Part shown: in pieces, positions 1 to 64,000 of the stretch
How the letters are laid out: every line of letters begins with the position of its first letter
Position numbering within the stretch: the stretch's first letter is position 1
From: Alloacidobacterium dinghuense
Lineage (GTDB): Bacteria > Acidobacteriota > Terriglobia > Terriglobales > Acidobacteriaceae
Direction: 5' to 3'
DNA length: 64,000 nt
NCBI RefSeq assembly: GCF_014274465.1
Contig: NZ_CP060394.1
Location: 2,046,001-2,110,000 of the forward strand
Position numbers and translations under genes: made by a program
The notes under the pieces: model-generated
Databases searched by the model: none
The model's input: the letters and a program-made list of their open reading frames with translations, nothing else
Told to the model about the DNA's origin: nothing

Positions 1-1061
1 ACCTCGATCTTGACTCGATCCACTGGCTGCAGGATTTTCTCTCCCGCTTTGAAGGCACGCTGATCACGATTTCGCACGACCGGCATTTTCTGAACAGCGT
101 TTCCACGCACACGGCGGACATCGACTACCAAACGATCATCACTTACACCGGTGGCTACGACGATATGGTGGTGGCGAAGACGCAGGTGCGTTCGCGCCTT
201 GAGGCGCAGAATGAGCAGCGCGAGAAGAAGATCGCGCAGTTGAATGAATTTATCGCGCGATTCTCTGCAGGTACGCGTTCGAGCCAGGTGACGAGCCGTA
301 AAAAAGAAGTCGAGCGGCTGCAGACGAATGAACTGGCGCGGTCAAATATTCAACGTCCGTACATTCGCTTCGATCAATTGCGGCCGTCGGGCAAGCACAC
401 GCTGGAGTTCGAGGGTATTCGCAAAACCTACGGCGATCAGGTTGTGATCGACGGCTTTGCCGGTTCGATTATGCGTGGCGAAAAGATCTGCCTGATCGGA
501 CGCAACGGTCAGGGTAAGACCACGATGCTCAAGTCCTTACTGGCGAGCGATCCTGATCTTGCGGAGCAGGATTTTGATCTCGACGCGGGCAATGTGAAGT
601 GGGGACATGAAGCCCAGATCGGCTATTTCCCCCAGGACCACGCAGGCGTGATCGAGCATGGCAAGACGGTGAACGAGTGGCTGCACCAGTTCGATCAGAA
701 GGCAACGACCGAAGACATTCGCGGCATTCTGGGACAGATGCTCTTCCGCGGCGAAGAAGGATTGAAGCCGACAGAAGCGCTCTCGGGCGGTGAAGCGGCA
801 CGCTTGCTCTTCTGCAAGCTGATGCTGCAGAAGCCGAATATTCTTATCTTCGACGAGCCGACGAACCACCTCGATCTTGAATCGATCAATGCATTGAATA
901 TTGCGCTGCAGCGTTACGAAGGCACCGTGCTCCTCGTCACGCACGATCAGGATTTGATCGAAGAAGTTGGAACGCGGATCTGGCATTTTGAAAATGGAAC
1001 GATTGACGACTTCAAGGGTCCGTACGAGGAATACGTTGCGGCGACGGCTGCGGCGAAGTAA
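1..1061 (+). CDS. ABC-F family ATPase, C-terminal part (5' end outside window)
   Basis: The gene is open from the left edge; the reading frame begins at base 3 and the N-terminal ATPase domain is cut. What remains starts just after the first Walker B (HLDLD-type sequence, then ISHDRHFLNSV, the switch His). It continues with the charged inter-domain linker and the complete second nucleotide-binding domain: Walker A GRNGQGKTT, signature LSGGEAARL, Walker B ILIFDEPTNHLDLES and switch VTHDQDLI. There are no membrane segments, as expected for ABC-F translation factors, which act at the ribosomal E site. The linker and the FEGIRKTYGDQVV start of domain 2 look most like the YbiT group, but the subgroup is an inference. 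A second ABC-F gene follows about 100 bp downstream. Confidence 0.9.
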   Translation, partial: LDLDSIHWLQDFLSRFEGTLITISHDRHFLNSVSTHTADIDYQTIITYTGGYDDMVVAKTQVRSRLEAQNEQREKKIAQLNEFIARFSAGTRSSQVTSRKKEVERLQTNELARSNIQRPYIRFDQLRPSGKHTLEFEGIRKTYGDQVVIDGFAGSIMRGEKICLIGRNGQGKTTMLKSLLASDPDLAEQDFDLDAGNVKWGHEAQIGYFPQDHAGVIEHGKTVNEWLHQFDQKATTEDIRGILGQMLFRGEEGLKPTEALSGGEAARLLFCKLMLQKPNILIFDEPTNHLDLESINALNIALQRYEGTVLLVTHDQDLIEEVGTRIWHFENGTIDDFKGPYEEYVAATAAAK

Positions 1062-1105
1062 GAACCTGAGGCTAAAGCCCCTTCTTCTTTGTGCTTTCTC
1101 TTATT

Positions 1106-1125
1106 GCGAGGGCTGAAGCCCTCGC
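1106..1125. repeat. Short palindromic intergenic repeat
   Basis: A perfect 9-bp inverted repeat, GCGAGGGCT / AGCCCTCGC, is separated by only GA. A related but weaker GGCT-aa-AGCC copy lies at about 1069-1078. Both sit between the two ABC-F genes. There is no T-run after the stem, so it is more likely a dispersed repeat (a type common in acidobacterial intergenic DNA, from memory) than a classical terminator. Confidence 0.5.
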
Positions 1126-1162
1126 CTACCTTTGATTCCATCGATTCACCTGTTTGGTTCCT

Positions 1163-2953
1163 GTGCTCATACTGAACGCACAAGCAATCTCGAAGGCTTT
1201 CGGCGCGACATCCCTTTTCCACGATATTTCTTTCACTGTTGATGAAGGCGACCGCATTGGATTGATCGGCCCAAATGGCTCCGGCAAATCGACTCTCCTC
1301 AGGATCCTCGCCGGAGAAATAGAGTCGGACTCTGGCGAAGTAGCAGCGCGCAAACTGACACGGCTTAGTTATGTTTCCCAGGACTCCGAGTTTCCGAGTG
1401 GCGTTACTGTCCGATCTATCATCGAGGCTGCGCTGAAGCGTGCTGGTGTTCCCGAGCCAGAGTGGGAAGCACGGTTGCGGGAAATACTTGGCCGCGCAGG
1501 ATTTTATGATTTCGGAACTGAGGCGGTTACATTTTCAGGAGGCTGGCGGAAGCGGCTGGCGATCGCTGAAGCGCTGGTTCAGAAACCAGATGTACTGCTG
1601 CTTGATGAACCAACAAATCACCTGGATCTTGCCGGGATTGAATGGCTCGAAGGTGTGCTGGCGTCAGCGCCGTTTGCCTGCGTTGTGATCAGCCATGATC
1701 GGTATTTCCTGGAGAACGTTGCCACGCAGATGGCGGAGCTGAATCGCGCGTATCCCGGTGGGCTTCTGCGCGTGAATGGAAACTATAGTCAATTTCTGGA
1801 GACGAAGCAGGAGTTTCTTGCGGCGCAGTCGCGTCGGCAGGAGGCGCTTGAGAATCGCGTTCGTATCGAAAAGGAATGGCTGCGGCGCGGCCCGAAAGCT
1901 CGTACAACGAAGTCGAAAGCGCGCATTGACCGCGCGAACGAATTGATTGGCGAGCTCGCCGATCTCGGCAGCCGTTTGCAGACCCGCTCTGCGGGGATCG
2001 ATTTCAACGCGACGGACCGCCAGACGAAGCGGTTGGTTGCTCTTGAAGATATCCAATATACAGCCGGCGAAAAGCAGCTCTTCCATGGCCTTAATTTCGC
2101 GATCACTGCCGGCATGCGCGTCGGACTGGTTGGCCCGAACGGCAGTGGAAAGACCACCCTGCTGCGACTGCTCAGCGGCGAGATCGCACCCGACGCGGGA
2201 TCGATTCAACGAGCAACGGCATTGAGGGTTGTTTACTTCGAGCAGAACCGGCAGATGGATGAATCGCTGACACTGCGCCGTGCGCTTGCTCCGGAGGGCG
2301 ATTCGGTTGTTTATCAGGACCGCGTGATTCACGTTGCGTCGTGGGCCGCGCGATTTCTCTTTACCGGCGAACAGCTGAATCAACCGGTGTCGCGACTTTC
2401 GGGTGGCGAACGGGCGCGCGTGCTGATCGCGAATCTCATGCTGCAGCCTGCGGATCTTTTATTGCTTGACGAGCCGACAAATGATCTCGATATCGCCACG
2501 CTTGAGATATTGGAAGAGAGCCTGCTTGAGTATCCGGGCGCGCTCGTTTTGGTGACACACGACCGCTACATGCTCGACCGTATTTCGAATGTAGTACTGG
2601 GACTGGACGGTATGGGCAGCGCTGAGCGCTTCGCGGATTATCTGCAATGGGAGTCGTGGCTGGCTGAGCGCAGACAGCCAAAACCACAAGCGGAACGGCA
2701 AATCTCGAAACCTACTTCGACAGCATCAAAAAAGAAGCTCTCATACCTGGAGGCGCGGGAGTGGGCGGACATCGAAGATCGGATCGCCGCAGCCGAAAAA
2801 ACGCTGCAACAGAAGCAGGCCCTGCTGGAAAATCCGGTGATTGCGGTAGACGCGCTCCGGTTGCAGGAGACCCTTGCTGAAGTCGAACAGGCGCGAACCA
2901 CCGTGGATGGTCTCTACGCCCGCTGGGCGGAGTTGGAAGCGAAACAGAGCTAG
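1163..2953 (+). CDS. ABC-F family ATPase, Uup-like
   Basis: Complete ABC-F protein of about 596 residues. Domain 1 has Walker A GPNGSGKST, signature FSGGWRKRLA, Walker B VLLLDEPTNHLD and switch ISHDRYF. Domain 2 has GPNGSGKTT, LSGGERARV, LLLLDEPTNDLD and VTHDRYM. A positively charged linker containing RRGPKARTTKSKAR and a C-terminal coiled coil after about residue 510 match the Uup subgroup, a soluble ribosome- or DNA-associated ATPase. The GTG at 1163 gives the usual family N-terminus (VLILNAQAISKAFG); a TTG at 1154 is possible. No strong Shine-Dalgarno is visible. The second Walker B has N-D in place of N-H, which is common in Uup. Confidence 0.88.
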   Translation: MLILNAQAISKAFGATSLFHDISFTVDEGDRIGLIGPNGSGKSTLLRILAGEIESDSGEVAARKLTRLSYVSQDSEFPSGVTVRSIIEAALKRAGVPEPEWEARLREILGRAGFYDFGTEAVTFSGGWRKRLAIAEALVQKPDVLLLDEPTNHLDLAGIEWLEGVLASAPFACVVISHDRYFLENVATQMAELNRAYPGGLLRVNGNYSQFLETKQEFLAAQSRRQEALENRVRIEKEWLRRGPKARTTKSKARIDRANELIGELADLGSRLQTRSAGIDFNATDRQTKRLVALEDIQYTAGEKQLFHGLNFAITAGMRVGLVGPNGSGKTTLLRLLSGEIAPDAGSIQRATALRVVYFEQNRQMDESLTLRRALAPEGDSVVYQDRVIHVASWAARFLFTGEQLNQPVSRLSGGERARVLIANLMLQPADLLLLDEPTNDLDIATLEILEESLLEYPGALVLVTHDRYMLDRISNVVLGLDGMGSAERFADYLQWESWLAERRQPKPQAERQISKPTSTASKKKLSYLEAREWADIEDRIAAAEKTLQQKQALLENPVIAVDALRLQETLAEVEQARTTVDGLYARWAELEAKQS

Positions 2954-2962
2954 TCGGCGCCA

Positions 2963-3400
2963 TCACACGCGGAAGTAGTCAGGCCGCCAGTTCTGAATCT
3001 TCTTCTTAATATCCATTGGCTTCAAATTGTCTCTTAGTGTTTCTTCGACGAGTCGAGGGATTTCTGCGTCGGATGCGAATCTTAGCGCGACGAGTTGATG
3101 TTCTGTCAGTTCAGGAATACGCAATCGCAGCGGCTCTGGAAGCAGCGCCGCGAGGCGCATCCGCTCTTCCAGACGAATGAGCCTATCCTGCACCTTAATC
3201 GGATTGATGCGCGTGAGGAATGCCAGCACGAGGATTGCGATGGAGAGAAGAACCATCCATGCGACCGCCAGATCGGGATGTCTTACGAGATACACGATGG
3301 CCAGAATCAAGTTCGTAATCAGTATCGGGATTAGAAAGAAGTGAAAGGGAGCGTGCCTGCGCTTGTAATTTGTGTAGCTCTGGACACTGTTCTCACTCAT
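2963..3400 (-). CDS. DUF6526-like small membrane protein
   Basis: 145 residues. A short hydrophilic N-terminus is followed by two adjacent transmembrane helices (about residues 22-40 and 45-64), then a charged, probably cytoplasmic C-terminal half with ELTEHQLVALRFASDAEIPRLVEETL. The overall shape and the LTxxQLxALRFASD stretch recall DUF6526, a family of unknown function seen in Acidobacteriota and Bacteroidota; this assignment is from memory. It is transcribed divergently from the bufferin operon and ends next to the uup-like gene. No function can be assigned. Confidence 0.7.
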   Translation of the reverse strand: MSENSVQSYTNYKRRHAPFHFFLIPILITNLILAIVYLVRHPDLAVAWMVLLSIAILVLAFLTRINPIKVQDRLIRLEERMRLAALLPEPLRLRIPELTEHQLVALRFASDAEIPRLVEETLRDNLKPMDIKKKIQNWRPDYFRV

Positions 3401-3494
3401 GTTTGTTCATCCTATAGAAAAGTATTACGCGAGTCATGAATCCGGCGGGATTTGCGATTTTACAACCTGTGACATCTTTTTACCGCCAAATGCT

Positions 3495-3520
3495 GTAACC
3501 TTTTCAACGTCCCATATTCT
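3495..3520 (+). promoter_or_regulatory. Candidate ECF-type promoter of the bufferin operon
   Basis: GTAACC at 3495-3500 lies about 100 bp before the bufA start. It matches the -35 element recalled for SigF of Caulobacter, which drives bufferin genes there. A 16-nt spacer leads to TTCT (3517-3520), which is not a good match to a known -10. The idea rests on position and one hexamer. A sigma/anti-sigma pair at the end of the same operon makes an ECF promoter here plausible. Confidence 0.3.
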
Positions 3521-3597
3521 TATGGGCAGCAGGTCTCCCACCGGCAACATCCGTTGCCTGGTCTTAGGCTTGCAAATCCATGGAGGAATGACAACGT

Positions 3598-3894
3598 ATG
3601 AAGCACTCAATGAAGACCTTGATGGTTGCCGCGGCAGTTTCAGGCTTACTCGGCGGTGCCGCAACCGTGCAGGCAGCAGCCTCGTCAACCAGCGCCACTT
3701 CGGTGGTCAAGGTGGGCAAAGCGTCGTTTGCAAAAAGCGCAATGGATCAGGACACGAGCAAGCACTCGTGTAAAGGCAAGAATGATTGCAAAGGACAGGG
3801 TGGTTGCAAGAGCAGCGACAACGGCTGCAAAGCCAAGAATAGCTGCAAAGGCAAAGGCGGCTGCGCAACGGACGGCTCGAAGATGCCGAAGTAG
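3598..3894 (+). CDS. bufA: Bufferin-type RiPP metallophore precursor (BufA-like)
   Basis: 98-residue exported peptide precursor. Residues 1-26 form a Sec signal peptide (predicted cleavage after VQA), followed by a Ser/Ala/Thr-rich leader-like stretch. The C-terminal part holds six Cys at 58, 64, 70, 77, 83 and 89, arranged as two 13-residue modules, CKGKNDCKGQGGC and CKAKNSCKGKGGC, joined by KSSDNG. There are no other Cys. In known bufferins an MNIO enzyme with its partner converts Cys to 5-thiooxazoles, giving a periplasmic metal-binding peptide linked to copper stress. A good GGAGG (3582-3586) precedes the ATG. The MNIO gene follows after a hairpin. Modification and metal are inferred from family and context; the KN(D/S)CKG repeats may place it in the BufA2 rather than the BufA1/DUF2282 subgroup. 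Confidence 0.85.
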   Translation: MKHSMKTLMVAAAVSGLLGGAATVQAAASSTSATSVVKVGKASFAKSAMDQDTSKHSCKGKNDCKGQGGCKSSDNGCKAKNSCKGKGGCATDGSKMPK

Positions 3895-3906
3895 TTCTTT
3901 CTGGTC

Positions 3907-3935
3907 AGGGCCATGCGCAGTCAAGGCATGGCCCT
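3907..3935 (+). terminator. Intercistronic hairpin between bufA and bufB (leaky terminator or processing site)
   Basis: Perfect 10-bp stem AGGGCCATGC / GCATGGCCCT with a 9-nt loop, followed by TTCTACTT. It starts 12 nt after the bufA stop and ends 25 nt before the bufB ribosome binding site. The weak T-run suggests partial termination or a 3'-end stabiliser, either of which would give more bufA than bufBCD message. This fits a substrate peptide needed in excess over its modifying enzyme. Confidence 0.75.
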
Positions 3936-3971
3936 TTCTACTTGGTAGCTTTCTATTCTGGGAGAACGGCA

Positions 3972-4844
3972 GTGCCTGCGAATCGCTTTAACGGGTTTAC
4001 CGAATACGGTGTCGGGATTGGATTACGCATTCCGCACTACCGGCACATTCTGAATAAGAAGCCGGTGGTGGATTGGTTCGAGATTATTTCCGAGAACTAC
4101 ATGGTCGATGGCGGGCGACCACTCGAAGTGCTCGATCAGATTCTCGAACAGTACAACGTGGTGCAGCACGGCGTGTCGATGTATTTTGGCTCGGTCACCG
4201 ATCCGGATCCGGAGCATCTGAAGCGACTGAAGCGGCTGGTGAAGCGCACGAAGACGCCATGGCTAAGCGACCATCTTTGCTGGGGATCTGTGGATGGGCG
4301 CTACACGCACGATCTGCTGCCCATGCCGTACACGTGGGAAGCGGTGAAGGTTACTGCAGAGCGCATTAAGAAGGTCCAGGATTTCCTTGAGATTCCTGTT
4401 GTCGTCGAGAATGTTTCGAGCTACGCCGAATATCATGTCTCCGAGATGACGGAGTGGGAATTTCTGAACGAGGTGGTTGAGCGGGCGGACTGCGGCATTC
4501 TGCTCGATGTGAATAACATCTACGTTTCGTCGCAGAATCACAGCTTTGATCCGATCACCTACGTCAATGCTGTTCCCGCTGAGCGCATTGCGCAGATTCA
4601 CATCGCGGGACATTCGAAGTTTGAGAAGTACATTCTGGATACGCATGACCATCCGGTGCTGGAACCAGTCTGGCAACTTTATGCGCGAACTATTGAGCGC
4701 GCCGGGCCGACGGCCACGTTGCTTGAGTGGGATGACAACATTCCCTCCTTCGAAGAAGTCCACGCAGAAGCTCTGAAGGCGAAGAAGTTTCTGATCACTG
4801 CAACGAAGGCTGCAGCACCCGAACTTGCGGAGGCAGCGCGATGA
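3972..4844 (+). CDS. bufB: MNIO (DUF692) peptide-modifying enzyme BufB
   Basis: 290-residue TIM-barrel enzyme of the multinuclear non-heme iron oxidative (MNIO) family, which modifies Cys residues of partner peptides using a di- or tri-iron centre and O2. Family motifs are all present: GVGIGLR near residue 13, HGVSMYFG (His66), SDHLCWG (Asp100, His101), VENVSSY (Glu146, Asn147), LLDVNNIYVSSQNH (Asp179), HIAGHS (His210, His214), DTHDHPV (Asp223, His225) and LLEWDD (Glu252). GTG at 3972 follows GGGAG at 3960-3964 with good spacing; a TTG at 3942 would lie almost inside the preceding hairpin. The 3' end overlaps bufC by four bases (ATGA), implying coupled translation. Confidence 0.92.
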   Translation: MPANRFNGFTEYGVGIGLRIPHYRHILNKKPVVDWFEIISENYMVDGGRPLEVLDQILEQYNVVQHGVSMYFGSVTDPDPEHLKRLKRLVKRTKTPWLSDHLCWGSVDGRYTHDLLPMPYTWEAVKVTAERIKKVQDFLEIPVVVENVSSYAEYHVSEMTEWEFLNEVVERADCGILLDVNNIYVSSQNHSFDPITYVNAVPAERIAQIHIAGHSKFEKYILDTHDHPVLEPVWQLYARTIERAGPTATLLEWDDNIPSFEEVHAEALKAKKFLITATKAAAPELAEAAR

Positions 4845-5716
4845 GCGAGCTTCTGGAAATACAGCGCCGGGTGGCGGCTGCGATCATGCATCCGTTGACG
4901 CAGCAGGAGACGATGCTCCGCAAGCGAAACGATGGCACTTCGAACAAGAGCGAGGCCGATGCCATCATCAAGCCGAATGACAGGCTTTCTTCGTTTGAGC
5001 GGCTGGAGATTTACAACCGCCAATACTGGTTTCGTCTGTACTCGTCGTTTGAAGAAGATTTTCCGGGATTGATGGCCGTGATCGGACGAAAGAAGTTCGA
5101 CGTGCTCACGCGCGCTTACCTTACCGACTTCCCCTCCCAGTCATTCTCGTTGCGCAATCTCGGATCGCAGCTTGAACATTGGCTGCTATCGCATCGCGAA
5201 TACATCGAACCACGCGCGGAACTTGCACTGGATATGGTTCGCATTGAATGGGCGCATATTGAAGCTTTTGATTCCGCTTCTGATGCATTGATTGACGCGG
5301 ATGATCTGGCGGGCATCCACGATGGATCACAGCTGCATCTTCAACCATATCTGCGGGTTCTCCAATTACAGTATCCAGTCGACGATTTGATTATCGAACT
5401 GCGCAGCGAGAGCGGGAGCAGCGATTCAAGCAGCAATAATGCAAGCATTGCACGCAAACGCAGGAAGGCTCGCCACGTTGCGGCGCTGGAGCCGGAAGAA
5501 ATTTACCTCGCCCTGCATCGTCACGAAAACTCGGTGTATTACAAGCGTCTCAGTCGCGAAGACTATCGGCTTTTGTCTGCGCTGATGGCAGGAGAACCGA
5601 TCGGCAAAGCTATCGACACAGCGTTTGAAGGCAGTGAGATTCCTGAAGAAGAACGGGCATCGTTTTTGCAGGTAGCGTTTCAAACGTGGTCTTCTCTGGG
5701 CTGGTTCACTCGATAA
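4841..5716 (+). CDS. bufC: DUF2063 family BufB partner protein BufC
   Basis: 291 residues, no signal peptide or membrane segment. The N-terminal third (ELLEIQRRVAAAIM, then LSSFERLEIYNRQYWFRLYSSFEEDFPGL) is the DUF2063 putative DNA-binding-like domain, which in MNIO systems acts as the substrate-recruiting partner of the enzyme. The C-terminal region is less conserved and carries a Ser/Asn-rich stretch near residue 190 and a basic KRRKARH patch. Its start overlaps the bufB stop. In known bufferin operons BufC is needed with BufB for Cys modification; here that role is inferred from order and family. Confidence 0.88.
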   Translation: MSELLEIQRRVAAAIMHPLTQQETMLRKRNDGTSNKSEADAIIKPNDRLSSFERLEIYNRQYWFRLYSSFEEDFPGLMAVIGRKKFDVLTRAYLTDFPSQSFSLRNLGSQLEHWLLSHREYIEPRAELALDMVRIEWAHIEAFDSASDALIDADDLAGIHDGSQLHLQPYLRVLQLQYPVDDLIIELRSESGSSDSSSNNASIARKRRKARHVAALEPEEIYLALHRHENSVYYKRLSREDYRLLSALMAGEPIGKAIDTAFEGSEIPEEERASFLQVAFQTWSSLGWFTR

Positions 5717-5734
5717 TGAAAGGCAAGAATTGCT

Positions 5735-6235
5735 ATGAGTATGCAACCCATGTCTGTTTCCGCGAAAAGAAGGCCTTCATTGATTAGAAGACTCAGCGGT
5801 TACTACTGCTACTTTAAGCACTATGCCGCGCGGCTGGACTCTCCCTTTCTGCTGTTGGTGCGACTTTACTGGGGTTGGCAGTTTGCACAGTCGGGCTGGG
5901 GTAGACTACACAACTCGCACGCAGTTGAGTTTTTTGCGAGCCTTGGCATCCCGGCACCTGGGATCGTGGAGCCGGCGGTCTCATGTCTTGAGCTGTTTGG
6001 CGGCATTCTTTTGATTGTCGGACTGGCGTCGCGACTCACGGGTTTTCTGCTGGCGTGCGACATGGCTGTCGCGTACCTGACCTCAGACCGTGATGCGCTG
6101 CGCTCGATCTTCAGTGATCCGGGCAAGTTCTATAATGCGGATCCGTTCACTTTCCTTTTCGCGTCCCTCATCGTGCTCATCTTTGGAGCAGGCTTCTTCT
6201 CTCTCGATTACTTCTTCTCGCATCGTAAGCGGTAG
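5735..6235 (+). CDS. bufD: DoxX family membrane protein (BufD position)
   Basis: 166 residues with four predicted transmembrane helices and typical DoxX features: LLLVRLYWGWQFAQSGWGRL in helix 1, SLGIPAPG in the first loop, and a second helix with CLELFGGILLIVGLASRLTGFLL. DoxX proteins are quinone-linked or poorly characterised inner-membrane proteins that often accompany MNIO/RiPP metallophore genes. It lies 18 bp after bufC and three bases before the sigma factor, so it is clearly co-transcribed. A role in redox balance at the membrane is possible but not shown by the sequence. Confidence 0.87.
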   Translation: MSMQPMSVSAKRRPSLIRRLSGYYCYFKHYAARLDSPFLLLVRLYWGWQFAQSGWGRLHNSHAVEFFASLGIPAPGIVEPAVSCLELFGGILLIVGLASRLTGFLLACDMAVAYLTSDRDALRSIFSDPGKFYNADPFTFLFASLIVLIFGAGFFSLDYFFSHRKR

Positions 6236-6237
6236 CC

Positions 6238-6894
6238 ATGACAATGCCTCAGGCTGCAGCAGGATTACAGCAGGAGCGCGAAGCTGCGCTCATTGCTGCG
6301 ATTCTTGCTGGAGACCGCGAGAAGTTTCATGACCTGATCCGTCCGTATGAGCGGCAGGTCTATCTCACCGCGCTTACTTTAGTAAAGAATGAGACGGAGG
6401 CAGAAGACGTAGCGCAGGAAGCGATTCTGCGTGCGTATCGCAAGCTAGCCGGCTTTCGTGGCGATGCAAAGTTCAGTACATGGCTGATCGCCATCACGCT
6501 CAACGAGGCCCGCTCCCGGTTGCGGGAAGAAAAACGAGCCATCGTTGATTCTCTCGATGACCATGATGCGCAAGAAGGCGACTATACACCGGCTGCGCTG
6601 ACTGACTGGCGTGAAGTTCCTTCTGAAGTGCTTGAGCGGCAGGAGATTCGCGCGCTGATGCAGCAAGCCGTTGCAGAGCTGCCGGACACGTTTCGCCAGG
6701 TTGTGATCCTGCGGGACATGGAAGAGCTGAGCGTGAATGAAACTGCGGAAGCGCTGGGGATTTCTGTTGCGTTGGTAAAGGTTCGCCTGCACCGCGCTCG
6801 CCTGCTGCTGCAAAAAAGGCTAGTACCGCTGTTGCGTATTGGGTGGAAGGCAAAACCAAAAAGTGGAATGCTAAGGAGGTTGCCGTGGTTCTGA
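6238..6894 (+). CDS. ECF RNA polymerase sigma factor of the bufferin operon
   Basis: 218 residues. Region 2 spans about residues 25-95 (RPYERQVYLTALTLVKNETEAEDVAQEAILRAYRKL, then GDAKFSTWLIAITLN). Region 4 spans about 140-195 (LPDTFRQVVILRDME, then VNETAEALGISVALVKVRLHRARLLL). There is no extra C-terminal domain. It starts three bases after the DoxX stop and overlaps the zinc-finger anti-sigma gene. Its place as fifth gene of the metallophore operon suggests autoregulation: metal or redox stress frees the sigma factor, which transcribes bufA onward. That loop is an inference from context; Caulobacter bufferin genes are known to be ECF-controlled. Confidence 0.9.
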   Translation: MTMPQAAAGLQQEREAALIAAILAGDREKFHDLIRPYERQVYLTALTLVKNETEAEDVAQEAILRAYRKLAGFRGDAKFSTWLIAITLNEARSRLREEKRAIVDSLDDHDAQEGDYTPAALTDWREVPSEVLERQEIRALMQQAVAELPDTFRQVVILRDMEELSVNETAEALGISVALVKVRLHRARLLLQKRLVPLLRIGWKAKPKSGMLRRLPWF

Positions 6895-7139
6895 ACTGCA
6901 GACACGTATGGGACCGCATCTCCGACTACATCGATGGATCGCTCGATCCTTCTGTGCGCGCCGATGTAGAGCAGCACCTTGCACACTGCGAGATCTGCTC
7001 GGCGGTTCTGGATTCAACGCGCAACATCATCATCCTGATGGCGGATGATCGCGTCTTCGAGTTGCCTGTTGATTTCAGCCAACGTTTGCACGCGTGTCTG
7101 GATCTTGTGCTGGCAACGGAATCACCTGACCCAGTTTAG
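6885..7139 (+). CDS. Soluble zinc-finger anti-sigma factor
   Basis: 84 residues from the GTG at 6885, which has a near-perfect AAGGAGG at 6873-6879 inside the end of the sigma gene; an upstream in-frame GTG (6843) lacks this. It contains the zf-HC2 zinc motif His31-x3-Cys35-x2-Cys38 (HLAHCEIC) plus Cys5. Unlike most ECF anti-sigma factors it has no transmembrane helix, so it is probably a cytoplasmic ZAS-type regulator in which metal or thiol chemistry at the zinc site could release the sigma factor. The 10-base overlap with the sigma gene implies coupled, stoichiometric synthesis. Last gene of the operon. Confidence 0.85.
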   Translation: MVLNCRHVWDRISDYIDGSLDPSVRADVEQHLAHCEICSAVLDSTRNIIILMADDRVFELPVDFSQRLHACLDLVLATESPDPV

Positions 7140-7287
7140 AAGCACACTGTGAGACAAAAGCGGATGGTGGGTCATCGGATGCACCCATCATTCCCTCTAG
7201 GCTTCGCTTTACAGCTCACATTTCGTTTGATCCAATTCCGGCGGTTTGCTTACAAGGCAGGTGAACAGGCCTGGTGCCTACTAATGC

Positions 7288-7551
7288 TCAATCGACCGCA
7301 TCATCATTCGAAGAGGTTGAGCGCGAGTTCTCGCACTCCGTAGAATCGGATTCTTTGCCACCAAGCCAGTGCCAAGAAACGGCTGAGAGAGCGACAAGAA
7401 TGATAAGAACAATGAGCAGCTCGATCAAATGCAGGCCCGGCGCGGAATTGACTGGACGAGTAGTAAAGTCAGTAAGTGCCAGGGCCGCGATGACGCCGCC
7501 CCAGGACCAGAGAATGATAAGTTTTCCGACATGCCATTTTTGGATGGACAT
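7288..7551 (-). CDS. Small membrane protein of unknown function
   Basis: 87 residues with two hydrophobic helices (about 10-27 and 40-63) and a hydrophilic, acidic C-terminal tail rich in Ser, Asp and Glu. It starts five bases after the end of the upstream exported protein and is probably co-transcribed with it. No family recognised. Coding status rests on the operon-like spacing and hydrophobic pattern, so it is less certain than its neighbours. Confidence 0.5.
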   Translation of the reverse strand: MSIQKWHVGKLIILWSWGGVIAALALTDFTTRPVNSAPGLHLIELLIVLIILVALSAVSWHWLGGKESDSTECENSRSTSSNDDAVD

Positions 7552-7556
7552 GAGTG

Positions 7557-8279
7557 TTAAGTCTTCTGGTAATGGCAGGAGTGGAGATCGGTCTTTACCG
7601 GACCAGCGTCAATCTTAAAGCTCCACGCACATCCAAAGTTATTGATGAGTTGTTGTGTGGATTCGAGAAGCTGTACCCACATACTGGGAGGCGGAGGAGA
7701 GGGAGTAGCAGAATTTTCTACATGGCCCTTCTGGACAAGTTCGTCCGTGAGTTTGGTGATGAGGTCAGAGATCTGGTTTGGCGACATATTTCCAAGCTCA
7801 AAAACAGCGCTGTTTTTGGGCAGGCCATCGGATAGTTTGGACTCATCAGGATACGTTGTAGTGACGACGATATGAGGTCCGGCACTTGGTTTGAGACCCC
7901 AGGCTTTGCAGAAGCGCACGCTGCGTTCAACGTCGATTTCGTTGGCCAGGGCCGGGTCGAAAGAGTGGCTCCAGCTTTTCAAAAACCAGACGGCAAGCTG
8001 ATCGTCACCAATTGTGCGGCCAAAGGCTTGGAAGTTCAGATAGAGGTCGTAGAGCCCACCGCTCTTTTCAGGCGCAAGCCATTGCGGATTGCAGATTAGA
8101 AAGAGCGAATAGCTCTTGTATGACTTAGGGATTGGACCAGTGGGCGGCAGGAGAGCCGCACCGTCGACTTGCCCGCTCCATTCGCGCCAACCAGCTTGCG
8201 GAAGAGAACGGAGTGATCGCGTAACGCTAAGCATCGTGCATAAGGCAACCAACGCGGCAGCGAATTTAAGTCTTCGCAT
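7557..8279 (-). CDS. Exported protein of unknown function
   Basis: 240 residues from the ATG at 8279, which has GGAAGGG eight bases upstream; a TTG at 8306 is less likely. Residues 1-25 (MRRLKFAAALVALCTMLSV) form a signal peptide or N-terminal anchor. The mature part contains three Cys, a Pro-rich SPPPPS linker around residue 200, and no motif that I recognise. It is followed directly by a small membrane protein. No function assigned. Confidence 0.6.
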   Translation of the reverse strand: MRRLKFAAALVALCTMLSVTRSLRSLPQAGWREWSGQVDGAALLPPTGPIPKSYKSYSLFLICNPQWLAPEKSGGLYDLYLNFQAFGRTIGDDQLAVWFLKSWSHSFDPALANEIDVERSVRFCKAWGLKPSAGPHIVVTTTYPDESKLSDGLPKNSAVFELGNMSPNQISDLITKLTDELVQKGHVENSATPSPPPPSMWVQLLESTQQLINNFGCAWSFKIDAGPVKTDLHSCHYQKT

Positions 8280-8410
8280 GAGAAGACCCTTCCAGAATAC
8301 GTTCAAGCTTATACCGAATTGCTGAAGGCCGAAGCAAGCAGATTTATCCGCAGCGCATTTTGTCCGTAGTAGAAATCGGAGTATCCTTTCAATCGACCGG
8401 AGGAGAGATC

Positions 8411-8914
8411 TTGAGGAAACTGAGGTTCGTTCTCTGTGCAGCTGGGTTCATTGCGCTTGGCACATCACATCTGTTGGCACAAAGTGGCACCACCTATCGA
8501 GATGGTCCGAGGATTACCTGCGCTTCCGATGATGGCAACAGACACTACTGTGCAGCCGACACGCGATACGGCGTGCGCATGGTGAACCAGAGAAGCAACT
8601 CCCCCTGCAGACAGGGATACAGTTGGGGCTATGACAGACGCGGCATCTGGGTGGATCGAGGGTGTCGCGCTGATTTCGTCGTGAGAGTTCTTTATGGACC
8701 CGGACCAGGCTACCCTCCGCCTCCCGGCGGCGTCATTACTTGCTCGTCTAATAATGGCAGCAGGAATTTCTGCCCGGCAAATACTCGCAACGGAGTGCGC
8801 CTCGTGCGGCAAAGAAGCGATGCCCCATGCCGCAGCGGATACAGCTGGGGATTTGATCAGCGCGGCATCTGGGTTGACCGTGGCTGCAGAGCTGATTTTG
8901 CTCTCGGTCGATAA
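8411..8914 (+). CDS. DUF3011 domain protein, two tandem repeats, exported
   Basis: 167 residues from the TTG at 8411, chosen because GGAGGAGAG lies just upstream and the product then begins with a clean signal peptide (cleavage near LLAQ-SG). The mature protein is two DUF3011 repeats of about 55 residues, each with the pattern ITCxS...YC/FC...R.VRxVxQRS...PCRxGYSWGxDxRGIWVDRGCRADF. The four Cys per repeat probably form disulphides. They are separated by a Gly/Pro linker (GPGPGYPPPPGG). DUF3011 is a small extracellular domain of unknown function, proposed lectin-like. The repeats are very similar, suggesting recent internal duplication. Confidence 0.82.
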   Translation: MRKLRFVLCAAGFIALGTSHLLAQSGTTYRDGPRITCASDDGNRHYCAADTRYGVRMVNQRSNSPCRQGYSWGYDRRGIWVDRGCRADFVVRVLYGPGPGYPPPPGGVITCSSNNGSRNFCPANTRNGVRLVRQRSDAPCRSGYSWGFDQRGIWVDRGCRADFALGR

Positions 8915-8931
8915 TGAGAAGCGGTAAGGAA

Positions 8932-8959
8932 AAAGGCCTCCGGCGAACCGGAGGCCTTT
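8932..8959. terminator. Bidirectional rho-independent terminator
   Basis: 12-bp perfect stem AAAGGCCTCCGG / CCGGAGGCCTTT with a CGAA tetraloop. T-rich or A-rich flanks on both sides let it serve both the DUF3011 gene and the convergent formaldehyde dehydrogenase gene, each ending within 20 bases. A near copy of this stem occurs at 10754-10782. Confidence 0.9.
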
Positions 8960-8972
8960 CCATTTTGCTGTT

Positions 8973-10169
8973 CTACGCAGCCTTTCCAAGATAGCCGTTC
9001 GGGTCGAGCACATATTTCTTCGCCGCGCCCTTATCGAAGTCGGCATAGCCTTTAGGAGCATCGTCGAGACTGATAACGGTTGCGTTCACAATCTTCGCAA
9101 TCGGCAATCGGTCGTGCAGAATCGCCTGCATGAGCTGGCGATTGTATTGCAGCACAGGGGCCTGGCCGGTGTGGAAGTGCAAGGAGCGTGACCACCCTTT
9201 TCCGAAACGAATTTTGAGGACCCCTTTCTTCGCGTCTTCGTTCGGCGCGCCTGGGTCTTCGACAACATACAGCCCGGGAATGCCGACACCGCCCGCAACA
9301 AAGGTGATGCCCATCAATTGATTCAGCACGCTTGCTGGTGCGGCCTCGTTTGATTTTCCGTGAGAGCTCGCTTCGAAGCCGACAGCATCGACAGCTGCAT
9401 CGACTTCCGGCACCCCGACGAGTTGCTCGATTTGCGCTGAAAGATCGTCATGCTTGCTGATATCAATCGTCTCGAAACCCATCTTCTTTGCGTGAGCCAG
9501 TCGTTCGGTATTCCTGTCGCCGACGATAGTGACCGCTGCACCAAGGATCTGGGATGCGGCGGCAGCGGCCATTCCAACTGGACCCGCGCCGGCAATATAA
9601 ACGATGGAACCAACCTCAACGCCGGCAGATTTCGCACCGTGATATCCCGTAGGCAGAATGTCGGAGAGCATCGTAAGGTCCTTGATCTTCGACATGGCCT
9701 GATCTTTGTCCGGAAATTTGAGCAGGTTGAAATCGGCGTATGGAACGAGAACATACTGTGCCTGTCCACCAACCCAACCGCCCATATCAACGTATCCGTA
9801 GGCGCCGCCGGGCTGCTGCGGATTCACATTGAGACAAACGCCAGTGTGACGTTCGCGACATGCGCGGCAGCGTCCGCAGGCGATGTTGAATGGAACTGAA
9901 ACAAGATCGCCGACGTTGATGAATTCAACGTCCTTTCCCTTCTCGATAACCTCGCCTGTGATTTCGTGACCGAGAATCAAGCCTTTGGGAGCAGTGGTGC
10001 GGCCCCGCACCATGTGCTGATCGGAGCCGCAGATGTTGGTCGAGACAATCTTCAGAATCGCTCCGTGCTCAATGGAGCGGCCCTGAGGCGTCTGCATTTT
10101 CGGAAAATCGATGGATTGGACCTCTACCTTGCCGGGGCCCATGTAAGCAACACCACGATTCGTGGCCAT
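8973..10169 (-). CDS. fdhA: Glutathione-independent formaldehyde dehydrogenase (zinc-type ADH)
   Basis: 398 residues, the usual length for the Pseudomonas putida-type enzyme that oxidises formaldehyde to formate with NAD+ without added glutathione. It has the catalytic-zinc Cys in STNICGSDQHM, GHE after it, the structural-zinc loop CGRCRACRERHTGVC (four Cys), the long FDH-type insertion with QPGGAYGYVDMGGWVGGQ, and the Rossmann motif AGAGPVGMAAA. GGAGG lies just before the ATG. It is cytoplasmic. A GlcG/HbpS gene follows 60 bp behind its upstream end on the same strand, possibly separately expressed. Other aldehydes or alcohols cannot be excluded as substrates. Confidence 0.88.
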   Translation of the reverse strand: MATNRGVAYMGPGKVEVQSIDFPKMQTPQGRSIEHGAILKIVSTNICGSDQHMVRGRTTAPKGLILGHEITGEVIEKGKDVEFINVGDLVSVPFNIACGRCRACRERHTGVCLNVNPQQPGGAYGYVDMGGWVGGQAQYVLVPYADFNLLKFPDKDQAMSKIKDLTMLSDILPTGYHGAKSAGVEVGSIVYIAGAGPVGMAAAAASQILGAAVTIVGDRNTERLAHAKKMGFETIDISKHDDLSAQIEQLVGVPEVDAAVDAVGFEASSHGKSNEAAPASVLNQLMGITFVAGGVGIPGLYVVEDPGAPNEDAKKGVLKIRFGKGWSRSLHFHTGQAPVLQYNRQLMQAILHDRLPIAKIVNATVISLDDAPKGYADFDKGAAKKYVLDPNGYLGKAA

Positions 10170-10230
10170 GGTTCCTCCGTGATACCGCTGTGAATGTCTT
10201 AAGGTTTACGTTAATGCGATGGTCTGCGGA

Positions 10231-10647
10231 TTAGAAGGCTGCGACGCCCGCTTCTGCCACTGCGTGGTCCTGATCCCCTGAGCCGCCGCTGACTCCGATG
10301 GAGCCGACAACTGTGTCGCCGCTCTTCAATGGAATACCGCCGGCGAAGATCATGATCTTTCCATCGTTCGATGCATGGATTCCGAAAAACTGGCTGCCGC
10401 TTTGCGAATGCTTCGCCAGATCCTTCGTCGAAATATCAAATGCGCGTGAGGTAAATGCCTTCTTCTGCGAAATATCGATGCTGCCGATCCACGCGCCCGG
10501 CATGCGAATAAATGCAACAAGGTTCGCGCCCTCATCAGCCACAGCGATGTTCATCGGCTGACCGATCTCCTGCGCCTTCTTTTCTGCCGCTGCGATGACG
10601 CGCCGCGCGTCTTCAAGTGATACACCTGTCTTCTGCTGTGCTGCCAT
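10231..10647 (-). CDS. GlcG/HbpS family protein
   Basis: 138 residues covering the whole GlcG/HbpS domain (PF03928): LEDARRVIAAAEKKAQEIG, MNIAVADEGANLVAFIRM, KKAFTSRAF, and the Gly-rich end GGIPLKSGDTVVGSIGVSGGSGDQD. Members bind haem or corrins, or accompany glycolate and diol metabolism; the exact ligand is not visible here. No signal peptide. It lies upstream of fdhA on the same strand, which may point to a shared link with C1 or aldehyde oxidation, but that is conjecture. Confidence 0.85.
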   Translation of the reverse strand: MAAQQKTGVSLEDARRVIAAAEKKAQEIGQPMNIAVADEGANLVAFIRMPGAWIGSIDISQKKAFTSRAFDISTKDLAKHSQSGSQFFGIHASNDGKIMIFAGGIPLKSGDTVVGSIGVSGGSGDQDHAVAEAGVAAF

Positions 10648-10753
10648 TGGTCTTCCTTTCGTGTATGCAACTGAGATGAGGTGAACTGCGCCTCATATCT
10701 TATGTGATGCGAACGAAACGTGGATAAAAGCTGCGTGCGCCAAATCAAAAAAT

Positions 10754-10782
10754 AAAGGCCCCCGGGCAAACCGGAGGCCTTT
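10754..10782 (-). terminator. Rho-independent terminator downstream of atpE
   Basis: 12-bp stem AAAGGCCCCCGG / CCGGAGGCCTTT with one C-A mismatch and a GCAAA loop. On the minus strand it is followed by TTTATTTTTTGATTTG, a good T-run. It lies 26 bases after the atpE stop and closes the F0 operon. Confidence 0.88.
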
Positions 10783-10807
10783 CTGAATTCTAATCCGCAA
10801 ACTGCGA

Positions 10808-11113
10808 TTAGCTCACCTTGGCGAAAATAATCAGCAGGGTGAAGAGTGCCAGCGACTCGATGAAGGCGAGGCCAAGAACCAGCACAAGCTGGATGCCGGC
10901 GCGTGCGCCAGGGTTACGTGCCATTGCCTCGGCTGCGGAGCCCGCGACGCGGCCCTGTCCAAGGCCACAAAGACCGGAAGCGATGGCCATGCCGATACCG
11001 GCGCCAATGGGAACCCAGCTGGGAGCGGAGCTTCCGCCAGTCGACTGTGCAAACGCGGGCGATGCCATGCAGAGGACGGCCAGCGTCATGAAGATGTATT
11101 GCAGTTTGCGCAT
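10808..11113 (-). CDS. atpE: F0F1 ATP synthase subunit c with signal-like N-terminus
   Basis: 101 residues from the ATG at 11113, which has AAGGAG in front; upstream in-frame ATGs lack this. The ring-forming hairpin is clear: helix 1 IGAGIGMAIASGLCGLGQGR, the polar loop AEAMARNPGA, and helix 2 LVLGLAFIESLALFTLLI with the ion-binding Glu. The N-terminus (MRKLQYIFMTLAVLCMASPAFAQSTGG) is a convincing cleavable signal peptide, which most bacterial c subunits lack. The c subunit forms the rotor that couples ion flow to F1. Last gene of the F0 cluster, 129 bp after atpB. Confidence 0.93.
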   Translation of the reverse strand: MRKLQYIFMTLAVLCMASPAFAQSTGGSSAPSWVPIGAGIGMAIASGLCGLGQGRVAGSAAEAMARNPGARAGIQLVLVLGLAFIESLALFTLLIIFAKVS

Positions 11114-11242
11114 TGTATTTCTCCTTGCCTCCTTAAAATGTGCCATCAGTGGGTGGTTGAGGCTCACCGTGCTGGCCCCCTCACGCTCATGGCCGCGTTG
11201 TCGAAGTGGAAGCAGAACTCCGGACGCGAAACCTTTTCTGGA

Positions 11243-11986
11243 TCAGTGCGTCTCGTGCGCCGTCGCTTCGCCGAGATAAATCATCGTCAGCAGCATGAAG
11301 ACGTACGCCTGAATTAAAGCAACGCCGAGATGCAGTCCGAGGAAGATCACCGGGACGGCAATCGGCACCAGCGAAAAGAAGACCAGCGTCAGCAGATCGC
11401 TGGCAAACATGTTTGCGTAAAGACGAACTGTGAGCGACATGACACGCGCCAGGTTCGAGATGATCTCAATCGGGAACATCAAAAATGAGATCCACCAGAT
11501 CGGGCCCATGAAGTGCTTCAGGTAACCAATCGGTCCCTGCGCACGCACACCGTGCCAGTTGTAATAAATAAACGTAAGTATGGCGATGCCCAGCGGAACC
11601 ACGGGGTCTGCGGTCGGCGTTAGAATTCCGGGAAACAGGCCCATGATGTTGCACAGCAGCGTAAAGAGCAGAATCGCAGTTGCGTATGGAAGATGCGCCT
11701 CATAGCCATGCTGCCCCATGACGGACTGCGCCTGCTCATCCACAAACCCGTGGACCATCTCCGCAAGATGCTGGATACTTCCCGGTTTCTCGACACTCAG
11801 GCTCGCCCGGACAACAATGAAGAACAGAATGAGGAAGAGGACAACCAGCAGCTCAAGCGTGAACGCGTTATTAAGGGGAGCGGTAGGCTGCGCAGGATAG
11901 ATGTTCAGCTTGTTGAGCAGCGCGGTGATCGACGCGCCGAAGAGCTGATTAAGCAGAGTTGTGATTGCGACAAGTATGCTGTGCAT
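11243..11986 (-). CDS. atpB: F0F1 ATP synthase subunit a
   Basis: 247 residues, multi-pass membrane stator protein that provides the proton half-channels beside the c-ring. The conserved helix with ISNLARVMSLTVRLYANMF holds the essential Arg, followed by the typical ALIQAYVFMLLTMIYL helix at the C-terminus. It lies 52 bp after atpI and before atpE. The F1 genes and subunit b are not in the window, so the F0 cluster is separate from F1. Confidence 0.95.
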   Translation of the reverse strand: MHSILVAITTLLNQLFGASITALLNKLNIYPAQPTAPLNNAFTLELLVVLFLILFFIVVRASLSVEKPGSIQHLAEMVHGFVDEQAQSVMGQHGYEAHLPYATAILLFTLLCNIMGLFPGILTPTADPVVPLGIAILTFIYYNWHGVRAQGPIGYLKHFMGPIWWISFLMFPIEIISNLARVMSLTVRLYANMFASDLLTLVFFSLVPIAVPVIFLGLHLGVALIQAYVFMLLTMIYLGEATAHETH

Positions 11987-12038
11987 GGCTTCCTAGAAAA
12001 CGTATCAGAACCTGTAGGTATTTTGCTGCGGATGTCCG

Positions 12039-12449
12039 TCAGGAACGAATCACGCGCACGGCCTCGACGGTCAGGGCAAAAATCCCTAGAACCAGGCCGC
12101 CTACCAGCGCGTAAACCGATCCATGCAAACACTTTAGACTACCATAAAGTATGCCACCGGCAAGCACTAAACGGAGTAAAAAGGTGGTCAAAACGCGGCC
12201 CGTTCCGGTTGTTTTCTGGTTATCGAGTCGGGCATTGATAAAGGCCACCAGCCGTTGCCATTCCCACAACCCGGTTGCGGAAATAATGGTTCCGGCGAGA
12301 ACCAAAGCTCCGGTCTGCCAGCCGTAAACAAACGCCAATACAAGAGCCAGCACAATGCCGAGGATCGCCGTCGTTTTGAGGGCGCGATGAAGAGCCGCTT
12401 TTAAGTCAGCGTCAGTAAAGTCGAAGAGTGGGTGAGCGCTTTCTGTCAC
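12039..12449 (-). CDS. atpI: ATP synthase subunit I-like membrane protein
   Basis: 136 residues from a GTG whose first base is the last base of the atpZ stop codon (TAGTG), so translation is coupled. It has four hydrophobic helices (TAILGIVLALVLAFVYGW, LVLAGTIISATGLWEW, FLLRLVLAGGILYGSL and ALVGGLVLGIFALTVEAV) in the ATP_synt_I pattern. AtpI assists c-ring assembly. The position directly before atpB supports the call; the family is weakly conserved. An upstream in-frame extension to 12581 would overlap atpZ and is rejected. Confidence 0.8.
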   Translation of the reverse strand: MTESAHPLFDFTDADLKAALHRALKTTAILGIVLALVLAFVYGWQTGALVLAGTIISATGLWEWQRLVAFINARLDNQKTTGTGRVLTTFLLRLVLAGGILYGSLKCLHGSVYALVGGLVLGIFALTVEAVRVIRS

Positions 12450-12709
12450 TACGTGTCTTTTCCTGAGGCGGCAACCAGCCGGAAGATTTGAATAAACCCT
12501 GCCACCGATCCGAGAATGATACCCACAAGATAGATCCAGTGCTGATGCAGCCACTTGTCGAGAAGTACGCCCAGCACCCATCCTATAAAAACTGCCGCTG
12601 GAAGAATAAACGCGATCTGCGTCAGCTTCTCGGCGCGTAACAGCGAGCCCATTCCGCCATCATCGGGTTTCGCGTCAGGTTTTTTCGAGGGTGGATTATG
12701 AAAGGCCAT
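12449..12709 (-). CDS. atpZ: AtpZ/AtpI family protein
   Basis: 86 residues. A Lys/Pro-rich start is followed by two transmembrane helices: LTQIAFILPAAVFIGWVLGVLLDKW, with the conserved G-x-x-L-D-K/R end, and WIYLVGIILGSVAGFIQIFRLV. This is the AtpZ pattern, a putative Mg/Ca channel or F0 assembly partner. It is the first gene of the cluster. No Shine-Dalgarno is visible before the ATG, and the putative 5' leader is only about 16 nt. Confidence 0.85.
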   Translation of the reverse strand: MAFHNPPSKKPDAKPDDGGMGSLLRAEKLTQIAFILPAAVFIGWVLGVLLDKWLHQHWIYLVGIILGSVAGFIQIFRLVAASGKDT

Positions 12710-12731
12710 CGGTTACAGATACTCGAAGGTT

Positions 12732-12760
12732 GTTATATCAAGCTAAGAGCCGGTCAGCAA
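12732..12760 (-). promoter_or_regulatory. atpZ: Candidate atp operon promoter overlapping a repeat unit
   Basis: On the minus strand, TTGCTG (12755-12760) and TATAAC (12732-12737) are 17 bases apart, about 22 bases before the atpZ ATG. The spacer is almost filled by the first repeat unit (12741-12758), so a protein bound there would block this promoter. The -35 match is weak. Confidence 0.4.
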
Positions 12761-12924
12761 TAATGCTGTCAGCTAAGAACCGGTTAGCTAAGAAGCGGTC
12801 AGCGAAAAAACCTTGCGCTGAAGCATGGAGGCGAAAAGGGCATTTGTTGGACGATGAAATCGCTAGCCGGCTTTTAGCTGACCGTCCTTGAGCTAACCGG
12901 AGTTCAGCTGACCGCTTCTTAGCT
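12741..12924. repeat. Inverted array of four plus four 18-bp units at 15-bp period
   Basis: Left arm: units at 12741, 12756, 12771 and 12786, each 18 bp and overlapping the next by AGC. The consensus is AGCTAAGAACCGGTCAGC; the second unit is degenerate. Right arm: the same unit in reverse complement at 12862, 12877, 12892 and 12907, again exactly 15 bp apart. The innermost left unit (12786-12803) and the outermost right unit (12907-12924) are perfect inverted copies. The arms flank 58 bp. A -10-like TATACT for lysS lies at 12935-12940, 11 bp beyond the last unit. It looks like a multi-site operator or a cruciform/hairpin element in the divergent atpZ-lysS spacer. No known family recognised. 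Confidence 0.85.
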
Positions 12925-12983
12925 TCCCCAACGCTATACTGACATTTACCTATTTCCAAAATTGCAGCAATTGAGGCATCGAC

Positions 12984-14630
12984 GTGTTTGAATCCGAGTT
13001 CGAGCGGAATCTTTTCGCTCTTCGCAAGGAGAAGCTGAGCCAGATCACCGCTCTTGGGCAGCAGGCTTACCCGAATCAATACATCTCTTCCCACTCCATC
13101 GCCGACATCTGGCAGAAGTACCGCGAAGCCACGGGAGAAGAGCTTGAGGCGAATCGCGTTGAAGTTTCGATTGCCGGACGCCTGATGGCAATTCGCGGCC
13201 AGGGCAAGGCCGGCTTCGCGCACCTGCAGCAGAATGGCGAGCGCTTGCAGATCTACGTCCGCAAAGATGATGTCGGCGAAACCGCATTCCAGCTTTACAA
13301 GCTGCTCGATCTTGGCGACCACATCGGCGTAACCGGCTATCTCTTCCGCACGCGTACGGGAGAGCTGTCCGTCCACGTGCAGACCATTAGCTTTCTCTCG
13401 AAGGCCATGCTGGCGCTTCCGGAAAAATATCACGGCCTGTCAGATGTTGAACTGCGCTACCGCCAGCGCTATGTCGATCTCTTCATGAACACGCCGCTTA
13501 ACGAAGGCGGCTTCGACGAGATCAATGTGCGCAACGTCTTCGTAAAGCGCGCGCAGGTGCTGAAGGCGATGCGAAATTTCTTCGATGCGCGGGGCTACAT
13601 CGAAGTGGAAACACCGATGATGCAGCCCATCGCAGGAGGCGCGGCGGCGCGGCCCTTCGTGACGCATCACAACACGCTTGACATGGATCTATTCCTGCGT
13701 ATTGCGCCTGAACTCTACCTGAAGCGTCTCGTCGTAGGTGGAATCGATCGCGTGTATGAGATCAATCGCAACTTCCGCAACGAAGGCATCTCGACGCAAC
13801 ACAATCCTGAGTTCACGATGCTTGAGTTCTATCAGGCATACGCGAACTATCACGACCTGATGCAGTTAACAGAAGAGCTGATCAAGTATGTCGCCAAAGA
13901 AGTAAATGGCACACTCATCACGCACTTCAATGGCGATGAGATTGACCTGTCGAAGTGGCGGCGCTTCTCGATGCGCGAAGCGATCATTGAGTTCTGGCCT
14001 GAGAGTGCGGGAACAAAGCCTTCGATGGAAACCTTCAATAGCTGGCAGGCCCTCTCGGCACTGCTACTGAAGGCTGAAGAACTCATCGAACAAACTGTCG
14101 ATATGACAACTTTTCCGGATCCAGATGACACAATTGAGAAGATTCAATGGATTCACTATCGACTCTCATCGCTAAGAAGAGCTTTAGAAGGTCATCAGTC
14201 CGCGGGAAGAGCTATCGCCGACCTTTTTGAATTTATTGCCGAGGATCACTTGATTCAGCCGACGATCATCTACGATTTCCCTCTCGCCATCTCGCCCTTG
14301 TCCAAACAAAAGCCCGACGAGCCGGAGTGGGTAGAGCGCTTTGAGTTCTACATCGGCGGATTCGAAGTGGGAAACGCCTTCAGCGAGTTGAACGATCCCG
14401 AAGAGCAGCGTAAGCGTTTCGAGCAGCAGATCACCCAGCGCGAACACGGTGACGACGAAGCCCATCAGATGGATGAAGACTATGTTCGCGCCTTGTCCTA
14501 CGGGCTTCCCCCGACTGGAGGAGAGGGTATCGGCATCGATCGGCTGACCATGATCCTCACAGGAGCAAGGTCCATTCGCGATGTGATTCTCTTTCCGCTG
14601 CTGAGGCCACAGAGAGAATCTGAAGAATAA
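12984..14630 (+). CDS. lysS: Lysyl-tRNA synthetase, class II
   Basis: 548 residues. An N-terminal OB-fold anticodon-binding domain ([31 protein letters not shown]) is followed by the class II core: motif 1 around [22 protein letters not shown], motif 2 around [24 protein letters not shown], and motif 3 [21 protein letters not shown]. The start is GTG at 12984. The protein is about 45 residues longer than the common form; the extra length is a charged helical stretch around residues 350-410, between motifs 2 and 3. It charges tRNA-Lys in the cytoplasm and is transcribed divergently from the atp cluster. Confidence 0.95.
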
Positions 14631-14640
14631 CGTTACCGCT

Positions 14641-14726
14641 GTCATCCTGAGCGAAGAGTGCGGACGCGAATCGGGACTTGCGCTGAGGACAAGAGAAAGC
14701 AGATCCTTCGCTGCGCTCAGGATGAC
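14641..14726. repeat. Intergenic inverted repeat between lysS and map
   Basis: GTCATCCTGAGCG at 14641-14653 is repeated inverted as CGCTCAGGATGAC at 14714-14726, a perfect 13-bp match around a 60-bp centre. It sits exactly between the convergent lysS and map genes. A degenerate partial copy occurs near 52724. There is no T-run. It looks like a dispersed intergenic element that may also stabilise both 3' ends. Confidence 0.7.
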
Positions 14727-14736
14727 AACTAAACAA

Positions 14737-15480
14737 CTACGCGGCAGTAAGAATCAATGGCTCGTCCTTTGTGATCATCAACGTGTGTTCATGATGCGCT
14801 GCGAGCCCTCGATCCGCTGTGCGCATCGTCCAGCCGTCACGAGCCAGAAATGCGCGGCTCGACTGGCTGGCGATGATCGGCTCGATGGTGATGACCAGTC
14901 CCTCGGTCAAGACCTCCCTAGCCTGGGGATCGGCAAAATTCGGAACGCTCGGCTTCTCGTGAATGGTGCGGCCGATCCCATGTCCGCACAGCTGGTGAAC
15001 CACGAAGAATCCGCTCCTGCGGACTTCCGCTTCCACGGCACGGCCGATTTCATTCACGCGATTTCCGGCGCGGGCAGTATGCAACGCCTGCTGGAACGCG
15101 CTTTGGGCACAGGCGGCGAGACGCTGGCCGATCTGCGATCCATCTCCAACTACGACTGTCTCGGCGGCATCTGCCATGAAGCCATCTTTCTCGATCGTCA
15201 CATCTAGCTTGAGAAGGTCACCCTCGCGAAGTCTCCGCTTGCCTGGAATGCCATGCACAATCTCGTCATTCACGCTGATGCAACTTACGCCGGGAAATCC
15301 GTAGACCAGCGCTGGAGCCGAACGCGCTCCATGATCGCGCATCATCTCTGCGCCGACGGCATCCAGCTCCGCAGTCGTCGCACCGGAGCGAGCGGCGCTT
15401 TTCATAGCCTCCAGCATTCTCCGAACGATGCGACCTGCGGCCTTCATCCCTTCCAATTCTTCCGGCGTCTTGATGGACAT
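14737..15480 (-). CDS. map: Methionine aminopeptidase, type I
   Basis: 247 residues, standard type Ia length. It removes the initiator Met from nascent proteins. Metal ligands can be placed in the family pattern: KLDVTIEKDGFMADAAETVVVGD (two Asp), VHQLCGHGIGRTIHE (His), LTEGLVITIEPI (Glu) and the final Glu in the HHEHTLMITKD region. GAGG precedes the ATG. It lies 21 bp after the phosphodiesterase gene on the same strand; no secY/adk neighbourhood is present here, so this may be an extra copy. Confidence 0.94.
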   Translation of the reverse strand: MSIKTPEELEGMKAAGRIVRRMLEAMKSAARSGATTAELDAVGAEMMRDHGARSAPALVYGFPGVSCISVNDEIVHGIPGKRRLREGDLLKLDVTIEKDGFMADAAETVVVGDGSQIGQRLAACAQSAFQQALHTARAGNRVNEIGRAVEAEVRRSGFFVVHQLCGHGIGRTIHEKPSVPNFADPQAREVLTEGLVITIEPIIASQSSRAFLARDGWTMRTADRGLAAHHEHTLMITKDEPLILTAA

Positions 15481-15501
15481 GGTAACCTCGCTTGAATCTC
15501 G

Positions 15502-16299
15502 TTACTCGCCTAGTAGAAATCGTTGCGTGCGCGATGCCCTGCCCGTCGCGCCGTCGCACTCGATGAGCGTAGCGGCCATGCGCGGATCGCCCTTCGCTGC
15601 CTCAAACTTTCCTGGCATGCCGGTGAGAAAGCGCTGCAGTACCAGTTCCTTCTCGACACCGATGATGCTGTCGTACGGTCCACTCATTCCTACGTCTGTC
15701 TGATAAGCGGTGCCACCGGGCAGCACGCGATCGTCAGCAGTGGGCACATGAGTATGCGTGCCGAGCACTGCCGTTACGCGGCCATCGAGATACCATCCGA
15801 GAGCGGCTTTCTCTGAAGTGGCCTCCGCATGAAAATCAATGAGGATGACTTTCGCCGTGATCTGTTTCAGCAGCGCATCGGCTGTCCGGAAAGGATCGTC
15901 GCTAGAGCCGAGAAAGACGCGCCCCTGCAGATTGATGACGGCGTATTCCTGCCCGGATGGAAGCTGCCCTTGATAAAAGCCATAACCGGGTGTTCCGGCA
16001 ACATAGTTTGCAGGGCGAATGACGCGACGCGGATTCTCGTGGCTGTCTTCGGGTACAGACTTCATGTATTCGATGATCTCGCGCTTGTCCCACACATGAT
16101 TGCCGGTTGTGATGACATGTGCGCCAAGCTCAAACAACTCATCGGCAATCGCGGGCGTGAGGCCAAAGCCTCCCGCAGCGTTCTCTCCGTTAATAATTAG
16201 AAGATCGACTTCATGTTGCTCGACGACATGACCGAGATGTTCGCGCACGATGCGGCGCCCGGCGCTCCCGAAAACATCTCCAACAAAAAGAATGCGCAA
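15502..16299 (-). CDS. YmdB-type metallophosphoesterase (cyclic nucleotide phosphodiesterase family)
   Basis: 265 residues from the TTG at 16299, which has GGAG eight bases upstream and gives the typical start MRILFVGDVFGSAGRR; a TTG two codons earlier is possible. Metal-binding motifs of TIGR00282 are present: GDVFGSAG, NGENAAGG, TTGNHVWD, LIDFHAEATSEK and GTHTHVPTAD. The Bacillus relative hydrolyses 2',3'- and 3',5'-cyclic nucleotides and also affects RNA turnover. Cytoplasmic. Likely co-transcribed with map. Confidence 0.9.
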   Translation of the reverse strand: MRILFVGDVFGSAGRRIVREHLGHVVEQHEVDLLIINGENAAGGFGLTPAIADELFELGAHVITTGNHVWDKREIIEYMKSVPEDSHENPRRVIRPANYVAGTPGYGFYQGQLPSGQEYAVINLQGRVFLGSSDDPFRTADALLKQITAKVILIDFHAEATSEKAALGWYLDGRVTAVLGTHTHVPTADDRVLPGGTAYQTDVGMSGPYDSIIGVEKELVLQRFLTGMPGKFEAAKGDPRMAATLIECDGATGRASRTQRFLLGE

Positions 16300-16445
16300 A
16301 CGCAAAACTCCAAGGACAGAATAAGAATCTGTTATTCACTTTAGAACAGGCTCAGGCAGAAGTTCTATTTGTTCTATTACGGTTACAAACGTATTTTGAT
16401 CAATTTGAGATGTGGATTCGCGAAAACCTATGGTAGCGTGGCAGT

Positions 16446-16862
16446 ATGGCCGTCAATACCCGATTCGCTACAGGCGTCCACGCCTTGCTTCTGCTCGCTG
16501 TCGAACCGGATGTACTGCAGACCTCAGAGGATGTGGCACGCAAGCTAAACACGAACCCCGTCGTGATTCGGCGCGTCTTTTCGCTGCTGCAACAGGCGGA
16601 ACTTGTAGAGAGCCAGAAGGGCCCGAGTGGCGGCTCGCGACTTGCGCGTTCAGCCAAGGAAATTTCGCTCGCCGATATTTATCGCGCGCTCAGCCCAGGC
16701 GATGTCTTTCATGCGGCTTCGGTCCACGCGAGCGCGGGTGGAAAACTGAACCAGGCTTTGAACCAGGTCTTTAAGGATGCGCAAAAAGCTCTAGAAAAAG
16801 AGCTGGCGCAGACGAGCCTGAGCCAGCTCGTGAAAAAGTCCGTAAAGAAAGAGAAGCACTAA
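16446..16862 (+). CDS. Rrf2 family transcriptional regulator lacking cluster cysteines
   Basis: 138 residues with an N-terminal winged helix (TRFATGVHALLLLA, then TSEDVARKLNTNPVVIRRVFSLLQQAELVESQKGPSGGSRLA), the hallmark of Rrf2 proteins. It has no Cys at all, so it cannot carry the [2Fe-2S] cluster of IscR or NsrR and resembles the YwnA/CymR-like members that sense other signals. The C-terminal end is very Lys-rich. It is convergent with the VOC gene, four bases apart; its targets are not evident. Confidence 0.88.
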   Translation: MAVNTRFATGVHALLLLAVEPDVLQTSEDVARKLNTNPVVIRRVFSLLQQAELVESQKGPSGGSRLARSAKEISLADIYRALSPGDVFHAASVHASAGGKLNQALNQVFKDAQKALEKELAQTSLSQLVKKSVKKEKH

Positions 16863-16866
16863 TCGC

Positions 16867-17241
16867 TTACATTTGAGCGATGCTTAAAATGTTGCCGTCC
16901 GGATCCTTGAACCAGGCGATTTTTGCTCCTCCCGGCGCAGTCCAGATGCCGTCTTCGTCCTGTTGTACGTGCGGGTAACGGTCAATCTTTACACCTGCAT
17001 TCGATAATGTACGCGCTGTTGTGACTGCATCGTTCACCTGCCACCCAAGCACGGTATATGGTTGCGGTCGCACTTCACCTACCAGCGTTACGCGCAACAT
17101 GACGCCGTTCACATCAAAGACGAGCGCAAAGTTATCCTCATAAAGCATGGTTAAGCCAAGCGTGTCACGATAAAAGGCGCGCGCCTTGTTCGCATCACTG
17201 ACTCCGACAAACGCCATAATCTTTTCATTGCCCAGCATCAT
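16867..17241 (-). CDS. VOC (glyoxalase/bleomycin resistance) family protein
   Basis: 124 residues, a single VOC chain with the two beta-alpha-beta-beta-beta modules: MAFVGVSDANKARAFYRDTLGL and LGWQVNDAVTTARTLSNAGV, ending in IAWFKDPDGNILSIAQ. The final module keeps the DPDGN turn and a possible metal-binding Glu position is not obvious. Substrate unknown; such small VOC proteins bind metals or hydrophobic ligands and often act as dimers. Confidence 0.85.
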   Translation of the reverse strand: MMLGNEKIMAFVGVSDANKARAFYRDTLGLTMLYEDNFALVFDVNGVMLRVTLVGEVRPQPYTVLGWQVNDAVTTARTLSNAGVKIDRYPHVQQDEDGIWTAPGGAKIAWFKDPDGNILSIAQM

Positions 17242-17300
17242 CCACCTCGAAATCCTTCACGGCTGAGTGTAGACCAGAATTGTGAATCCGCGTAGGCTGG

Positions 17301-19364
17301 ATGAATTCCTGTCTTGTCCCCATGGCTCTGCTCACTTTTCTCTACGCCTGTGTCGTGTTCCTGAGTGCCTTTCTGCTTTTTCTGGTGCAACCAATGGTGG
17401 CCAAGCAGCTTTTGCCGGTGCTTGGCGGCTCGGCTGCAGTGTGGACAACCTGCCTCGTTTTTTTCCAGTCAGCTTTACTTCTTGGCTATCTATATGCTGA
17501 TTTTCTGGCGACGCGCCTGCGGCCTCGCGCGCAAGCTCTCAGCCACGTAACGCTGCTGGCAGCCGCTCTGGCAACGCTCGGCCTGCATATCCGCGCGAAT
17601 CAGTGGGCAGCAACGTGGCATCCGATGCTGACCGTCTTCGGCCTCTTAGGCCTGATCATCGGGCTGCCCTATCTCGCCTTATCCGCAACGACTCCGCTCT
17701 TGCAGTCGTGGTACACAGGAAGTTTTCGCGCGGGCTGGTCGTACAGAATGTTTTCGCTGTCGAATGCAGGGGCGCTGCTGGCTTTGCTCTGTTACCCGAC
17801 ACTCATCGAGCCCCATGTCACATTGAAGGCGCAGACACGCGGATTCTCGACTGGATTCTTCGTCTTCGCCGTTCTGTGTGGCGGCATCGCCTGGAGCGTG
17901 CGGCAGACATTGCCGGAACGAATTCAGCGTCAGGAAACAGAGAATGCAGATGGATCGATCTCCGCGCAGCAGAAGGCGCTGTGGCTGCTGCTGCCGGGCT
18001 GTGCGTCTCTGCTGCTATGCGCTTTCACCAGCCATCTCAGCCAGAATGTTGCGGCGATCCCTCTGCTCTGGATCTTGCCGCTCTCGGCCTACCTGCTTAG
18101 CTTTATCATCGCGTTTCATTCGCCGCAGGCATATCCGCGATGGCTGATGGTGAGACTTGCGGCGTGCACGCTCGGCATTCTTGGGTACCTTGCGCACGAT
18201 GTGCATCAGGCGCTTCCAGTCCAGCTTTCCGTGCCGCTCTATTGTGTGTGCCTGTTTGTGCTCTGTTTCTTTTTTCATGGCGAGCTGTACCGATTGCGCC
18301 CCACTGCTGGATCAGCCACAGGTTTCTATCTGGTGCTATCACTCGGCTCTGCGCTGGGGTCTCTGTTCGTCGGAGTATTTGCGCCGAACTTCTTCCGCGC
18401 CAATTATGAAATGGGGATCGGCCTGGTGCTCTCTGCTGTTCTGGGCCTGATCGTGATGTGGAACTTCGGCATTGTGGCGCGGCTCTTCTGGAGCGGTCTA
18501 GCTATTGCCCTCATCTGGATCGCCACAGTGCAAGCGCGTGCCTGGCAACAGGATGCCCTGGTCCAGTTGCGCAGCTTCTATGGCACACTCCGTGTGACGC
18601 AAACGCATTGGCCACCCCTCGCAGGGACCACACGAACGCTGTATCACGGAACCATTCAGCATGGAGTCCAGTTTTTCGGCAACGGAATGCGCATGCAGCC
18701 AGCCTCGTACTACGGACCATACTCGGGCGTCGGCCTGGCGCTGCGTCTCTGCTGTGAAGGTCGCAAGAAGCACATCGGCGCTGTCGGACTAGGCGCGGGC
18801 ACCATCGCCGCCTACGGGCAGACCGGAGACGTCTTTCGCTTCTATGAGATCGACCCGCTGGTAGAACGCATCGCACGCGAGTTGTTCACCTACCTGCGCG
18901 AAACGCCTGCACACACTGATGTGGTATTGGGAGACGCGCGCTATTCGATCAGCCGCGAGCATGGCGATCCCTATGATGTGATTATTCTCGATGCGTTTTC
19001 CGGGGATGCCGTGCCGGTGCATCTGCTTACGCAGCAAGCGCTGACCCTCTATCGCAAACATCTGGCACCCGACGGCATTCTTGCTTTCCACATTTCCAGC
19101 CAGTATCTGGACCTTGAGCCGGTGCTGGCGCGCGAAGCACAACAGGACGGAATGCATGCAATCACCATTCATTCCGGCGGGGATGAAAGTCACGGGATCT
19201 TTATCGCCGACTGGGTGCTGTTAACGAATAACGAACAGTTTCTCGCAAAACCCGATATCGTCCGCGTGGCACATCCGTCGCTATTGCGAAGCGATGTTAA
19301 CCTCTGGACAGATGACTACTCCAGCATTCTGCCGCTATTGAAGTGGCCACCGCGTGCTCACTGA
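17301..19364 (+). CDS. Membrane-fused spermidine synthase-like protein
   Basis: 687 residues. The first roughly 400 residues form about ten to twelve transmembrane helices beginning LLTFLYACVVFLSAFLLFLVQPMVAKQLLPVLGG, a pattern typical of MFS-like domains fused to spermidine synthase. The C-terminal 270 residues are a SAM-fold aminopropyltransferase-like domain: GAVGLGAGTIAAYGQ, FRFYEIDP, VVLGDARYSI and VIILDAFSGDAVPVHLLT. The classical GGGEGG nucleotide motif is altered, so activity on putrescine is uncertain. Members of this fused group are common in Acidobacteriota but poorly characterised. The 3' end overlaps the convergent exported protein gene by seven bases. Confidence 0.82.
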   Translation: MNSCLVPMALLTFLYACVVFLSAFLLFLVQPMVAKQLLPVLGGSAAVWTTCLVFFQSALLLGYLYADFLATRLRPRAQALSHVTLLAAALATLGLHIRANQWAATWHPMLTVFGLLGLIIGLPYLALSATTPLLQSWYTGSFRAGWSYRMFSLSNAGALLALLCYPTLIEPHVTLKAQTRGFSTGFFVFAVLCGGIAWSVRQTLPERIQRQETENADGSISAQQKALWLLLPGCASLLLCAFTSHLSQNVAAIPLLWILPLSAYLLSFIIAFHSPQAYPRWLMVRLAACTLGILGYLAHDVHQALPVQLSVPLYCVCLFVLCFFFHGELYRLRPTAGSATGFYLVLSLGSALGSLFVGVFAPNFFRANYEMGIGLVLSAVLGLIVMWNFGIVARLFWSGLAIALIWIATVQARAWQQDALVQLRSFYGTLRVTQTHWPPLAGTTRTLYHGTIQHGVQFFGNGMRMQPASYYGPYSGVGLALRLCCEGRKKHIGAVGLGAGTIAAYGQTGDVFRFYEIDPLVERIARELFTYLRETPAHTDVVLGDARYSISREHGDPYDVIILDAFSGDAVPVHLLTQQALTLYRKHLAPDGILAFHISSQYLDLEPVLAREAQQDGMHAITIHSGGDESHGIFIADWVLLTNNEQFLAKPDIVRVAHPSLLRSDVNLWTDDYSSILPLLKWPPRAH

Positions 19365-20284
19365 GGCTGCTCCGGCTTTGGTTGCGGAATTGGCGTCGCC
19401 TGTTGTGAAGAAGGGATCTCCTTCACGACCGGAGGCGGAGGGTTCGGAATCAACTTTGGAGTTGGCTCAGGCACGGTTCTGACTACCGGCTCGCCGAACG
19501 AATGAACGTCATCACTCACAGACGTAATCTGACCCGCACCGCTGTAGTTGATGTTCCAGAGTCGATATTCCGTAGGCGATATGGGCTCGGCAAAACGGAC
19601 CTCATGCTCCTTGGCGGCTACAGTAATCCGCAACGTGGGCGGCGGCGCTTTGATCATATGTATGTCGAGGCTGGGCGTGTTAGGCACCTGCGGCTTCTCA
19701 CCGGTCATCTCTGCATAACACATGGAAAGCGAAAGCCATTTTCCATCCGGGCCACTGTTTTGCGCAGCCAGTTCAGCCGGAATAACCTGCCCGAATAACT
19801 GATAGTTTCGAGGATCAACCGCCGCGGGTTTGAATCGCGTAGCTCCATGATTGAGCACAGGCACGATCCGGATCCGTCCTCCACTCTTTGGCATAAGTGC
19901 GGTAAAGATGGAATCGGCCCCAGCAGCATCCTTGCTCGAATAGCGCAGCAGGATGAAATCGGGCATGAACGGGCAGACGGACTGCTCGTAGCTCCATCCC
20001 TTCGCGCTCATGTCGTAGCCGTAGAATTCCCCCTCAGCCAGCAGATCGCGCTTGCGCTTCTTGAGCAGCGCGGCATCCTCCGGCTGAATCTGCTCCGGCG
20101 ATCGGTGTTCAAGCACAAAATACTGTAGCTTGTCTGCCGAAACCACAGTATCAGCCTGATCCTGGTTTTGAGTCGTATCTCCGGCGGTTGTCGGGCTGGG
20201 TGAAGGAGTGTTCTGCGCAAAAAGAAGCGGAGTCAGTAGGGTTACAAGAGCCGCCCGGCAACCCAGGCTGGGAAGTCTCATCAT
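19358..20284 (-). CDS. Exported Pro-rich protein of unknown function
   Basis: 308 residues with an N-terminal signal peptide (cleavage near LLFAQ-NT), a Ser/Thr/Pro-rich segment, a central domain with two Cys and WSYEQSVCPFMPDFILLRYSS, and a Pro/Gln-rich tail after residue 265 (PTPKLIPNPPPPVVKE). The tail resembles flexible periplasm-spanning segments. No family recognised. It precedes another exported protein on the minus strand but is separated from it by a terminator, in the order TPR protein then this gene. Confidence 0.65.
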   Translation of the reverse strand: MMRLPSLGCRAALVTLLTPLLFAQNTPSPSPTTAGDTTQNQDQADTVVSADKLQYFVLEHRSPEQIQPEDAALLKKRKRDLLAEGEFYGYDMSAKGWSYEQSVCPFMPDFILLRYSSKDAAGADSIFTALMPKSGGRIRIVPVLNHGATRFKPAAVDPRNYQLFGQVIPAELAAQNSGPDGKWLSLSMCYAEMTGEKPQVPNTPSLDIHMIKAPPPTLRITVAAKEHEVRFAEPISPTEYRLWNINYSGAGQITSVSDDVHSFGEPVVRTVPEPTPKLIPNPPPPVVKEIPSSQQATPIPQPKPEQPQ

Positions 20285-20322
20285 TTCGCTTTTACTCTAA
20301 CATCTCACTCTTACAAAACAGA

Positions 20323-20349
20323 AAAAGGCAGCCATGACGGCTGCCTTTT
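20323..20349 (-). terminator. Rho-independent terminator after the TPR protein gene
   Basis: 11-bp perfect stem AAAAGGCAGCC / GGCTGCCTTTT with an ATGAC loop, just after the stop at 20363. On the minus strand the stem is followed by TCTGTTTTGT, a moderate T-run. It separates this gene from the next exported protein gene. Confidence 0.85.
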
Positions 20350-20362
20350 CTGCGGTGATGAC

Positions 20363-21685
20363 TTACTTGCCACTTGGATGATGAACCGGACGATGTGCGG
20401 CCGGTTTCTTTGCCGCAGCTGGCGGCTCGCCATCCTTCAGGATGATCATCGGCGGGTTCTGGGTATACGAATCGAAGGTAGCGGTGAACTTCACCTGGGC
20501 GCCAGCCTGGGGCACTTCCTTGAGCGGAGCCTTCATGTTGACGGTGAAGTCGGCTTTCTGCGAAGCCTTGGCGTCCTCCGATACCGCCAGCTGCACCGTG
20601 TCAGGAGTGGCTGAAACGACGGTGCCCGGAACTTCAGCCGTCACGTCTTTCAGCACGTCCCACACCTTACCCGCATCCTCTGGAGTTCCGTTGGCCAGGA
20701 TGAATTCCTTATCGGCCAGCGCCAGGGTCTTCAGATCCGGAGTGCTGGTGACTGCTTGATGAGCAAGCTCCTGTGGCGACGGCGGTGGAGGGGCAGCGAC
20801 CGGCTTGTAGGTATCCGGTGGAAAGAGGTTGGCCTTGGCCATCTGCTGAATGGCCGCGTAACCTTCAACGTTTGTCTGGCAGGCGGTATCTGTCTGAGCG
20901 CAGTGATACTTCTTGTACCAGTATTCGGCTGCCTTTTCGATCTGGTCCTTGTATCCGGCGGGAGCGTATTGCGCGGCGCGCGTCAGGAACCAGACGCCGT
21001 TCACAAGGTCCTTGGGGTCCTGGGAAACATAGGCGTTGCCAAGGTTGTAGGTTGCCAGCAGCCCAGGCCCGGCCTGTGTTTGAGCCGGATCGCCATAGGC
21101 TTTAAGCTCAGCCGTGTAGGCTTCGACTGCCGACTTGTAGTCCTTCTTCGCGGAAGCGTCCACCGCTTCGGCATCGTAGAAGATCGGGGTCGTCGCGGCC
21201 TTCAGCTTCTCATAGTCAGCATCGGAGAGACCCGGTGGCTTGGGCGCGGCAAGTGCGGTCTTGGCCTTGGCTGCCGCGTCATCCAGCTTCGACTGGTCGC
21301 TGGTCTGCTTTTTCTCCATGTAGACGACGATGGTAAGAGCGCGCAGGTTGTTGGGATTCACCTGTAGCAGCCGATTCGCCGCATCGACCTCTTTGTCAGC
21401 CTGGCCGGCCTGTTCATAGGCCGCCATCAGCTGCTGGAGCATCTCTTCCTTCGCCACGCTGTTCGGATATTGCGTGAGGAACTGCTCGATGGCAGAGGCC
21501 TTGGCTGCCGGAGCCGACTGCCCCACAGCGTTGGTGTAGGCGTTATATTCCGCCGGGTCCTTGATGGTGAGCTGGCTGGATTGCGCACCCTGGGCCTGGT
21601 CATCATCCAGTGCCAGCGCAGCAGGCAGATAAAATGCGGTACCGGTGGCAACGGCCAACACGGAAGCAACGACGACTTTCTTCAT
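20363..21685 (-). CDS. Exported TPR-like repeat protein
   Basis: 440 residues. A signal peptide (MKKVVVASVLAVATGTAFYLPAALA) is followed by helical repeats of TPR character, for example FLTQYPNSVAKEEMLQQLMAAYEQAGQADKEVDAANRLLQ-type periodicity between residues 65 and 110, and again around 165-255. A Pro-rich linker (PVAAPPPPSPQE) leads to a beta-rich domain of about 130 residues (TVVSATPDTVQLAVSEDA, TVNMKAPLKEVPQAGAQVKFTATFDSY) and a His/Lys/Pro tail. Probably periplasmic scaffold or envelope protein; the C-terminal domain may be OB- or Ig-like. Function not assigned. Confidence 0.7.
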   Translation of the reverse strand: MKKVVVASVLAVATGTAFYLPAALALDDDQAQGAQSSQLTIKDPAEYNAYTNAVGQSAPAAKASAIEQFLTQYPNSVAKEEMLQQLMAAYEQAGQADKEVDAANRLLQVNPNNLRALTIVVYMEKKQTSDQSKLDDAAAKAKTALAAPKPPGLSDADYEKLKAATTPIFYDAEAVDASAKKDYKSAVEAYTAELKAYGDPAQTQAGPGLLATYNLGNAYVSQDPKDLVNGVWFLTRAAQYAPAGYKDQIEKAAEYWYKKYHCAQTDTACQTNVEGYAAIQQMAKANLFPPDTYKPVAAPPPPSPQELAHQAVTSTPDLKTLALADKEFILANGTPEDAGKVWDVLKDVTAEVPGTVVSATPDTVQLAVSEDAKASQKADFTVNMKAPLKEVPQAGAQVKFTATFDSYTQNPPMIILKDGEPPAAAKKPAAHRPVHHPSGK

Positions 21686-21996
21686 TCAACGCTCCTAGGA
21701 AAAACTCCTGATAATTGCTCAATGCGGGTTTGAGGGTGCATCAATAATCGCATTGAAACACGCCAGCGCATTTTTGCGGAAGATTTTCGGCAGTCCGATG
21801 CGATTTGATGAATTATAAAAACCCGCAGCCATCAGTGACAAGTAATCGCTTTCGGCAATTCCGTCAATGCGAAAAGTGAGATGCAGCCAAGCCGCAAATC
21901 GTTGACCTCCCGCTCCGGCTTCCTGCCGGATACTGTTATCTAAGACACTGAATCGACATCGAAGGTGCCTCTCATCCTGATAGGAGTTTTGTCGTC
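21686..21996. other. Intergenic region between divergent genes (TPR protein and SDR)
   Basis: 311 bp without a credible gene. It must hold the promoters of both divergent genes. AGGAG about 12 bases before the SDR ATG is its ribosome binding site. I see no repeat, tRNA or riboswitch-like fold. The local AT-richer patch around 21806-21823 is the likeliest promoter zone for the TPR gene, without a convincing hexamer pair. Confidence 0.5.
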
Positions 21997-22710
21997 ATGG
22001 AAATCAAAGGTCAACTGGCAATTGTGACAGGAGCAGGTCGCGGCATCGGCGAAGCGGTCGGCAAGCGGCTGGCAGCCATGGGAGCAACCGTACTGCTTGC
22101 GGCGCGAGACCTGACGCAGCTTCAGCGCGTCCAGCACGAGATTCAGGCCGCTGGAGGATCGGCGGAAGCCGCACAACTCGACCTGCAGGACGAACAGTCC
22201 ATCGCAAACCTTGCCGCTGCCATCGAGAACCGCCATGGGCGCTGCGACATTCTGGTCAACAACGCGGCCGTCGGCAGCAGCGGCAAGCCACTGTTCGAAA
22301 TGTCTCCTGCGGAATGGGACCAGCTGATGGCTACCAATCTGCGCGGGCCTTATCTGATGATCCGCGCCCTGGCTCCCATGATGATCGCGGCCAAGTCCGG
22401 CCACATCGTCAACATTTCATCGCTCGCCGGACACAATCCGTTGCCAAATGGAGCCGCGTACTCCGCCTCGAAGTGGGGGCTGAATGGCCTGAGCTACTCG
22501 GTCGCCGAAGAGCTGCGCCCGCACGGCATCCGGGTCTCGGTGATCGCGCCGGGATCGGTGAACACGCGCTTCGAAGGCCGCGGCGACAGGAAAGATCCCA
22601 ACAAAAAAATCCAGCCCGACGATGTAGCCCATGTCGTAGCCATGCTGGTGACGCAGGCGCCCCAATCATTTGTGAGTGAAGTGCTGCTCAGGCCCACGCA
22701 AAAGCCCTGA
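21997..22710 (+). CDS. Short-chain dehydrogenase/reductase (SDR)
   Basis: 237 residues, classical SDR. The cofactor motif TGAGRGIG is at residues 11-18, NNAAVG near 89, the catalytic Ser in NISSLAGH near 141, and YSASK near 153. The Arg in AARDLTQLQ after strand 2 suggests NADP(H) preference. It resembles 3-oxoacyl-ACP reductases (FabG-like), but family membership alone does not fix the substrate. It is a single gene, convergent with the ADOP permease, ten bases apart. Confidence 0.88.
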   Translation: MEIKGQLAIVTGAGRGIGEAVGKRLAAMGATVLLAARDLTQLQRVQHEIQAAGGSAEAAQLDLQDEQSIANLAAAIENRHGRCDILVNNAAVGSSGKPLFEMSPAEWDQLMATNLRGPYLMIRALAPMMIAAKSGHIVNISSLAGHNPLPNGAAYSASKWGLNGLSYSVAEELRPHGIRVSVIAPGSVNTRFEGRGDRKDPNKKIQPDDVAHVVAMLVTQAPQSFVSEVLLRPTQKP

Positions 22711-22719
22711 GCCTGATCG

Positions 22720-25359
22720 CTACTCGGCCCGCAACGCTTCTACAGGATTCACCGATGCCGCACGTTTCGCAGGCAGATAGCTCGCCACCAATGCGCACCC
22801 ACCCAGCACGATAGCGACCGCAATCAGCGTCGATACATCCCATGCCCGGACGCCAAAGAGCAGCTTGCGCATCAGCATCGTCACGCCAAGCGAAGCAGCC
22901 ATACCCGCTGCGATTCCCACCACGGTCAGCCAGCCTGCTTCCCGAAGAATGAGCCTGTACACTGATCCTCGTTGTGCTCCAAGCGCCATGCGAACGCCGA
23001 TCTCACGCGTCCGCTGGCTGACTGAATACGCGATGACGCCGTAAAGCCCGACAACACCCAGCAATAGCGCAAGCCCCGCGAACCCTCCGACAAGCCACGC
23101 AGCAGACCGATGCAGATACGCAACCGGAGAATTGTGGATGCGTTCTCTCATCGTGGAAGCGCCAAACGTCGCGATGTTCGGATCGATCTGGTGAATGAGC
23201 GAAGTCAGCGCGGGCAGAAGAGATTCCTCATCCTGCGATGTACGAACGATCAGCGAAAAGAATCCGGTCGGGCCCTGGTTGTATGGAACATACATCGCGC
23301 CACGCGGAGCAGCATCAAGCTGCCCTTCCTGCAGGTCTTTCACTTCGCCAATAATCTCCAGGTATTCCTTGGGCTTGTCGATGTCAAAGGCAATCTGTTT
23401 GCCGATAGGATTCTCACCCGGAAAATACTGCTTTGCCATCGTTTCGCTGATGACCACAACTTGCGGTTTCGAGTTATCCTCATCCTCCGCCAAGTAGCGC
23501 CCACGCAACAGCTGCGCCTGCAGCGTTGTAAAGTACCCGGAGCTCACCTTTCGAATAGCCACTTCCATGTGCTCGCCATGGTACGGACGGCCCACGATCC
23601 GAAATCCGGTCGTGCCATCGCCGTCGCCAATCGGCAAAGAAGTGGAAATCCCCGCGGACTTCACGCCCGACAGGCTGCTCACCTCGCCGATGAGCCGTCT
23701 CTCCAGCGCAATCTTCGGCTCGTCCTTGTCATAGCTGTTCGAGGCTGCGCCCACTGTAAGAAATGCCAGATGGTCGGGCTGCAATCCGATATCCACATGC
23801 AGCAGGTGATAGAAGCTTTGGCCCAGCAGGCCTGCGCCCACGAGCAGCACCATCGCAGTGGTCAACTCAACCACAACAAGATTCGAGCCGATGCGCCGCC
23901 ACATCGTACCTGCATATCCACGTCCGCCATCCGTCAGCCCCTCCCGCATGTCCGCGCCTGACAGCCGCAGCGCCGGAGTGAATGAAAAAAGGACTCCGGC
24001 GATCAACGAAATCGCGCAGGCAAAGAGCAACACTCTCGGGTTGAACCCAAGTCCCCGCAGGTAAGGCATGGTCGCCATCATGTCCTTGGGAATGGAGTGC
24101 CCAATCACCTGCATCCCCGCATATGCTGCTGCGATGCCTAGCAGGCTGCTGGTCGTAACCAGCACCAGTCCTTCGGTCACGAACTGCCGGATCAGCCGCA
24201 TCCGCGATGCACCCAGCGCTCCACGCACAGCAATCTCGCGTCTGCGGCTCTCGGAGCGCACCATCAGCAGGCTGGCAACGTTGATGGTGGCAATCAAAAG
24301 CAGCAGACCGGCGCCGCTCAGCAACACCAGCAGAATCGGACGTATATCTCCGACGATCACCTCGGTCATCGGTAGCATGTAGGCTTTCTGGTCGCGGTTC
24401 GAGTCTGGATACTGGCGCGCAAGTTGGTCAGCGATTCCCTTGATGTTGGCAAAGGCTGTCTGGAACGAAACGCCAACCTTGAGCCGCGCAATTCCATAGA
24501 GCCCATGACAGCCTCGGCAACCACTGATCTCACCCTGCGAAGTTGTCCAGAAGTCAGCCGGCTCGGCGGGAGCAAAATGAAAATCACGCGGCAGCACTCC
24601 GATGATCGTGTTGGGCTTGCCATCGAGAACCACGGTCTGCCCCAGCACATCTTTCCGTCCCCCATAGCGCCTCTGCCACGCGGAATAGCTCAATAAAACG
24701 GTGCGAGAGGCATTTTTCTGGTCTTCCCCGCTGCGAAAATCGCGCCCCAGCACCGGTGCCACACCCAACGTATGAAAGAAGCCATCGCTGACGCGGGCCC
24801 CATCTGCCTGATGCGTTCCGTCTGAATCCGTCAACATGAACCCATAGGGCGCATACACGTCCAGCGACTGGAAGACCGTATTCTGACGCTTCCAGTCCAC
24901 GTAGTCCGGATAAGAGAGGTGAAATCTCGGGCCAAGGGGAATGCTTTCGAACAGCACGACGAGCCGGTTCGGGTCCTTATACGGCAGGGGCTTGATCAAT
25001 GCCGCATCCACAAAGCCGAAGATGGCCACGCTCGCGCCAATGCCAAAAGTCAGAATGACAATAGCAGTCAGAGCGAATCCCGGATTCTTGCGCAGCTGTC
25101 GCAGGGCAAAGCGAAAATCCTGCACCATGCCCTCAAACCAGAATGCAACCGTCTCATGACTCTCATCTCGCAGACGCACATCGTTTCCAAATTGCCGGCT
25201 GGCGGCGTAACGAGCATCTTCAGACGCCATACCCCTTGCGCGAAACTGCTTCGCGGTTTCCTCGCGATGAAAGACCATCTCTTCTTCCAGTTCGCGCTTG
25301 AAGCGTTCTCCGCGTCCGACAATTGTCAATTTCCGAAAGATACGCAGCATCCAGTCCAT
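22720..25359 (-). CDS. ADOP-type ABC transporter permease (MacB/FtsX-like), distal copy
   Basis: 879 residues with the ADOP layout: an N-terminal cytoplasmic prefix of about 85 residues (FKRELEEEMVFHREETAKQFRARGM), a transmembrane helix near 95-118 (TAIVILTFGIGASVAIF), a large MacB-type periplasmic domain, an FtsX core of three helices, then a second periplasmic and FtsX unit ending VNPVEALRAE. The family (TIGR03434) is expanded in Acidobacteriota and normally lacks a linked ATPase; none is linked here. AGGAGG precedes the ATG. It is third in a padR-ADOP-ADOP operon, 22 bp after its paralogue. The transported substrate is unknown. Confidence 0.93.
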   Translation of the reverse strand: MDWMLRIFRKLTIVGRGERFKRELEEEMVFHREETAKQFRARGMASEDARYAASRQFGNDVRLRDESHETVAFWFEGMVQDFRFALRQLRKNPGFALTAIVILTFGIGASVAIFGFVDAALIKPLPYKDPNRLVVLFESIPLGPRFHLSYPDYVDWKRQNTVFQSLDVYAPYGFMLTDSDGTHQADGARVSDGFFHTLGVAPVLGRDFRSGEDQKNASRTVLLSYSAWQRRYGGRKDVLGQTVVLDGKPNTIIGVLPRDFHFAPAEPADFWTTSQGEISGCRGCHGLYGIARLKVGVSFQTAFANIKGIADQLARQYPDSNRDQKAYMLPMTEVIVGDIRPILLVLLSGAGLLLLIATINVASLLMVRSESRRREIAVRGALGASRMRLIRQFVTEGLVLVTTSSLLGIAAAYAGMQVIGHSIPKDMMATMPYLRGLGFNPRVLLFACAISLIAGVLFSFTPALRLSGADMREGLTDGGRGYAGTMWRRIGSNLVVVELTTAMVLLVGAGLLGQSFYHLLHVDIGLQPDHLAFLTVGAASNSYDKDEPKIALERRLIGEVSSLSGVKSAGISTSLPIGDGDGTTGFRIVGRPYHGEHMEVAIRKVSSGYFTTLQAQLLRGRYLAEDEDNSKPQVVVISETMAKQYFPGENPIGKQIAFDIDKPKEYLEIIGEVKDLQEGQLDAAPRGAMYVPYNQGPTGFFSLIVRTSQDEESLLPALTSLIHQIDPNIATFGASTMRERIHNSPVAYLHRSAAWLVGGFAGLALLLGVVGLYGVIAYSVSQRTREIGVRMALGAQRGSVYRLILREAGWLTVVGIAAGMAASLGVTMLMRKLLFGVRAWDVSTLIAVAIVLGGCALVASYLPAKRAASVNPVEALRAE

Positions 25360-25381
25360 CCTGACCTCCTATGCATAACCA

Positions 25382-28018
25382 TCACTCATTCCGCAACGCT
25401 TCTACGGGATTTACCGACGCCGCAGCCAACGCGGGCCGCAGGGTTGCCAGCACCACAGGGATGAGCAGGAGCGCCACCGATCCCAGATAAACAAGCAGGT
25501 TGTTCGGCTCAACCCCGTACAGTTGACTTCGCAAAAGGCGTGTAAGCAGAAACGCACACACGATCCCGCCCAACAGGCCGACCAGTGCCGAGTGCAAAAC
25601 ATGTCGCATGAAATGGCGCAAAATCTTGCCGCGCGTCGCGCCCAGAGCCATGCGTACACCAATTTCCTGCGTCCGCTGCGCCACGGAGTATGCAACCACA
25701 CCGTAAATACCGACACAGGCAAGCGCCAATGCAATGACAGCGAAAAGGGCCACCATCGCCATGTTCAGACGTGGCTGTGCCACAGCTTTGTCCAGCAGGC
25801 TATCCATCGTGCTCACATTGGCTATCGCCTGCTGCGCATCCACCTGATGCACCTGTTCGCGGATCGCCTTGATCAGTTGCTCCGGCGGTACATGGGAGCG
25901 GACCACAAAGGACCTCACCACCACTCCATGATCGCCATCCGCGGGAAAATACACTTCGGGCCCCACAGTCTTCGCAATAGACCCCGCAGTTCCGCGAACG
26001 TCGCTCATCACTCCGACGATCTCGAACGCATCCTTGCCGATCATTAAGTGCCTGCCGATCGGGTTCCCGTTCGGCAAATACTGTCGTACCAGCTGTTGAT
26101 TGATCATGATCGGGGTAACCTTGGCCTCCGCATCGCTCGCAGTAAGAGCCCGTCCAGCCAGCAGTGGAGTGCCCATCGCCCCGAGATAACTGCCGGCTAT
26201 ATGCCTATCCTCGGCGCTGATCGCTGGTTTGTTGGCGATGCGCGGCAGCCAGTCCGCATCGAAATTGCTGCGCAGATGCCAGTCGACTGTCGGCAGAGCA
26301 TCAATCTGACCAACTGCGGCAACTCCCGGCAGCGATTCAATCCGTTGCTGCACATTCGCATAGAAATTGCGAACAACATCTTGTTTGCTGTCCCACGGCA
26401 GATTAATCGCGAACGTCAGCAGGTGGTCTGGTTCAAACCCCAGCGGAGACTTGACCAATCTCCAAAGCGATTCAGCCAGTAAACACGCTCCGACAAGCAG
26501 AACCAGGGACAAGCCGACCTGCACCGCGATAAATGCACTCCGCACCCCGTTCCCGGCTGCTCCCGCTAAACGCGATTCGTTCCGCTTCAGGCCGGTGCTC
26601 AAGTCGCCGTACACCCTCTTCAGCGCTGGCGCTAACCCAAATGCGATGCCGGTAACCACGGAAAGCGCAACTGCAAACCACACGATCGGCCAGTTCATCG
26701 CAATGGTCCCCGGCGTGCCCAGCCTGCCGGGCAATCTTGTTCCCGCAGTGCGCACCAGAGCGTACGTCGAAACCAGCCCGATGCAACCTCCAGCCAGCGA
26801 CAGCAAAGTGCTTTCCGTGAGAAATTGCAGGCGGAGCCGCCATTCCGATGCGCCGAGAGCACGCCGCAGCACAACTTCCCTTTCTCGCGCGGTTGCCCGC
26901 GAAAGCAGGAGATTGGCAACATTCATACAGGCGATGAGCAGCAAGAAGCCGGAGGCAATCAACAGTACGAGAAGCGCGGGTCGCAGCTCGCCATACATAT
27001 CGTCGCGCAGAGTTTCGCCGTGGAATTGCCACACGCCATCGGTATCCGGATGTTCATGCGCCAGTTGTTCGTCGATGCGTTGCAGATCGTTCTGCGCCAG
27101 CTGCATCGAAACACCCGGACGCAGGCGCGCGAACACATTGATGAAGCGAGTTCCCTCGCCCCGATACTTTCCCCAGTCTGCGGGATCAAAGTGCGCAGGA
27201 CGCCAGAGTTCGATTCCGTTCGGCAAATGGAAGCTTGCCGGCATGACTCCAACCACCGTAGCCGTTTTCTGATCGAGCGATACCTGCCTGCCGATCACTC
27301 CCGGATCGCCGCCAAAATGTTGCTGCCAGAACGGATAGCTCAAAACGATGGCGTCAGGCACATTGGGCTGATCATCCTGGTCGTTGAAAGTCCGCCCCAA
27401 CAATGGCTGCACGCCCAGGACATTCCAGAACTGGCCATCCGTCCCTACAGCCTTCATCGCCATAGGCAGTTGCCCTTCCGCAACCATCGTCGGGTGATCG
27501 AAATAGAAAAAGGAGACGGCGGCAAAAGACCGGCTGCGCGCCCGCAGGTCGAAAAATCTTGGGACAGCGACCAACCCCGCAGTGGATTGTCCCTGCAATC
27601 GCATATCCGCAATATGGAGAATACGGTCCGCCTCGGGGTAAGGTAAATTGCGCAGCAGCGTTGCGTAGACCAAAGTAAAGATGGTTGTAGTCGCCCCAAT
27701 GCCGAGCGCCAAAGTCAGCACAACAGCAAGAGCGAAACCCGGCGCCTTCAGGAATTGACGCACCGCATAACGGCAATCGGAAAAGAAGCGTTCAAACCAG
27801 AATGCAACGGACTCATGGCTCTGCTCCCTGAGCCGCAAGTCATTGCCAAGGCCTCGTCTTGCGGCATGCCGCGCGGCTTCGAGCCCCATCCCGCGGGATC
27901 GAAATTCCTCTTCTACTTGATCCCGATGGAAGGACATCTCCTCTTCCAAATCGCGATGGAACTTCTCGCGCCTGGCGAAGAGCCACAACTTCCTGAAGAA
28001 GCGGCCGAATGATTCCAT
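25382..28018 (-). CDS. ADOP-type ABC transporter permease (MacB/FtsX-like), proximal copy
   Basis: 878 residues, same architecture and nearly the same length as the downstream paralogue: prefix with FHRDLEEEMSFHRDQVEEEFRSRGM, first helix FALAVVLTLALGIGATTTIF, and the typical C-terminus RTQEIGVRMALGATRGKILRHFMRH ... AASVNPVEALRNE. The two copies differ strongly in the periplasmic parts, so the duplication is old and the pair may form a heterodimer. It begins seven bases after the padR stop, so it is regulated with it. Confidence 0.93.
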   Translation of the reverse strand: MESFGRFFRKLWLFARREKFHRDLEEEMSFHRDQVEEEFRSRGMGLEAARHAARRGLGNDLRLREQSHESVAFWFERFFSDCRYAVRQFLKAPGFALAVVLTLALGIGATTTIFTLVYATLLRNLPYPEADRILHIADMRLQGQSTAGLVAVPRFFDLRARSRSFAAVSFFYFDHPTMVAEGQLPMAMKAVGTDGQFWNVLGVQPLLGRTFNDQDDQPNVPDAIVLSYPFWQQHFGGDPGVIGRQVSLDQKTATVVGVMPASFHLPNGIELWRPAHFDPADWGKYRGEGTRFINVFARLRPGVSMQLAQNDLQRIDEQLAHEHPDTDGVWQFHGETLRDDMYGELRPALLVLLIASGFLLLIACMNVANLLLSRATAREREVVLRRALGASEWRLRLQFLTESTLLSLAGGCIGLVSTYALVRTAGTRLPGRLGTPGTIAMNWPIVWFAVALSVVTGIAFGLAPALKRVYGDLSTGLKRNESRLAGAAGNGVRSAFIAVQVGLSLVLLVGACLLAESLWRLVKSPLGFEPDHLLTFAINLPWDSKQDVVRNFYANVQQRIESLPGVAAVGQIDALPTVDWHLRSNFDADWLPRIANKPAISAEDRHIAGSYLGAMGTPLLAGRALTASDAEAKVTPIMINQQLVRQYLPNGNPIGRHLMIGKDAFEIVGVMSDVRGTAGSIAKTVGPEVYFPADGDHGVVVRSFVVRSHVPPEQLIKAIREQVHQVDAQQAIANVSTMDSLLDKAVAQPRLNMAMVALFAVIALALACVGIYGVVAYSVAQRTQEIGVRMALGATRGKILRHFMRHVLHSALVGLLGGIVCAFLLTRLLRSQLYGVEPNNLLVYLGSVALLLIPVVLATLRPALAAASVNPVEALRNE

Positions 28019-28025
28019 ATCTTCC

Positions 28026-28355
28026 CTATGCGTCTTGCAGCACCCTGCCTATGGCCGCGATCATCAGCTCAAATTGCGAAAGCTCTTCGCCCAGCTGTTT
28101 GCGACCTGCCGGAGTCAGTGTGTAATAGCGCGCGCGGCGGTTGGTCTCCGTCTTTTTCCATTCCGCCTTTACCCACCCTTGCAGCAGCAACCGCTGCAAA
28201 GCCGGATACAGCGAACCTTCCTCAACCGTGAGCACATCGTCGGATATCCGCTTGATCGACTGCGCAATCCCATAGCCGTGCAGCGGCGCCCGCGTCAACG
28301 TTTTCAAAATCAGCATGTCCAGCGTTCCAGGAAGAAGTTCAGATTTCTTTGCCAT
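28026..28355 (-). CDS. PadR family transcriptional regulator
   Basis: 109 residues, the short PadR-s2 type made almost only of a winged helix: LPGTLDMLILKTLTRAPLHGYGIAQ, then VEEGSLYPALQRLLLQGWVKAEWKKTETNRRARYYTLTPAGRKQL, and a short dimerising helix. PadR proteins are ligand-released repressors, often of transporter genes. It heads the ADOP operon. The sequence directly upstream has a promoter with an inverted repeat and leaves no room for a leader, suggesting leaderless, self-repressed transcription. Confidence 0.93.
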   Translation of the reverse strand: MAKKSELLPGTLDMLILKTLTRAPLHGYGIAQSIKRISDDVLTVEEGSLYPALQRLLLQGWVKAEWKKTETNRRARYYTLTPAGRKQLGEELSQFELMIAAIGRVLQDA

Positions 28356-28715
28356 GCGCTATCTATAGATTGTCTATGGATAGAAAGTCAAGGTAGGCAT
28401 GAAGGGTATCTAAATGCACCAAAATGTGCACCTTATTGACCAGATTTTGGCTTGTTTTTGCCTGAATTCGGGTCTAGCATCGAAGTATCTGGCAGTATTC
28501 TCCGCGACGATCCGAACGACAGCTCAACCCTACGGGCAGACAGGCAGAGTCGCACTTTGCGACAATATCTGTCATAGGGTCCCATTTGTGGGATTTGGGA
28601 CGCCTTATCCACAAGATGTTGGGGTGCGAGTGTTGATTCTGCCTTGCCTCAAGGCTAGAGTTTCAAATGACGAAGCCTTGTTCACCCTCCGGGAGTCAAA
28701 GGAGTTTAGATCCGC
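28356..28715. other. Intergenic region between divergent padR and smc
   Basis: 360 bp without a gene. The left end holds the padR promoter and operator. A consensus DnaA box TTATCCACA lies at 28605-28613, with a degenerate opposite copy TGTGGGATT at 28588-28596; together they form an imperfect inverted repeat about 100 bp before smc. AAAGGAG about 12 bases before the smc ATG is its ribosome binding site. No RNA gene seen. Confidence 0.5.
28359..28391 (-). promoter_or_regulatory. padR promoter with embedded operator, probably leaderless
   Basis: On the minus strand TTGACT (28386-28391) and TATAGA (28362-28367) are 18 bases apart. The -10 ends seven bases before the padR ATG (28355), so transcription should start at or next to the start codon. 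CTATC (28359-28363) and GATAG (28379-28383) form an inverted repeat, with an inner TCTATAGA palindrome on the -10. This is a good candidate PadR autorepression site. Confidence 0.65.
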
Positions 28716-31700
28716 ATGTTGAAGCTGAAGAAAATCCAGATTTTGGGCTTTAAGTCCTTTTGCGACCGTACGGAGGTCGTACTGCCCGGAGATGGCATCG
28801 CTGTCGTCGTGGGACCGAACGGCTGCGGCAAGTCCAACATTTTGGACGGCGTGACTTGGGTGCTGGGTGAACAGAGCGCCAAGAGTCTGCGTGGCGGCAA
28901 GATGGAAGACGTCATCTTTGCCGGAACCCGCGACCGCAAGCCGCTGGGCATGGCCGAAGTGTCGATCACGCTCATCGATCCCGACGCGTACGCCGGCGGA
29001 CCACTCCTCGAAGAACCCGAGATTGTCATAGAGAACGAGTTCGAAAGCGACTGGGACGAAGAAAAGCTGCGCGAGCAGCGGGCTGCTGAAGTCGAAGAAA
29101 TCATCGCCGAGTCGCAGCCTGGTCAGGTGATCGAAGGCGATGGCCCGGCGGAAGCACTGGCAGCCGAAGGCGACGCGAACACCGCGGCGGCCAACAACGT
29201 TGTTCTCAAGATCCGCCGCCGCAAGTTCCGCAAAACTCCGCAGCAGGGCGAGATCATCGTCACCCGCCGGCTTTTCCGTACCGGTGAGAGCGAATACCTG
29301 CTGAACGGTAAGCTGTGCCGTCTTCGCGATATTCAGGACATCTTTATGGGCACCGGTCTTGGGCCGGAGTCCTACGCGATCATTGGGCAGGAGCGCATCG
29401 GCCAGCTTCTCAGTTCCAAGCCGCACGACCGTCGCGCCATCATCGAGGAAGCAGCCGGCATCACGCGTTTCAAAACGAAGAAGCGGCTCGCCGAGCTGCG
29501 CCTCGAACAGGCAAAACAAAACCTTGCCCGCGTCAACGACATCTTTGAAGAAGTCACACGCCAGATAGCCTCCCTCAAGCGGCAGGCGGCAAAGGCTGAG
29601 CGTTACGCGGCCCTGCGCGACGAAATGCGCGCCCGCCTGCGCATCGTTCTGGCCAGCAAGATTTCGCAGATGGACGCCGAGCACGCGAGGTTTGAAGAGG
29701 AGATCACTTCCCTCACCCAGACGATCGACGAGCACAGCGCGCAGGTAGAGACACTCGACGCGGAGCACACAGCGGGCATGCAGCGCGGATACGAACTCGA
29801 CGCTGCCGCCAAAGAGTCGTCGACACGCGCGAGCCAGAGCGCCGTCGAATTGGAACGCGCCACATCTCGCCAGAATGCAAATCTGGAGCGCATCGCCGAG
29901 TTGCAGGCGCGGGCCGCTGCCGCGACCACAGAGCTTGAACAGGCAAAGCAGCAATTCGAGGGCATGAAGAGCGAGCGCGAATCGAACCGCGCCTTCCTCG
30001 AAACGGCCGCTGCCGAAGCGCAAATCTTCCGCGAGCAGGCACAGGCCAAGCACCAGCAGGCACGCGATGCCGTACAGGCCGTCGCTGCTTCCGAACAGCG
30101 TACAGAAGCCGCGCGGCGTCAGGCCATGCAGCTGCTGCAACAGGTCGGCCAGTCTCGCAATCAGATGACGCAGGCCGAAGAGTCGCTGGCTGCCCTCGAC
30201 CGCGACGCGCAACGCCTCGGCTCGGAAATGGAGTCGGTGAAGCGTGATCTTGAATCCCTGGGAGCAGAGCGCGGACAGGTCTCGATGAAGTTTGAGTCTG
30301 TCACGGAAACGCTGAAGCGTCTCGAATCCGAAATCTCTGACCTTCGCAATGAAATTGCCGCCAAGCGCACAGCGGAGATCGAAGCGAAGAAGCGTGGCGA
30401 TCAGCTTCGCGCCGAGCATGCGACTCTCACTGGTCAGCGCAATTCACTCGACTCGCTCATCCGCGAGCACAGCTACTCGACCGACACGGTGCGCAAGCTC
30501 TTCCGCTCCAACTCGCTTGGCGGGGGCTTGGCGCCCGTTGGCACGCTTGCCGATTTTCTTGAAGTCACGGGCCAGCACGAAAATGTCGTCGACGAATTTC
30601 TACGCGACGAGCTGAACTACATCGTCGTAAAAAGCTGGGACGCGGCGCACGAAGGCATGCGCCTGCTCAAAACCGACGTCGACGGTCGCGCCACATTCCT
30701 GGTCCATCCGGAAGATGCGCAGGCAAAGTTTTCTTTCGCAGGCGAGGCGAATGGAAACCACTATGAACAGCAACAGGGCGTTGTGCCTCTCAAGAACTGC
30801 ATTCGCGTGCTCGACGGCTTCGGCAAATCGCTCGAAGTGATTTTGCCCAAGCTGCGCGATGGCTACGTAACGCCGGACGGCGAGACGGCCCGCGGTCTCG
30901 CCCTGGAAAATCCGAACGCATTCTTCCTCGCGCCGTCGGGTGAATGCTTCCACAATGTCACCGTGACCGGAGGCAAGCCCAGTGCGGCGGGTCCGCTGGC
31001 CTTGAAGCGCGAACTGCGAGAGACGCAGCAGAAACTCGAGATCGTGGAAAAAGAGCTGGCGCAGGCTGACATTGCTGCCGCTTCCCTCTCGCGCGAACTT
31101 GGCGAACTAACGAGGCAGCTCGATGGAAAGACCGAGGAACGTCGCAATGCCGAGCGTGAAAGCGCCAACCAGAGCGCGGCCCTTCGGCAAATGGATTCCG
31201 AGGTACAGCGCCTCGAACGCCGCCTCCAGGAATGGAATCTGCAAAGCGAGCGCAACAAGGATCAGCGAAACGCCAAGCAGAGCTTGATCGAAGAGAAGCG
31301 CGAACAGATTGAGCGGCAGGAAGCCGAACACGCGACTGCGGAGAAATCGCTCGAAGAGTTGCAACGCCAGGTAGAAGACCTGCGACACATGCGCGAGGCC
31401 GCGCAGCAGGAAGCGGCGCAGATGTCCGCCGAACTAGCCGGCCTCGAAGAGCGGCGGCGCGGTGCGGAAGCGGCCTTTGCTCGCATTGACCGCATGCACG
31501 GCGACTTGGAGCGCCGTGTAGCGCAGCTTGAACAACAGCTCTCCACCGCCAAAGCCGAACAGCAGCAACGCGCGCAGGAAAATGAGCACCTTGCCGTTCA
31601 GCGTGAAGAGTTGGCGCTGGTCTGCGATCAAGCCCAGCAGGAAGTAGCGCGCTTGAGTGAAGAAGCAAAGATACTGCGCGCCAGTCTCGCCGAAACCGAG

Positions 31701-32570
31701 CAAAAGCTGAAGACGCTGCGTTCAGAGACCGATTCATTGCGCGAAACCCGCAGCCAGCACAGTGCGAGCGATGCTACCCTCACCGCCGACCTCAAGCACC
31801 TGGAAGAAACCTGCCTGAATGATCTGGGTATTGAGGCCGGTGCTCTGCGCGAAGATACTGACATCGCCCGCATCGAAGGTGAGGCGCTGGCAACAGAAGA
31901 CGAGACCTGCCGCGGATTCAAGCAGAAGCTCGAATCTATGGGTCCTGTGAACATGATGGCGCTCGAAGAATTCAAGGAAACCGAACAACGTCATCAATTC
32001 CTGGAAACACAGCGCAAGGATCTTCTGGACTCGATTGAAAACACGCAGGCAACGATCAAGGAAATCGACGAGATTTCGCGCACGAAGTTCGACGAAGCAT
32101 TCGTTCGCATCAACGAGAACTTCAGCGTCACCTTCGCCAGACTGTTCGGTGGTGGACAGGCCTTCATGCGGCTCACCGATGAAGAGAACACAGCCGACAG
32201 CGGCGTCGATATCGTGGCCCAGCCGCCGGGCAAGAAGCTGCAGAATGTCTTCCTGCTCTCCGGTGGTGAAAAAGCACTGACTGCGCTGTCGCTGCTGATG
32301 GGCATCTTCCAGTACCAGCCGAGCCCTTTCTGCGTTCTCGACGAAGTGGATGCGCCACTTGACGAGACCAACGTAGGCCGCCTTGCCGATATGCTGCACA
32401 GCATGGCAACCGACACGCAGTTCGTCATGGTGACGCACTCGAAGCGCATGATGACCGCTGCCGATTTGATCTACGGCGTTACCATGCAGGAGCCAGGTGT
32501 ATCGAAGGTGGTGAGCGTTCGCATGGGTGGTCAGGAACAGGCACGGGAGCCACGCCGGGCCACGGCTTAA
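28716..32570 (+). CDS. smc: Chromosome partition protein SMC
   Basis: 1284 residues, longer than the common 1150-1200. Walker A GPNGCGKSN lies at residues 33-41. Long coiled coils flank a hinge around residues 590-720 (NSLGGGLAPVGTLADFLEV, then VVPLKNCIRVLDGFGKSLEVIL). The signature LLSGGEKAL is near 1180 and Walker B FCVLDEVDAPLDETN near 1206, then the switch VMVTHSKRMM. An acidic, low-complexity insert of about 80 residues (about 97-175, rich in Glu/Ala) splits the N-terminal head before ITRRLF-type sequence. SMC organises and segregates the chromosome with ScpA and ScpB, which are not in this window. Confidence 0.96.
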   Translation: MLKLKKIQILGFKSFCDRTEVVLPGDGIAVVVGPNGCGKSNILDGVTWVLGEQSAKSLRGGKMEDVIFAGTRDRKPLGMAEVSITLIDPDAYAGGPLLEEPEIVIENEFESDWDEEKLREQRAAEVEEIIAESQPGQVIEGDGPAEALAAEGDANTAAANNVVLKIRRRKFRKTPQQGEIIVTRRLFRTGESEYLLNGKLCRLRDIQDIFMGTGLGPESYAIIGQERIGQLLSSKPHDRRAIIEEAAGITRFKTKKRLAELRLEQAKQNLARVNDIFEEVTRQIASLKRQAAKAERYAALRDEMRARLRIVLASKISQMDAEHARFEEEITSLTQTIDEHSAQVETLDAEHTAGMQRGYELDAAAKESSTRASQSAVELERATSRQNANLERIAELQARAAAATTELEQAKQQFEGMKSERESNRAFLETAAAEAQIFREQAQAKHQQARDAVQAVAASEQRTEAARRQAMQLLQQVGQSRNQMTQAEESLAALDRDAQRLGSEMESVKRDLESLGAERGQVSMKFESVTETLKRLESEISDLRNEIAAKRTAEIEAKKRGDQLRAEHATLTGQRNSLDSLIREHSYSTDTVRKLFRSNSLGGGLAPVGTLADFLEVTGQHENVVDEFLRDELNYIVVKSWDAAHEGMRLLKTDVDGRATFLVHPEDAQAKFSFAGEANGNHYEQQQGVVPLKNCIRVLDGFGKSLEVILPKLRDGYVTPDGETARGLALENPNAFFLAPSGECFHNVTVTGGKPSAAGPLALKRELRETQQKLEIVEKELAQADIAAASLSRELGELTRQLDGKTEERRNAERESANQSAALRQMDSEVQRLERRLQEWNLQSERNKDQRNAKQSLIEEKREQIERQEAEHATAEKSLEELQRQVEDLRHMREAAQQEAAQMSAELAGLEERRRGAEAAFARIDRMHGDLERRVAQLEQQLSTAKAEQQQRAQENEHLAVQREELALVCDQAQQEVARLSEEAKILRASLAETEQKLKTLRSETDSLRETRSQHSASDATLTADLKHLEETCLNDLGIEAGALREDTDIARIEGEALATEDETCRGFKQKLESMGPVNMMALEEFKETEQRHQFLETQRKDLLDSIENTQATIKEIDEISRTKFDEAFVRINENFSVTFARLFGGGQAFMRLTDEENTADSGVDIVAQPPGKKLQNVFLLSGGEKALTALSLLMGIFQYQPSPFCVLDEVDAPLDETNVGRLADMLHSMATDTQFVMVTHSKRMMTAADLIYGVTMQEPGVSKVVSVRMGGQEQAREPRRATA

Positions 32571-32590
32571 GCACGCGATTGTCTTCGCAT

Positions 32591-32641
32591 CGGGGAAACG
32601 ATAGATGCCAATAACTATTTGTTTCCCCGTTAGCAATTTTT
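32591..32641 (+). terminator. Terminator after smc
   Basis: 9-bp stem CGGGGAAAC / GTTTCCCCG (32591-32599 and 32621-32629), extended by ATAG / CTAT after small internal loops. It is followed six bases later by AATTTTT. It begins 20 bases after the smc stop. Confidence 0.75.
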
Positions 32642-32794
32642 CTCTGAATCCGATTCTTCTCTATTGACAGCGATGCAGCGTCCGTGACAGGACGTTACAT
32701 CGTTACATTATTTGTACCCCTCGGATGCGTTGACAAACTTTTCCGGTGGAAGCAGAATCAACTTTCAGCTTCTCTACGAAAGGTATTATCCCCT

Positions 32795-33688
32795 TTGCCA
32801 GCTCTTCTCGAAACCGAAATCGGCGATCTCGTTTTGCATGCGCGCGGCAAGGTGCGCGACTTATATTCGGTCGGCGAGTTTCTACTTCTAGTGGCAACCG
32901 ACCGCATCTCCGCGTTCGATCACGTGCTGGCAACAGGAATTCCCGGCAAAGGGAAAGTCCTGACGCAGATTTCTCTCTTTTGGTTCGATTTCTTAAAGGA
33001 CATCGTGCCGAACCACCTGGTCACTGCGGATGTCGGCGAGTATCCCGAGGAACTCCGCGCTTACGACGATGAGCTGCGCGATCGCTCCATGCTGGTCAAG
33101 CGCGCGCAGATGTTCCCGGTCGAGTGTGTTGTGCGCGGATATCTCTCCGGATCAGGCTGGAAGGATTATCAGGCGACAGGCGCGGTATGCGGCATTCCTT
33201 TGCCATCCGGGCTGCGCGAATCGGACAAACTCCCTGAGCCGATTTTTACTCCGGCAACAAAGAGCCTGCACGGCAAGCATGACGAAAATATTTCATTCGA
33301 TCAGATGATTGCGCTCGTGGGTGCGAAAACTGCGCAGGCGCTGCGCCATTTAAGTCTTGCCATTTATCAAAAAGCGTCTGATCATGCGGAGAGCTGCGGG
33401 CTGATTCTTGCTGACACAAAATTCGAGTTTGGAACCACGGCAGAAGGCATCATACTTGCGGACGAAGTATTGACTCCTGATTCGTCGCGCTTCTGGCCCC
33501 GTGGTCAATATGCGCCAGGCGGCGCGCAGCCGTCGTTCGATAAACAATTTGTGCGTGATTATCTTGAGAGCATTTGCTGGAACAAGCAGGCGCCGGCGCC
33601 CGGCCTGCCCGATGACGTCGTAAAGAAGACGCAGGAAAAATATCTCCAGGCATACGAACTGCTCACTGGAAAATCGCTGTCACTGTAA
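32795..33688 (+). CDS. purC: Phosphoribosylaminoimidazole-succinocarboxamide synthase (SAICAR synthase)
   Basis: 297 residues from the TTG at 32795, chosen because AAAGG lies about 11 bases upstream and the family start (LLETEIGDLVLHARGKVRDLY) follows at once; the open frame extends to 32684 without conservation. Motifs: GKVRDLYSV nucleotide loop, ATDRISAFDHVLATGIPGKGKVLTQIS, VVRGYLSGSGWKDY, FTPATKS, ILADTKFEFG and DEVLTPDSSRFW. The length and insertions match the eukaryote-like long form. It performs the eighth step of de novo IMP synthesis. cvpA, often linked to purine genes, follows 24 bp downstream. Confidence 0.92.
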   Translation: MPALLETEIGDLVLHARGKVRDLYSVGEFLLLVATDRISAFDHVLATGIPGKGKVLTQISLFWFDFLKDIVPNHLVTADVGEYPEELRAYDDELRDRSMLVKRAQMFPVECVVRGYLSGSGWKDYQATGAVCGIPLPSGLRESDKLPEPIFTPATKSLHGKHDENISFDQMIALVGAKTAQALRHLSLAIYQKASDHAESCGLILADTKFEFGTTAEGIILADEVLTPDSSRFWPRGQYAPGGAQPSFDKQFVRDYLESICWNKQAPAPGLPDDVVKKTQEKYLQAYELLTGKSLSL

Positions 33689-33712
33689 GAAGTACGAGGT
33701 ACGGGACCGGGC

Positions 33713-34306
33713 ATGGCACTGATAGATTGGGCGATAGTCATTATCCTGATCGTCTCTGTACTGAGCGCGGCGAAACATGGATTTTTTGTAGAAGCGTTCT
33801 CGCTGGCAGGCGTTATTCTCGGATTGCTCCTTGCCTGTTGGAACTATCAGAAGATTCTCCCGTGGATGAATGGTTGGGTTCATTCCCCGGGAGTAGCCGA
33901 AGCGATCGCATTTGTTGCTATTGCAATTGCGGTCATGGTGATTGCAGGACTTGCAGGCCGCCTGATTCGCTGGTCTGTTCGGTCGATCGGGCTGGGATGG
34001 GCTGACCGTTTTGTCGGCGCCATTTTCGGCTTGCTGAAGGGATGCGTACTGGTAACGCTGGGCGTAATGGCAATTGCAGCGTTCCTGCCGCAGGCTACTT
34101 GGCTTGAGCGATCGAGAATCGCGCCATACTTTTTGTCGGTGGCGCATAAAGCTTCTGTAGTAACTCCCGCTCAACTGGGTGAGCGAATACGGGAGGGTGT
34201 AAAAATGATTCGCGACGCACAACCGGACTGGCTAAAGCCGAACGCGGCGATTCATTCTGGGCCCTTGCAACAGAACCAAAAGAAGCCGGGAACATACCCG
34301 GCATGA
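33713..34306 (+). CDS. cvpA: CvpA family membrane protein
   Basis: 197 residues with four transmembrane helices: IDWAIVIILIVSVLSAAKHGFFVE, the typical CvpA start, then helices near 32-47, 66-86 and 100-123, and a soluble tail. CvpA proteins are linked to colicin V export in E. coli and to envelope stress or biofilm in others; the biochemical role is open. The gene follows purC as in many bacteria and lies 13 bases before a Fis-type regulator, so the three may form one unit. Confidence 0.87.
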   Translation: MALIDWAIVIILIVSVLSAAKHGFFVEAFSLAGVILGLLLACWNYQKILPWMNGWVHSPGVAEAIAFVAIAIAVMVIAGLAGRLIRWSVRSIGLGWADRFVGAIFGLLKGCVLVTLGVMAIAAFLPQATWLERSRIAPYFLSVAHKASVVTPAQLGERIREGVKMIRDAQPDWLKPNAAIHSGPLQQNQKKPGTYPA

Positions 34307-34319
34307 GAGAGAGGTTTTT

Positions 34320-34598
34320 GTGAAACGCGAACTGGAAACCCTTGTAGCAGCAATGCATACGGGCGGTATTACCTATGATGAAGCTGTGCGCGAATTCAAG
34401 CGCCGTTACCTGCTGGTCGTTCTGGCGCACAACAAGGGAAACCAGTGTAAGGCCGCCAAGGAACTTGGCGTTCATCGCAATACCCTCAGCCGCATCATCG
34501 CCGAGCTGGAGATCGATCCAGCCCAGGTCCGCAATGGGCTCAAGCGCCCGCCGCATAGCGAGCGTCCTGTATTTGAGATAAAGCAGGCCGTCCGCTAA
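34320..34598 (+). CDS. Small Fis-type helix-turn-helix protein
   Basis: 92 residues, GTG start with GAGAGG ahead. The core is a Fis/HTH_8 unit: FKRRYLLVVLAHNKGNQCKAAKELGVHRNTLSRIIAELEI, the same helix-turn-helix found at the C-terminus of NtrC-type activators and in Fis. The N-terminal 25 residues are short and probably dimerise; there is no AAA domain. A nucleoid-associated or local regulatory role is likely. It resembles the short Fis-like proteins common in Acidobacteriota near purC/cvpA. Confidence 0.85.
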   Translation: MKRELETLVAAMHTGGITYDEAVREFKRRYLLVVLAHNKGNQCKAAKELGVHRNTLSRIIAELEIDPAQVRNGLKRPPHSERPVFEIKQAVR

Positions 34599-34633
34599 AG
34601 CCGTGTCTTCGGGCATCTAGACACTCGCAGAAG

Positions 34634-34671
34634 CCATGGTCTCTGCTTTACTCTTAAAAGAGAGACCATGG
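34634..34671. repeat. Inverted repeat upstream of the HAD phosphatase
   Basis: Perfect 11-bp inverted repeat CCATGGTCTCT / AGAGACCATGG around a 16-nt centre that itself contains CTCTT/AAGAG. It starts 36 bases after the Fis-type gene stop and ends 16 bases before the HAD gene start. No T-run follows, so an operator or a 5' RNA hairpin is more likely than a terminator. Confidence 0.6.
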
Positions 34672-34687
34672 AAAGGCGAGCGAGTCG

Positions 34688-35452
34688 GTGAGCTCCACCA
34701 CAATCGATACAGTTCTGGCACAAGCAGCGGCGGGTCCCCCCAGCATTTACATTCAGGAAGGGTTTCTCTGGAACCAGCAGGATGCCTATCTCTTTGACAT
34801 TGACGGCACCCTCCTGCGCAGCCGCGACCGCATTCATTACGAGTCGTTCTTCGAGAGCGTCCGTGCCGTCATGGGCCACGAGCTTGTGCTTGATGGGGTA
34901 ACCCTCAGCGGCAATACCGATCCCGGCATCCTCTACGATGCCTTCCGTCTCGCCGAGTTGGATCCGGAACACTGGCAGCCGATGCTCGCAGACGTTCTGG
35001 AGCATATGCGCACCACGGTTGCAGCCCAGCGCGCCCAGATGAACCTGCAGAAGATGCCCGGTGTCGATGAGATGCTCGCCTATCTGCACAGCAAGGGCGC
35101 AGCACTCGGCATCGGGACTGGCAATCTCGAGTCGATTGGTTGGCTCAAGCTGGAGGTGCTGGGCGTACGCCATTGGTTCACCTTCGGCGGCTTCGCCGAC
35201 AACTTCCCTGTTCGCGCGGATATGATTGCCGATGCCGCGAAGCAGGCGCGCAATCTCAAGGGCGCGGACGCAACCGTGTGCGTGGTCGGGGACACGCCTT
35301 TCGACATCAAGGCGGCAAAGGCGAATCAATTGCCCACAATTGCTGTCGCTACCGGACACTACTCCTTCGAAGAACTCATGCAGCATCAGCCCGAGGTCTG
35401 TGTCAGCACCCTGGCCGCGCTGCAGGCTCAGGCGGTTAAGACAACGCTATGA
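34688..35452 (+). CDS. HAD family hydrolase (phosphoglycolate phosphatase-like)
   Basis: 254 residues. HAD motif I YLFDIDGTLL (nucleophile Asp near residue 37), motif II GTGN near 140, the Lys region AKQARNLKG, and motif IV VVGDTPFDIKAAKA. The helical cap between motifs I and II is typical of subfamily IA. The approximately 25-residue N-terminal extension before the HAD fold is not conserved. It starts with GTG after AAAGGCGAG. The last four bases overlap the secretin gene start (ATGA), so the two are translationally coupled, an odd pairing. Confidence 0.87.
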   Translation: MSSTTIDTVLAQAAAGPPSIYIQEGFLWNQQDAYLFDIDGTLLRSRDRIHYESFFESVRAVMGHELVLDGVTLSGNTDPGILYDAFRLAELDPEHWQPMLADVLEHMRTTVAAQRAQMNLQKMPGVDEMLAYLHSKGAALGIGTGNLESIGWLKLEVLGVRHWFTFGGFADNFPVRADMIADAAKQARNLKGADATVCVVGDTPFDIKAAKANQLPTIAVATGHYSFEELMQHQPEVCVSTLAALQAQAVKTTL

Positions 35453-37353
35453 AGTTCCGCCGCAGCATTGTTTTGTTCATAGGCGCGACACTTGTGCTCG
35501 TTGCCTCACACTCCCGCGCACAGACACCCAAGACTGCCACGGATGCGCAGGCACCAACGGCTGCCGCGGAAAAGACGGTTTCCGAACACGACAAGAACGA
35601 AGCCTCAAAGGCGTTTGTGGAAGGGGCAAAGGCCATCAAGAAAGACGATCTCCGTGAAGCGGAAAAACAATTTGCGCGCGCTGCGGAGCTCGACCCCGGC
35701 AATACGAATTATTCCACCGCACTGACGATCGCACGGGAGCACCTACTCACTCAGCTTGTCCAGGACGCGAGCAAAGCCCGCCTGGCCGGACATGATGACA
35801 ACGCGCGAGCACTCCTTGCGGAAGCCTATCTCATCGACCCGAACAACGGCATCGTAAAGCAACACATCGACGACCTCGCGCGTGATACGCAATCAGAGGA
35901 CGCAGTTCTGTTGCCGTCCGCTGAAGAAGCGGCTCCGCCCGTACAACTCGCACCAACCGCGGGCCGGCAGAGCATTCATATACGCAGCGCCGCCAACGAA
36001 GTGTTGCGCCAGGTGCTGACCGCCTTCGGCATTACGCCCACGATTGATTCTTCTGTAAAAAATAAAATCGTTCACTTCGACGCCGATGACGTTGACTTTG
36101 CGCAGGCGGCGATGATGCTCAAGCTGACCACGGACACATTTTTCGTGCCGCTGGATGAAAAGCGCGTTCTCGTTGCGCTGGATACAAAGGACAATCGCGC
36201 CAAATTCGAGCGCGAAGTGTTGGAGACGGTCTATCTTCCCGGCCTGACAGCGACCGAGATGAGCGACATGGCAAACATTGCCCGCAATGTATTTGAGGCG
36301 CAGCAGGCTTCCATTCGCGCGGACGCGCACACCCTCACCATCCGCGCGCCTCAGGCCCGCGTCACGGCCTTGAACCGCACGCTCGTCGATCTGCTCGATG
36401 GCCGCAGCCAGGTTCTGCTCAATTTGCGCCTCTTTCAAGTGGCTCGCACGCGCATGACGAATATCGGCGTACAGCTTCCCCAAGGGACGACGATCTTCAA
36501 CGTGCCTACCGAAGTCAATCAGATCATTCAAGCCAATGAGAGCGCGGCGCAGCAGGTCGTTGCCCAAGGTCTCGCTCCTGCCGGAGATGATATTGCCATC
36601 GTCGCTGTTCTTATAGCGACTGGAGTGGTCTCCGGTACCGTCTTCAATCAGCCGTTTGCTCTCTTCGGTGGCGGAATTACCCAAAGTGGTTTGACGTTGA
36701 ACCAGGGCGTAACCGCAAATCTCGCTCTCAATTCATCGGATGCGCGCGTCCTCGACCAGGTACAACTGCGTATTCAGGACCAGGAAGACGCCACGCTTCG
36801 CAGCGGCACCCGCTATCCCATCATTACCTCTACCTATTCCAATCTTACTGGAACAGCTCTCGCCATCCCCGGTGTATCGCAGGCAGGAGTGTCCAGCGCG
36901 CTCCAGAATCTGGGCGTCAACACGGCCGCATTGCAGAGTTCAGCAGCCCAGACGATCCCGCAGGTGCAGTACGAGGACCTGGGGCTGACGCTGAAGGCAA
37001 CGCCTCACATTCAGCAGAACAAAGATGTAGCGCTTAAGGTCGATCTGAAGATTGAATCGCTGACCGGTCAAACGCTTAACGGCAACCCGATTCTTACCAG
37101 TCAGGAGTACACGGGCAATGTAACGCTTCTGCAAGGTGAGAGCGCGATGGTGGTCACCAATCTGACACGTCAACAGAGCGCCGCCGTCAGCGGAATCCCC
37201 GGACTCAGCGAGCTACCTGGTTTTCAATCGACGACCAACAAGAACAACGATGTGGACGTTTCAAAGCTGGTAATTCTGATCACTCCGCAGATCGTGCGCC
37301 TGAGTCATACGAAGCCAGCCAGCAATCTCGTGATGCTGCCCGTTCATCCTTAG
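35449..37353 (+). CDS. Secretin family outer-membrane protein (GspD/PilQ-like)
   Basis: 634 residues. A signal peptide (MKFRRSIVLFIGATLVLVASHSRAQ) is followed by a TPR-like region (ASKAFVEGAKAIKKDDLREAEKQFARAAELDP), an STN/secretin N-domain around residues 175-260 (IHIRSAANEVLRQVLTAFGITPTID), an N1-type domain, and a C-terminal secretin core around 430-620 with VQYEDLGLTLKATPHI, LTGQTLNGNPILTSQEYTGNVTL and SGIPGLSELPGF. Secretins form multimeric gates for type II secretion or type IV pili; the TPR front and lack of neighbouring gsp/pil genes make this an orphan whose machine is elsewhere. Confidence 0.85.
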   Translation: MKFRRSIVLFIGATLVLVASHSRAQTPKTATDAQAPTAAAEKTVSEHDKNEASKAFVEGAKAIKKDDLREAEKQFARAAELDPGNTNYSTALTIAREHLLTQLVQDASKARLAGHDDNARALLAEAYLIDPNNGIVKQHIDDLARDTQSEDAVLLPSAEEAAPPVQLAPTAGRQSIHIRSAANEVLRQVLTAFGITPTIDSSVKNKIVHFDADDVDFAQAAMMLKLTTDTFFVPLDEKRVLVALDTKDNRAKFEREVLETVYLPGLTATEMSDMANIARNVFEAQQASIRADAHTLTIRAPQARVTALNRTLVDLLDGRSQVLLNLRLFQVARTRMTNIGVQLPQGTTIFNVPTEVNQIIQANESAAQQVVAQGLAPAGDDIAIVAVLIATGVVSGTVFNQPFALFGGGITQSGLTLNQGVTANLALNSSDARVLDQVQLRIQDQEDATLRSGTRYPIITSTYSNLTGTALAIPGVSQAGVSSALQNLGVNTAALQSSAAQTIPQVQYEDLGLTLKATPHIQQNKDVALKVDLKIESLTGQTLNGNPILTSQEYTGNVTLLQGESAMVVTNLTRQQSAAVSGIPGLSELPGFQSTTNKNNDVDVSKLVILITPQIVRLSHTKPASNLVMLPVHP

Positions 37354-37358
37354 GGAAT

Positions 37359-37394
37359 CTGGCCCGGCGTCTTTTGAGAAGACAACCGGGCCAG
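37359..37394. terminator. Hairpin between the convergent secretin and DsbA-like genes
   Basis: 9-bp stem CTGGCCCGG / CCGGGCCAG, continued by GTCTT / AAGAC inside, placed 6 bases after one stop and 5 before the other. There is no long T-run on either side, so termination strength is uncertain, but the position between convergent genes supports a 3'-end role. Confidence 0.55.
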
Positions 37395-37398
37395 CGCG

Positions 37399-38382
37399 TT
37401 ACTTATCTTCTTTCGACTGGAAGGCAACAATTTTCTGCAGCGTTTCGTACGGCGCTGCGCCCATCGGAATCCCTCGACCATTCACAAACAGAGTCGGTGT
37501 CTCATTCACATTGAGCGTCTGCGCCAGCTTGATCGAAGCTTCGACGGTTGCCTTTGCTTCCGGCATCAGGGCACAGGATGCCACTTTAGTGGCATCCACA
37601 CCTGCCTTGGTGGCTGCATCGTTCAACGTGCTGTCCGATGTTTGTGGCGTTAGCGCTTCCTGATTCTGAAATACAAGATCGGAAAACTTGAAGAAAGCCT
37701 CGTTGCCATTCAGCTTTGCCACGCACACGCTATACAGTGCGGCCTTCATCGCCTCTGTATGAATCGACGTCAACGGAAGGTTCTGAAACACGAAGTGCGC
37801 ATTTGGGAAGGCCTGCAACAGCTTCTCCACCGTGGGCTGAACGGCCTTGCAATGCGGGCATTGAAAATCAGCAAACTCGACGAGCAGCAAGTCCTTTGAG
37901 GCAGCGCCGCGCGAGGGTCCATTCGCCTCTGTCTGCAATATCTTGTGCGCTGCATCAAACGGGCGCGCACCGAATGGCATCACCTCAGACGAAATCAGAT
38001 GCTGGCCATCCGGGGTCGTAAAGAACTGTAGCGTCCCAATCTGCGGATTGGTCTTCTGCGCCGCCAGCACTGTGACCTTGCTCACCCCCGGTGCCGCCGT
38101 CTTCTGGATTGCCTGGATCTGCCACACACGTTCAGGATCGTAGCCCCAGAACTCATGCAGGAATGCGTTCACCGTGTCTTTGCTCGGCGTATCGGACGTA
38201 AAGTTCGCGAGATCAACGGGAGGAAACTGCGGCGGTCCCGTTGGCGCGGGAGCAGCAGTAGCAGCGGGAGCGCTGGGTGCTGAGGGCACTTCCTCAGTGG
38301 TCTGCCCATGCAGCAGCGGCGCCACCATGCCAGTGAGAGCAATCGCAAAAAGAGCATTGCGAAGAGAAACAGAAAATTGCAT
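37399..38382 (-). CDS. Exported DsbA-like thioredoxin-fold protein
   Basis: 327 residues. An N-terminal signal peptide is followed by an Ala/Pro-rich linker (PSAPSAPAATAAPAPTGPP), a domain of about 100 residues (residues 60-160), then a DsbA/DSBA-like thioredoxin domain with the redox pair Cys175-Pro-His-Cys178 (DFQCPHCKAV) and the cis-Pro region NETPTLFVNGRG. Two further Cys lie in the helical insertion (YSVCVAK, VASCALMPE). CPHC is the active site of oxidising DsbA-type enzymes, so it probably forms disulphides in envelope proteins. It is downstream of nadE, separated by a hairpin. Confidence 0.85.
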   Translation of the reverse strand: MQFSVSLRNALFAIALTGMVAPLLHGQTTEEVPSAPSAPAATAAPAPTGPPQFPPVDLANFTSDTPSKDTVNAFLHEFWGYDPERVWQIQAIQKTAAPGVSKVTVLAAQKTNPQIGTLQFFTTPDGQHLISSEVMPFGARPFDAAHKILQTEANGPSRGAASKDLLLVEFADFQCPHCKAVQPTVEKLLQAFPNAHFVFQNLPLTSIHTEAMKAALYSVCVAKLNGNEAFFKFSDLVFQNQEALTPQTSDSTLNDAATKAGVDATKVASCALMPEAKATVEASIKLAQTLNVNETPTLFVNGRGIPMGAAPYETLQKIVAFQSKEDK

Positions 38383-38424
38383 TGAATTCCTTTCTGCCGA
38401 AGCAGGGGGTCTTTATCGAGCCCG

Positions 38425-38450
38425 GAGCCTGTTATTAAGTTAACAGGCTC
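38425..38450 (-). terminator. Hairpin at the nadE 3' end
   Basis: 10-bp stem GAGCCTGTTA / TAACAGGCTC with a 6-nt loop, overlapping the last bases of the nadE stop codon. No T-run follows on the minus strand, so it may act as a weak terminator or 3' stabiliser between nadE and the DsbA-like gene. Confidence 0.45.
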
Positions 38451-40095
38451 AGACCTGAACTTTTACAGCAATGGGGAAACGGCGGCCTGGCCCGAAGGCT
38501 TTCTTCGTTACCTTAAGCACTGGCGCCGCCTGCTGACGCTTGTACTCGCTGCGCTCTACCAGTTTGAGGACTTTGCGCACGAGTTGTAAATCCACATGCT
38601 GTTTCGTCGCGATCTCTTCCGGCGTCTCATAGCGTTCAATGTAGGCCTCAAGAATCGGATCCAGCAGCTCATACGGTGGCAGCGAATCCGTATCCTTTTG
38701 CCCTGGCCGCAACTCCGCTGAGGGCGGTTTGTGCAAGATGGCCAGGGGAATCCGCTCACTGTCGCGATTCACAAAACGGCACAAATCATAGACACGCGTC
38801 TTCATCAGATCGCCAATCACAGCGAGTGCTCCGACCATATCGCCGTAAAGCGTGCAATAGCCCACAGACATCTCTGACTTGTTGCCGGTCGTAAGCACCA
38901 GCGCGTTTACCTTATTCGACAGAGCCATCAGCAGGTTGCCGCGAATCCGCGACTGGATATTCTCTTCCGTGATGTCCGGCTGAAGGCCCGCGAAAAGAGG
39001 TTCAAGGGCTTTGCCATATTCCGAAAAAAGATCGCTGATCGGAATGAGTTCAAATCGAATGCCGAGATTCTCAGCCAGCCTGCGGCTATCTTCCACCGAG
39101 CCAGTCGAAGAATACGGGCTTGGCATGCCGATACCCGTCACGTTCTCTTTGCCCAGCGCATCTACCGCGACCGCCGCCACCAAAGCCGAATCGATGCCGC
39201 CGCTCAGTCCCACCAGTACCTTTGAAAAGCCGCACTTCCGAACATAATCGCGCGTTCCCAGCACGAGAGCTTTGTAAACCGCTTCATCTATGTTGTCGGT
39301 CTGCCAGTGCATGTCGCCGCTGCGGGCCCCGATATCGCAAAAGATCAGGTCCTCCTCAAATGACTTTGCTTGAGCGATCACCGTCCCGTCTGCCGCGATC
39401 ACCAGGCTCGACCCGTCGAAGATCAGGCTGTCATTCCCGCCGACCTGATTGACCATCACCACCGGAGCACAATGGTGGCGCGCAATCGCAGCCAGCATCT
39501 CACGTCGCGTCTTGCGCTTTCCGCGCCAGTAAGGCGATGCGGCAATGTTCAAAATGATCTCTCCACCTTCACGCATCAGTTCTTCCACGGGATCGACACT
39601 ATGCAGTCGCTTCTGCCAGAAATTCTTGTCGTTCCACGTATCTTCACAGATCGTGAGCGCAACTCGTTTGCCACTGAAGTGACACAGATGCTGCTTCTCT
39701 GACGGCGCAAAATATCGCTGATCGTCAAATACATCGTAGAACGGCAGCAGCATCTTCGACTGCACGAAGGCCACTTCCCCTCCGCGCACCAGCGCAGCCG
39801 AATTCATCACGCGCTTTCCGGTGCTTGCGTGAGCTGGAGTAACGTAGCCAACAATGCTTGCGATTGTCAGTTCCGCAGTGGCTTCCGCGATCTCGGTCAT
39901 CGCTTCTTCCGATCGCGCAACAAAGGATGGTTTGTCGAGAAAATCTGCGGGTGGATAGCCGCATACGGCGAGTTCGGGAAACAGAACCAGGTCAGCGCCG
40001 CCTTCATGCGCTTTCCGCGTGAAATCGAGAATCCTTTCTACGTTGCCGGTGAAATCGCCGATGGTGGGATTGATCTGAGCGAGCGCAATCTTCAC
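38449..40095 (-). CDS. nadE: Glutamine-dependent NAD+ synthetase
   Basis: 548 residues, two-domain glutamine-hydrolysing type. The N-terminal nitrilase-fold glutaminase has the Glu-Lys-Cys triad: FPELAVCGY (Glu41), QSKMLLPFYDVFDDQRYF (Lys near 118) and LTICEDTWND (Cys near 151). The C-terminal PP-loop synthetase has GLSGGIDSAL near residue 290 and TGNKSEMSVGYCTLYGD. It amidates nicotinate adenine dinucleotide to NAD+, using ammonia channelled from glutamine. It follows the lipocalin-like gene by 18 bp on the minus strand. Confidence 0.95.
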   Translation of the reverse strand: MKIALAQINPTIGDFTGNVERILDFTRKAHEGGADLVLFPELAVCGYPPADFLDKPSFVARSEEAMTEIAEATAELTIASIVGYVTPAHASTGKRVMNSAALVRGGEVAFVQSKMLLPFYDVFDDQRYFAPSEKQHLCHFSGKRVALTICEDTWNDKNFWQKRLHSVDPVEELMREGGEIILNIAASPYWRGKRKTRREMLAAIARHHCAPVVMVNQVGGNDSLIFDGSSLVIAADGTVIAQAKSFEEDLIFCDIGARSGDMHWQTDNIDEAVYKALVLGTRDYVRKCGFSKVLVGLSGGIDSALVAAVAVDALGKENVTGIGMPSPYSSTGSVEDSRRLAENLGIRFELIPISDLFSEYGKALEPLFAGLQPDITEENIQSRIRGNLLMALSNKVNALVLTTGNKSEMSVGYCTLYGDMVGALAVIGDLMKTRVYDLCRFVNRDSERIPLAILHKPPSAELRPGQKDTDSLPPYELLDPILEAYIERYETPEEIATKQHVDLQLVRKVLKLVERSEYKRQQAAPVLKVTKKAFGPGRRFPIAVKVQV

Positions 40096-40113
40096 TCTTT
40101 TAGTGTAACAACC

Positions 40114-40569
40114 TTATTTCGTTACCTTCTCCCATGTGAGCTGCACCGCCACGACACCTTCACCGGATGGAATGGGTGGAGTGCGCAGAATCAGCGTATT
40201 TCCTACGCGTTTATGATGACGCACCTGCGCTGTGCCAAGCCAGTTGGTAAAAAGGCTTACCTCTACATGGTGTGTAACGGTGTCGCCTTCAACTGTGTAG
40301 GGCCCGGCGTAGGCAATATAATCGCGCTTCCGCCGCGTCTTCTGGTTCTCGGTAGTCTCCACGTTGTGCCGACGGCTCGCCGGGCTGAGGTTGGCGCTCA
40401 TATAACCTTCCGCCGAGTAAAGCAAATAGCCGACCACGTGATCGCCCCACGGCTTCTCAACCGTTCCATCTTCATGCAGGAACGAATAGTCGACCAGCTT
40501 CCAGGTGCCGACAAATTCGCCGCCCGCGGTCTGCGATGCTCCTGCTTTCATCTCTTTTGTAGCTGACAT
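40114..40569 (-). CDS. Lipocalin-like domain protein
   Basis: 151 residues without signal peptide, matching the lipocalin-like (PF13924) pattern: FVGTWKLVDYSFLHEDG, GYLLYSAEGYMSANL, YIAYAGPYTVEGDTVTHHVEVSLFTNWLGT and a C-terminal VQLTWEKV strand. Such proteins form small beta barrels of unknown ligand. It starts two bases after the ABC ATPase stop, so it is co-transcribed with it. Confidence 0.82.
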   Translation of the reverse strand: MSATKEMKAGASQTAGGEFVGTWKLVDYSFLHEDGTVEKPWGDHVVGYLLYSAEGYMSANLSPASRRHNVETTENQKTRRKRDYIAYAGPYTVEGDTVTHHVEVSLFTNWLGTAQVRHHKRVGNTLILRTPPIPSGEGVVAVQLTWEKVTK

Positions 40570-40571
40570 AG

Positions 40572-41375
40572 TTACGCTTCCGGAAGTATCAGCGCATCCA
40601 GTTCCAGGAATTGCTGCACCACTTCATCGTCGCACTTCTCCATTTCTTCCATCGTTCCAAAGAAGTGCGCCTTAGCCTGGTGCAGAAAGAGTACCCGATC
40701 AGCCAGCTTCTTGGCGAAGCGCATGTCGTGCGTCACCACTATGCTGGTCAGGTGAAGCTGGTGCTTCAACTTTTGAATCAGATTCCCAAGCAGCCTCGCG
40801 ATCAATGGATCGACCATCGTCGTCGGCTCATCATAAAGAATCGCCTCCGGCTGCGCTGAAAGAGCACGCGCGATGGCCACAGAACGCTTCATTCCAGTCG
40901 AAAGGTCCGACGGCAGAAGCTCCTTCATCGCTGCCACGCCAACCATCTCAAGCAGGCCGTTTACAATCTGCTGAATCTGGTCCTCCATCAATTCGCCGCG
41001 CTCACGCAGAGGAAACGCCACATTTTCGCCGACACTCAAAGAATCAAAGAGAGCCCCATTCTGAAAAACCATGGTGACCTTACGGCGGATCGCCTGCATC
41101 TGTTCTTCCGTAAATCCGCAGATGTTCTCACCCGCCACAAGTATCTGTCCCGTGTCCGGCTTAAGAAAGCCCATAATCTGCTGCAGCGAAACGGACTTGC
41201 CCACGCCGCTGCGTCCAAGAATGCAGAGTGTTTCGCCAGGAAAGACATAGAAGCTTACTTCATCCAACACGACCAGGTCGCCAAACGACTTTGAGACCTT
41301 ATCGAACGCAATATAGGGCTCGTGCTTTGGAGCCGTGCTGCTTTTTTCTTCGACCACGACGACAGGGACGCTCAA
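40572..41375 (-). CDS. MlaF/Mkl-like ABC ATPase without linked MCE genes
   Basis: 267 residues. It resembles the ATPase of phospholipid (MlaFEDB/MCE) transporters: Walker A GRSGVGKS at 54-61, Q-loop MVFQNGALFDSLSVGENVAFPLRE, signature LSTGMKRSVAIARAL, Walker B ILYDEPTTMVDPL and switch VTHDMRFA. The QNGALFDSLSV stretch is typical of MlaF. Two departures stand out: LSTGM in place of LSGGM and TTMVDP in place of TTGLDP. No permease (MlaE) or MCE protein is nearby, so it must act with partners encoded elsewhere or has another role. It lies 19 bp after mobA. Confidence 0.85.
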   Translation of the reverse strand: MSVPVVVVEEKSSTAPKHEPYIAFDKVSKSFGDLVVLDEVSFYVFPGETLCILGRSGVGKSVSLQQIMGFLKPDTGQILVAGENICGFTEEQMQAIRRKVTMVFQNGALFDSLSVGENVAFPLRERGELMEDQIQQIVNGLLEMVGVAAMKELLPSDLSTGMKRSVAIARALSAQPEAILYDEPTTMVDPLIARLLGNLIQKLKHQLHLTSIVVTHDMRFAKKLADRVLFLHQAKAHFFGTMEEMEKCDDEVVQQFLELDALILPEA

Positions 41376-41394
41376 ACCGTGGATCTCCTTTCCA

Positions 41395-41994
41395 TCAGCT
41401 TACCAGCGCCAGTTCCGCGGGTGTGTTCAGATTCTGAAACCACCGCCGCAACGGTGGGTCCAGCGGCCAGTCGTCCCGCGTCGCAGCAACGGCTTCCACG
41501 CTGAAAAGATCTACCTCGCTTGGGCGAACGGCATTCTCAACAGCATGCATCACTTTGTAGTTTCCCGATGCCAGCGACTCGCGAATTCCCGCCAGCAGGT
41601 CGCGGCAGTAGATAGCACACAGCGGTTCCGGGCCGCCTCCCCATGTTGGCATCGTTGCATCTGCACCCGAGATCTCAGCGCGTTGCAGAAGATAGCGGAG
41701 AAACGCCGCTGGCAGCAGCGGCAAGTCAACTGGTAGAAAGAGATTCAGCTCGCTGCTGCTCGCTGCCAGCGCTGCCTCAATTCCACCAAGAGGACCGCAA
41801 CCTGGATGCAGGTCCTCGATAACAGGAGCATAAGCAGCGAGGTCAGGCCGCGCGCCAACAATATGAGGTTCAACCCCGGCCATCTTCAGCAAATCAACAG
41901 CGTGCGCAATCAGTGGACGCCCAGCATAAGGCAGGAGAGCCTTGTCCCTTCCCATGCGAGTACTGCGCCCGCCAGCTAGAACGAATCCGTTCAC
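41395..41994 (-). CDS. mobA: Molybdenum cofactor guanylyltransferase
   Basis: 199 residues. The nucleotidyltransferase start FVLAGGRSTRMGRDKALLPY binds GTP and the pterin, and LNLFLPVDLPLLPAAFL carries the metal-binding Asp. It links GMP to molybdopterin for bis-MGD enzymes of the DMSO-reductase family. The GTG start overlaps the stop of the M20 peptidase gene by four bases. MobA and IspD-like proteins share this fold; the R-S-T-R-M-G-R-D-K loop and short length favour MobA. Confidence 0.87.
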   Translation of the reverse strand: MNGFVLAGGRSTRMGRDKALLPYAGRPLIAHAVDLLKMAGVEPHIVGARPDLAAYAPVIEDLHPGCGPLGGIEAALAASSSELNLFLPVDLPLLPAAFLRYLLQRAEISGADATMPTWGGGPEPLCAIYCRDLLAGIRESLASGNYKVMHAVENAVRPSEVDLFSVEAVAATRDDWPLDPPLRRWFQNLNTPAELALVS

Positions 41995-43361
41995 TTCCCC
42001 AACTCTTCAAAGAAAGTAATGATCGATTCGATGCCGCGATAGAAATTCGCCAGATGAAATTTCTCGTTCGGCGCATGCAGATTGTCATCCGGCAGACCGA
42101 AGCCCATCATCACCGTGGGAATCTTCAGGTGGCGCTCAAAATCGCCAACAATCGGAATCGACCCGCCCGACCGGATGAAGACAGTGTCTTTGTTCCAGAC
42201 CTGTTTCAGTGCTTTTGTCGCCGCCTTGATATAAGGATTATCGGTACCGATCACGATCGCGTCACCCGAGTGAATGAGGCGCACGTCGAGTTCCACGCCC
42301 GCTGGCTTGATCGATTCAACATAGCTCTTGTACTGCTGAAACGCTTCCTTCGGCGTCATGTCCGGCACCAGCCGCATCGACACCTTGGCTACGGCCTTCG
42401 CCGGAATGACCGTCTTCGCGCCTGCTCCGATAAAACCGCCGGGCATTCCGTGCACGTCGAGTGTTGGCCGTGCCCATGTGCGCTCAATCACCGAATATCC
42501 TGGCTCTCCCGTCAGTTGCACCGAGCCAACTTCATTGAGGCGATAGTGTTCCTCATCGAAGGGCAGACTCTTCCACGCCTTCAACTCATCTTTACTCGGA
42601 GCCTGCACCTTGTCATAAAAGCCCGGAATCAGGATTCGCCCATCCTTGTCCTTAAGCTGTGCGATGATTTGCGCCAGCGCAACGAATGGATTCGGCGCCG
42701 CGCCGCCATACATACCCGAGTGCACATCGTTCTTCGCGCCGCGCGCTTCAATCTCGGTATAGATCATGCCGCGAAGCCCCACACAAAGCGTCGGCAACTC
42801 GGGCGCAAACATCTCTGTGTCGGACACGAGTGCGAAATCAGCCTTCAACTGCTCCGGATGCTCACGCACGAACTTCGCAATCGACTCCCCGCCAACTTCC
42901 TCTTCCCCTTCAAGAATCACGCGGACATTCAACGGCAACTTGCCCGTATGTGCTTTAAAGAGTGATTCGAGAGCCTTCACCTGCATGTACATCTGGCCTT
43001 TATCATCCACCGCGCCACGTGCAAACAGATTGCCGTTCCGCTCCGTCGGCTCAAATGGAGGCGTCAACCATTCATCGAGCGGATCCGGAGGCTGCACATC
43101 GTAGTGGCCGTAGCAAAGGCACGTTGGCTTGCCGGCGGCATGCAGCCAGTCGGCATACACCAGTGGATGCCCCGAGCCCTCAATCAGGCGCACATTCTCC
43201 ATTCCAATCCGCTTCAACTCCGCCACCAGAACCTCAGCAGCACGGCGCACATCGCCCTTGTGCTCCGGCAGCGTAGAAACAGACGGAATCCTCAACAGCG
43301 CCTTCAACTCATCCAGAAAGCGCGGATACTCTCCGCGCGCAAATTCAACCGCAGTCGGCAT
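41991..43361 (-). CDS. M20 family metallopeptidase (dipeptidase, ArgE/DapE-like)
   Basis: 456 residues from the ATG at 43361, which has GGGGAGA five bases upstream; an ATG at 43385 lacks it. Zinc ligands and catalytic residues fit family M20: CYGHYDVQP (His, then Asp two residues on), RGAVDDKGQ (Asp), LEGEEEVGGES (catalytic and metal-binding Glu), SDTEMF (Asp) and a C-terminal His in GFGLPDDNLHAPNEK. A lid/dimer domain occupies about residues 185-340. It probably cleaves dipeptides in the cytoplasm. Heads the minus-strand run towards mobA and nadE. Confidence 0.92.
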   Translation of the reverse strand: MPTAVEFARGEYPRFLDELKALLRIPSVSTLPEHKGDVRRAAEVLVAELKRIGMENVRLIEGSGHPLVYADWLHAAGKPTCLCYGHYDVQPPDPLDEWLTPPFEPTERNGNLFARGAVDDKGQMYMQVKALESLFKAHTGKLPLNVRVILEGEEEVGGESIAKFVREHPEQLKADFALVSDTEMFAPELPTLCVGLRGMIYTEIEARGAKNDVHSGMYGGAAPNPFVALAQIIAQLKDKDGRILIPGFYDKVQAPSKDELKAWKSLPFDEEHYRLNEVGSVQLTGEPGYSVIERTWARPTLDVHGMPGGFIGAGAKTVIPAKAVAKVSMRLVPDMTPKEAFQQYKSYVESIKPAGVELDVRLIHSGDAIVIGTDNPYIKAATKALKQVWNKDTVFIRSGGSIPIVGDFERHLKIPTVMMGFGLPDDNLHAPNEKFHLANFYRGIESIITFFEELGK

Positions 43362-43438
43362 CGTTTCTCCCCAAGTAAGGAACATCCCAGTGTATCTCTC
43401 AGGGACAACAGCCGTAGCGTATCTGAATCTTTAGCGGT

Positions 43439-43473
43439 CCATGTTGCATCAGTCACCCACAGGTGCAACATGG
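43439..43473 (+). promoter_or_regulatory. Hairpin sequestering the htrA start codon
   Basis: Perfect 10-bp inverted repeat CCATGTTGCA / TGCAACATGG with a 15-nt loop. The right arm contains the htrA ATG (43470-43472), and the loop holds the only SD-like bases (AGG). In RNA this would pair the start codon, a layout compatible with temperature- or protein-controlled translation of a stress protease. Confidence 0.5.
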
Positions 43474-44486
43474 AACCCCGTTTTAGTTTTCTTGCCGACA
43501 CGCTTCCCAGCGACTCAATTCCCAACGAGCCCGCTCCGCTCGACGACACTCCGCTGCTCGATGCCTATTCCACTGCCGTCACGCGCGCTGTCGATCGGGT
43601 CAGTTCCTCCGTCGTAAAGATCGACGTAAAATCTTCGTCTTCGCGCCGAGGAGGTTCGGGTTCAGGCTTTGTCTTTACACCCGATGGGCTGGTCCTGACC
43701 AACAGCCACGTCGTGCACGGCGGCTCGCGTTTTCAGCTCACCTTTAATGATGGCCAGCAGGCATTTGCAACTCTCGTCGGTGAAGACGCCGACACCGACA
43801 CCGCCGTCCTGCGCACGGATGCTCCCATTCTTCAACCAGCCACGCTCGGCAGTTCGCGCACGCTGCGCGTTGGTCAACTGGCAATTGCGGTCGGCAATCC
43901 ATTTGGATTCCAATTCACCGTCACCGCAGGCGTAATCAGCGCCCTTGGCCGCAGCATGCGGTCGAGCACCGGACGCATGATGGAAGAAGTCATTCAGACC
44001 GACGCAGCGCTCAATCCGGGCAACTCCGGCGGTCCGCTGGTCAACTCGCGCGGCGAGGTCATCGGCATCAACACCGCAACGATCGTCTCCGCGCAAGGAC
44101 TCTGTTTCGCCATTGGTATCGACACGGCAAAGTTCGTCGCGTCCCAGCTTTTGCAATACGGCCGCGTCCGCCGCTCTTGGATCGGAATCGCAGGCCAGAA
44201 TGTCCCGCTGCCTCGTCGCCTCGCCTACGAATATCAGCTCAAAGAGCCAACCGGCATCCTGGTCGTCTCGGTACAGGATGGAAGCCCGTCCAGTCACGCG
44301 GCTCTGCGCGAAGGCGACATCATCACTGCTCTTGAAGGGCAACCGGTTGCGGGAATCGATGCTCTGCACCGTCTACTCACGGCAGAGTGTGCAGGCCAAA
44401 CGCTAACTCTCGAAATTCTCCGCGGCGTGGAGCGCCTCCAGATCAGCATCACACCTGAGACGAAACCGGACGAGCACGACGCGTAG
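43470..44486 (+). CDS. HtrA/DegP-like serine protease with PDZ domain
   Basis: 338 residues. A trypsin-like domain with triad His80 (TNSHVVHGG), Asp110 (DADTDTAVLRTD) and Ser186 (NPGNSGGPLVN) is followed by one PDZ domain (about 240-330, ILVVSVQDGSPSSHAALREGDIITALEG). The ATG at 43470 follows AGGTG; the frame is open far upstream but without conservation. No signal peptide or transmembrane helix is visible after this start, unlike periplasmic DegP, so it may be cytoplasmic or the true start may differ. It shares a 108-bp divergent spacer with the M20 gene and overlaps the convergent VanZ-like gene by 38 bases. Confidence 0.9.
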   Translation: MEPRFSFLADTLPSDSIPNEPAPLDDTPLLDAYSTAVTRAVDRVSSSVVKIDVKSSSSRRGGSGSGFVFTPDGLVLTNSHVVHGGSRFQLTFNDGQQAFATLVGEDADTDTAVLRTDAPILQPATLGSSRTLRVGQLAIAVGNPFGFQFTVTAGVISALGRSMRSSTGRMMEEVIQTDAALNPGNSGGPLVNSRGEVIGINTATIVSAQGLCFAIGIDTAKFVASQLLQYGRVRRSWIGIAGQNVPLPRRLAYEYQLKEPTGILVVSVQDGSPSSHAALREGDIITALEGQPVAGIDALHRLLTAECAGQTLTLEILRGVERLQISITPETKPDEHDA

Positions 44487-44973
44487 AGGGCTTTGAGCGA
44501 GCGCGCAGGCGCCACACAATGACGAGCACGAGCAGCAAAATGACATGAGCCACAACCGCGCCGGAAAAATCGAGGCCAACATCGGAGAGTTTGCTCGTGC
44601 GTCCCGGCAGAAACGACTGGTGCCATTCATCCCATCCCGCCAGCGCGAGCGTCGAAACGAGTGCCAGCGGAGCCACCAGGGCAAAGATCGCTCCGTGCTG
44701 TCGCAGCCTTTCTGAAAACGTAGCGCGCCAACCTTCGAAAAAGCCCAGGCTCACCAGACCGTAGCCGACGAAATGCCCAGTCTTACGAATATAGTGATGA
44801 ACCTCGGCCCAGTGCTCCGGTGTAATCGGACCAAAGAGCTTGACCCACAGGGGCAACAACCAACGGCTTGTGTTCTCCGCTGACATCGTGGCCGTCGATT
44901 CAATAAGAATGACCACGATGCCGATCATCGCCGGAATCCAGTGCAGAAAGAGATTGAGTCGTCTACTAGGCAT
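44449..44973 (-). CDS. VanZ-like membrane protein
   Basis: 174 residues, four transmembrane helices in the VanZ-like pattern, with HYIRKTGHFVGYGLVSLGFF (the conserved K-x-x-H-F-x-x-Y) and LALAGWDEWHQSFLPGRTSKLSDVGLDFSG (the E-x-x-Q-x-F-x-x-x-R region). Some VanZ proteins give teicoplanin resistance; most have unknown roles in the envelope. The C-terminal tail is basic. It overlaps the htrA 3' end tail to tail and lies 23 bp after the rhodanese gene. Confidence 0.87.
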   Translation of the reverse strand: MPSRRLNLFLHWIPAMIGIVVILIESTATMSAENTSRWLLPLWVKLFGPITPEHWAEVHHYIRKTGHFVGYGLVSLGFFEGWRATFSERLRQHGAIFALVAPLALVSTLALAGWDEWHQSFLPGRTSKLSDVGLDFSGAVVAHVILLLVLVIVWRLRARSKPSTRRARPVSSQV

Positions 44974-44996
44974 GTGTCCTGAGAAAAATCGCTTCG

Positions 44997-45344
44997 CTAA
45001 TACCGCGCAACAGTAGGATCAACAAGCGCGGACCAGGCATCGATGCCCCCACGCAGTGACTGAGCCTGTTCAAAGCCCTGGTTCCTCAGCCATACGGCTA
45101 CATTCATTGAGCGCACGCCATGGTGGCAAATCGCGACAATGCGCGTTTCAGGATCGAGTTCCTGATTCGCGCGTCCGGGCACATCGCCCATCGGCATCAG
45201 GATACTGCCATCGATGCGGGCCACAGCATATTCCGCTGGTTCGCGAACGTCCAGCAGCACAACCTGCTCCCGCTCTGGCGAAGAGATGAGCGAAGAAAGT
45301 TGTGAGGGAGTGATTTCGTAATCGACCATATATTCAGGATACAT
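44997..45344 (-). CDS. Single-domain rhodanese
   Basis: 115 residues, one rhodanese fold with VVLLDVREPAEYAVARIDGS and the active-site loop Cys73-HHGVRS (AICHHGVRSMNVAVWL). The six-residue loop after Cys fits sulphur transfer from thiosulphate or a persulphide rather than a phosphatase. No transmembrane or signal sequence. Probably a cytoplasmic sulphur carrier; the partner is not indicated by neighbours. Confidence 0.88.
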   Translation of the reverse strand: MYPEYMVDYEITPSQLSSLISSPEREQVVLLDVREPAEYAVARIDGSILMPMGDVPGRANQELDPETRIVAICHHGVRSMNVAVWLRNQGFEQAQSLRGGIDAWSALVDPTVARY

Positions 45345-45387
45345 GGTCCGACACGTAAATTCTAAGCCGCGAAGTCTCGCGTCAGGT

Positions 45388-46656
45388 CTATCTCGGGGGC
45401 GCAGAGCCTGCCGCTACATATTGCTGCGGAGGAGTGCTTCCGCTCGGCGTTCCCTGTGGCGAAGATTGCGGCGGAGTAGACGGCTGCTGCTTCGTCTGAG
45501 TCGAACCTGAGTCCGTCCCAGTTCCAGTCGGGAACTGCACCGGCCCCATCACAGGGTGATTCTTATCATCGTCCGTGGGCAGCGTTTCACCCGGCAGCCG
45601 CAGGCTCGGCGGAGCTTTCGGCGCATTCTGCTTCGCCTCATCTGCAGGGTCCGAATCGCCCATCTTGACCGTGCGTACATTCTGAGCAGTCGCAGCCGCG
45701 GGATTGGCGCTCCAGTAATCACCCATTTCGTTATCTGCGCGAATTACCGGAGGCTTGCCCACCTCAGCTACTTCAACGCGAATGACGCGATTGCCGTTAA
45801 TACGCACAAACTCCACCGGCTTCGGCGCTTCACCGTAGATCCATTCTTCAAACGGCATCTGCCCCTCGCGCTCGCGTACCTTCTGCTGCGGCTGCCCCAT
45901 CGCGTAGACCACCATTTCGGTGCTCATTCCCACAAGCACCTCGTGGTCGAGAATCGCCTGCTTTAGCTTTGGCGGCAGCGTATCCGTGTAGGCTACGACA
46001 GGCGACTTCAAGCCGAATCCAAGCAGCGGAGCGAGCAGCGCTTCGACCGTTTTGCCGGAGACTTCCGGAACAGCATGCGGAAAGACGAGCGTGAGGCGCG
46101 AGCCGACCGGCTCCTGTCCGTCGTCCTTAACCACCGGATTCGTGTTCACCGGGTCCATGCCGATAGACACGTGCCGCAGCCATTTGTGCTTGTGGTCAGG
46201 GCCGCCATTCAATTGCAGGATGATCTTGTCGTCTTTGATCTTTACGTCTGAGATCACGCAGCGATCGCCCGCTTTGGCGGAGGTGCCCTTCTCGTTGAGC
46301 GCATTCATATAATCGGAGCCGCTCGGCTGCATATCCCCGTTCGCATGCAGGGTCAATCCCTTGCTGCCAAGCGGAAGAGGCCGCATGGCAAATCCCTGCT
46401 CGGCAGTCAGGAAACGAATGAGTTCCTGCTTGCCGCGTTCAGTCAAAGGATCGGTGGGAAGAGGAATGTTGGTAGGGTGAAACTCGAGATAGTGCCCGCC
46501 CACGCCTTCCGGGGTAACAGTCATTACCTGAGATGTCGCCGTGACAGACAACAACAAAACCAGCGCAGCCGCGCCAGCCGTAATTCGCAGCATATTCCCT
46601 GCTGCTTCTCGCAACAGGCGCCGACTCTTCGTGCCATGAGTTGCGAACCCCTGCAT
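45388..46656 (-). CDS. Exported protein of unknown function
   Basis: 422 residues. The ATG at 46656 follows GAGGGCC at good distance; an alternative at 46593 starts right at the signal peptide MLRITAGAAALVLLLSVTATS. The mature part has a conserved-looking region (GVGGHYLEFHPTNIPLPTDPLTERGKQELIRFLTAEQGFAMRPLP), a second block around EEWIYGEAPKPVEFVRINGNRVIRVEV, and a long Gln/Pro/Ser/Thr-rich disordered C-terminus after residue 345. The EEWIYG...V.F.NGRV.RV pattern recalls SmpA/OmlA-like beta-lactamase-inhibitor folds, but this is not certain. No family assigned. Confidence 0.7.
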   Translation of the reverse strand: MQGFATHGTKSRRLLREAAGNMLRITAGAAALVLLLSVTATSQVMTVTPEGVGGHYLEFHPTNIPLPTDPLTERGKQELIRFLTAEQGFAMRPLPLGSKGLTLHANGDMQPSGSDYMNALNEKGTSAKAGDRCVISDVKIKDDKIILQLNGGPDHKHKWLRHVSIGMDPVNTNPVVKDDGQEPVGSRLTLVFPHAVPEVSGKTVEALLAPLLGFGLKSPVVAYTDTLPPKLKQAILDHEVLVGMSTEMVVYAMGQPQQKVREREGQMPFEEWIYGEAPKPVEFVRINGNRVIRVEVAEVGKPPVIRADNEMGDYWSANPAAATAQNVRTVKMGDSDPADEAKQNAPKAPPSLRLPGETLPTDDDKNHPVMGPVQFPTGTGTDSGSTQTKQQPSTPPQSSPQGTPSGSTPPQQYVAAGSAPPR

Positions 46657-46769
46657 CGTGAGGCCCTCTAAATCTTACGGTCTATAGGATGGCCCTATTT
46701 AGCGGCATTTGCAAGTCCCGGCGTGCCGAACCGTGCATAGATTGTTTTGAAATGGGAGAAAACGGAACA

Positions 46770-47831
46770 CTATGAAGCAATTCCGGAATCCTCTTTCGGA
46801 ACTTCCGGCGCAGGCTCACCATCTGCTTTTGTTTCTGCGATTTGAGTCATGGTTCCATTTGAGGAGCCGAACGCCGGCAAAATCTGGACCAGTTGCGGTT
46901 CCGATGGCGACTGTATCCCCATAGCCGCCTCATGTTGCCGCCGAGCGACGGCGTCCAGATCAACCGGAATACCACCCGGCACGATCACAGGCTGGGCATA
47001 GCGATGGGCATAGTCGCGCGTGACTTTCACCAGGATTATCGTGAGCACAGGCAGCACGAACACGGCAATGGCGCTGCCTTCAGGACCGTATCGACCTCCG
47101 GTCAGCCATAGTGGCCCCAGGGCATTCGTCGTAATCACCGGATTGAAAACAGTCAACCCGCTCACCGGCAGCCCGAACAGCAGACCCATGCTTGCATTCC
47201 AGGCAAAGTGCAATCCCCAGGGCAGCCACAGAGCCCGTGTGCGCAGATACGCAATCGAAAACATCCAGCCCGCAAGAATCGTAACCAGGGTGCTGGCCGC
47301 GCTGGCATTCGTATTTGTCAAATGCATCACGGCAAAGAGGACTGACATCCCGAGCGTCGCCAGCGTCGGCCCGATCGCATCAATCAACCGCTGAAACGCA
47401 TACCCGCGGAATGCAACCTCCTCGGCGAGCGCCGCGACAGCCAACGTCAGCAGGCTCATCAGGAAGACAAAAAACTGGTGTCCGTTCGTCCAGAACCGGA
47501 TCACCAGACTCCCGATGAGCGCCATCGGCAGCACACAGGCCACAACACCGCCCCATCCCAGTGCAGCACCGAGCGCAAACTCACGCTTCCAGCCCTCGCG
47601 CCGCGCGAGGCCCATCGTTTTTAGCGGTTCGCGCTGGCTCTGCCCGGCGTATCCCATCGCTGCATAACCGACCAGCAGCAGAAAGAGCAGAATGATGCTC
47701 TGCACCAGGAGAAACGAATCCCCGGAGCTGAGGCCATTAGCCGCGCGCAGAGAAATCTGCTGCGCGAAAACAAAGTAAAAGGCAGCTATGGCGAACCAGC
47801 TGAACGAACGGAGACGTCCCGCAGCCTTCAT
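46770..47831 (-). CDS. CPBP family intramembrane metalloprotease
   Basis: 353 residues with about eight transmembrane helices. The conserved Abi/CPBP motifs are EEVAFRGYAFQRL (E-E-x-x-x-R), FAVMHLTN (H) and LHFAWNASMGLLFGLPVSG (H-x-x-x-N). These place metal-binding Glu and His residues in the membrane, as in CAAX prenyl proteases. A soluble tail of about 75 residues follows. Bacterial members process or protect against peptides; the substrate is unknown. Confidence 0.88.
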   Translation of the reverse strand: MKAAGRLRSFSWFAIAAFYFVFAQQISLRAANGLSSGDSFLLVQSIILLFLLLVGYAAMGYAGQSQREPLKTMGLARREGWKREFALGAALGWGGVVACVLPMALIGSLVIRFWTNGHQFFVFLMSLLTLAVAALAEEVAFRGYAFQRLIDAIGPTLATLGMSVLFAVMHLTNTNASAASTLVTILAGWMFSIAYLRTRALWLPWGLHFAWNASMGLLFGLPVSGLTVFNPVITTNALGPLWLTGGRYGPEGSAIAVFVLPVLTIILVKVTRDYAHRYAQPVIVPGGIPVDLDAVARRQHEAAMGIQSPSEPQLVQILPAFGSSNGTMTQIAETKADGEPAPEVPKEDSGIAS

Positions 47832-47883
47832 TGGGATACTCCGTTAGCATTCTGCCGGGATAGCAAATTGATGGAAACCGCCA

Positions 47884-48735
47884 TTATGACGTATAAAACT
47901 GCGCGATGTTGCGGAACTTCTCATAGCGGCGCGCCAGCATCTCTTCAACTGACAGAGCCTTCACCTCGTTAAAGTGCCAGCTCAGTTTCTCCGCCAACAA
48001 TTGTGCAGCCTGTTCTGCGTCCGCCTGCGCTCCGTCCCGAGGCTCAGAAACGATGTCATCGACACAGCCCAGCGCCTTAACATCCTGCGCCGTAATCTTC
48101 AGCGCTTCCGCCGCATGCGCGCGCTTGCTCGCATCACGCCACATGATCGAAGCGCAGCCTTCCGGCGAGATCACGGAGTAGATCGCGTTCTCCAGAATCA
48201 GCACGCGATCCGCCACCGCCAGCGCCAGTGCACCGCCAGAGCCACCCTCGCCCGTAATCGTCGCAATCACCGGAACTCGCAGCCGCGACATCTCAAACAG
48301 GTTCCGCGCAATCGCCTCGGCCTGCCCGCGCTCTTCCGCGCCAATTCCCGGATTTGCCCCCGCGAGATCGATAAATGTAAAGACCGGGCGCGACCACTTC
48401 TCGGCAATCTTCATCGCTCGAAGTGCCTTGCGATAGCCCTCGGGATCAGGCGATCCAAACTTACGATGGATGCGGTCCTTCACGGTGCGCCCTTTGAGGT
48501 TGCCGATGACCATGACCTCTTCGCCACGGAAACGCGCCATCCCGCACGACATCGCCGCATCATCGCCAAAGCCGCGGTCGCCGTGGATCTCGCTGAAGTC
48601 AGTGAATATGCTTTCGATATAGTCCATCGGATACGGACGCTGCGGATGCCGTGCCAGCTCCGTTTTAACCCACGCCGCAGGCGAGGGCTCAGCCACCGCC
48701 TGAATCTGCTCAACACTGCCTGCCTGCTCAGTCAT
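47884..48735 (-). CDS. accA: Acetyl-CoA carboxylase carboxyltransferase subunit alpha
   Basis: 283 residues from the ATG at 48735; a longer TTG-started frame to 48813 is not conserved. The carboxyltransferase core is clear: HPQRPYPMDYIESIFTDFSEIHGDRGFGDD, GRTVKDRIHRKFGSPDPEGYRKALR, TFIDLAGANPGIGAEERGQAEAIA, TITGEGGSGGALALAVADRVL and SPEGCASIMWRDASK. It lacks the long N-terminal helix of E. coli AccA. With AccD it transfers carboxyl from biotin to acetyl-CoA for fatty-acid synthesis. accD is not in the window. Confidence 0.95.
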   Translation of the reverse strand: MTEQAGSVEQIQAVAEPSPAAWVKTELARHPQRPYPMDYIESIFTDFSEIHGDRGFGDDAAMSCGMARFRGEEVMVIGNLKGRTVKDRIHRKFGSPDPEGYRKALRAMKIAEKWSRPVFTFIDLAGANPGIGAEERGQAEAIARNLFEMSRLRVPVIATITGEGGSGGALALAVADRVLILENAIYSVISPEGCASIMWRDASKRAHAAEALKITAQDVKALGCVDDIVSEPRDGAQADAEQAAQLLAEKLSWHFNEVKALSVEEMLARRYEKFRNIAQFYTS

Positions 48736-48802
48736 AGACGCTGCAAGTCTTACTTTTCGATTGTATGGGTGGAATGGATTCGACACAAACAGAACGGTCT
48801 GC

Positions 48803-49081
48803 TCACTCTCCAACGATCCGCCGCCAGAGTGTATCCAGCAATGCGCCTAGCAGGTACATAAGACCCGCATTTACAACTAAACCCGGAAAAAGCAATCGCG
48901 GATTTGTCTGATACCAAGGCGTCGATAGCAGGACAAAAGGAATCCAGTCTAAGCCAACATTGTCCGGCTTTGTAGTGATGGCGGTATATGCAAAAACGAC
49001 TACAACAACGAGGACATAGATCGTGGCAACGCAGCAGCCTCCTCGATTAACCCGATCCCTCAGAATGGTTTTCAGACCCAT
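48803..49081 (-). CDS. Small membrane protein of unknown function
   Basis: 92 residues from the ATG at 49081. Two hydrophobic helices (CVATIYVLVVVVVFAYTAI and LLFPGLVVNAGLMYLLGALLDTL) flank a loop with the hydrophobic patch LDWIPFVLLSTPWYQTN. No recognised family. It lies ten bases after the dnaE stop on the same strand and could be read from the same message. The longer frame to 49165 would overlap dnaE. Confidence 0.55.
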   Translation of the reverse strand: MGLKTILRDRVNRGGCCVATIYVLVVVVVFAYTAITTKPDNVGLDWIPFVLLSTPWYQTNPRLLFPGLVVNAGLMYLLGALLDTLWRRIVGE

Positions 49082-49091
49082 CGTCGGTTCT

Positions 49092-52000
49092 CTAATCGAC
49101 AGCCTGCACCATGCCGCGCCCCAGCAACTCCTCAGCGCGATCCATGAACGCCCGATCCGCCCCAACCGTAACGCCGACAGGCTCCATCATCACGCAGAAC
49201 TCGCCCCTCTGCTCCAGATTGAGCATCAACTTTCCCGGTCCCGGTGAAGCAGTAATCATCTGCCGCAGCTCAATCAGCGTCGCCTCGCTCGCCCGCTCCA
49301 GGGGCACGCGAATCCGAATATTCTGCGGCAGTCGCACCTTCACATCCTCAAGCGCCTGAATCGACGACACCGCCAGCTTCGGCGCAGCATCCTCCTCCGC
49401 GCGCAACAGCCCGCGCACGAGTACGGGAACCTCGATCTTTAGCGTTTCTTTCAGCCGCTCATAGTCCTTCGGGAAACAGATCAGATCGATCTTGCCCATA
49501 GCATCTTCGAGCGATGCCTGCGCATACAACTCGCCCGACCGCTTCGACTTCGCCACCTTCAACCCGACAATCACGCCCGCAATCGCCGTGTCCGGCTCCA
49601 TGGGCTGCCCACGCCGCCCATTGCTCGGCGAAGGCTTGGCTTCAAGGGCTGTCGCCGTATCCATTACGCCCGGCAGATTCCGCAGCTTCTCCGCATACTT
49701 GTCCAGCGGATGGCCCGAAACAAAGAACCCAAGCACTTCCTTCTCAAACTGCAAGCGCTGATGCTCATCCCAGTCTGCAAGATTGGGCAATTCATCCGCC
49801 TTCGCCGCAGTCGCGGGATGATCGTCGAAAATCCCGAACAACCCATGCTGACCCGCTTCGAGATCCCGCTGCGTCTTCTGCGCCCGCTCAATCGCCTTGT
49901 CCACCGAGGCCATCAACGCGACACGCCGCCCGAACGAATCCAGCGCCCCGGCCTTGATCAACGATTCAATCACGCGCTTGTTCATCAATCGCAGGTCGAC
50001 TTTCTCGCAGAACTCCCAGAACGAGGCGAAGGTCTTTCCTTTCTCTGCCAGTTCATTCCGCGCTGCGAGAATCGAATCAATCGCGTTGCGCCCGACATTC
50101 TTGATCGCCGTCAATCCAAAGCGGATCGCCTTGCCATGCGGCGTAAAATCCGCGTCACTGAAGATGACGTCCGGCGGCTCGACCGGAATCTCCATCTCGC
50201 GGCATTCCTTGATGTACTTGACCACGTTCTCCGGCTTCGAGATTTCCGACGTCAGCAATGCCGCCATAAATTCCACCGGGTAATGCGTCTTCAGGTACGC
50301 CGTGTGATACGCGAGTAGCGCATACGCCGCTGAGTGCGACTTGTTGAAGCCGTATCCTGCAAACTGCTCCATCAGGTCAAAGACCCTGGTGACCGTATCT
50401 TTCGGAAACTTATTCGCTGCGGCGCCCGTTACAAATCGCTCGCGCTGCTTCGTCATCTCCTCAAGATTCTTCTTGCCCATCGCGCGCCGCAGCAGATCCG
50501 CTTCGCCCAGCGAGTAGCCTGCAACTGCATTGGCAATCTGCATTACCTGTTCCTGGTAGACGATGACGCCCAGCGTCTCCTTAAGAATCGTCTCCATCGG
50601 AGGCAGATCGTATTCCACTTTTCTGCGACCCCACTTGCGCTCGATAAAGTCATCGATCATGCCACCCTGAATCGGCCCCGGTCGATACAACGCATTCAAA
50701 GCCGTCAGGTCTTCCACGGTCGTCGGCTTGTAGCGCCGCAGCACATCGCGCATACCACCCGATTCAAACTGGAAGACGCCTGAAGTCAGCGCGCGATGAA
50801 AGACCTTTTCATACGTCGTCTGGTCGTCCAACGGAATCGTCGCCATGTCCACGACTTCATCCCGATTGCGCTTGATCAGCTTCAGGCAATCGTCGATGAC
50901 CGTCAACGTCGTCAGCCCAAGGAAATCCATCTTGAGCAGACCCATCTTCTCCACCGCCTTCATGTCATAGGCGGTCACAATTTCGTCGTTCTTGCTGCGC
51001 GATACAGGAACTAGATCCGTCAGCGGACGAGGCGCAATCACCACGCCTGCCGCGTGTACCCCCGCTCCGCGCACCAGCCCTTCGAGCTTCTTCGCCGTAT
51101 CGATCAGCTCGCGAATCTGCGTGTTCGAGTCGTAAGCCTCCTGCAACCCCGGCGAATCCTTGAGCGCGTCTTCAATTGTCACGCCAATCGTCGTCGGCAC
51201 CAGCTTCGCGATGCGGTCCACGTCGCCATACGGCATATCCAGCGCGCGGCCCACGTCCTTGATCGCCGCCTTCGCCGCCATCGTGTTAAACGTGATGATC
51301 TGCGCAACCTGCTCGCGCCCGTACTTGCGCGTGACGTACTCAATCACCTCGCCGCGCCGGTTCATGTCGAAATCGATATCGATATCCGGCATCGAGATAC
51401 GCTCCGGGTTCAGGAAGCGCTCGAAGAGCAACGCATTCTGCAGCGGATCGATATCGGTAATCTCCATCACGTAGCTGACGAGCGATCCTGCCGCAGATCC
51501 ACGCCCCGGCCCTACCGGAATACCCTGCTCGCGCGCATAGCGAATGAAGTCCCACACGATCAAGAAATAGCCGGGAAACTTCATCTGCTTGATGATCGAA
51601 ATCTCCCGCTCCAGCCGTGCTTCGTATTCCGAAATAGGCTGCCGCAGCAGCCCGCGGTCCTGCAAATGCCGTACAGCAGTGTCCAGCCTCTTCCTGAAGC
51701 CTTCGCGGCAAATCTGTTCAAAATAGCTGTCGATGGTGTGCCCGGGCGGCACAGCAAATTCCGGAAACGGATTATCGACCTTGTTGAGCTTCAGACTGCA
51801 GCGCTCAGCAAACTGCATCGTGCGGCTCACGACTTCCGGAGCATGCGAGAAGAGCTTGTCCATCTCCGCCGCTGTCTTTACATAAAACTGATCGGAATCA
51901 AACTTGAAGCGCTTGGGATCGTGAATCGACGACGCCGTCTGCACGCACAGCAGAACTTCATGCGCATGCGAGTCGTCCTCGCAGAGATAGTGGCTGTCAT

Positions 52001-52610
52001 TCGTCGCCACCAGCGGTATGTCTAGTTCCTTCTCCAGTCGAAACAGGTCGGCATGAATCTTCTTCTCAAGCTCCAGCCCCTGATCCTGAATCTCGAGAAA
52101 GAAATTGCCCTTGCCGAAGATCTCCTGATACTGTCCCGCCGTCGCGCGGGCCGCTTCGTACTTCCCCGCCATCAGGTTTTCGCACAGCTCGCCTGCCAGA
52201 CAGCCCGAGAACCCAATCAACCCCTCCGAGTGCTCCGCCAGATACTTCTTGCTCACGCGCGGCTTGCGATAAAACCCATACAGCGAAGCCTCGGAGGTAA
52301 TCCGCACCAGATTGCGGTAGCCCTCTTCGCTCTCCGCCAGCACCAGCAGATGGTTATAGTCATCGCCCTGCGGATCGGCGCGGTGATCGTCCTTCTTGCA
52401 GATATAAAGCTCGCAGCCCAGAATCGGCTTCACGCCGCGCTTCTTCGCCGCATCGAAAAAATGTACCGCCCCGTAAATATTGCCGTGGTCAGTAATGGCA
52501 ACCGCCTGCTGGCCGATATCGGCCACGCGATTCACCAGTTTGTCCACGTCGCAAGCCCCGTCCAGGAGCGAATAGTCGGTATGCAGATGCAGATGGGTAA
52601 ATTCAGCCAT
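49092..52610 (-). CDS. dnaE: DNA polymerase III alpha subunit
   Basis: 1172 residues, full-length replicative polymerase. The N-terminal PHP domain (residues 1 to about 210) keeps metal-binding His/Asp motifs HLHTDYSLLDGA and ITDHGNIYG. The C-family palm has MPDIDIDFD near residue 407 and KMDFLGLTTLTVIDD near 555, which supply the catalytic Asp residues. GPGRGSAAGSLVSYV, the fingers, the tandem HhH region near 820-900 and the C-terminal OB fold (AGVIVGLKVAKSKRSGELYAQASLEDA) follow. It is the standard DnaE1 type, not the shorter DnaE2/ImuC. Confidence 0.97.
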   Translation of the reverse strand: MAEFTHLHLHTDYSLLDGACDVDKLVNRVADIGQQAVAITDHGNIYGAVHFFDAAKKRGVKPILGCELYICKKDDHRADPQGDDYNHLLVLAESEEGYRNLVRITSEASLYGFYRKPRVSKKYLAEHSEGLIGFSGCLAGELCENLMAGKYEAARATAGQYQEIFGKGNFFLEIQDQGLELEKKIHADLFRLEKELDIPLVATNDSHYLCEDDSHAHEVLLCVQTASSIHDPKRFKFDSDQFYVKTAAEMDKLFSHAPEVVSRTMQFAERCSLKLNKVDNPFPEFAVPPGHTIDSYFEQICREGFRKRLDTAVRHLQDRGLLRQPISEYEARLEREISIIKQMKFPGYFLIVWDFIRYAREQGIPVGPGRGSAAGSLVSYVMEITDIDPLQNALLFERFLNPERISMPDIDIDFDMNRRGEVIEYVTRKYGREQVAQIITFNTMAAKAAIKDVGRALDMPYGDVDRIAKLVPTTIGVTIEDALKDSPGLQEAYDSNTQIRELIDTAKKLEGLVRGAGVHAAGVVIAPRPLTDLVPVSRSKNDEIVTAYDMKAVEKMGLLKMDFLGLTTLTVIDDCLKLIKRNRDEVVDMATIPLDDQTTYEKVFHRALTSGVFQFESGGMRDVLRRYKPTTVEDLTALNALYRPGPIQGGMIDDFIERKWGRRKVEYDLPPMETILKETLGVIVYQEQVMQIANAVAGYSLGEADLLRRAMGKKNLEEMTKQRERFVTGAAANKFPKDTVTRVFDLMEQFAGYGFNKSHSAAYALLAYHTAYLKTHYPVEFMAALLTSEISKPENVVKYIKECREMEIPVEPPDVIFSDADFTPHGKAIRFGLTAIKNVGRNAIDSILAARNELAEKGKTFASFWEFCEKVDLRLMNKRVIESLIKAGALDSFGRRVALMASVDKAIERAQKTQRDLEAGQHGLFGIFDDHPATAAKADELPNLADWDEHQRLQFEKEVLGFFVSGHPLDKYAEKLRNLPGVMDTATALEAKPSPSNGRRGQPMEPDTAIAGVIVGLKVAKSKRSGELYAQASLEDAMGKIDLICFPKDYERLKETLKIEVPVLVRGLLRAEEDAAPKLAVSSIQALEDVKVRLPQNIRIRVPLERASEATLIELRQMITASPGPGKLMLNLEQRGEFCVMMEPVGVTVGADRAFMDRAEELLGRGMVQAVD

Positions 52611-52723
52611 GGGGATATGACTATTTTAGTTCCACAGCACTGATCGCTTCAGGAGAAGCAAAAGCGCAAAACTTAGATGAAATGAGGAAAACGAGTGACG
52701 AAATTGGTGCGGGCCGTACACGC

Positions 52724-52770
52724 TGTCATCCGGACCCTGAGGAACGAAGGGGGAGAACCTACTTTTTTCT
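52724..52770. repeat. Degenerate copy of the TGTCATCC intergenic repeat
   Basis: TGTCATCC followed after five bases by CTGAGGAACGAAGG resembles the left arm of the element at 14641, interrupted by a short insertion. It is followed by CTACTTTTTTCTC, a T-rich stretch just before the stop of the Uma2 gene. No paired arm is visible. Confidence 0.35.
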
Positions 52771-52771
52771 C

Positions 52772-53284
52772 TTATTTGCGAAGTAACTTCGCAATCTCGC
52801 TCACGGCAAACGATATCCCGCGTCCAGGTTCATCAAAACGCTCACGCCGAATTAGCTGCTTATCCTCATAACGCGAAAAGCTGCCATCCTCCGGATCAAC
52901 GACCCAGATCTGCGGAATACCCATCGCCGCATAATCTTCAAGCTTATGTTTCAGCCGCTTGACAGTATCCTCAGGCGATAACACTTCAAAGACTGCCACA
53001 GGAGCTTGCGTCGTGATCTGCTCGACTGGAGCAGAAGCATCAAGAATGGCTACATCTGGAACACGGAATCGCGTCGGCGTCGTTTGAACGCGGAGTTCTG
53101 GAAAAACGCTGATATTCCATTCTTCTTCGTGTTTGAAAAACCACCTCTGGATCGCCGCCTGCCACGCAGCATGGTCTCGCTCGCCCATCGGACGCTCCTC
53201 GATCTCCCCGTCCACGTACTCAGCGTCCGGCTCATAGGAGGACTTGAGATACACCTCAACCGGTACTCGCGTCGATGTCGCCAT
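52772..53284 (-). CDS. Uma2 family nuclease-fold protein
   Basis: 170 residues from the ATG at 53284, chosen for its AAGGAGG. It has the PD-(D/E)xK Uma2 pattern: YVDGEIEERPMG, VQTTPTRFRVPDVAILD, VAVFEVLSPEDTVKRLKHKLEDYAAMGIPQIWVVDPEDGSF, with the Asp in RVPDV, Glu in FEVLSP and Lys in HKLEDY as the metal and catalytic set. These proteins are abundant in Cyanobacteria and Acidobacteriota, sometimes transposon-related; the role is unknown. It is a lone gene between dnaE and ino1. Confidence 0.88.
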   Translation of the reverse strand: MATSTRVPVEVYLKSSYEPDAEYVDGEIEERPMGERDHAAWQAAIQRWFFKHEEEWNISVFPELRVQTTPTRFRVPDVAILDASAPVEQITTQAPVAVFEVLSPEDTVKRLKHKLEDYAAMGIPQIWVVDPEDGSFSRYEDKQLIRRERFDEPGRGISFAVSEIAKLLRK

Positions 53285-53342
53285 GCAGGCCCTCCTTGAC
53301 TCTTTAAGAATATCGCTGCGCAAACCGATTCAGAAAGTGAAA

Positions 53343-53371
53343 AGCGGCACGCTCGAAAAGAGCCCGCCGCT
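53343..53371 (-). terminator. Terminator after the inositol-phosphate synthase gene
   Basis: Stem AGCGGC / GCCGCT plus GCTC / GAGC separated by a 2x2 internal loop, with a GAAAA loop. On the minus strand the stem is followed by TTTTCACTTTCTG. It lies 20 bases after the stop of the synthase gene. Confidence 0.65.
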
Positions 53372-53391
53372 AGTTTCCAATCAGTACAACC

Positions 53392-54750
53392 TCAGTCGTA
53401 ATACTCCAGCCCAAGGTGCGTAATCAAATCCTCACCCATAATGTGCCGCAGCGTATTCTTCAGCTTCATCGACTGAATAAACAGATCGTGCTCCGGATAG
53501 AGCCCCTCCGCCGTCATCGGCGACTTGAAGTAGAAGCTCAGCCACTCCTGAATACCCAGGTGCTTCAGTTCCGAAGAGCGCTGCGCGAGGTCTAAGAACA
53601 GCACCAGATCAAGCGCAATGGGAGCCGCCAGAATCGAGTCGCGGCAGAGAAAATCAACCTTGATCTGCATCGGATAGCCGAGCCATCCGAAGATATCGAT
53701 GTTATCCCAACCCTCTTTGTTATCACCGCGCGGCGGGTAATAGTTAATGCGAACCTTGTGATAAATATCCTTATATAGATCAGGATAAAGCTCCGGCTGC
53801 AAGATAAAGTCCAGCACTCCCAGCTTCGACTCCTCCTTCGTCTTGAACGACTCCGGATCGTCCAGTACCTCGCCATCGCGGTTGCCGAGGATGTTCGTCG
53901 AGTACCACCCCGCAACCCCCAGCATGCGCGCCTTGAATGCCGGCGCCAGAACAGTCTTCATGAACGTCTGTCCTGTCTTGAAGTCCTTCCCGCAGATCGG
54001 AGCACCCGTCAGCTTCGAAAGCTCCTGCATGCAAGGCAGATCGACGGTCAAATTCGGCGCGCCATTCGCAAACGGAACCCCTTCCTTCAGCGCGGCATAG
54101 GCATAAATCTGCGAAGGCGCGATATTCGGATCGTTATCGACGAGTCCCTTCTCAAAGGCCTCAATCGACTGGTGCACTGCCGAAGGCTCGAGAAAAATCT
54201 CCGTAGATCCGGCCCAGAGCACGACCACGCGATCCACCTGCGACTTGAACGCCTGAATATCCGACCGCAACTGCTGCGCCAGATCGCACTTGCTCTTGCC
54301 CTGCTTCACGTGCGTGCCGTTCAGCCGCTTCACATAGTGCTGATCGAAGACTGCCGGCATTGGCTTGATCGCTTCAAGAAAGGGCTTGATGCTCTTCAGA
54401 TGATCGCGGTCGAGCACTGCCGCATGCTCCGCCGCCTCGTACATGTTCTCCGGAAAGATCTCCCATCCGGTAAACACCACGTCATGCAAATCAGCCAGCG
54501 GCACAAAATCCTTGATCAGCGGCGTTCGCGCATCCGTCCGCTTGCCCAGCCGAATCGTCCCCATCTGCGTCAGCGATCCAATCGGCTTTGCGAGCCCCTT
54601 GCGCACCGCTTCGACCCCGGCAATCAGCGTCGTAGCCACCGACCCCATGCCGACCGTCATCACTCCAAGCTTGCCTTTAGCTGGCTGGATCTTCGATTCA
54701 GCAACAGCAGGCGATTCCGCAGCGGCGTTCTTCCCGCTGTCTTTAGGCAT
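53392..54750 (-). CDS. ino1: Myo-inositol-1-phosphate synthase
   Basis: 452 residues from the ATG at 54750, which has AAGGA seven bases ahead; in-frame alternatives lie at 54756 and 54783. The Rossmann region GVMTVGMGSVATTLIAGVEAVRKG binds NAD. Other conserved parts are VVLWAGSTEIF, FANGAPNLTVDLPCMQELS, GKDFKTGQTFMKTVLAPAFKARML, GWYSTNILGNRDGEVLDDP and SILAAPIALDLVLFLDLAQR. It converts glucose-6-phosphate to inositol-3-phosphate, the first step towards inositol phospholipids or other inositol compounds. The middle KDFKTGQT / NILGNxDG motifs are typical of the full family. Likely a single-gene unit with its own terminator. Confidence 0.94.
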   Translation of the reverse strand: MPKDSGKNAAAESPAVAESKIQPAKGKLGVMTVGMGSVATTLIAGVEAVRKGLAKPIGSLTQMGTIRLGKRTDARTPLIKDFVPLADLHDVVFTGWEIFPENMYEAAEHAAVLDRDHLKSIKPFLEAIKPMPAVFDQHYVKRLNGTHVKQGKSKCDLAQQLRSDIQAFKSQVDRVVVLWAGSTEIFLEPSAVHQSIEAFEKGLVDNDPNIAPSQIYAYAALKEGVPFANGAPNLTVDLPCMQELSKLTGAPICGKDFKTGQTFMKTVLAPAFKARMLGVAGWYSTNILGNRDGEVLDDPESFKTKEESKLGVLDFILQPELYPDLYKDIYHKVRINYYPPRGDNKEGWDNIDIFGWLGYPMQIKVDFLCRDSILAAPIALDLVLFLDLAQRSSELKHLGIQEWLSFYFKSPMTAEGLYPEHDLFIQSMKLKNTLRHIMGEDLITHLGLEYYD

Positions 54751-54929
54751 AGACATTCCTTGCTTAAACCGTCCTTCTATCAATAAAAATTCTGAGCTGT
54801 ATCAAACTATGTAGTCTCTGCCCTCAGAGCATGCTTTGGCAAATCCAGCAGAGCTGAATGGTAGTTTGCATGGTGCGAATGGAAATTTTGTGGAATCGAT
54901 TAGAATCAGCCACCACGGAACAATTCAGT

Positions 54930-55568
54930 TCACGCTGCTTCAGGGCGCACGCGGTTCCTCCAATGCGTCCACACAAACCACGCAATCCCAATCACCAGCA
55001 CTATTTCCACCGCCAGATGAAAGCGATGGAACGCCGCTTTGAATCGCGGATCCGTCTCCCAAGCCTGCCCCAGCTTCATGCCCACATAGGCGAGCACATA
55101 GCACCACGGCCACGACCCGACAAAGGTGTAGAGGTGAAACTGCAACTGCGGCATGCGCGCAATTCCAGCTGGAAGTGCAATAAACGTACGAACCACCGGC
55201 AGCAGCCGTCCGATGAAGACCGTAATCCCGCCATAGCGCGAGAAAAAGTGCTCCGCCCTGTCCAGATCATGATGGTTCAACAGCACAAAGCGCCCGTATT
55301 TCATGATGAACGGTCGCCCGCCAATCGCCCCAATCCAGTAAGCCACCACCGACCCCAGATTGCAGCCGATAGCACCCGCCGTCGCCACCCAGAAGAGCTT
55401 CAACTGCCCGGTGTGTACCAGGTAGCCGGAAAACGGCATGATGATCTCCGACGGCAGCGGAATGCACGCCGACTCAATGGCCATCAAAAGGGCAATCCCG
55501 GCATACCCGGAAGCGGAAATCACAGCAATGATGAAGGAGGCGAGAACGGCCAGTATCTTTTCGGTCAT
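54930..55568 (-). CDS. DedA family membrane protein
   Basis: 212 residues from the ATG at 55568. Multi-pass protein with the DedA signatures FIIAVISASGYAGIALLMAIESACIPLPSEIIMPFSGYLV (the E-x-x-x-P-x-P-(S/G)-E motif) and FFSRYGGITVFIGRLLPVVRTFIALPAGIARM (the F-x-R-x-x-P-x-x-R-x-x-x-x-x-x-A-G motif). DedA/SNARE-associated proteins act as lipid scramblases/flippases (UptA, PetA-type) or in membrane homeostasis. It shares a 35-bp divergent spacer with the ferredoxin gene. Confidence 0.9.
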   Translation of the reverse strand: MTEKILAVLASFIIAVISASGYAGIALLMAIESACIPLPSEIIMPFSGYLVHTGQLKLFWVATAGAIGCNLGSVVAYWIGAIGGRPFIMKYGRFVLLNHHDLDRAEHFFSRYGGITVFIGRLLPVVRTFIALPAGIARMPQLQFHLYTFVGSWPWCYVLAYVGMKLGQAWETDPRFKAAFHRFHLAVEIVLVIGIAWFVWTHWRNRVRPEAA

Positions 55569-55603
55569 CCTCGTTGAGTATACCTGCCCGCATCTCACCA
55601 AAT

Positions 55604-55903
55604 ATGGCGAGACTCCCCAGCGAGTGCCTCCCGGAAGACGGCACCGTTCTCCCCGTCATCGACCGCAATCGCTGCGACGGTGAGCAGGATTGCGTCGCCG
55701 TCTGCCCCTTCAAGGTCTTCGCCATGCAGCGCATCACCGCGCTCGATCTCGCCATGCTCCCCGTCGCGCCACGCAAAGCGCACCAGCTCATTGGGAAATG
55801 GCAAGCCTTTACCATCCGCGCTGAAGCGTGCCACGCCTGCAATCTATGCGTAGTCGCCTGCCCCGAAGACGCAATCCGGCTAGTTCGGCAGCGCAAGGAA
55901 TAG
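55604..55903 (+). CDS. Two-cluster ferredoxin-like protein with one altered cluster
   Basis: 99 residues from the ATG at 55604. The second iron-sulphur motif is complete (Cys76-x2-Cys79-x2-Cys82-x3-Cys86-Pro, binding one [4Fe-4S]). The first is Cys24-x5-Cys30-x3-Cys34-Pro, with Glu27 where the second Cys normally stands. The clusters are separated by about 40 residues, longer than in classical 2[4Fe-4S] ferredoxins. A [3Fe-4S] or a carboxylate-ligated [4Fe-4S] cluster is therefore likely in site one. No membrane part. It is divergent from dedA and convergent with a sigma/anti-sigma pair, two bases from the latter. Confidence 0.8.
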   Translation: MARLPSECLPEDGTVLPVIDRNRCDGEQDCVAVCPFKVFAMQRITALDLAMLPVAPRKAHQLIGKWQAFTIRAEACHACNLCVVACPEDAIRLVRQRKE

Positions 55904-55905
55904 AC

Positions 55906-56361
55906 TCAGCTGGCTTGACGCCTCTCGCCGCGCAGCGTATACCATAGCCCACTGCCGACAAAGAGCACAGCCAACCCTGCACCCTCCATCACCACATTCA
56001 GCGATTTGCCATCGAGCCACGGCGCGACTATCCCGCGCGCAGCCAGCACATGCAGTCCCCACAAAGCAAAGATCACGGCATAAACTAAGCCGGCAATTCT
56101 CAATATATGAAGGAACCGCGTCGCCCGAGCCAGCGCAGCCATCTGGCGATGCCGCTCCGCCGCCGCCCACACCCGCTCTGCCGATGGAGGCATGTATCGG
56201 GTCGCCAATTCGCTTGCGTCCTGCTGCAGAGCCTGTGCCAGCATTGCTGCCTCGCGGCAGTCAGCACAGTTTTTCTGGTGTGCCATCAATCTCTCTGAAT
56301 ACTCGCCTGTCTGCTGGGCCCGAATCACTTCCGTTTCATATTGGCATCGCATCGCATTCAT
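55906..56361 (-). CDS. Membrane-anchored zinc-finger anti-sigma factor
   Basis: 151 residues from the ATG at 56361, which overlaps the sigma-gene stop (ATGA). The N-terminal part has the zinc-binding His-x3-Cys-x2-Cys (HQKNCADC). Two hydrophobic segments follow (LRIAGLVYAVIFALWGLHVLAA and VVMEGAGLAVLFVGSGLWYTL) with a short loop between. It differs from the soluble anti-sigma of the bufferin operon in being membrane-bound. It likely holds the sigma factor encoded immediately upstream; the signal is unknown. Confidence 0.82.
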   Translation of the reverse strand: MNAMRCQYETEVIRAQQTGEYSERLMAHQKNCADCREAAMLAQALQQDASELATRYMPPSAERVWAAAERHRQMAALARATRFLHILRIAGLVYAVIFALWGLHVLAARGIVAPWLDGKSLNVVMEGAGLAVLFVGSGLWYTLRGERRQAS

Positions 56362-56909
56362 CTCATTCCCCTGCCATTCGATTGCAGCAGCCCGGCGGCA
56401 CTCCGCCGTGCGCGAAAAAGCAGCAGCCGAATACTGAGCACGCTCAGTCCGGTCACTTCGGCAATCTCCGCATGGCTCAAGCCCTCCACATAGGCCAACC
56501 ACAGCAATTGTCGCGCACGGGGTTTCAGCGTCCGCAACATACGTTCCACATCCATTTTCGCCGCCGGATCGGCATCAACGGCGAGTTCCTGCTTCATATC
56601 ATTTTCCTGATCGCTCTCATGCTTGCGCCAGCGATCACGCAACAAATTCGTCGCGATGCGGAATAGGTATCTGCGCATATCCAACTCGCTCATGGCCAGT
56701 TCGCTTCTGCCATTCTTTCGTCCCAGAAACCGGCAGTACGTCTCCTGCAGCAGGTCATCGGCAACATCCGACCGTCCCGAAACGCGCAGCAAATATGCCC
56801 AGAGCGGCCGGGCCGTCGCGTCATAGATCAGCTGAAACGCAGCTTCGTCCTGCGCCGATACTTCCCTCGCGCTTCCAGCGTAGTTTGTGATGGATTCCGC
56901 CAATGTCAT
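56358..56909 (-). CDS. ECF RNA polymerase sigma factor
   Basis: 183 residues. Region 2: EAAFQLIYDATARPLWAYLLRVSGRSDVADDLLQETYCRFL; region 4: LKPRARQLLWLAYVEGLSHAEIAEVTGLSVLSIRLLLFRARRSA. The -35-recognition helix (SVLSIRLLLFRARR) deviates from the common V-K-V/S-R pattern, so promoter recognition may be unusual. Translationally coupled to the anti-sigma gene and preceded by a membrane protein gene 18 bp away on the same strand. Targets not evident; the phospholipase genes nearby carry conserved GTAAC-containing upstream sequence. Confidence 0.88.
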   Translation of the reverse strand: MTLAESITNYAGSAREVSAQDEAAFQLIYDATARPLWAYLLRVSGRSDVADDLLQETYCRFLGRKNGRSELAMSELDMRRYLFRIATNLLRDRWRKHESDQENDMKQELAVDADPAAKMDVERMLRTLKPRARQLLWLAYVEGLSHAEIAEVTGLSVLSIRLLLFRARRSAAGLLQSNGRGMR

Positions 56910-56927
56910 CCGCTAACTTTCAACTCA

Positions 56928-57368
56928 CTACGCGCGCGGCCCGCGATCAAAGAGGCCAAAGGACCGCGACAGGAAATACGACGCCACTGCAGCCACGCCG
57001 AAACCTACTCCGAGCGCGATCCCGAGAGTTCCGAAAATCGTAAAAGCCTCATCGGAATACGGAAGCTTGGCCCGCAGCACCAGCAGCGCCACACCAAAAG
57101 CCGTGATAATGATCGCGGCCTGCGTGCCACTGAGGATACGTTCGTATGGCGTCACTCGTTCCGTGCTCAGCCCTTCGATAAATTGCTTTCCCGCAGGCGT
57201 TTCCACGTATGCCAGCAGGCTCTGGCTCGTATCTAGTCTCTGCAGAAGCCGTGATTGCACGTCCGCTTGAAACTTGGCGATCTTGTAGCGGCGGATCGAT
57301 GAAAAAAGAACCCAAACAATCCACCCAATCATGAAAAATAAGCTTCCCGGTACCAAAATGTCTTCCAT
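56928..57368 (-). CDS. Membrane protein of unknown function upstream of an ECF sigma factor
   Basis: 146 residues from the ATG at 57368 (a TTG six bases earlier fits the AGGAG spacing better). An N-terminal helix (PGSLFFMIGWIVWVLFSSI), a cytoplasmic helical segment (residues 30-75, with LLQRLDTSQSLLAYVETPAGKQFIEGL), then two helices (IIITAFGVALLVL and IFGTLGIALGVGFGVAAVASYFL). The layout resembles small acidobacterial membrane proteins that accompany ECF sigma factors, but I cannot name a family. Probably first gene of the sigma/anti-sigma operon. Confidence 0.65.
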   Translation of the reverse strand: MEDILVPGSLFFMIGWIVWVLFSSIRRYKIAKFQADVQSRLLQRLDTSQSLLAYVETPAGKQFIEGLSTERVTPYERILSGTQAAIIITAFGVALLVLRAKLPYSDEAFTIFGTLGIALGVGFGVAAVASYFLSRSFGLFDRGPRA

Positions 57369-57718
57369 ATGCAATTTCAAGCTCCTGTGCGTGATTTGCG
57401 GCGTTCATCCGATATAACGCGGCTAAGGATCGATGGTTAACAATGCATACGAAAAAATTGCGGTCGGCGTATACCCCAAAAGGCCGAAGATCTCACCAGG
57501 ACCGATCCCCTTTTGAGCAACAGCGCTCTCGAGGAAAAATACTTTGCTCCATCGTTGTTCATCTCATAAAATGAATTTCAATCAGTTGCTAAAGTTGCGA
57601 TTATCCCACCTCGAACGTTTTCGCTAACCGCAAGTTCCAAGGGCCCCCGGTAACTCCCGACAAGCAGTCTGAGCGGTGACCACTTAGAGTCACAACACCT
57701 GCTTGCCTTGGAGATTAC
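57369..57718. other. Intergenic region before the first phospholipase gene
   Basis: 350 bp between divergent genes, no credible gene. The right part (about 57585-57718) is a diverged copy of the DNA before the second phospholipase: GTTGCTAA at 57585-57592, TGCGATTATC at 57596-57605 and GTAACTCCCGAC at 57650-57661 all recur at matching positions before 59196. These blocks are the likely promoter or regulatory sequence. The left part shows nothing recognisable. Confidence 0.55.
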
Positions 57719-58948
57719 TTGAAGATTCAACGAAGGGATTTCCTTCGCTCTGCCCTTGGTGCGGCTGCCGCCTCCGTTTTGTCATCCTGTAGCAGTACCC
57801 TCCGTTCACCCGCCGGCGCGACTCTGCCATCCCCGGAAAGTTCCGGCATCGAGCACATCATCGTTGTCATGATGGAGAATCGCAGCTTCGATCACTTTCT
57901 CGGCTGGCTGCCAAACGCAGACGGAAAGCAGGCCGGACTGAGCTATGTGGACCAGACCGACGCTACGCAATACACACACCCTCTGACAGGCGATTTCACC
58001 GGTTGCGGCCACATCCAGCCCGATCATTCCTATCAGGGCGGAAGGATCCAATACAACGCAGGCAAGATGGATGGCTTTCTGCGTTCCGGCAACGACACCT
58101 TTTCGATCGGCTACTACCAGGAACAGGATTTGATCTTCTTCGGCGCAATGGCGCGCCAATACACCACGCTCGATCGATATTTCTGCGCCTTCATGGGTCC
58201 CACCGCTCCCAATCGCATCTTCCTGCACGCCGCGCAGACCGACAGGATCGGAAACACTGCAGGCGTATGCGAGCTGGAGACGATCTGGGACCGCATCTCC
58301 GACGCTAAGGTGAGCGGTCGCTGCTACTCTCAGGTGTTAAATCTCTGGGGTTCGGAATATTCAGACTATATCTACAGCTACGAGGATTATCTGAATGACG
58401 CTGCCGCCAGCCAGCTACCCGCCGTGTCATTCGTCGATGCGCCCTACTCCCCGCAGATGGGAGCAGTCGATGACCATCCATTCGCAGACATTCGCAATGG
58501 AGACGCTTTCCTGTCGCAGACCTATCACGCTCTGGTGAATAGCCCCTGCTGGCCCAACTCGGTTCTGATCGTGACCTTCGACGAGTGGGGTGGATTCTTT
58601 GATCACGTACCGCCGCCGAGAGTTGCCGCGCCGAACACAATAGACACAGATCTCATCGACGGTCGCGCTCTTTTAGGCTTGCGTGTGCCCACCGTGATTG
58701 TGTCTCCATTCAGCGCAGGATCATCGCTATCGCCTCGAATAAACAGTACAGTCTTCGACCATACATCTGTGCTGAAGTTCATCGAGTGGCGCTGGAATCT
58801 GCAGCCCCTCACCGCGCGTGATGCTTCCACCGACATCGGAAACCTGGCCAGCGTCCTCGATTTTGCGAATCCACGAATCAAGGTTCCTTCGCTCCCGGTC
58901 AAACTTCCGGTAGCGAAGTCTCCATGTGATGACTCGTCTGGCGATTGA
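57719..58948 (+). CDS. Tat-exported phospholipase C/acid phosphatase-like lipoprotein, copy 1
   Basis: 409 residues, TTG start with TTGGAG seven bases ahead. The N-terminus MKIQRRDFLRSALGAAAASVLSSC has a twin-arginine motif (RRDFLRS) and a possible lipobox (LSSC), so export by Tat and lipid attachment are likely. The phosphoesterase family (PF04185) motifs are EHIIVVMMENRSFDHFLGWLPNADG (metal-binding Glu-Asn), GCGHIQPDHSYQGGRIQ and VTFDEWGGFFDHVPPPR (Asp-Glu, His). Substrates could be phospholipids or phosphate monoesters. A tandem paralogue follows; the two are nearly the same length. Confidence 0.9.
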   Translation: MKIQRRDFLRSALGAAAASVLSSCSSTLRSPAGATLPSPESSGIEHIIVVMMENRSFDHFLGWLPNADGKQAGLSYVDQTDATQYTHPLTGDFTGCGHIQPDHSYQGGRIQYNAGKMDGFLRSGNDTFSIGYYQEQDLIFFGAMARQYTTLDRYFCAFMGPTAPNRIFLHAAQTDRIGNTAGVCELETIWDRISDAKVSGRCYSQVLNLWGSEYSDYIYSYEDYLNDAAASQLPAVSFVDAPYSPQMGAVDDHPFADIRNGDAFLSQTYHALVNSPCWPNSVLIVTFDEWGGFFDHVPPPRVAAPNTIDTDLIDGRALLGLRVPTVIVSPFSAGSSLSPRINSTVFDHTSVLKFIEWRWNLQPLTARDASTDIGNLASVLDFANPRIKVPSLPVKLPVAKSPCDDSSGD

Positions 58949-59053
58949 CGGCTGTTCCGTTGCGTTAAACCGATCGCCAGAAGTGCACCGAGAATCTCGC
59001 CGTAAATGCATTGCGCGTTTCCAAGTTCTTCTTGAGAGTTCGTTTCGTAAAAA

Positions 59054-59146
59054 GTTGCTAACGTCTGCGATTATCATCACTTCAAAGTCTTTTACTGCCC
59101 CATTCACTTCTAAGGTGGCCCGAGTAACTCCCGACGAGTAGTCTGA
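59054..59146 (+). repeat. Duplicated upstream region before phospholipase copy 2
   Basis: Conserved blocks shared with 57585-57672: GTTGCTAA at 59054-59061, TGCGATTATC at 59066-59075 and GTAACTCCCGAC at 59124-59135, the last continuing into GAGTAGTCTGA. Spacing to the gene start (72 versus 69 bases) is preserved, while bases between the blocks differ. The duplication therefore included the promoter, and selection seems to have kept these blocks. Confidence 0.7.
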
Positions 59147-59195
59147 TCGAGTAATGGCCACGAGCGTCACCAAGCCTGCTCGCGTTGGAGAGTGC

Positions 59196-60425
59196 TTGAA
59201 GATTCAACGAAGGGAATTCCTTCGCTCCGCTCTTGGCGCCACCGCCGCCACCTTTCTTTCCTCCTGCAGTTCCCTCCGGGCGCCGTTGGCCGCAGATCTG
59301 CCGTTACCGGAAGACTCCGGGATCGAGCATGTCGTGGTCGTCATGATGGAAAACCGCAGCTTCGATCACTTTCTGGGTTGGCTGCCAAACGCGGACGGGA
59401 AACAAGCCGGGCTGAGCTACGTGGACCAAGCTGGGGTCGTCCACCATACATATCACCTGGCAGGCGACTTCACCGGTTGCGGGCACATTCAGCCCGATCA
59501 TTCCTATCAGGGTGGAAGGATCCAATACGACGCGGGAAAGATGGATGGTTTTCTGCGTTCCGCTAGTGACACGTTTTCGATCGGCTATTACCAGGAAGAG
59601 GATTTGACCTTCCTCGGCGCGATGGCGCGTCAATATACGACGCTGGACCGATACTTCTGTTCATTCCTGGGCCCTACAACTCCGAATCGTATCTTTCTGC
59701 ACGCAGCGCAGACAGATCGGATCAGTGACACTCCAGACTTATGTCAGCTGGAGACCATTTGGACCAGGCTCTCAGGGGCTGGGGTCAGCGGTTTCTGCTA
59801 CTCGCAGTTCTTAGAGTTGATCTGGGGGCGGAAATACGTGGACGTATCTCGTAGCTACGAGGATTATCTGCATGACGCTGCTGCGGGTCAGTTGCCTGCG
59901 GTGTCATTTGTCGATGCACCCTACTCTCCGACGATCGGATTCATGGATGATCATCCATTCGATGATATTCGAAACGGGGATGCGTTCCTGTCTCAGATGT
60001 ATCACGCGTTGGTGAATAGCCCCTGCTGGCCCAACTCAGTTCTGATCGTGACTTTTGATGAGTGGGGCGGTTTCTTTGATCATGTGCCGCCGCCCAGAGT
60101 GGTCGCGCCGAACACGACCGATACGGACCTTATCGATGGCCGCGCTCTTCTAGGCTTTCGTGTGCCAACGGTGGTGGTCTCTCCTTTCAGCGTGGGCTCA
60201 TCGCTATCGCCTCAAATAAACAGCACGGTCTTCGACCACACATCTGCGCTGAAGCTAATCGAATGGCGCTGGAATCTGCAGCCCCTCACCGCGCGAGATG
60301 CTTCCACCGACATCGGAAACCTGGCCAGCGTCCTCGATTTTGCGAATCCACGAATCAAGGTTCCCGCGCTCCCGGTCACACAACCGGTAGCGAAGTCTCC
60401 ATGTGATGACTCGTCCGGCGATTAA
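59196..60425 (+). CDS. Tat-exported phospholipase C/acid phosphatase-like lipoprotein, copy 2
   Basis: 409 residues from the TTG at 59196, the position equivalent to copy 1 and with the same TTGGAG upstream; an ATG at 59154 only adds residues lacking in copy 1. Twin-arginine motif RRREF/QRREFLRS and LSSC lipobox are kept, as are VVVVMMENRSFDHFLGW, GCGHIQPDHSYQGG and TFDEWGGFFDHVPPPR. Divergence is greatest in the middle (DLCQLETIWTRLSGAGVSGF) and least in the last 130 bases, which are almost identical to copy 1, suggesting gene conversion. Likely secreted phosphate or phospholipid scavenging. Confidence 0.9.
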   Translation: MKIQRREFLRSALGATAATFLSSCSSLRAPLAADLPLPEDSGIEHVVVVMMENRSFDHFLGWLPNADGKQAGLSYVDQAGVVHHTYHLAGDFTGCGHIQPDHSYQGGRIQYDAGKMDGFLRSASDTFSIGYYQEEDLTFLGAMARQYTTLDRYFCSFLGPTTPNRIFLHAAQTDRISDTPDLCQLETIWTRLSGAGVSGFCYSQFLELIWGRKYVDVSRSYEDYLHDAAAGQLPAVSFVDAPYSPTIGFMDDHPFDDIRNGDAFLSQMYHALVNSPCWPNSVLIVTFDEWGGFFDHVPPPRVVAPNTTDTDLIDGRALLGFRVPTVVVSPFSVGSSLSPQINSTVFDHTSALKLIEWRWNLQPLTARDASTDIGNLASVLDFANPRIKVPALPVTQPVAKSPCDDSSGD

Positions 60426-60486
60426 GGCCTGATCCATCCCACGCACAACAGCTTCAACGCACAGGTGCCGTTTCTCAAGTGAAAGA

Positions 60487-60504
60487 TTTTATTTATAAAT
60501 AAAA
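60487..60504. promoter_or_regulatory. Perfect 18-bp AT-only palindrome before the fucosidase gene
   Basis: TTTTATTTATAAATAAAA, a perfect palindrome made only of A and T in GC-rich surroundings, ends eight bases before GAGG of the fucosidase ribosome binding site. It could be an operator, or include a -10 element (TATAAA) for a very short leader. Confidence 0.5.
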
Positions 60505-60522
60505 GAGGCCTGAGGTTGAACC

Positions 60523-61995
60523 TTGCCTTACGCTTCTCACCTTATGACGACAAGAAGAGACTTTTTCCGCCTCGCCGCAGAAACCACAGCCCTGGCCATG
60601 CTGCCGGGCCACAACGTCGCCAGTGCCGCAGAGAACCCACCTCGCAGCATCCGCCGCGGAAAACCCCTCCTCGACTTACAACAGCAGTTCGTCGACCTGC
60701 GCTTCGGCATGTTCCTGCACTTCAATATGGCGACCTTCCAGGACCGCGAATGGGGAGATCCCACCTCGTCGCCCGAACTCTTCCACCCCACGGGGCTCGA
60801 CACCGACCAGTGGGCCGCCGCCGCGCGTTCCGCCAAAATGACATGGGGCTGCCTCACCACGCGCCACCACGACGGCTTCTGCATCTGGCCGACAAAGACC
60901 AAAGCCGCAAGCGTCCGCCAGACATCGCACCAGACCGACGTCGTCCGCGCCTACGTCGACTCCTTCCGCAAGGCCGGCCTGCGCGTCGGCCTCTATTACT
61001 CGATCCTTTCGCTGCGCGACGACATCCGCCACTTCAACGTCACGCCCGCAAAGGTGCAGCTCATCAAAGACCAGCTCACCGAACTCTTCTCCAATTACGG
61101 ACAGATCGACATCCTCATCACCGACGGCTGGGACGCTCCGTGGAGTCGCATCACCTACCAGGAAGTTCCCTTCCGCGAAATCTACGAGCACATTAAGAGC
61201 CTGCAGCCCAACTGTCTCATCTGCGACCTGAACGCCAGCCAGTATCCGGCAGGCGGCCTCTACTACTCAGACATCAAAGCCTTCGAACAAAACGCCGGAC
61301 AAAAGGTGCCACAGCGGAGCGACGTGCCCGCGCTCTCGTGCGTGACCATCACCCCGGGCTGGTTCTGGAAGCAAAGCGACATAAACGGCCCTCTCAAACC
61401 AACCGCAACCGTAGTCGACGAATGGCTCGTGCCGCTTAACCGCCGCCACTGCAACCTCATCCTTAACGCGCCGCCAACGCGTGAAGGCCGCCTCGCCCCT
61501 AACGTCGTCAGCCGCCTCGAAGAGATCGGCAAAGCATGGACGAACCCAGGCCCGACAGAAAAGCTCAGCGAGCACGTAGTCATCACAACGCCAAATCTCG
61601 CCACCGGCAAGCCCACGCACGCCAGCTCTTATCCCGACACTGTCGGCCCCGACGAAGCCAACGACGGCAACTTCGCCTCCACCTGGTATCCCGATGAAGG
61701 CCAGACTTCAGGCTGGGTAGAAATCGACCTGACAAAAGATGAGCGTTTCAACGTCGTAGCCCTTGTCGAACCGGTCGGACGATCAGACAACTACCAGCAA
61801 AGCCGCATCAAGAACTACAAATTCGAGCGCTGGGACGGCGCAAACTGGTTAACGATAGCCGAAGGCGGCGTGCCCGCCCCGACAACCATCCAACGCATCT
61901 CGCCGGTCACCGCTCGCAAAGTCCGCCTTGCATTTGAATGCAGCGCCGACTCCCCACACATCGCAGAAATCGGCATTTATAGCGAGCCAGACTAA
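60523..61995 (+). CDS. Tat-exported GH29 alpha-L-fucosidase with C-terminal F5/8-type domain
   Basis: 490 residues. The TTG at 60523 has GAGG seven bases ahead; an ATG at 60544 is the other option. A twin-arginine signal (TTRRDFFRLAAETTALAML) leads to a GH29 catalytic barrel: FVDLRFGMFLHFNMATF, TTRHHDGFCIWPTKTK, GLYYSILSL, ILITDGWDAPW (nucleophile-region Asp) and WFWKQSD. A galactose-binding-like F5/8 C domain follows after about residue 350 (NLATGKPTHASSYPDTVGPDEANDGNFASTWYPDE). It likely removes fucose from plant or bacterial polysaccharides outside the cytoplasm. GH29 is broad, so sugar specificity is inferred. Confidence 0.9.
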   Translation: MPYASHLMTTRRDFFRLAAETTALAMLPGHNVASAAENPPRSIRRGKPLLDLQQQFVDLRFGMFLHFNMATFQDREWGDPTSSPELFHPTGLDTDQWAAAARSAKMTWGCLTTRHHDGFCIWPTKTKAASVRQTSHQTDVVRAYVDSFRKAGLRVGLYYSILSLRDDIRHFNVTPAKVQLIKDQLTELFSNYGQIDILITDGWDAPWSRITYQEVPFREIYEHIKSLQPNCLICDLNASQYPAGGLYYSDIKAFEQNAGQKVPQRSDVPALSCVTITPGWFWKQSDINGPLKPTATVVDEWLVPLNRRHCNLILNAPPTREGRLAPNVVSRLEEIGKAWTNPGPTEKLSEHVVITTPNLATGKPTHASSYPDTVGPDEANDGNFASTWYPDEGQTSGWVEIDLTKDERFNVVALVEPVGRSDNYQQSRIKNYKFERWDGANWLTIAEGGVPAPTTIQRISPVTARKVRLAFECSADSPHIAEIGIYSEPD

Positions 61996-62001
61996 GCGGC
62001 C

Positions 62002-62910
62002 TCACGTATTTGACCGCCCTGACACCCAACGCACAACCCGGTTCAAATCATCGGGATCGATGAACAGAACATAGGCTGACAACACATCCCACTCAAACAT
62101 TGGTAAGTTGAATGCGTATTCCAGAAACAGGTGAAAGCACAATCCCAATAACAGCACCGGGTATCGAAAGCGCCTGAGCCAGATCAAAGTGCCGAGTGAA
62201 AATTCGAGAGCGAGGGTCAGCCTGCTCCCGATTTTCAGTACGGCGATACTCGTAACCCAGCCGGGCAGTGGGAACCGCTGAATGTCGCGGAGGTGGAAGA
62301 CATAATAGAGTGCAGTTCCATCGAGCCACGCCGCTCCCTTCAGCTTCCACAAGAACGAAGTGAAGTAAAGCAACGCCAGCTCAAATTGGATCATGCGTTG
62401 CGCCCAGGGCGCCCGCAACTGCCTTTCCTCGGTCTTTCTGTTGCGGAAACGGATCCAATGATCCACGGAAAGCACTGCCCCAGCCGGCGCAAACATAAGA
62501 AAGAACCCGGCAACACGCAGAAACTTATCACCGCCGTGAGTCATGAAAAGCGCTCTCTGCTGAAGTGAATTGACGCAAAGAAATACAGCCACGCTGCTCA
62601 CCCGAGTCCACAACCCAATCGTCAGCAGTACTGAAAACAGCAGCGCGAGCCAGAAAAAGTAAGAGATCCAGCGATCGCTTTGCGGCAAGAGCCCAAACAG
62701 ATTCAGCCGTATGCCTGGTTCCACCTTATGCATCGTTGACTCGGAAACCCAGGCATGTGTGCCAAACCACTCCAGCCAATCCGAATGCAACAGGATGATC
62801 GTCGCCGCAACGCAAATGCCATACAGAATGCGAAACGCGGCAATGCAAATCGGAGATTCCGGCTTAAAGAAGAAGCAATCCCACCATCTGGCTATCTTTT
62901 CGAGAATCAT
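62002..62910 (-). CDS. HTTM domain membrane protein
   Basis: 302 residues with several transmembrane helices and the HTTM (horizontally transferred transmembrane, vitamin K-dependent gamma-carboxylase-like) pattern: AAFRILYGICVAATIILL, GLWTRVSSVAVFLCVNSLQQRALFMTHGGDKFLRVAGFFLMFAP, WAQRMIQFELALLYFTSFLWKLKGAAWLDGTALYYVF and LGLCFHLFLEYAFNLPMFEW. The conserved N-x-x-x-x-R-x...GG-D and H-x-x-x region is present. The function of bacterial HTTM proteins is unknown. The start overlaps the end of its partner gene by four bases. Confidence 0.9.
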   Translation of the reverse strand: MILEKIARWWDCFFFKPESPICIAAFRILYGICVAATIILLHSDWLEWFGTHAWVSESTMHKVEPGIRLNLFGLLPQSDRWISYFFWLALLFSVLLTIGLWTRVSSVAVFLCVNSLQQRALFMTHGGDKFLRVAGFFLMFAPAGAVLSVDHWIRFRNRKTEERQLRAPWAQRMIQFELALLYFTSFLWKLKGAAWLDGTALYYVFHLRDIQRFPLPGWVTSIAVLKIGSRLTLALEFSLGTLIWLRRFRYPVLLLGLCFHLFLEYAFNLPMFEWDVLSAYVLFIDPDDLNRVVRWVSGRSNT

Positions 62911-63503
62911 TGAAGGTCCGCCGGATCGATGTAATCTTCATAGAGCACCTCCGGCTTCGGCTCTGGCTCATTTCCATCATCTAACCACGGCCTCATCGTG
63001 GTCTCATACTTCAGCAGAATTACCTTTTCTGGCGGGTCGTTAGGATCGTTATAGAAACGTGCGATGTGGTTCACTACATCTGCCAGCAACAGCGGATTCT
63101 CATCCTCGGTTAAGTTCTCGGCAAGTTTTCGATATCGCTCCTTACGATATCGCTCTCCAAAGCCAAGCTGATCCATCCGCGGATAGCTCCAGATATAGAT
63201 ATGGTGATGCGTCGTAATGACAACAGCTTTGAGGTACCGGTTTTTTAGGATTGGCTTGGGCGCAAACATATCCCATCGCTGGAAAAGGCCTGTCCATCGC
63301 ATATAAGGCGCGATGATCTCTCTGCCTTCCACGATGGAAGGCAGGTCATAAGGAATAGCCCAAAGAGTGATAGCAATCAGATGAAACAGGATGAAAGCGC
63401 TGATCAGCTTTCGACGGAAGCCTGACCTGGCAGAAACAGTCCCGCCGTCTCCGCTGCTTTGTCCGGGTGCACTTTCTTTCTTCTGCTGGTCTTTATTCAG
63501 CAC
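62907..63503 (-). CDS. Single-pass partner protein of the HTTM gene
   Basis: 198 residues. A hydrophilic N-terminus, one transmembrane helix (LISAFILFHLIAITLWAIP, about 33-51) and an extracytoplasmic domain: RWTGLFQRWDMFAPKPILKNRYLKAVVITTHH, YPRMDQLGFGERYRKERYRKLAENL and VILLKYETTMRPW. The WDMFAPKP motif is typical of the family that is found next to HTTM proteins. It overlaps the HTTM start by four bases (ATGA) and is therefore coupled; the two probably form a complex. No biochemical role known. Confidence 0.8.
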   Translation of the reverse strand: MLNKDQQKKESAPGQSSGDGGTVSARSGFRRKLISAFILFHLIAITLWAIPYDLPSIVEGREIIAPYMRWTGLFQRWDMFAPKPILKNRYLKAVVITTHHHIYIWSYPRMDQLGFGERYRKERYRKLAENLTEDENPLLLADVVNHIARFYNDPNDPPEKVILLKYETTMRPWLDDGNEPEPKPEVLYEDYIDPADLQ

Positions 63504-63693
63504 GTTCTCTTTCTATCAAGTCAATCGAGATACCGCCATGTGCCTGACGCTCGATCTGCTCACTTCGCTCATTCCATCTAAAAGCGCAGCGTCATGAAAA
63601 TCCCCGGCTTCGCATAGTAATTGCCCGAAAATACGCATGGCTCCGGCTTCTTGGCATTCCCGATACACTTTGCGGTAAAACAATCTAGACCCT

Positions 63694-64000
63694 ATGACTG
63701 CGAAGAAAGCAACCCCCAAAACACCCGCGAAAAAGTCCAACTTGAATGCAGCTCTGGCAAAGCCGCCAAAGTCCATCGCAAAACCCAAAGACACCTTCAA
63801 CCCCAAGCGTGATCTCGCCCCCGAACGCGTAGCCGAAATCCTCAAGCGCCTCGCCGCCACCTACCCCAACGCCGAGTGCGCACTCCATCACCGCAACGCC
63901 TGGGAGTTGCTCGTCGCGACCATCCTATCCGCGCAATGCACCGACGTGCGCGTCAACATGGTCACGCCCGAGCTCTTCCGCCAGTTCCCCACACCGAAGG
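63694..64000 (+). CDS. nth: Endonuclease III, N-terminal part (runs off the window)
   Basis: At least 102 residues, open to the right edge. A Lys/Ala/Pro-rich N-terminal tail of about 40 residues ([14 protein letters not shown]) precedes the Nth start: [59 protein letters not shown], which matches the family ([17 protein letters not shown]) closely. The HhH, catalytic Lys/Asp and the iron-sulphur Cys set lie beyond the window. It is a DNA glycosylase/AP lyase for oxidised pyrimidines in base excision repair. Divergent from the HTTM pair. Confidence 0.9.

Follow-up and report, generated by a model that had tools for sequence, protein, structure and literature searches.

A bufferin-2 operon of Alloacidobacterium dinghuense with its own ECF sigma factor and ZAS-type anti-sigma, and a predicted link to msrP

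In Caulobacter, bufferin operons of the Buf1 type and a yedY (msrP-type) gene are driven by the ECF sigma factor SigF (ECF16), which is paired with the anti-sigma NrsF and reads promoters of the form (T/C)GTAAC-N17-CGAA. In Haemophilus influenzae, the ECF sigma factor RpoE2 and the cytoplasmic ZAS anti-sigma HrsE control an MNIO-DUF2063-DoxX cluster and methionine-sulfoxide repair, as reported in PMC7907618, where the sigma gene lies by msrAB, outside the DoxX-DUF2063 cluster. The precursor of that cluster is of the EGKCG/oxazolin type and differs in this from Buf2 (BufA2B2C2) clusters, which combine a six-Cys Cys-Lys precursor with MNIO, DUF2063, and DoxX genes. A published survey reported six cysteines in 90% of Buf2 and found neither sigma genes nor NrsF in Buf2 clusters (PMC12452194).

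We analyzed a 64,000-nucleotide stretch (the window) of contig NZ_CP060394.1 from Alloacidobacterium dinghuense (Acidobacteriaceae), in which six genes in the order bufA-bufB-bufC-doxX-sigma-anti-sigma occupy positions 3598-7139 of the + strand. All six genes, their order, and their common strand were confirmed as first annotated, with family matches far beyond chance, and the operon is a real cluster of the bufferin-2 (Buf2) type. Its features are as follows.

3494..3522, + strand: predicted ECF promoter TGTAACC-N17-TCTTA upstream of bufA (pattern match)
3598..3894, + strand: bufA, 98-aa Buf2-type precursor with a Sec-like signal peptide (judged by eye) and six Cys
3907..3935, + strand: bufA-bufB hairpin with a 10-bp stem, a possible partial terminator or mRNA end
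3972..4844, + strand: bufB, MNIO bufferin maturase, GTG start (NF050167, PF05114)
4841..5716, + strand: bufC, DUF2063 partner protein (PME-type 1), PF09836, ATGA overlap with bufB
5735..6235, + strand: doxX, DoxX-family membrane protein (PF07681)
6238..6894, + strand: ECF sigma factor of the buf-associated clade (PF04542 and PF08281)
6885..7139, + strand: ZAS-type anti-sigma, soluble-looking, ∼84 aa (PF13490; C-X25-H-X3-C-X2-C)

BufA matched the BufA2 family NF050166 at 47.9 bits (E = 1.2e-12), although this score falls below the curated cut-off of 60, and MNIO, DUF2063, and DoxX genes adjoin bufA, the neighborhood expected of Buf2. The initial annotation had read the Cys-rich, Lys-rich core as unusual. 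The Cys spacing that it gave (5, 5, 6, 5, 5) is correct and the six cysteines carry Cys-Lys motifs, but the same spacing, counted as 6, 6, 7, 6, 6, is common to 58 of 79 precursors, the window included (Cys counts omit row L145_2nd). Judged by its sequence, the core is the ordinary Buf2 "Cys-Lys" pattern.

The maturation genes gave matches of the expected kind. BufB, predicted to be an MNIO enzyme, scored 357.6 bits against NF050167 (MNIO_BufB), above the curated cut-off of 310, and 366 bits against PF05114 (MNIO). It can be aligned with 3bww and TglH and, in the 3bww alignment, keeps the HG, SDH, EN, DVNN, HIAGH, DTH, and E motifs (DTH and E in a weak second stretch), which we take to be the metal ligands. 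In that weak second stretch, BufB has an Asp (EWDDN) at the position of a Phe in 3bww (ERDFN), and Asp at this position is reported for Cys-Lys enzymes. BufC matched PF09836 (DUF2063) with 46.7 bits against a cut-off of 27.2 and missed the HvfC equivalog (40.1 bits; cut-off of 142). Its AlphaFold2 model (pLDDT of 87.7) had two matches in the PDB at E ≤ 0.001, 8hci and 8hi7, both to chain A of TglHI, with a TM score of 0.52-0.59 and an rmsd of 6.5-8.1; 3DEE was absent among the 50 fold matches listed. As the DUF692 enzyme corresponds to chain D in 8hci, chain A should be the partner TglI, and the model thus suggests that BufC has an MNIO-partner fold. DoxX scored 59 bits against PF07681 (cut-off of 23.6) and missed the HvfX model, with 49.2 bits against 80.

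The hairpin mentioned in the initial annotation is the 10-bp stem between bufA and bufB. The fold energy of the region in the window sequence itself has a z score of only -0.98; among relatives, perfect stems of at least 9 bp occur in 28 of 75 bufA-bufB intergenic regions compared to 0.7 in shuffles. The hairpin may hold the enzyme below the level of the precursor.

The sigma factor matched PF04542 (region 2) with 58.4 bits, and PF08281 was also matched. It shows 22.7% identity over 181 residues to RpoE7, the sigma beside the Buf1-type cluster of S. meliloti, a value that does not support close kinship with that protein. This ECF sigma together with a soluble zinc-type anti-sigma was found in 25 of the 59 complete related loci, in several arrangements; L030, with partial sigma and anti-sigma matches at a contig edge, was not counted as linked. 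The annotated arrangement, an acidobacterial bufferin operon that includes an ECF sigma and a soluble-looking anti-sigma, is supported, and the pair recurs beside Buf2 clusters, unlike in the surveyed ones. We found no description of this pairing in Acidobacteria in the literature searched, part of which was swamped by "buffering." It could be argued that the two proteins serve envelope stress in general and just happen to be neighbors of the buf genes, given that ECF sigmas are numerous (30 matches in this genome) and that the pair is missing from the other 34 complete loci. We consider this very improbable: the linkage is repeated in different arrangements, the buf-associated sigmas form one clade (n = 40, support of 100/99) with the 21 own-genome paralogues used falling outside, and both the promoter upstream of bufA and an association in trans, described below, speak against it.

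For the anti-sigma, GTG 6885 is more likely to be the start than 6843 because AAGGAGG lies at 6873-6879 and many relatives begin with MV(L/I)xC there. The protein matched PF13490 (zf-HC2) with 44.1 bits, and its C-X25-H-X3-C-X2-C motif fits the ZAS pattern C/H-X23-26-H-X3-C-X2-C, with the C, H, C, and C columns kept in 39 or 40 of 41 rows and gaps in the remaining ones. It resembles the RsrA/ChrR-type ZAS anti-sigmas in this zinc motif and in its predicted solubility, but its family has a conserved C-terminal module of its own around DSTRNxxxLxADxRVFELPxGFSxRLH. The RsrA model was missed (30.2; cut-off of 62.5), and a sequence search of the PDB yielded no informative relative, the best match being to sirtuins (E = 0.0079). 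A third Cys, near the C terminus of the window protein, lies in a column that is not conserved and is therefore unlikely to be a sensor residue. No NrsF model matched in a profile search at E ≤ 1. The ECF control in Caulobacter that the initial annotation cited holds as an analogy only, since NrsF belongs to a different family and is a membrane protein with six helices, in contrast to the short ZAS protein of the window.

The predicted promoter at 3494, upstream of bufA, does not appear in the initial annotation. The pattern GTWACY-N17-19-TCNNA, which was widened after inspection of the loci and is thus partly fitted to them, occurs upstream of bufA in 28 of 30 linked loci, with a shuffle mean of 0.16 of 30. 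The -35 element GTAACC is shared with SigF promoters, whereas the -10 element is of the TCNNA type rather than CGAA. The strict own-genome form was present in only 9 of the 30 linked loci, and its 18 matches genome-wide compared to 16 in the control are background, so that a strict genome-wide scan is uninformative as evidence alone. A sigma-70 scan of 3350-7400 gave a single site, at 7317. Among 11 loci in which the sigma is the first gene of a separate unit, only 1 had the promoter.

The association in trans comes from genomes in which the pair is not linked to the buf genes. A similar anti-sigma was found elsewhere in the genome in 7 of 11 with the promoter compared to 1 of 19 without it (P = 0.0011). 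This set comprises the 28 complete loci without linkage and two of 11 incomplete ones, L049 and L064, which were picked by hand. The threshold of 70 bits was chosen after the scores had been seen; raising it to 90 bits gives 7 of 11 and 0 of 19. All eight sigmas beside these anti-sigmas (8/8) fall inside the buf-associated clade. The operon is probably under the control of its own sigma.

The fixed pattern was also present upstream of msrP, confirmed as a periplasmic methionine-sulfoxide reductase, in 16 of 20 linked genomes and in none of 8 controls (P = 1.6e-4, kinship ignored); row L202, whose contig begins inside msrP, is left out of the 20, and no msrP match was found in 9 of the 30 linked genomes. 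The third base of the -35 element agrees between bufA and msrP in all 15 genomes with both promoters (10 A/A and 5 T/T), although the relatives are nonindependent and the T/T promoters all come from one clade. These data suggest that the switch also turns on msrP elsewhere in the genome. Genes of the DsbD-like (3 of 25 loci) and CcdA-TlpA-like (1 of 4 loci) types are weak candidates for the core regulon. A second copy of the module, which is broken, is present in the same genome; of the 29 other sigma matches there, the best is 1.6 kb away from the single additional bufA that was detected. The operon, first described as self-contained, does carry its own sigma and anti-sigma but is self-contained only in part, because the predicted regulon reaches msrP and because of this second broken copy.

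Taken together, sequence comparisons make it likely that the operon encodes a soluble-anti-sigma stress switch for bufferin and MsrP, which would parallel the proteobacterial SigF-NrsF system but be built from another sigma and another anti-sigma. In the resting state, the ECF sigma would be kept inactive by the small ZAS protein in the cytoplasm. From the ZAS relatives of this protein, we infer that a stress that attacks thiols, caused by copper, a different soft metal, or oxidants such as hypochlorite, would disturb the zinc site and free the sigma, which would then read the GTWACY-N17-19-TCNNA promoters upstream of bufA and msrP, so that the operon would amplify its own regulator. By comparison with relatives, BufB and BufC would oxidize the BufA cysteines before Sec export, probably to 5-thiooxazoles; the periplasmic bufferin would buffer copper, and MsrP would repair oxidized methionines.

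It is quite possible that the switch responds not to a metal but to oxidants (hypochlorite, disulfide stress), with bufferin as a tool of an oxidative-damage regulon alongside MsrP. ZAS anti-sigmas are reported to respond normally to oxidative stress (PMC8999054), the Haemophilus pair that controls an MNIO cluster is reported to be induced by HOCl and H2O2 (PMC7907618), and the promoter is common to msrP and, in the few loci noted above, the DsbD-like gene. However, Caulobacter Buf1 aids growth in excess copper, the SigF genes are not induced by ROS-generating agents, and thiolate-zinc sites may be attacked by metals too. For the peptide itself, we think it unlikely that it handles another metal, or is a redox-active thiol peptide, rather than a copper buffer: Caulobacter Buf1 chelates copper, and preliminary data give its Buf2 a similar function, even though the gig operons, which are bufferin clusters, are induced by gold, MerC-bufferin fusions are known in mercury clusters, and no copper-transport or copper-sensor family was matched by any of the five remaining operon genes.

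The presence of sigma and anti-sigma genes in Buf2 loci runs counter to the survey, which reported neither in such clusters, and provides a candidate means of bufferin control in the form of a small, soluble switch, with a predicted regulon in which a copper-binding peptide and methionine-sulfoxide repair are linked. What bufferins respond to thus becomes directly testable in culturable Acidobacteriaceae. With the balance even for and against, bufferin and periplasmic methionine-sulfoxide repair may form one recurrent response that has been put under ECF switches more than once, through the membrane protein NrsF in Proteobacteria and a soluble ZAS protein in Acidobacteriota, in which the genes switched on and their -35 element would change little while the sigma, the -10 element, and the sensor differ.

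The initial annotation had placed six genes, bufA, bufB, bufC, doxX, an ECF sigma factor and an anti-sigma factor, in this order on one strand at 3598-7139, and all six were found there, on the + strand, with a gap of 77 bases between bufA and bufB and the remaining neighbours overlapping or almost touching. BufB, proposed as an MNIO enzyme, matched the MbnB_TglH_ChrH profile at 366 bits and the NCBIfam bufferin maturase profile at 357.6 bits (cut-off 310); the precursor was recognised by the BufA2 profile, but its 47.9 bits lie below the curated cut-off of 60. Family profile searches further returned DUF2063 for BufC (46.7 bits), DoxX (59 bits), sigma-70 regions 2 and 4, and zf-HC2 for the anti-sigma (44.1 bits), which most likely starts at GTG 6885, with AAGGAGG just before it. 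The best named BufB match among those listed, from Acidobacterium sp. S8, is 90% identical, which points to a member of the Acidobacteriaceae. A DUF6526 gene (149.7 bits; 2963-3400, - strand) diverges from bufA.

The biosynthetic part looks like an ordinary Buf2 system because of its cysteine pattern, a BufB aspartate and the BufC fold match. Six cysteines spaced 6,6,7,6,6 occur in 58 of the 79 precursors read, including that of the window, and a survey gives six cysteines for 90% of Buf2 (PMC12452194). PMC12668002 describes a class of "Cys-Lys" precursors; in the enzymes of this class, the residue adjoining the catalytic Asp is another Asp, versus Phe in Lys-Cys enzymes. The window BufB carries the Cys-Lys-class Asp (EWDDN versus ERDFN of 3bww, in a second aligned stretch of only 11.9 bits). 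For a BufC model built on a 21-sequence alignment (pLDDT 87.7), the only PDB matches at E ≤ 0.001 were to chain A of the TglHI MNIO complex (TM 0.52-0.59, rmsd 6.5-8.1). Between bufA and bufB, 28 of 75 loci have a perfect stem of nine or more pairs, variable in sequence, where 0.7 would be expected; the signal in fold energy is weaker (median z -1.67 over 76 regions; -0.98 in the window), and this hairpin may tune the enzyme-to-precursor ratio.

We fetched the best 80 of 573 related loci; 78 had a recognisable bufA, 59 of them with at least 3 kb on each side. This sigma and this anti-sigma were both present in 25 of these 59 complete loci, while six had a sigma match without this anti-sigma; the relatives share ancestry, and an absence carries little weight because many of the assemblies are incomplete and from metagenomes. 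Among the 30 linked loci used for the promoter work (those with the pair beside the buf cluster), the gene order of the window recurred in 10 and was replaced by other arrangements in 20: the pair lies upstream on the opposite strand in nine (seven with doxX), upstream on the same strand in 10 (two with doxX) and downstream without doxX in one.

In a tree of 68 sigmas, 31 linked sigmas (window included), eight unlinked ones and a second copy from the same genome form one clade with support of 100/99, apart from 21 paralogues of that genome. Seven "sigma only" loci place outside it: one clade takes in five from Verrucomicrobiota (among them L056, whose sigma is more than 4 kb distant), and another takes in two from Acidobacteriota, with some long branches unsure. 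Given this split, the ECF sigmas adjoining Buf2 clusters probably comprise three kinds. The unrelated ECF sigma of the verrucomicrobial Buf2 loci L066, L074, L076 and L079 precedes a larger protein that may be another anti-sigma and in which inspection by eye suggests a membrane helix. Beside Buf2 in L048 and L061 there is an ECF sigma of a third type; the neighbouring protein, as judged by eye, begins like a zinc finger and has membrane helices. The window-type anti-sigma is a short protein in which no transmembrane stretch was seen by eye, and its C-X25-H-X3-C-X2-C motif agrees with the ZAS definition quoted in PMC7907618.

A predicted ECF promoter, TGTAACC-N17-TC, was first noticed in the window and the second copy and afterwards in relatives, and was broadened to GTWACY-N17-19-TCNNA after these had been inspected, so that its count upstream of bufA is partly fitted: 28 of the 30 linked loci have it, against a mean of 0.16 after shuffling. 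The reverse-strand control gave 5 of 30, to which divergent units may contribute; the strict form TGTAACC-N17-TCNNA was found in 9 of 30, and the broad pattern in 10 of 28 unlinked complete loci. With the pattern fixed, 30 unlinked genomes were searched for an anti-sigma elsewhere (at least 70 bits), which was found in 7 of 11 promoter-bearing versus 1 of 19 promoter-less genomes (p = 0.0011). Among the eight sigma units found in trans, the promoter lies just upstream of the two headed by doxX and of two headed by the sigma, and is absent from the other four. For separate sigma units in linked loci, it precedes 9 of 9 doxX-headed but only 1 of 11 sigma-headed ones (reverse strand, 4 of 20). 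Two other stretches of the window's own genome, L154 and L157, have a redoxin-domain gene (CcdA-TlpA-like by eye) and a DsbD-domain gene with the same promoter pattern, which few relatives share.

Of the 18 strict matches in the genome of the window, one lies ahead of msrP, whose product scores 476.2 bits against the curated MsrP profile (cut-off 207). Among 30 linked genomes, msrP was located in 21, and among 30 unlinked ones in 12. The fixed pattern was found within 300 bases upstream of it in 16 of the 20 linked genomes whose upstream DNA could be read, in two of four unlinked promoter-bearing genomes and in none of eight other unlinked ones (16/20 versus 0/8, p = 1.6e-4, relatedness ignored); the reverse strand gave 0, 0 and 1, respectively, and shuffling a mean of 0.16 of 21. 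The third base of the -35 element is the same at bufA and msrP in all 15 genomes with both sites (10 A/A, 5 T/T). The five T genomes belong to a single sigma subclade distinguished by seven alignment columns, one of which, presumably within the region-4 recognition helix, has Met versus Val in 31 of 34 other sigmas. Since one clade amounts to one event, this agreement is only suggestive.

The own genome, a single contig of 6.27 Mb, holds a second module near 393.5-397 kb (L145), in which doxX-sigma-anti-sigma, all open frames and 53, 55 and 62% identical to their window counterparts, diverge from a four-Cys bufA; this sigma is the top of 29 other sigma matches in the genome. The bufA is followed by a bufB broken off after ~47 residues and then by the out-of-frame C-terminal half of bufC, the two being fused through a large deletion. 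Four-Cys precursors also occur in 12 relatives, and in nine of these there is a doxX-headed sigma unit, so that the combination looks like a second module type. In L019, L020, L023, L026, L029, L033, L040, L041 and L058, relatives with four-Cys Buf2 precursors and separate doxX-headed sigma units, GGG replaces the middle Cys. About 3.4 kb beyond the second module lies a third sigma/anti-sigma pair (L195 6267-7177; ~389.3-390.2 kb of the genome), its sigma carrying a stop, with buf genes absent beside it.

Comparable regulation is described in several reports. In Caulobacter, Buf1 operons and yedY are driven by SigF (with membrane NrsF) from GTAACC-N16-CGAA (PMC3511200); ECF16 promoters have the consensus (T/C)GTAAC-N17-CGAA, and msrPQ-like genes of Brucella are under ECF16 control (PMC8315932). 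A DUF692 cluster of Sinorhizobium meliloti is driven by RpoE7 from TGTAAC promoters (PMC6180224); the sigma beside the corresponding cluster is only 22.7% identical to the window sigma. In Haemophilus, an MNIO cluster and MsrAB are under RpoE2 with the ZAS protein HrsE (PMC7907618), so that a precedent exists for ZAS control of an MNIO cluster. The predicted ZAS control in Acidobacteriota differs from this precedent in being genetically linked, in sitting with Buf2 and in having its own sigma clade.
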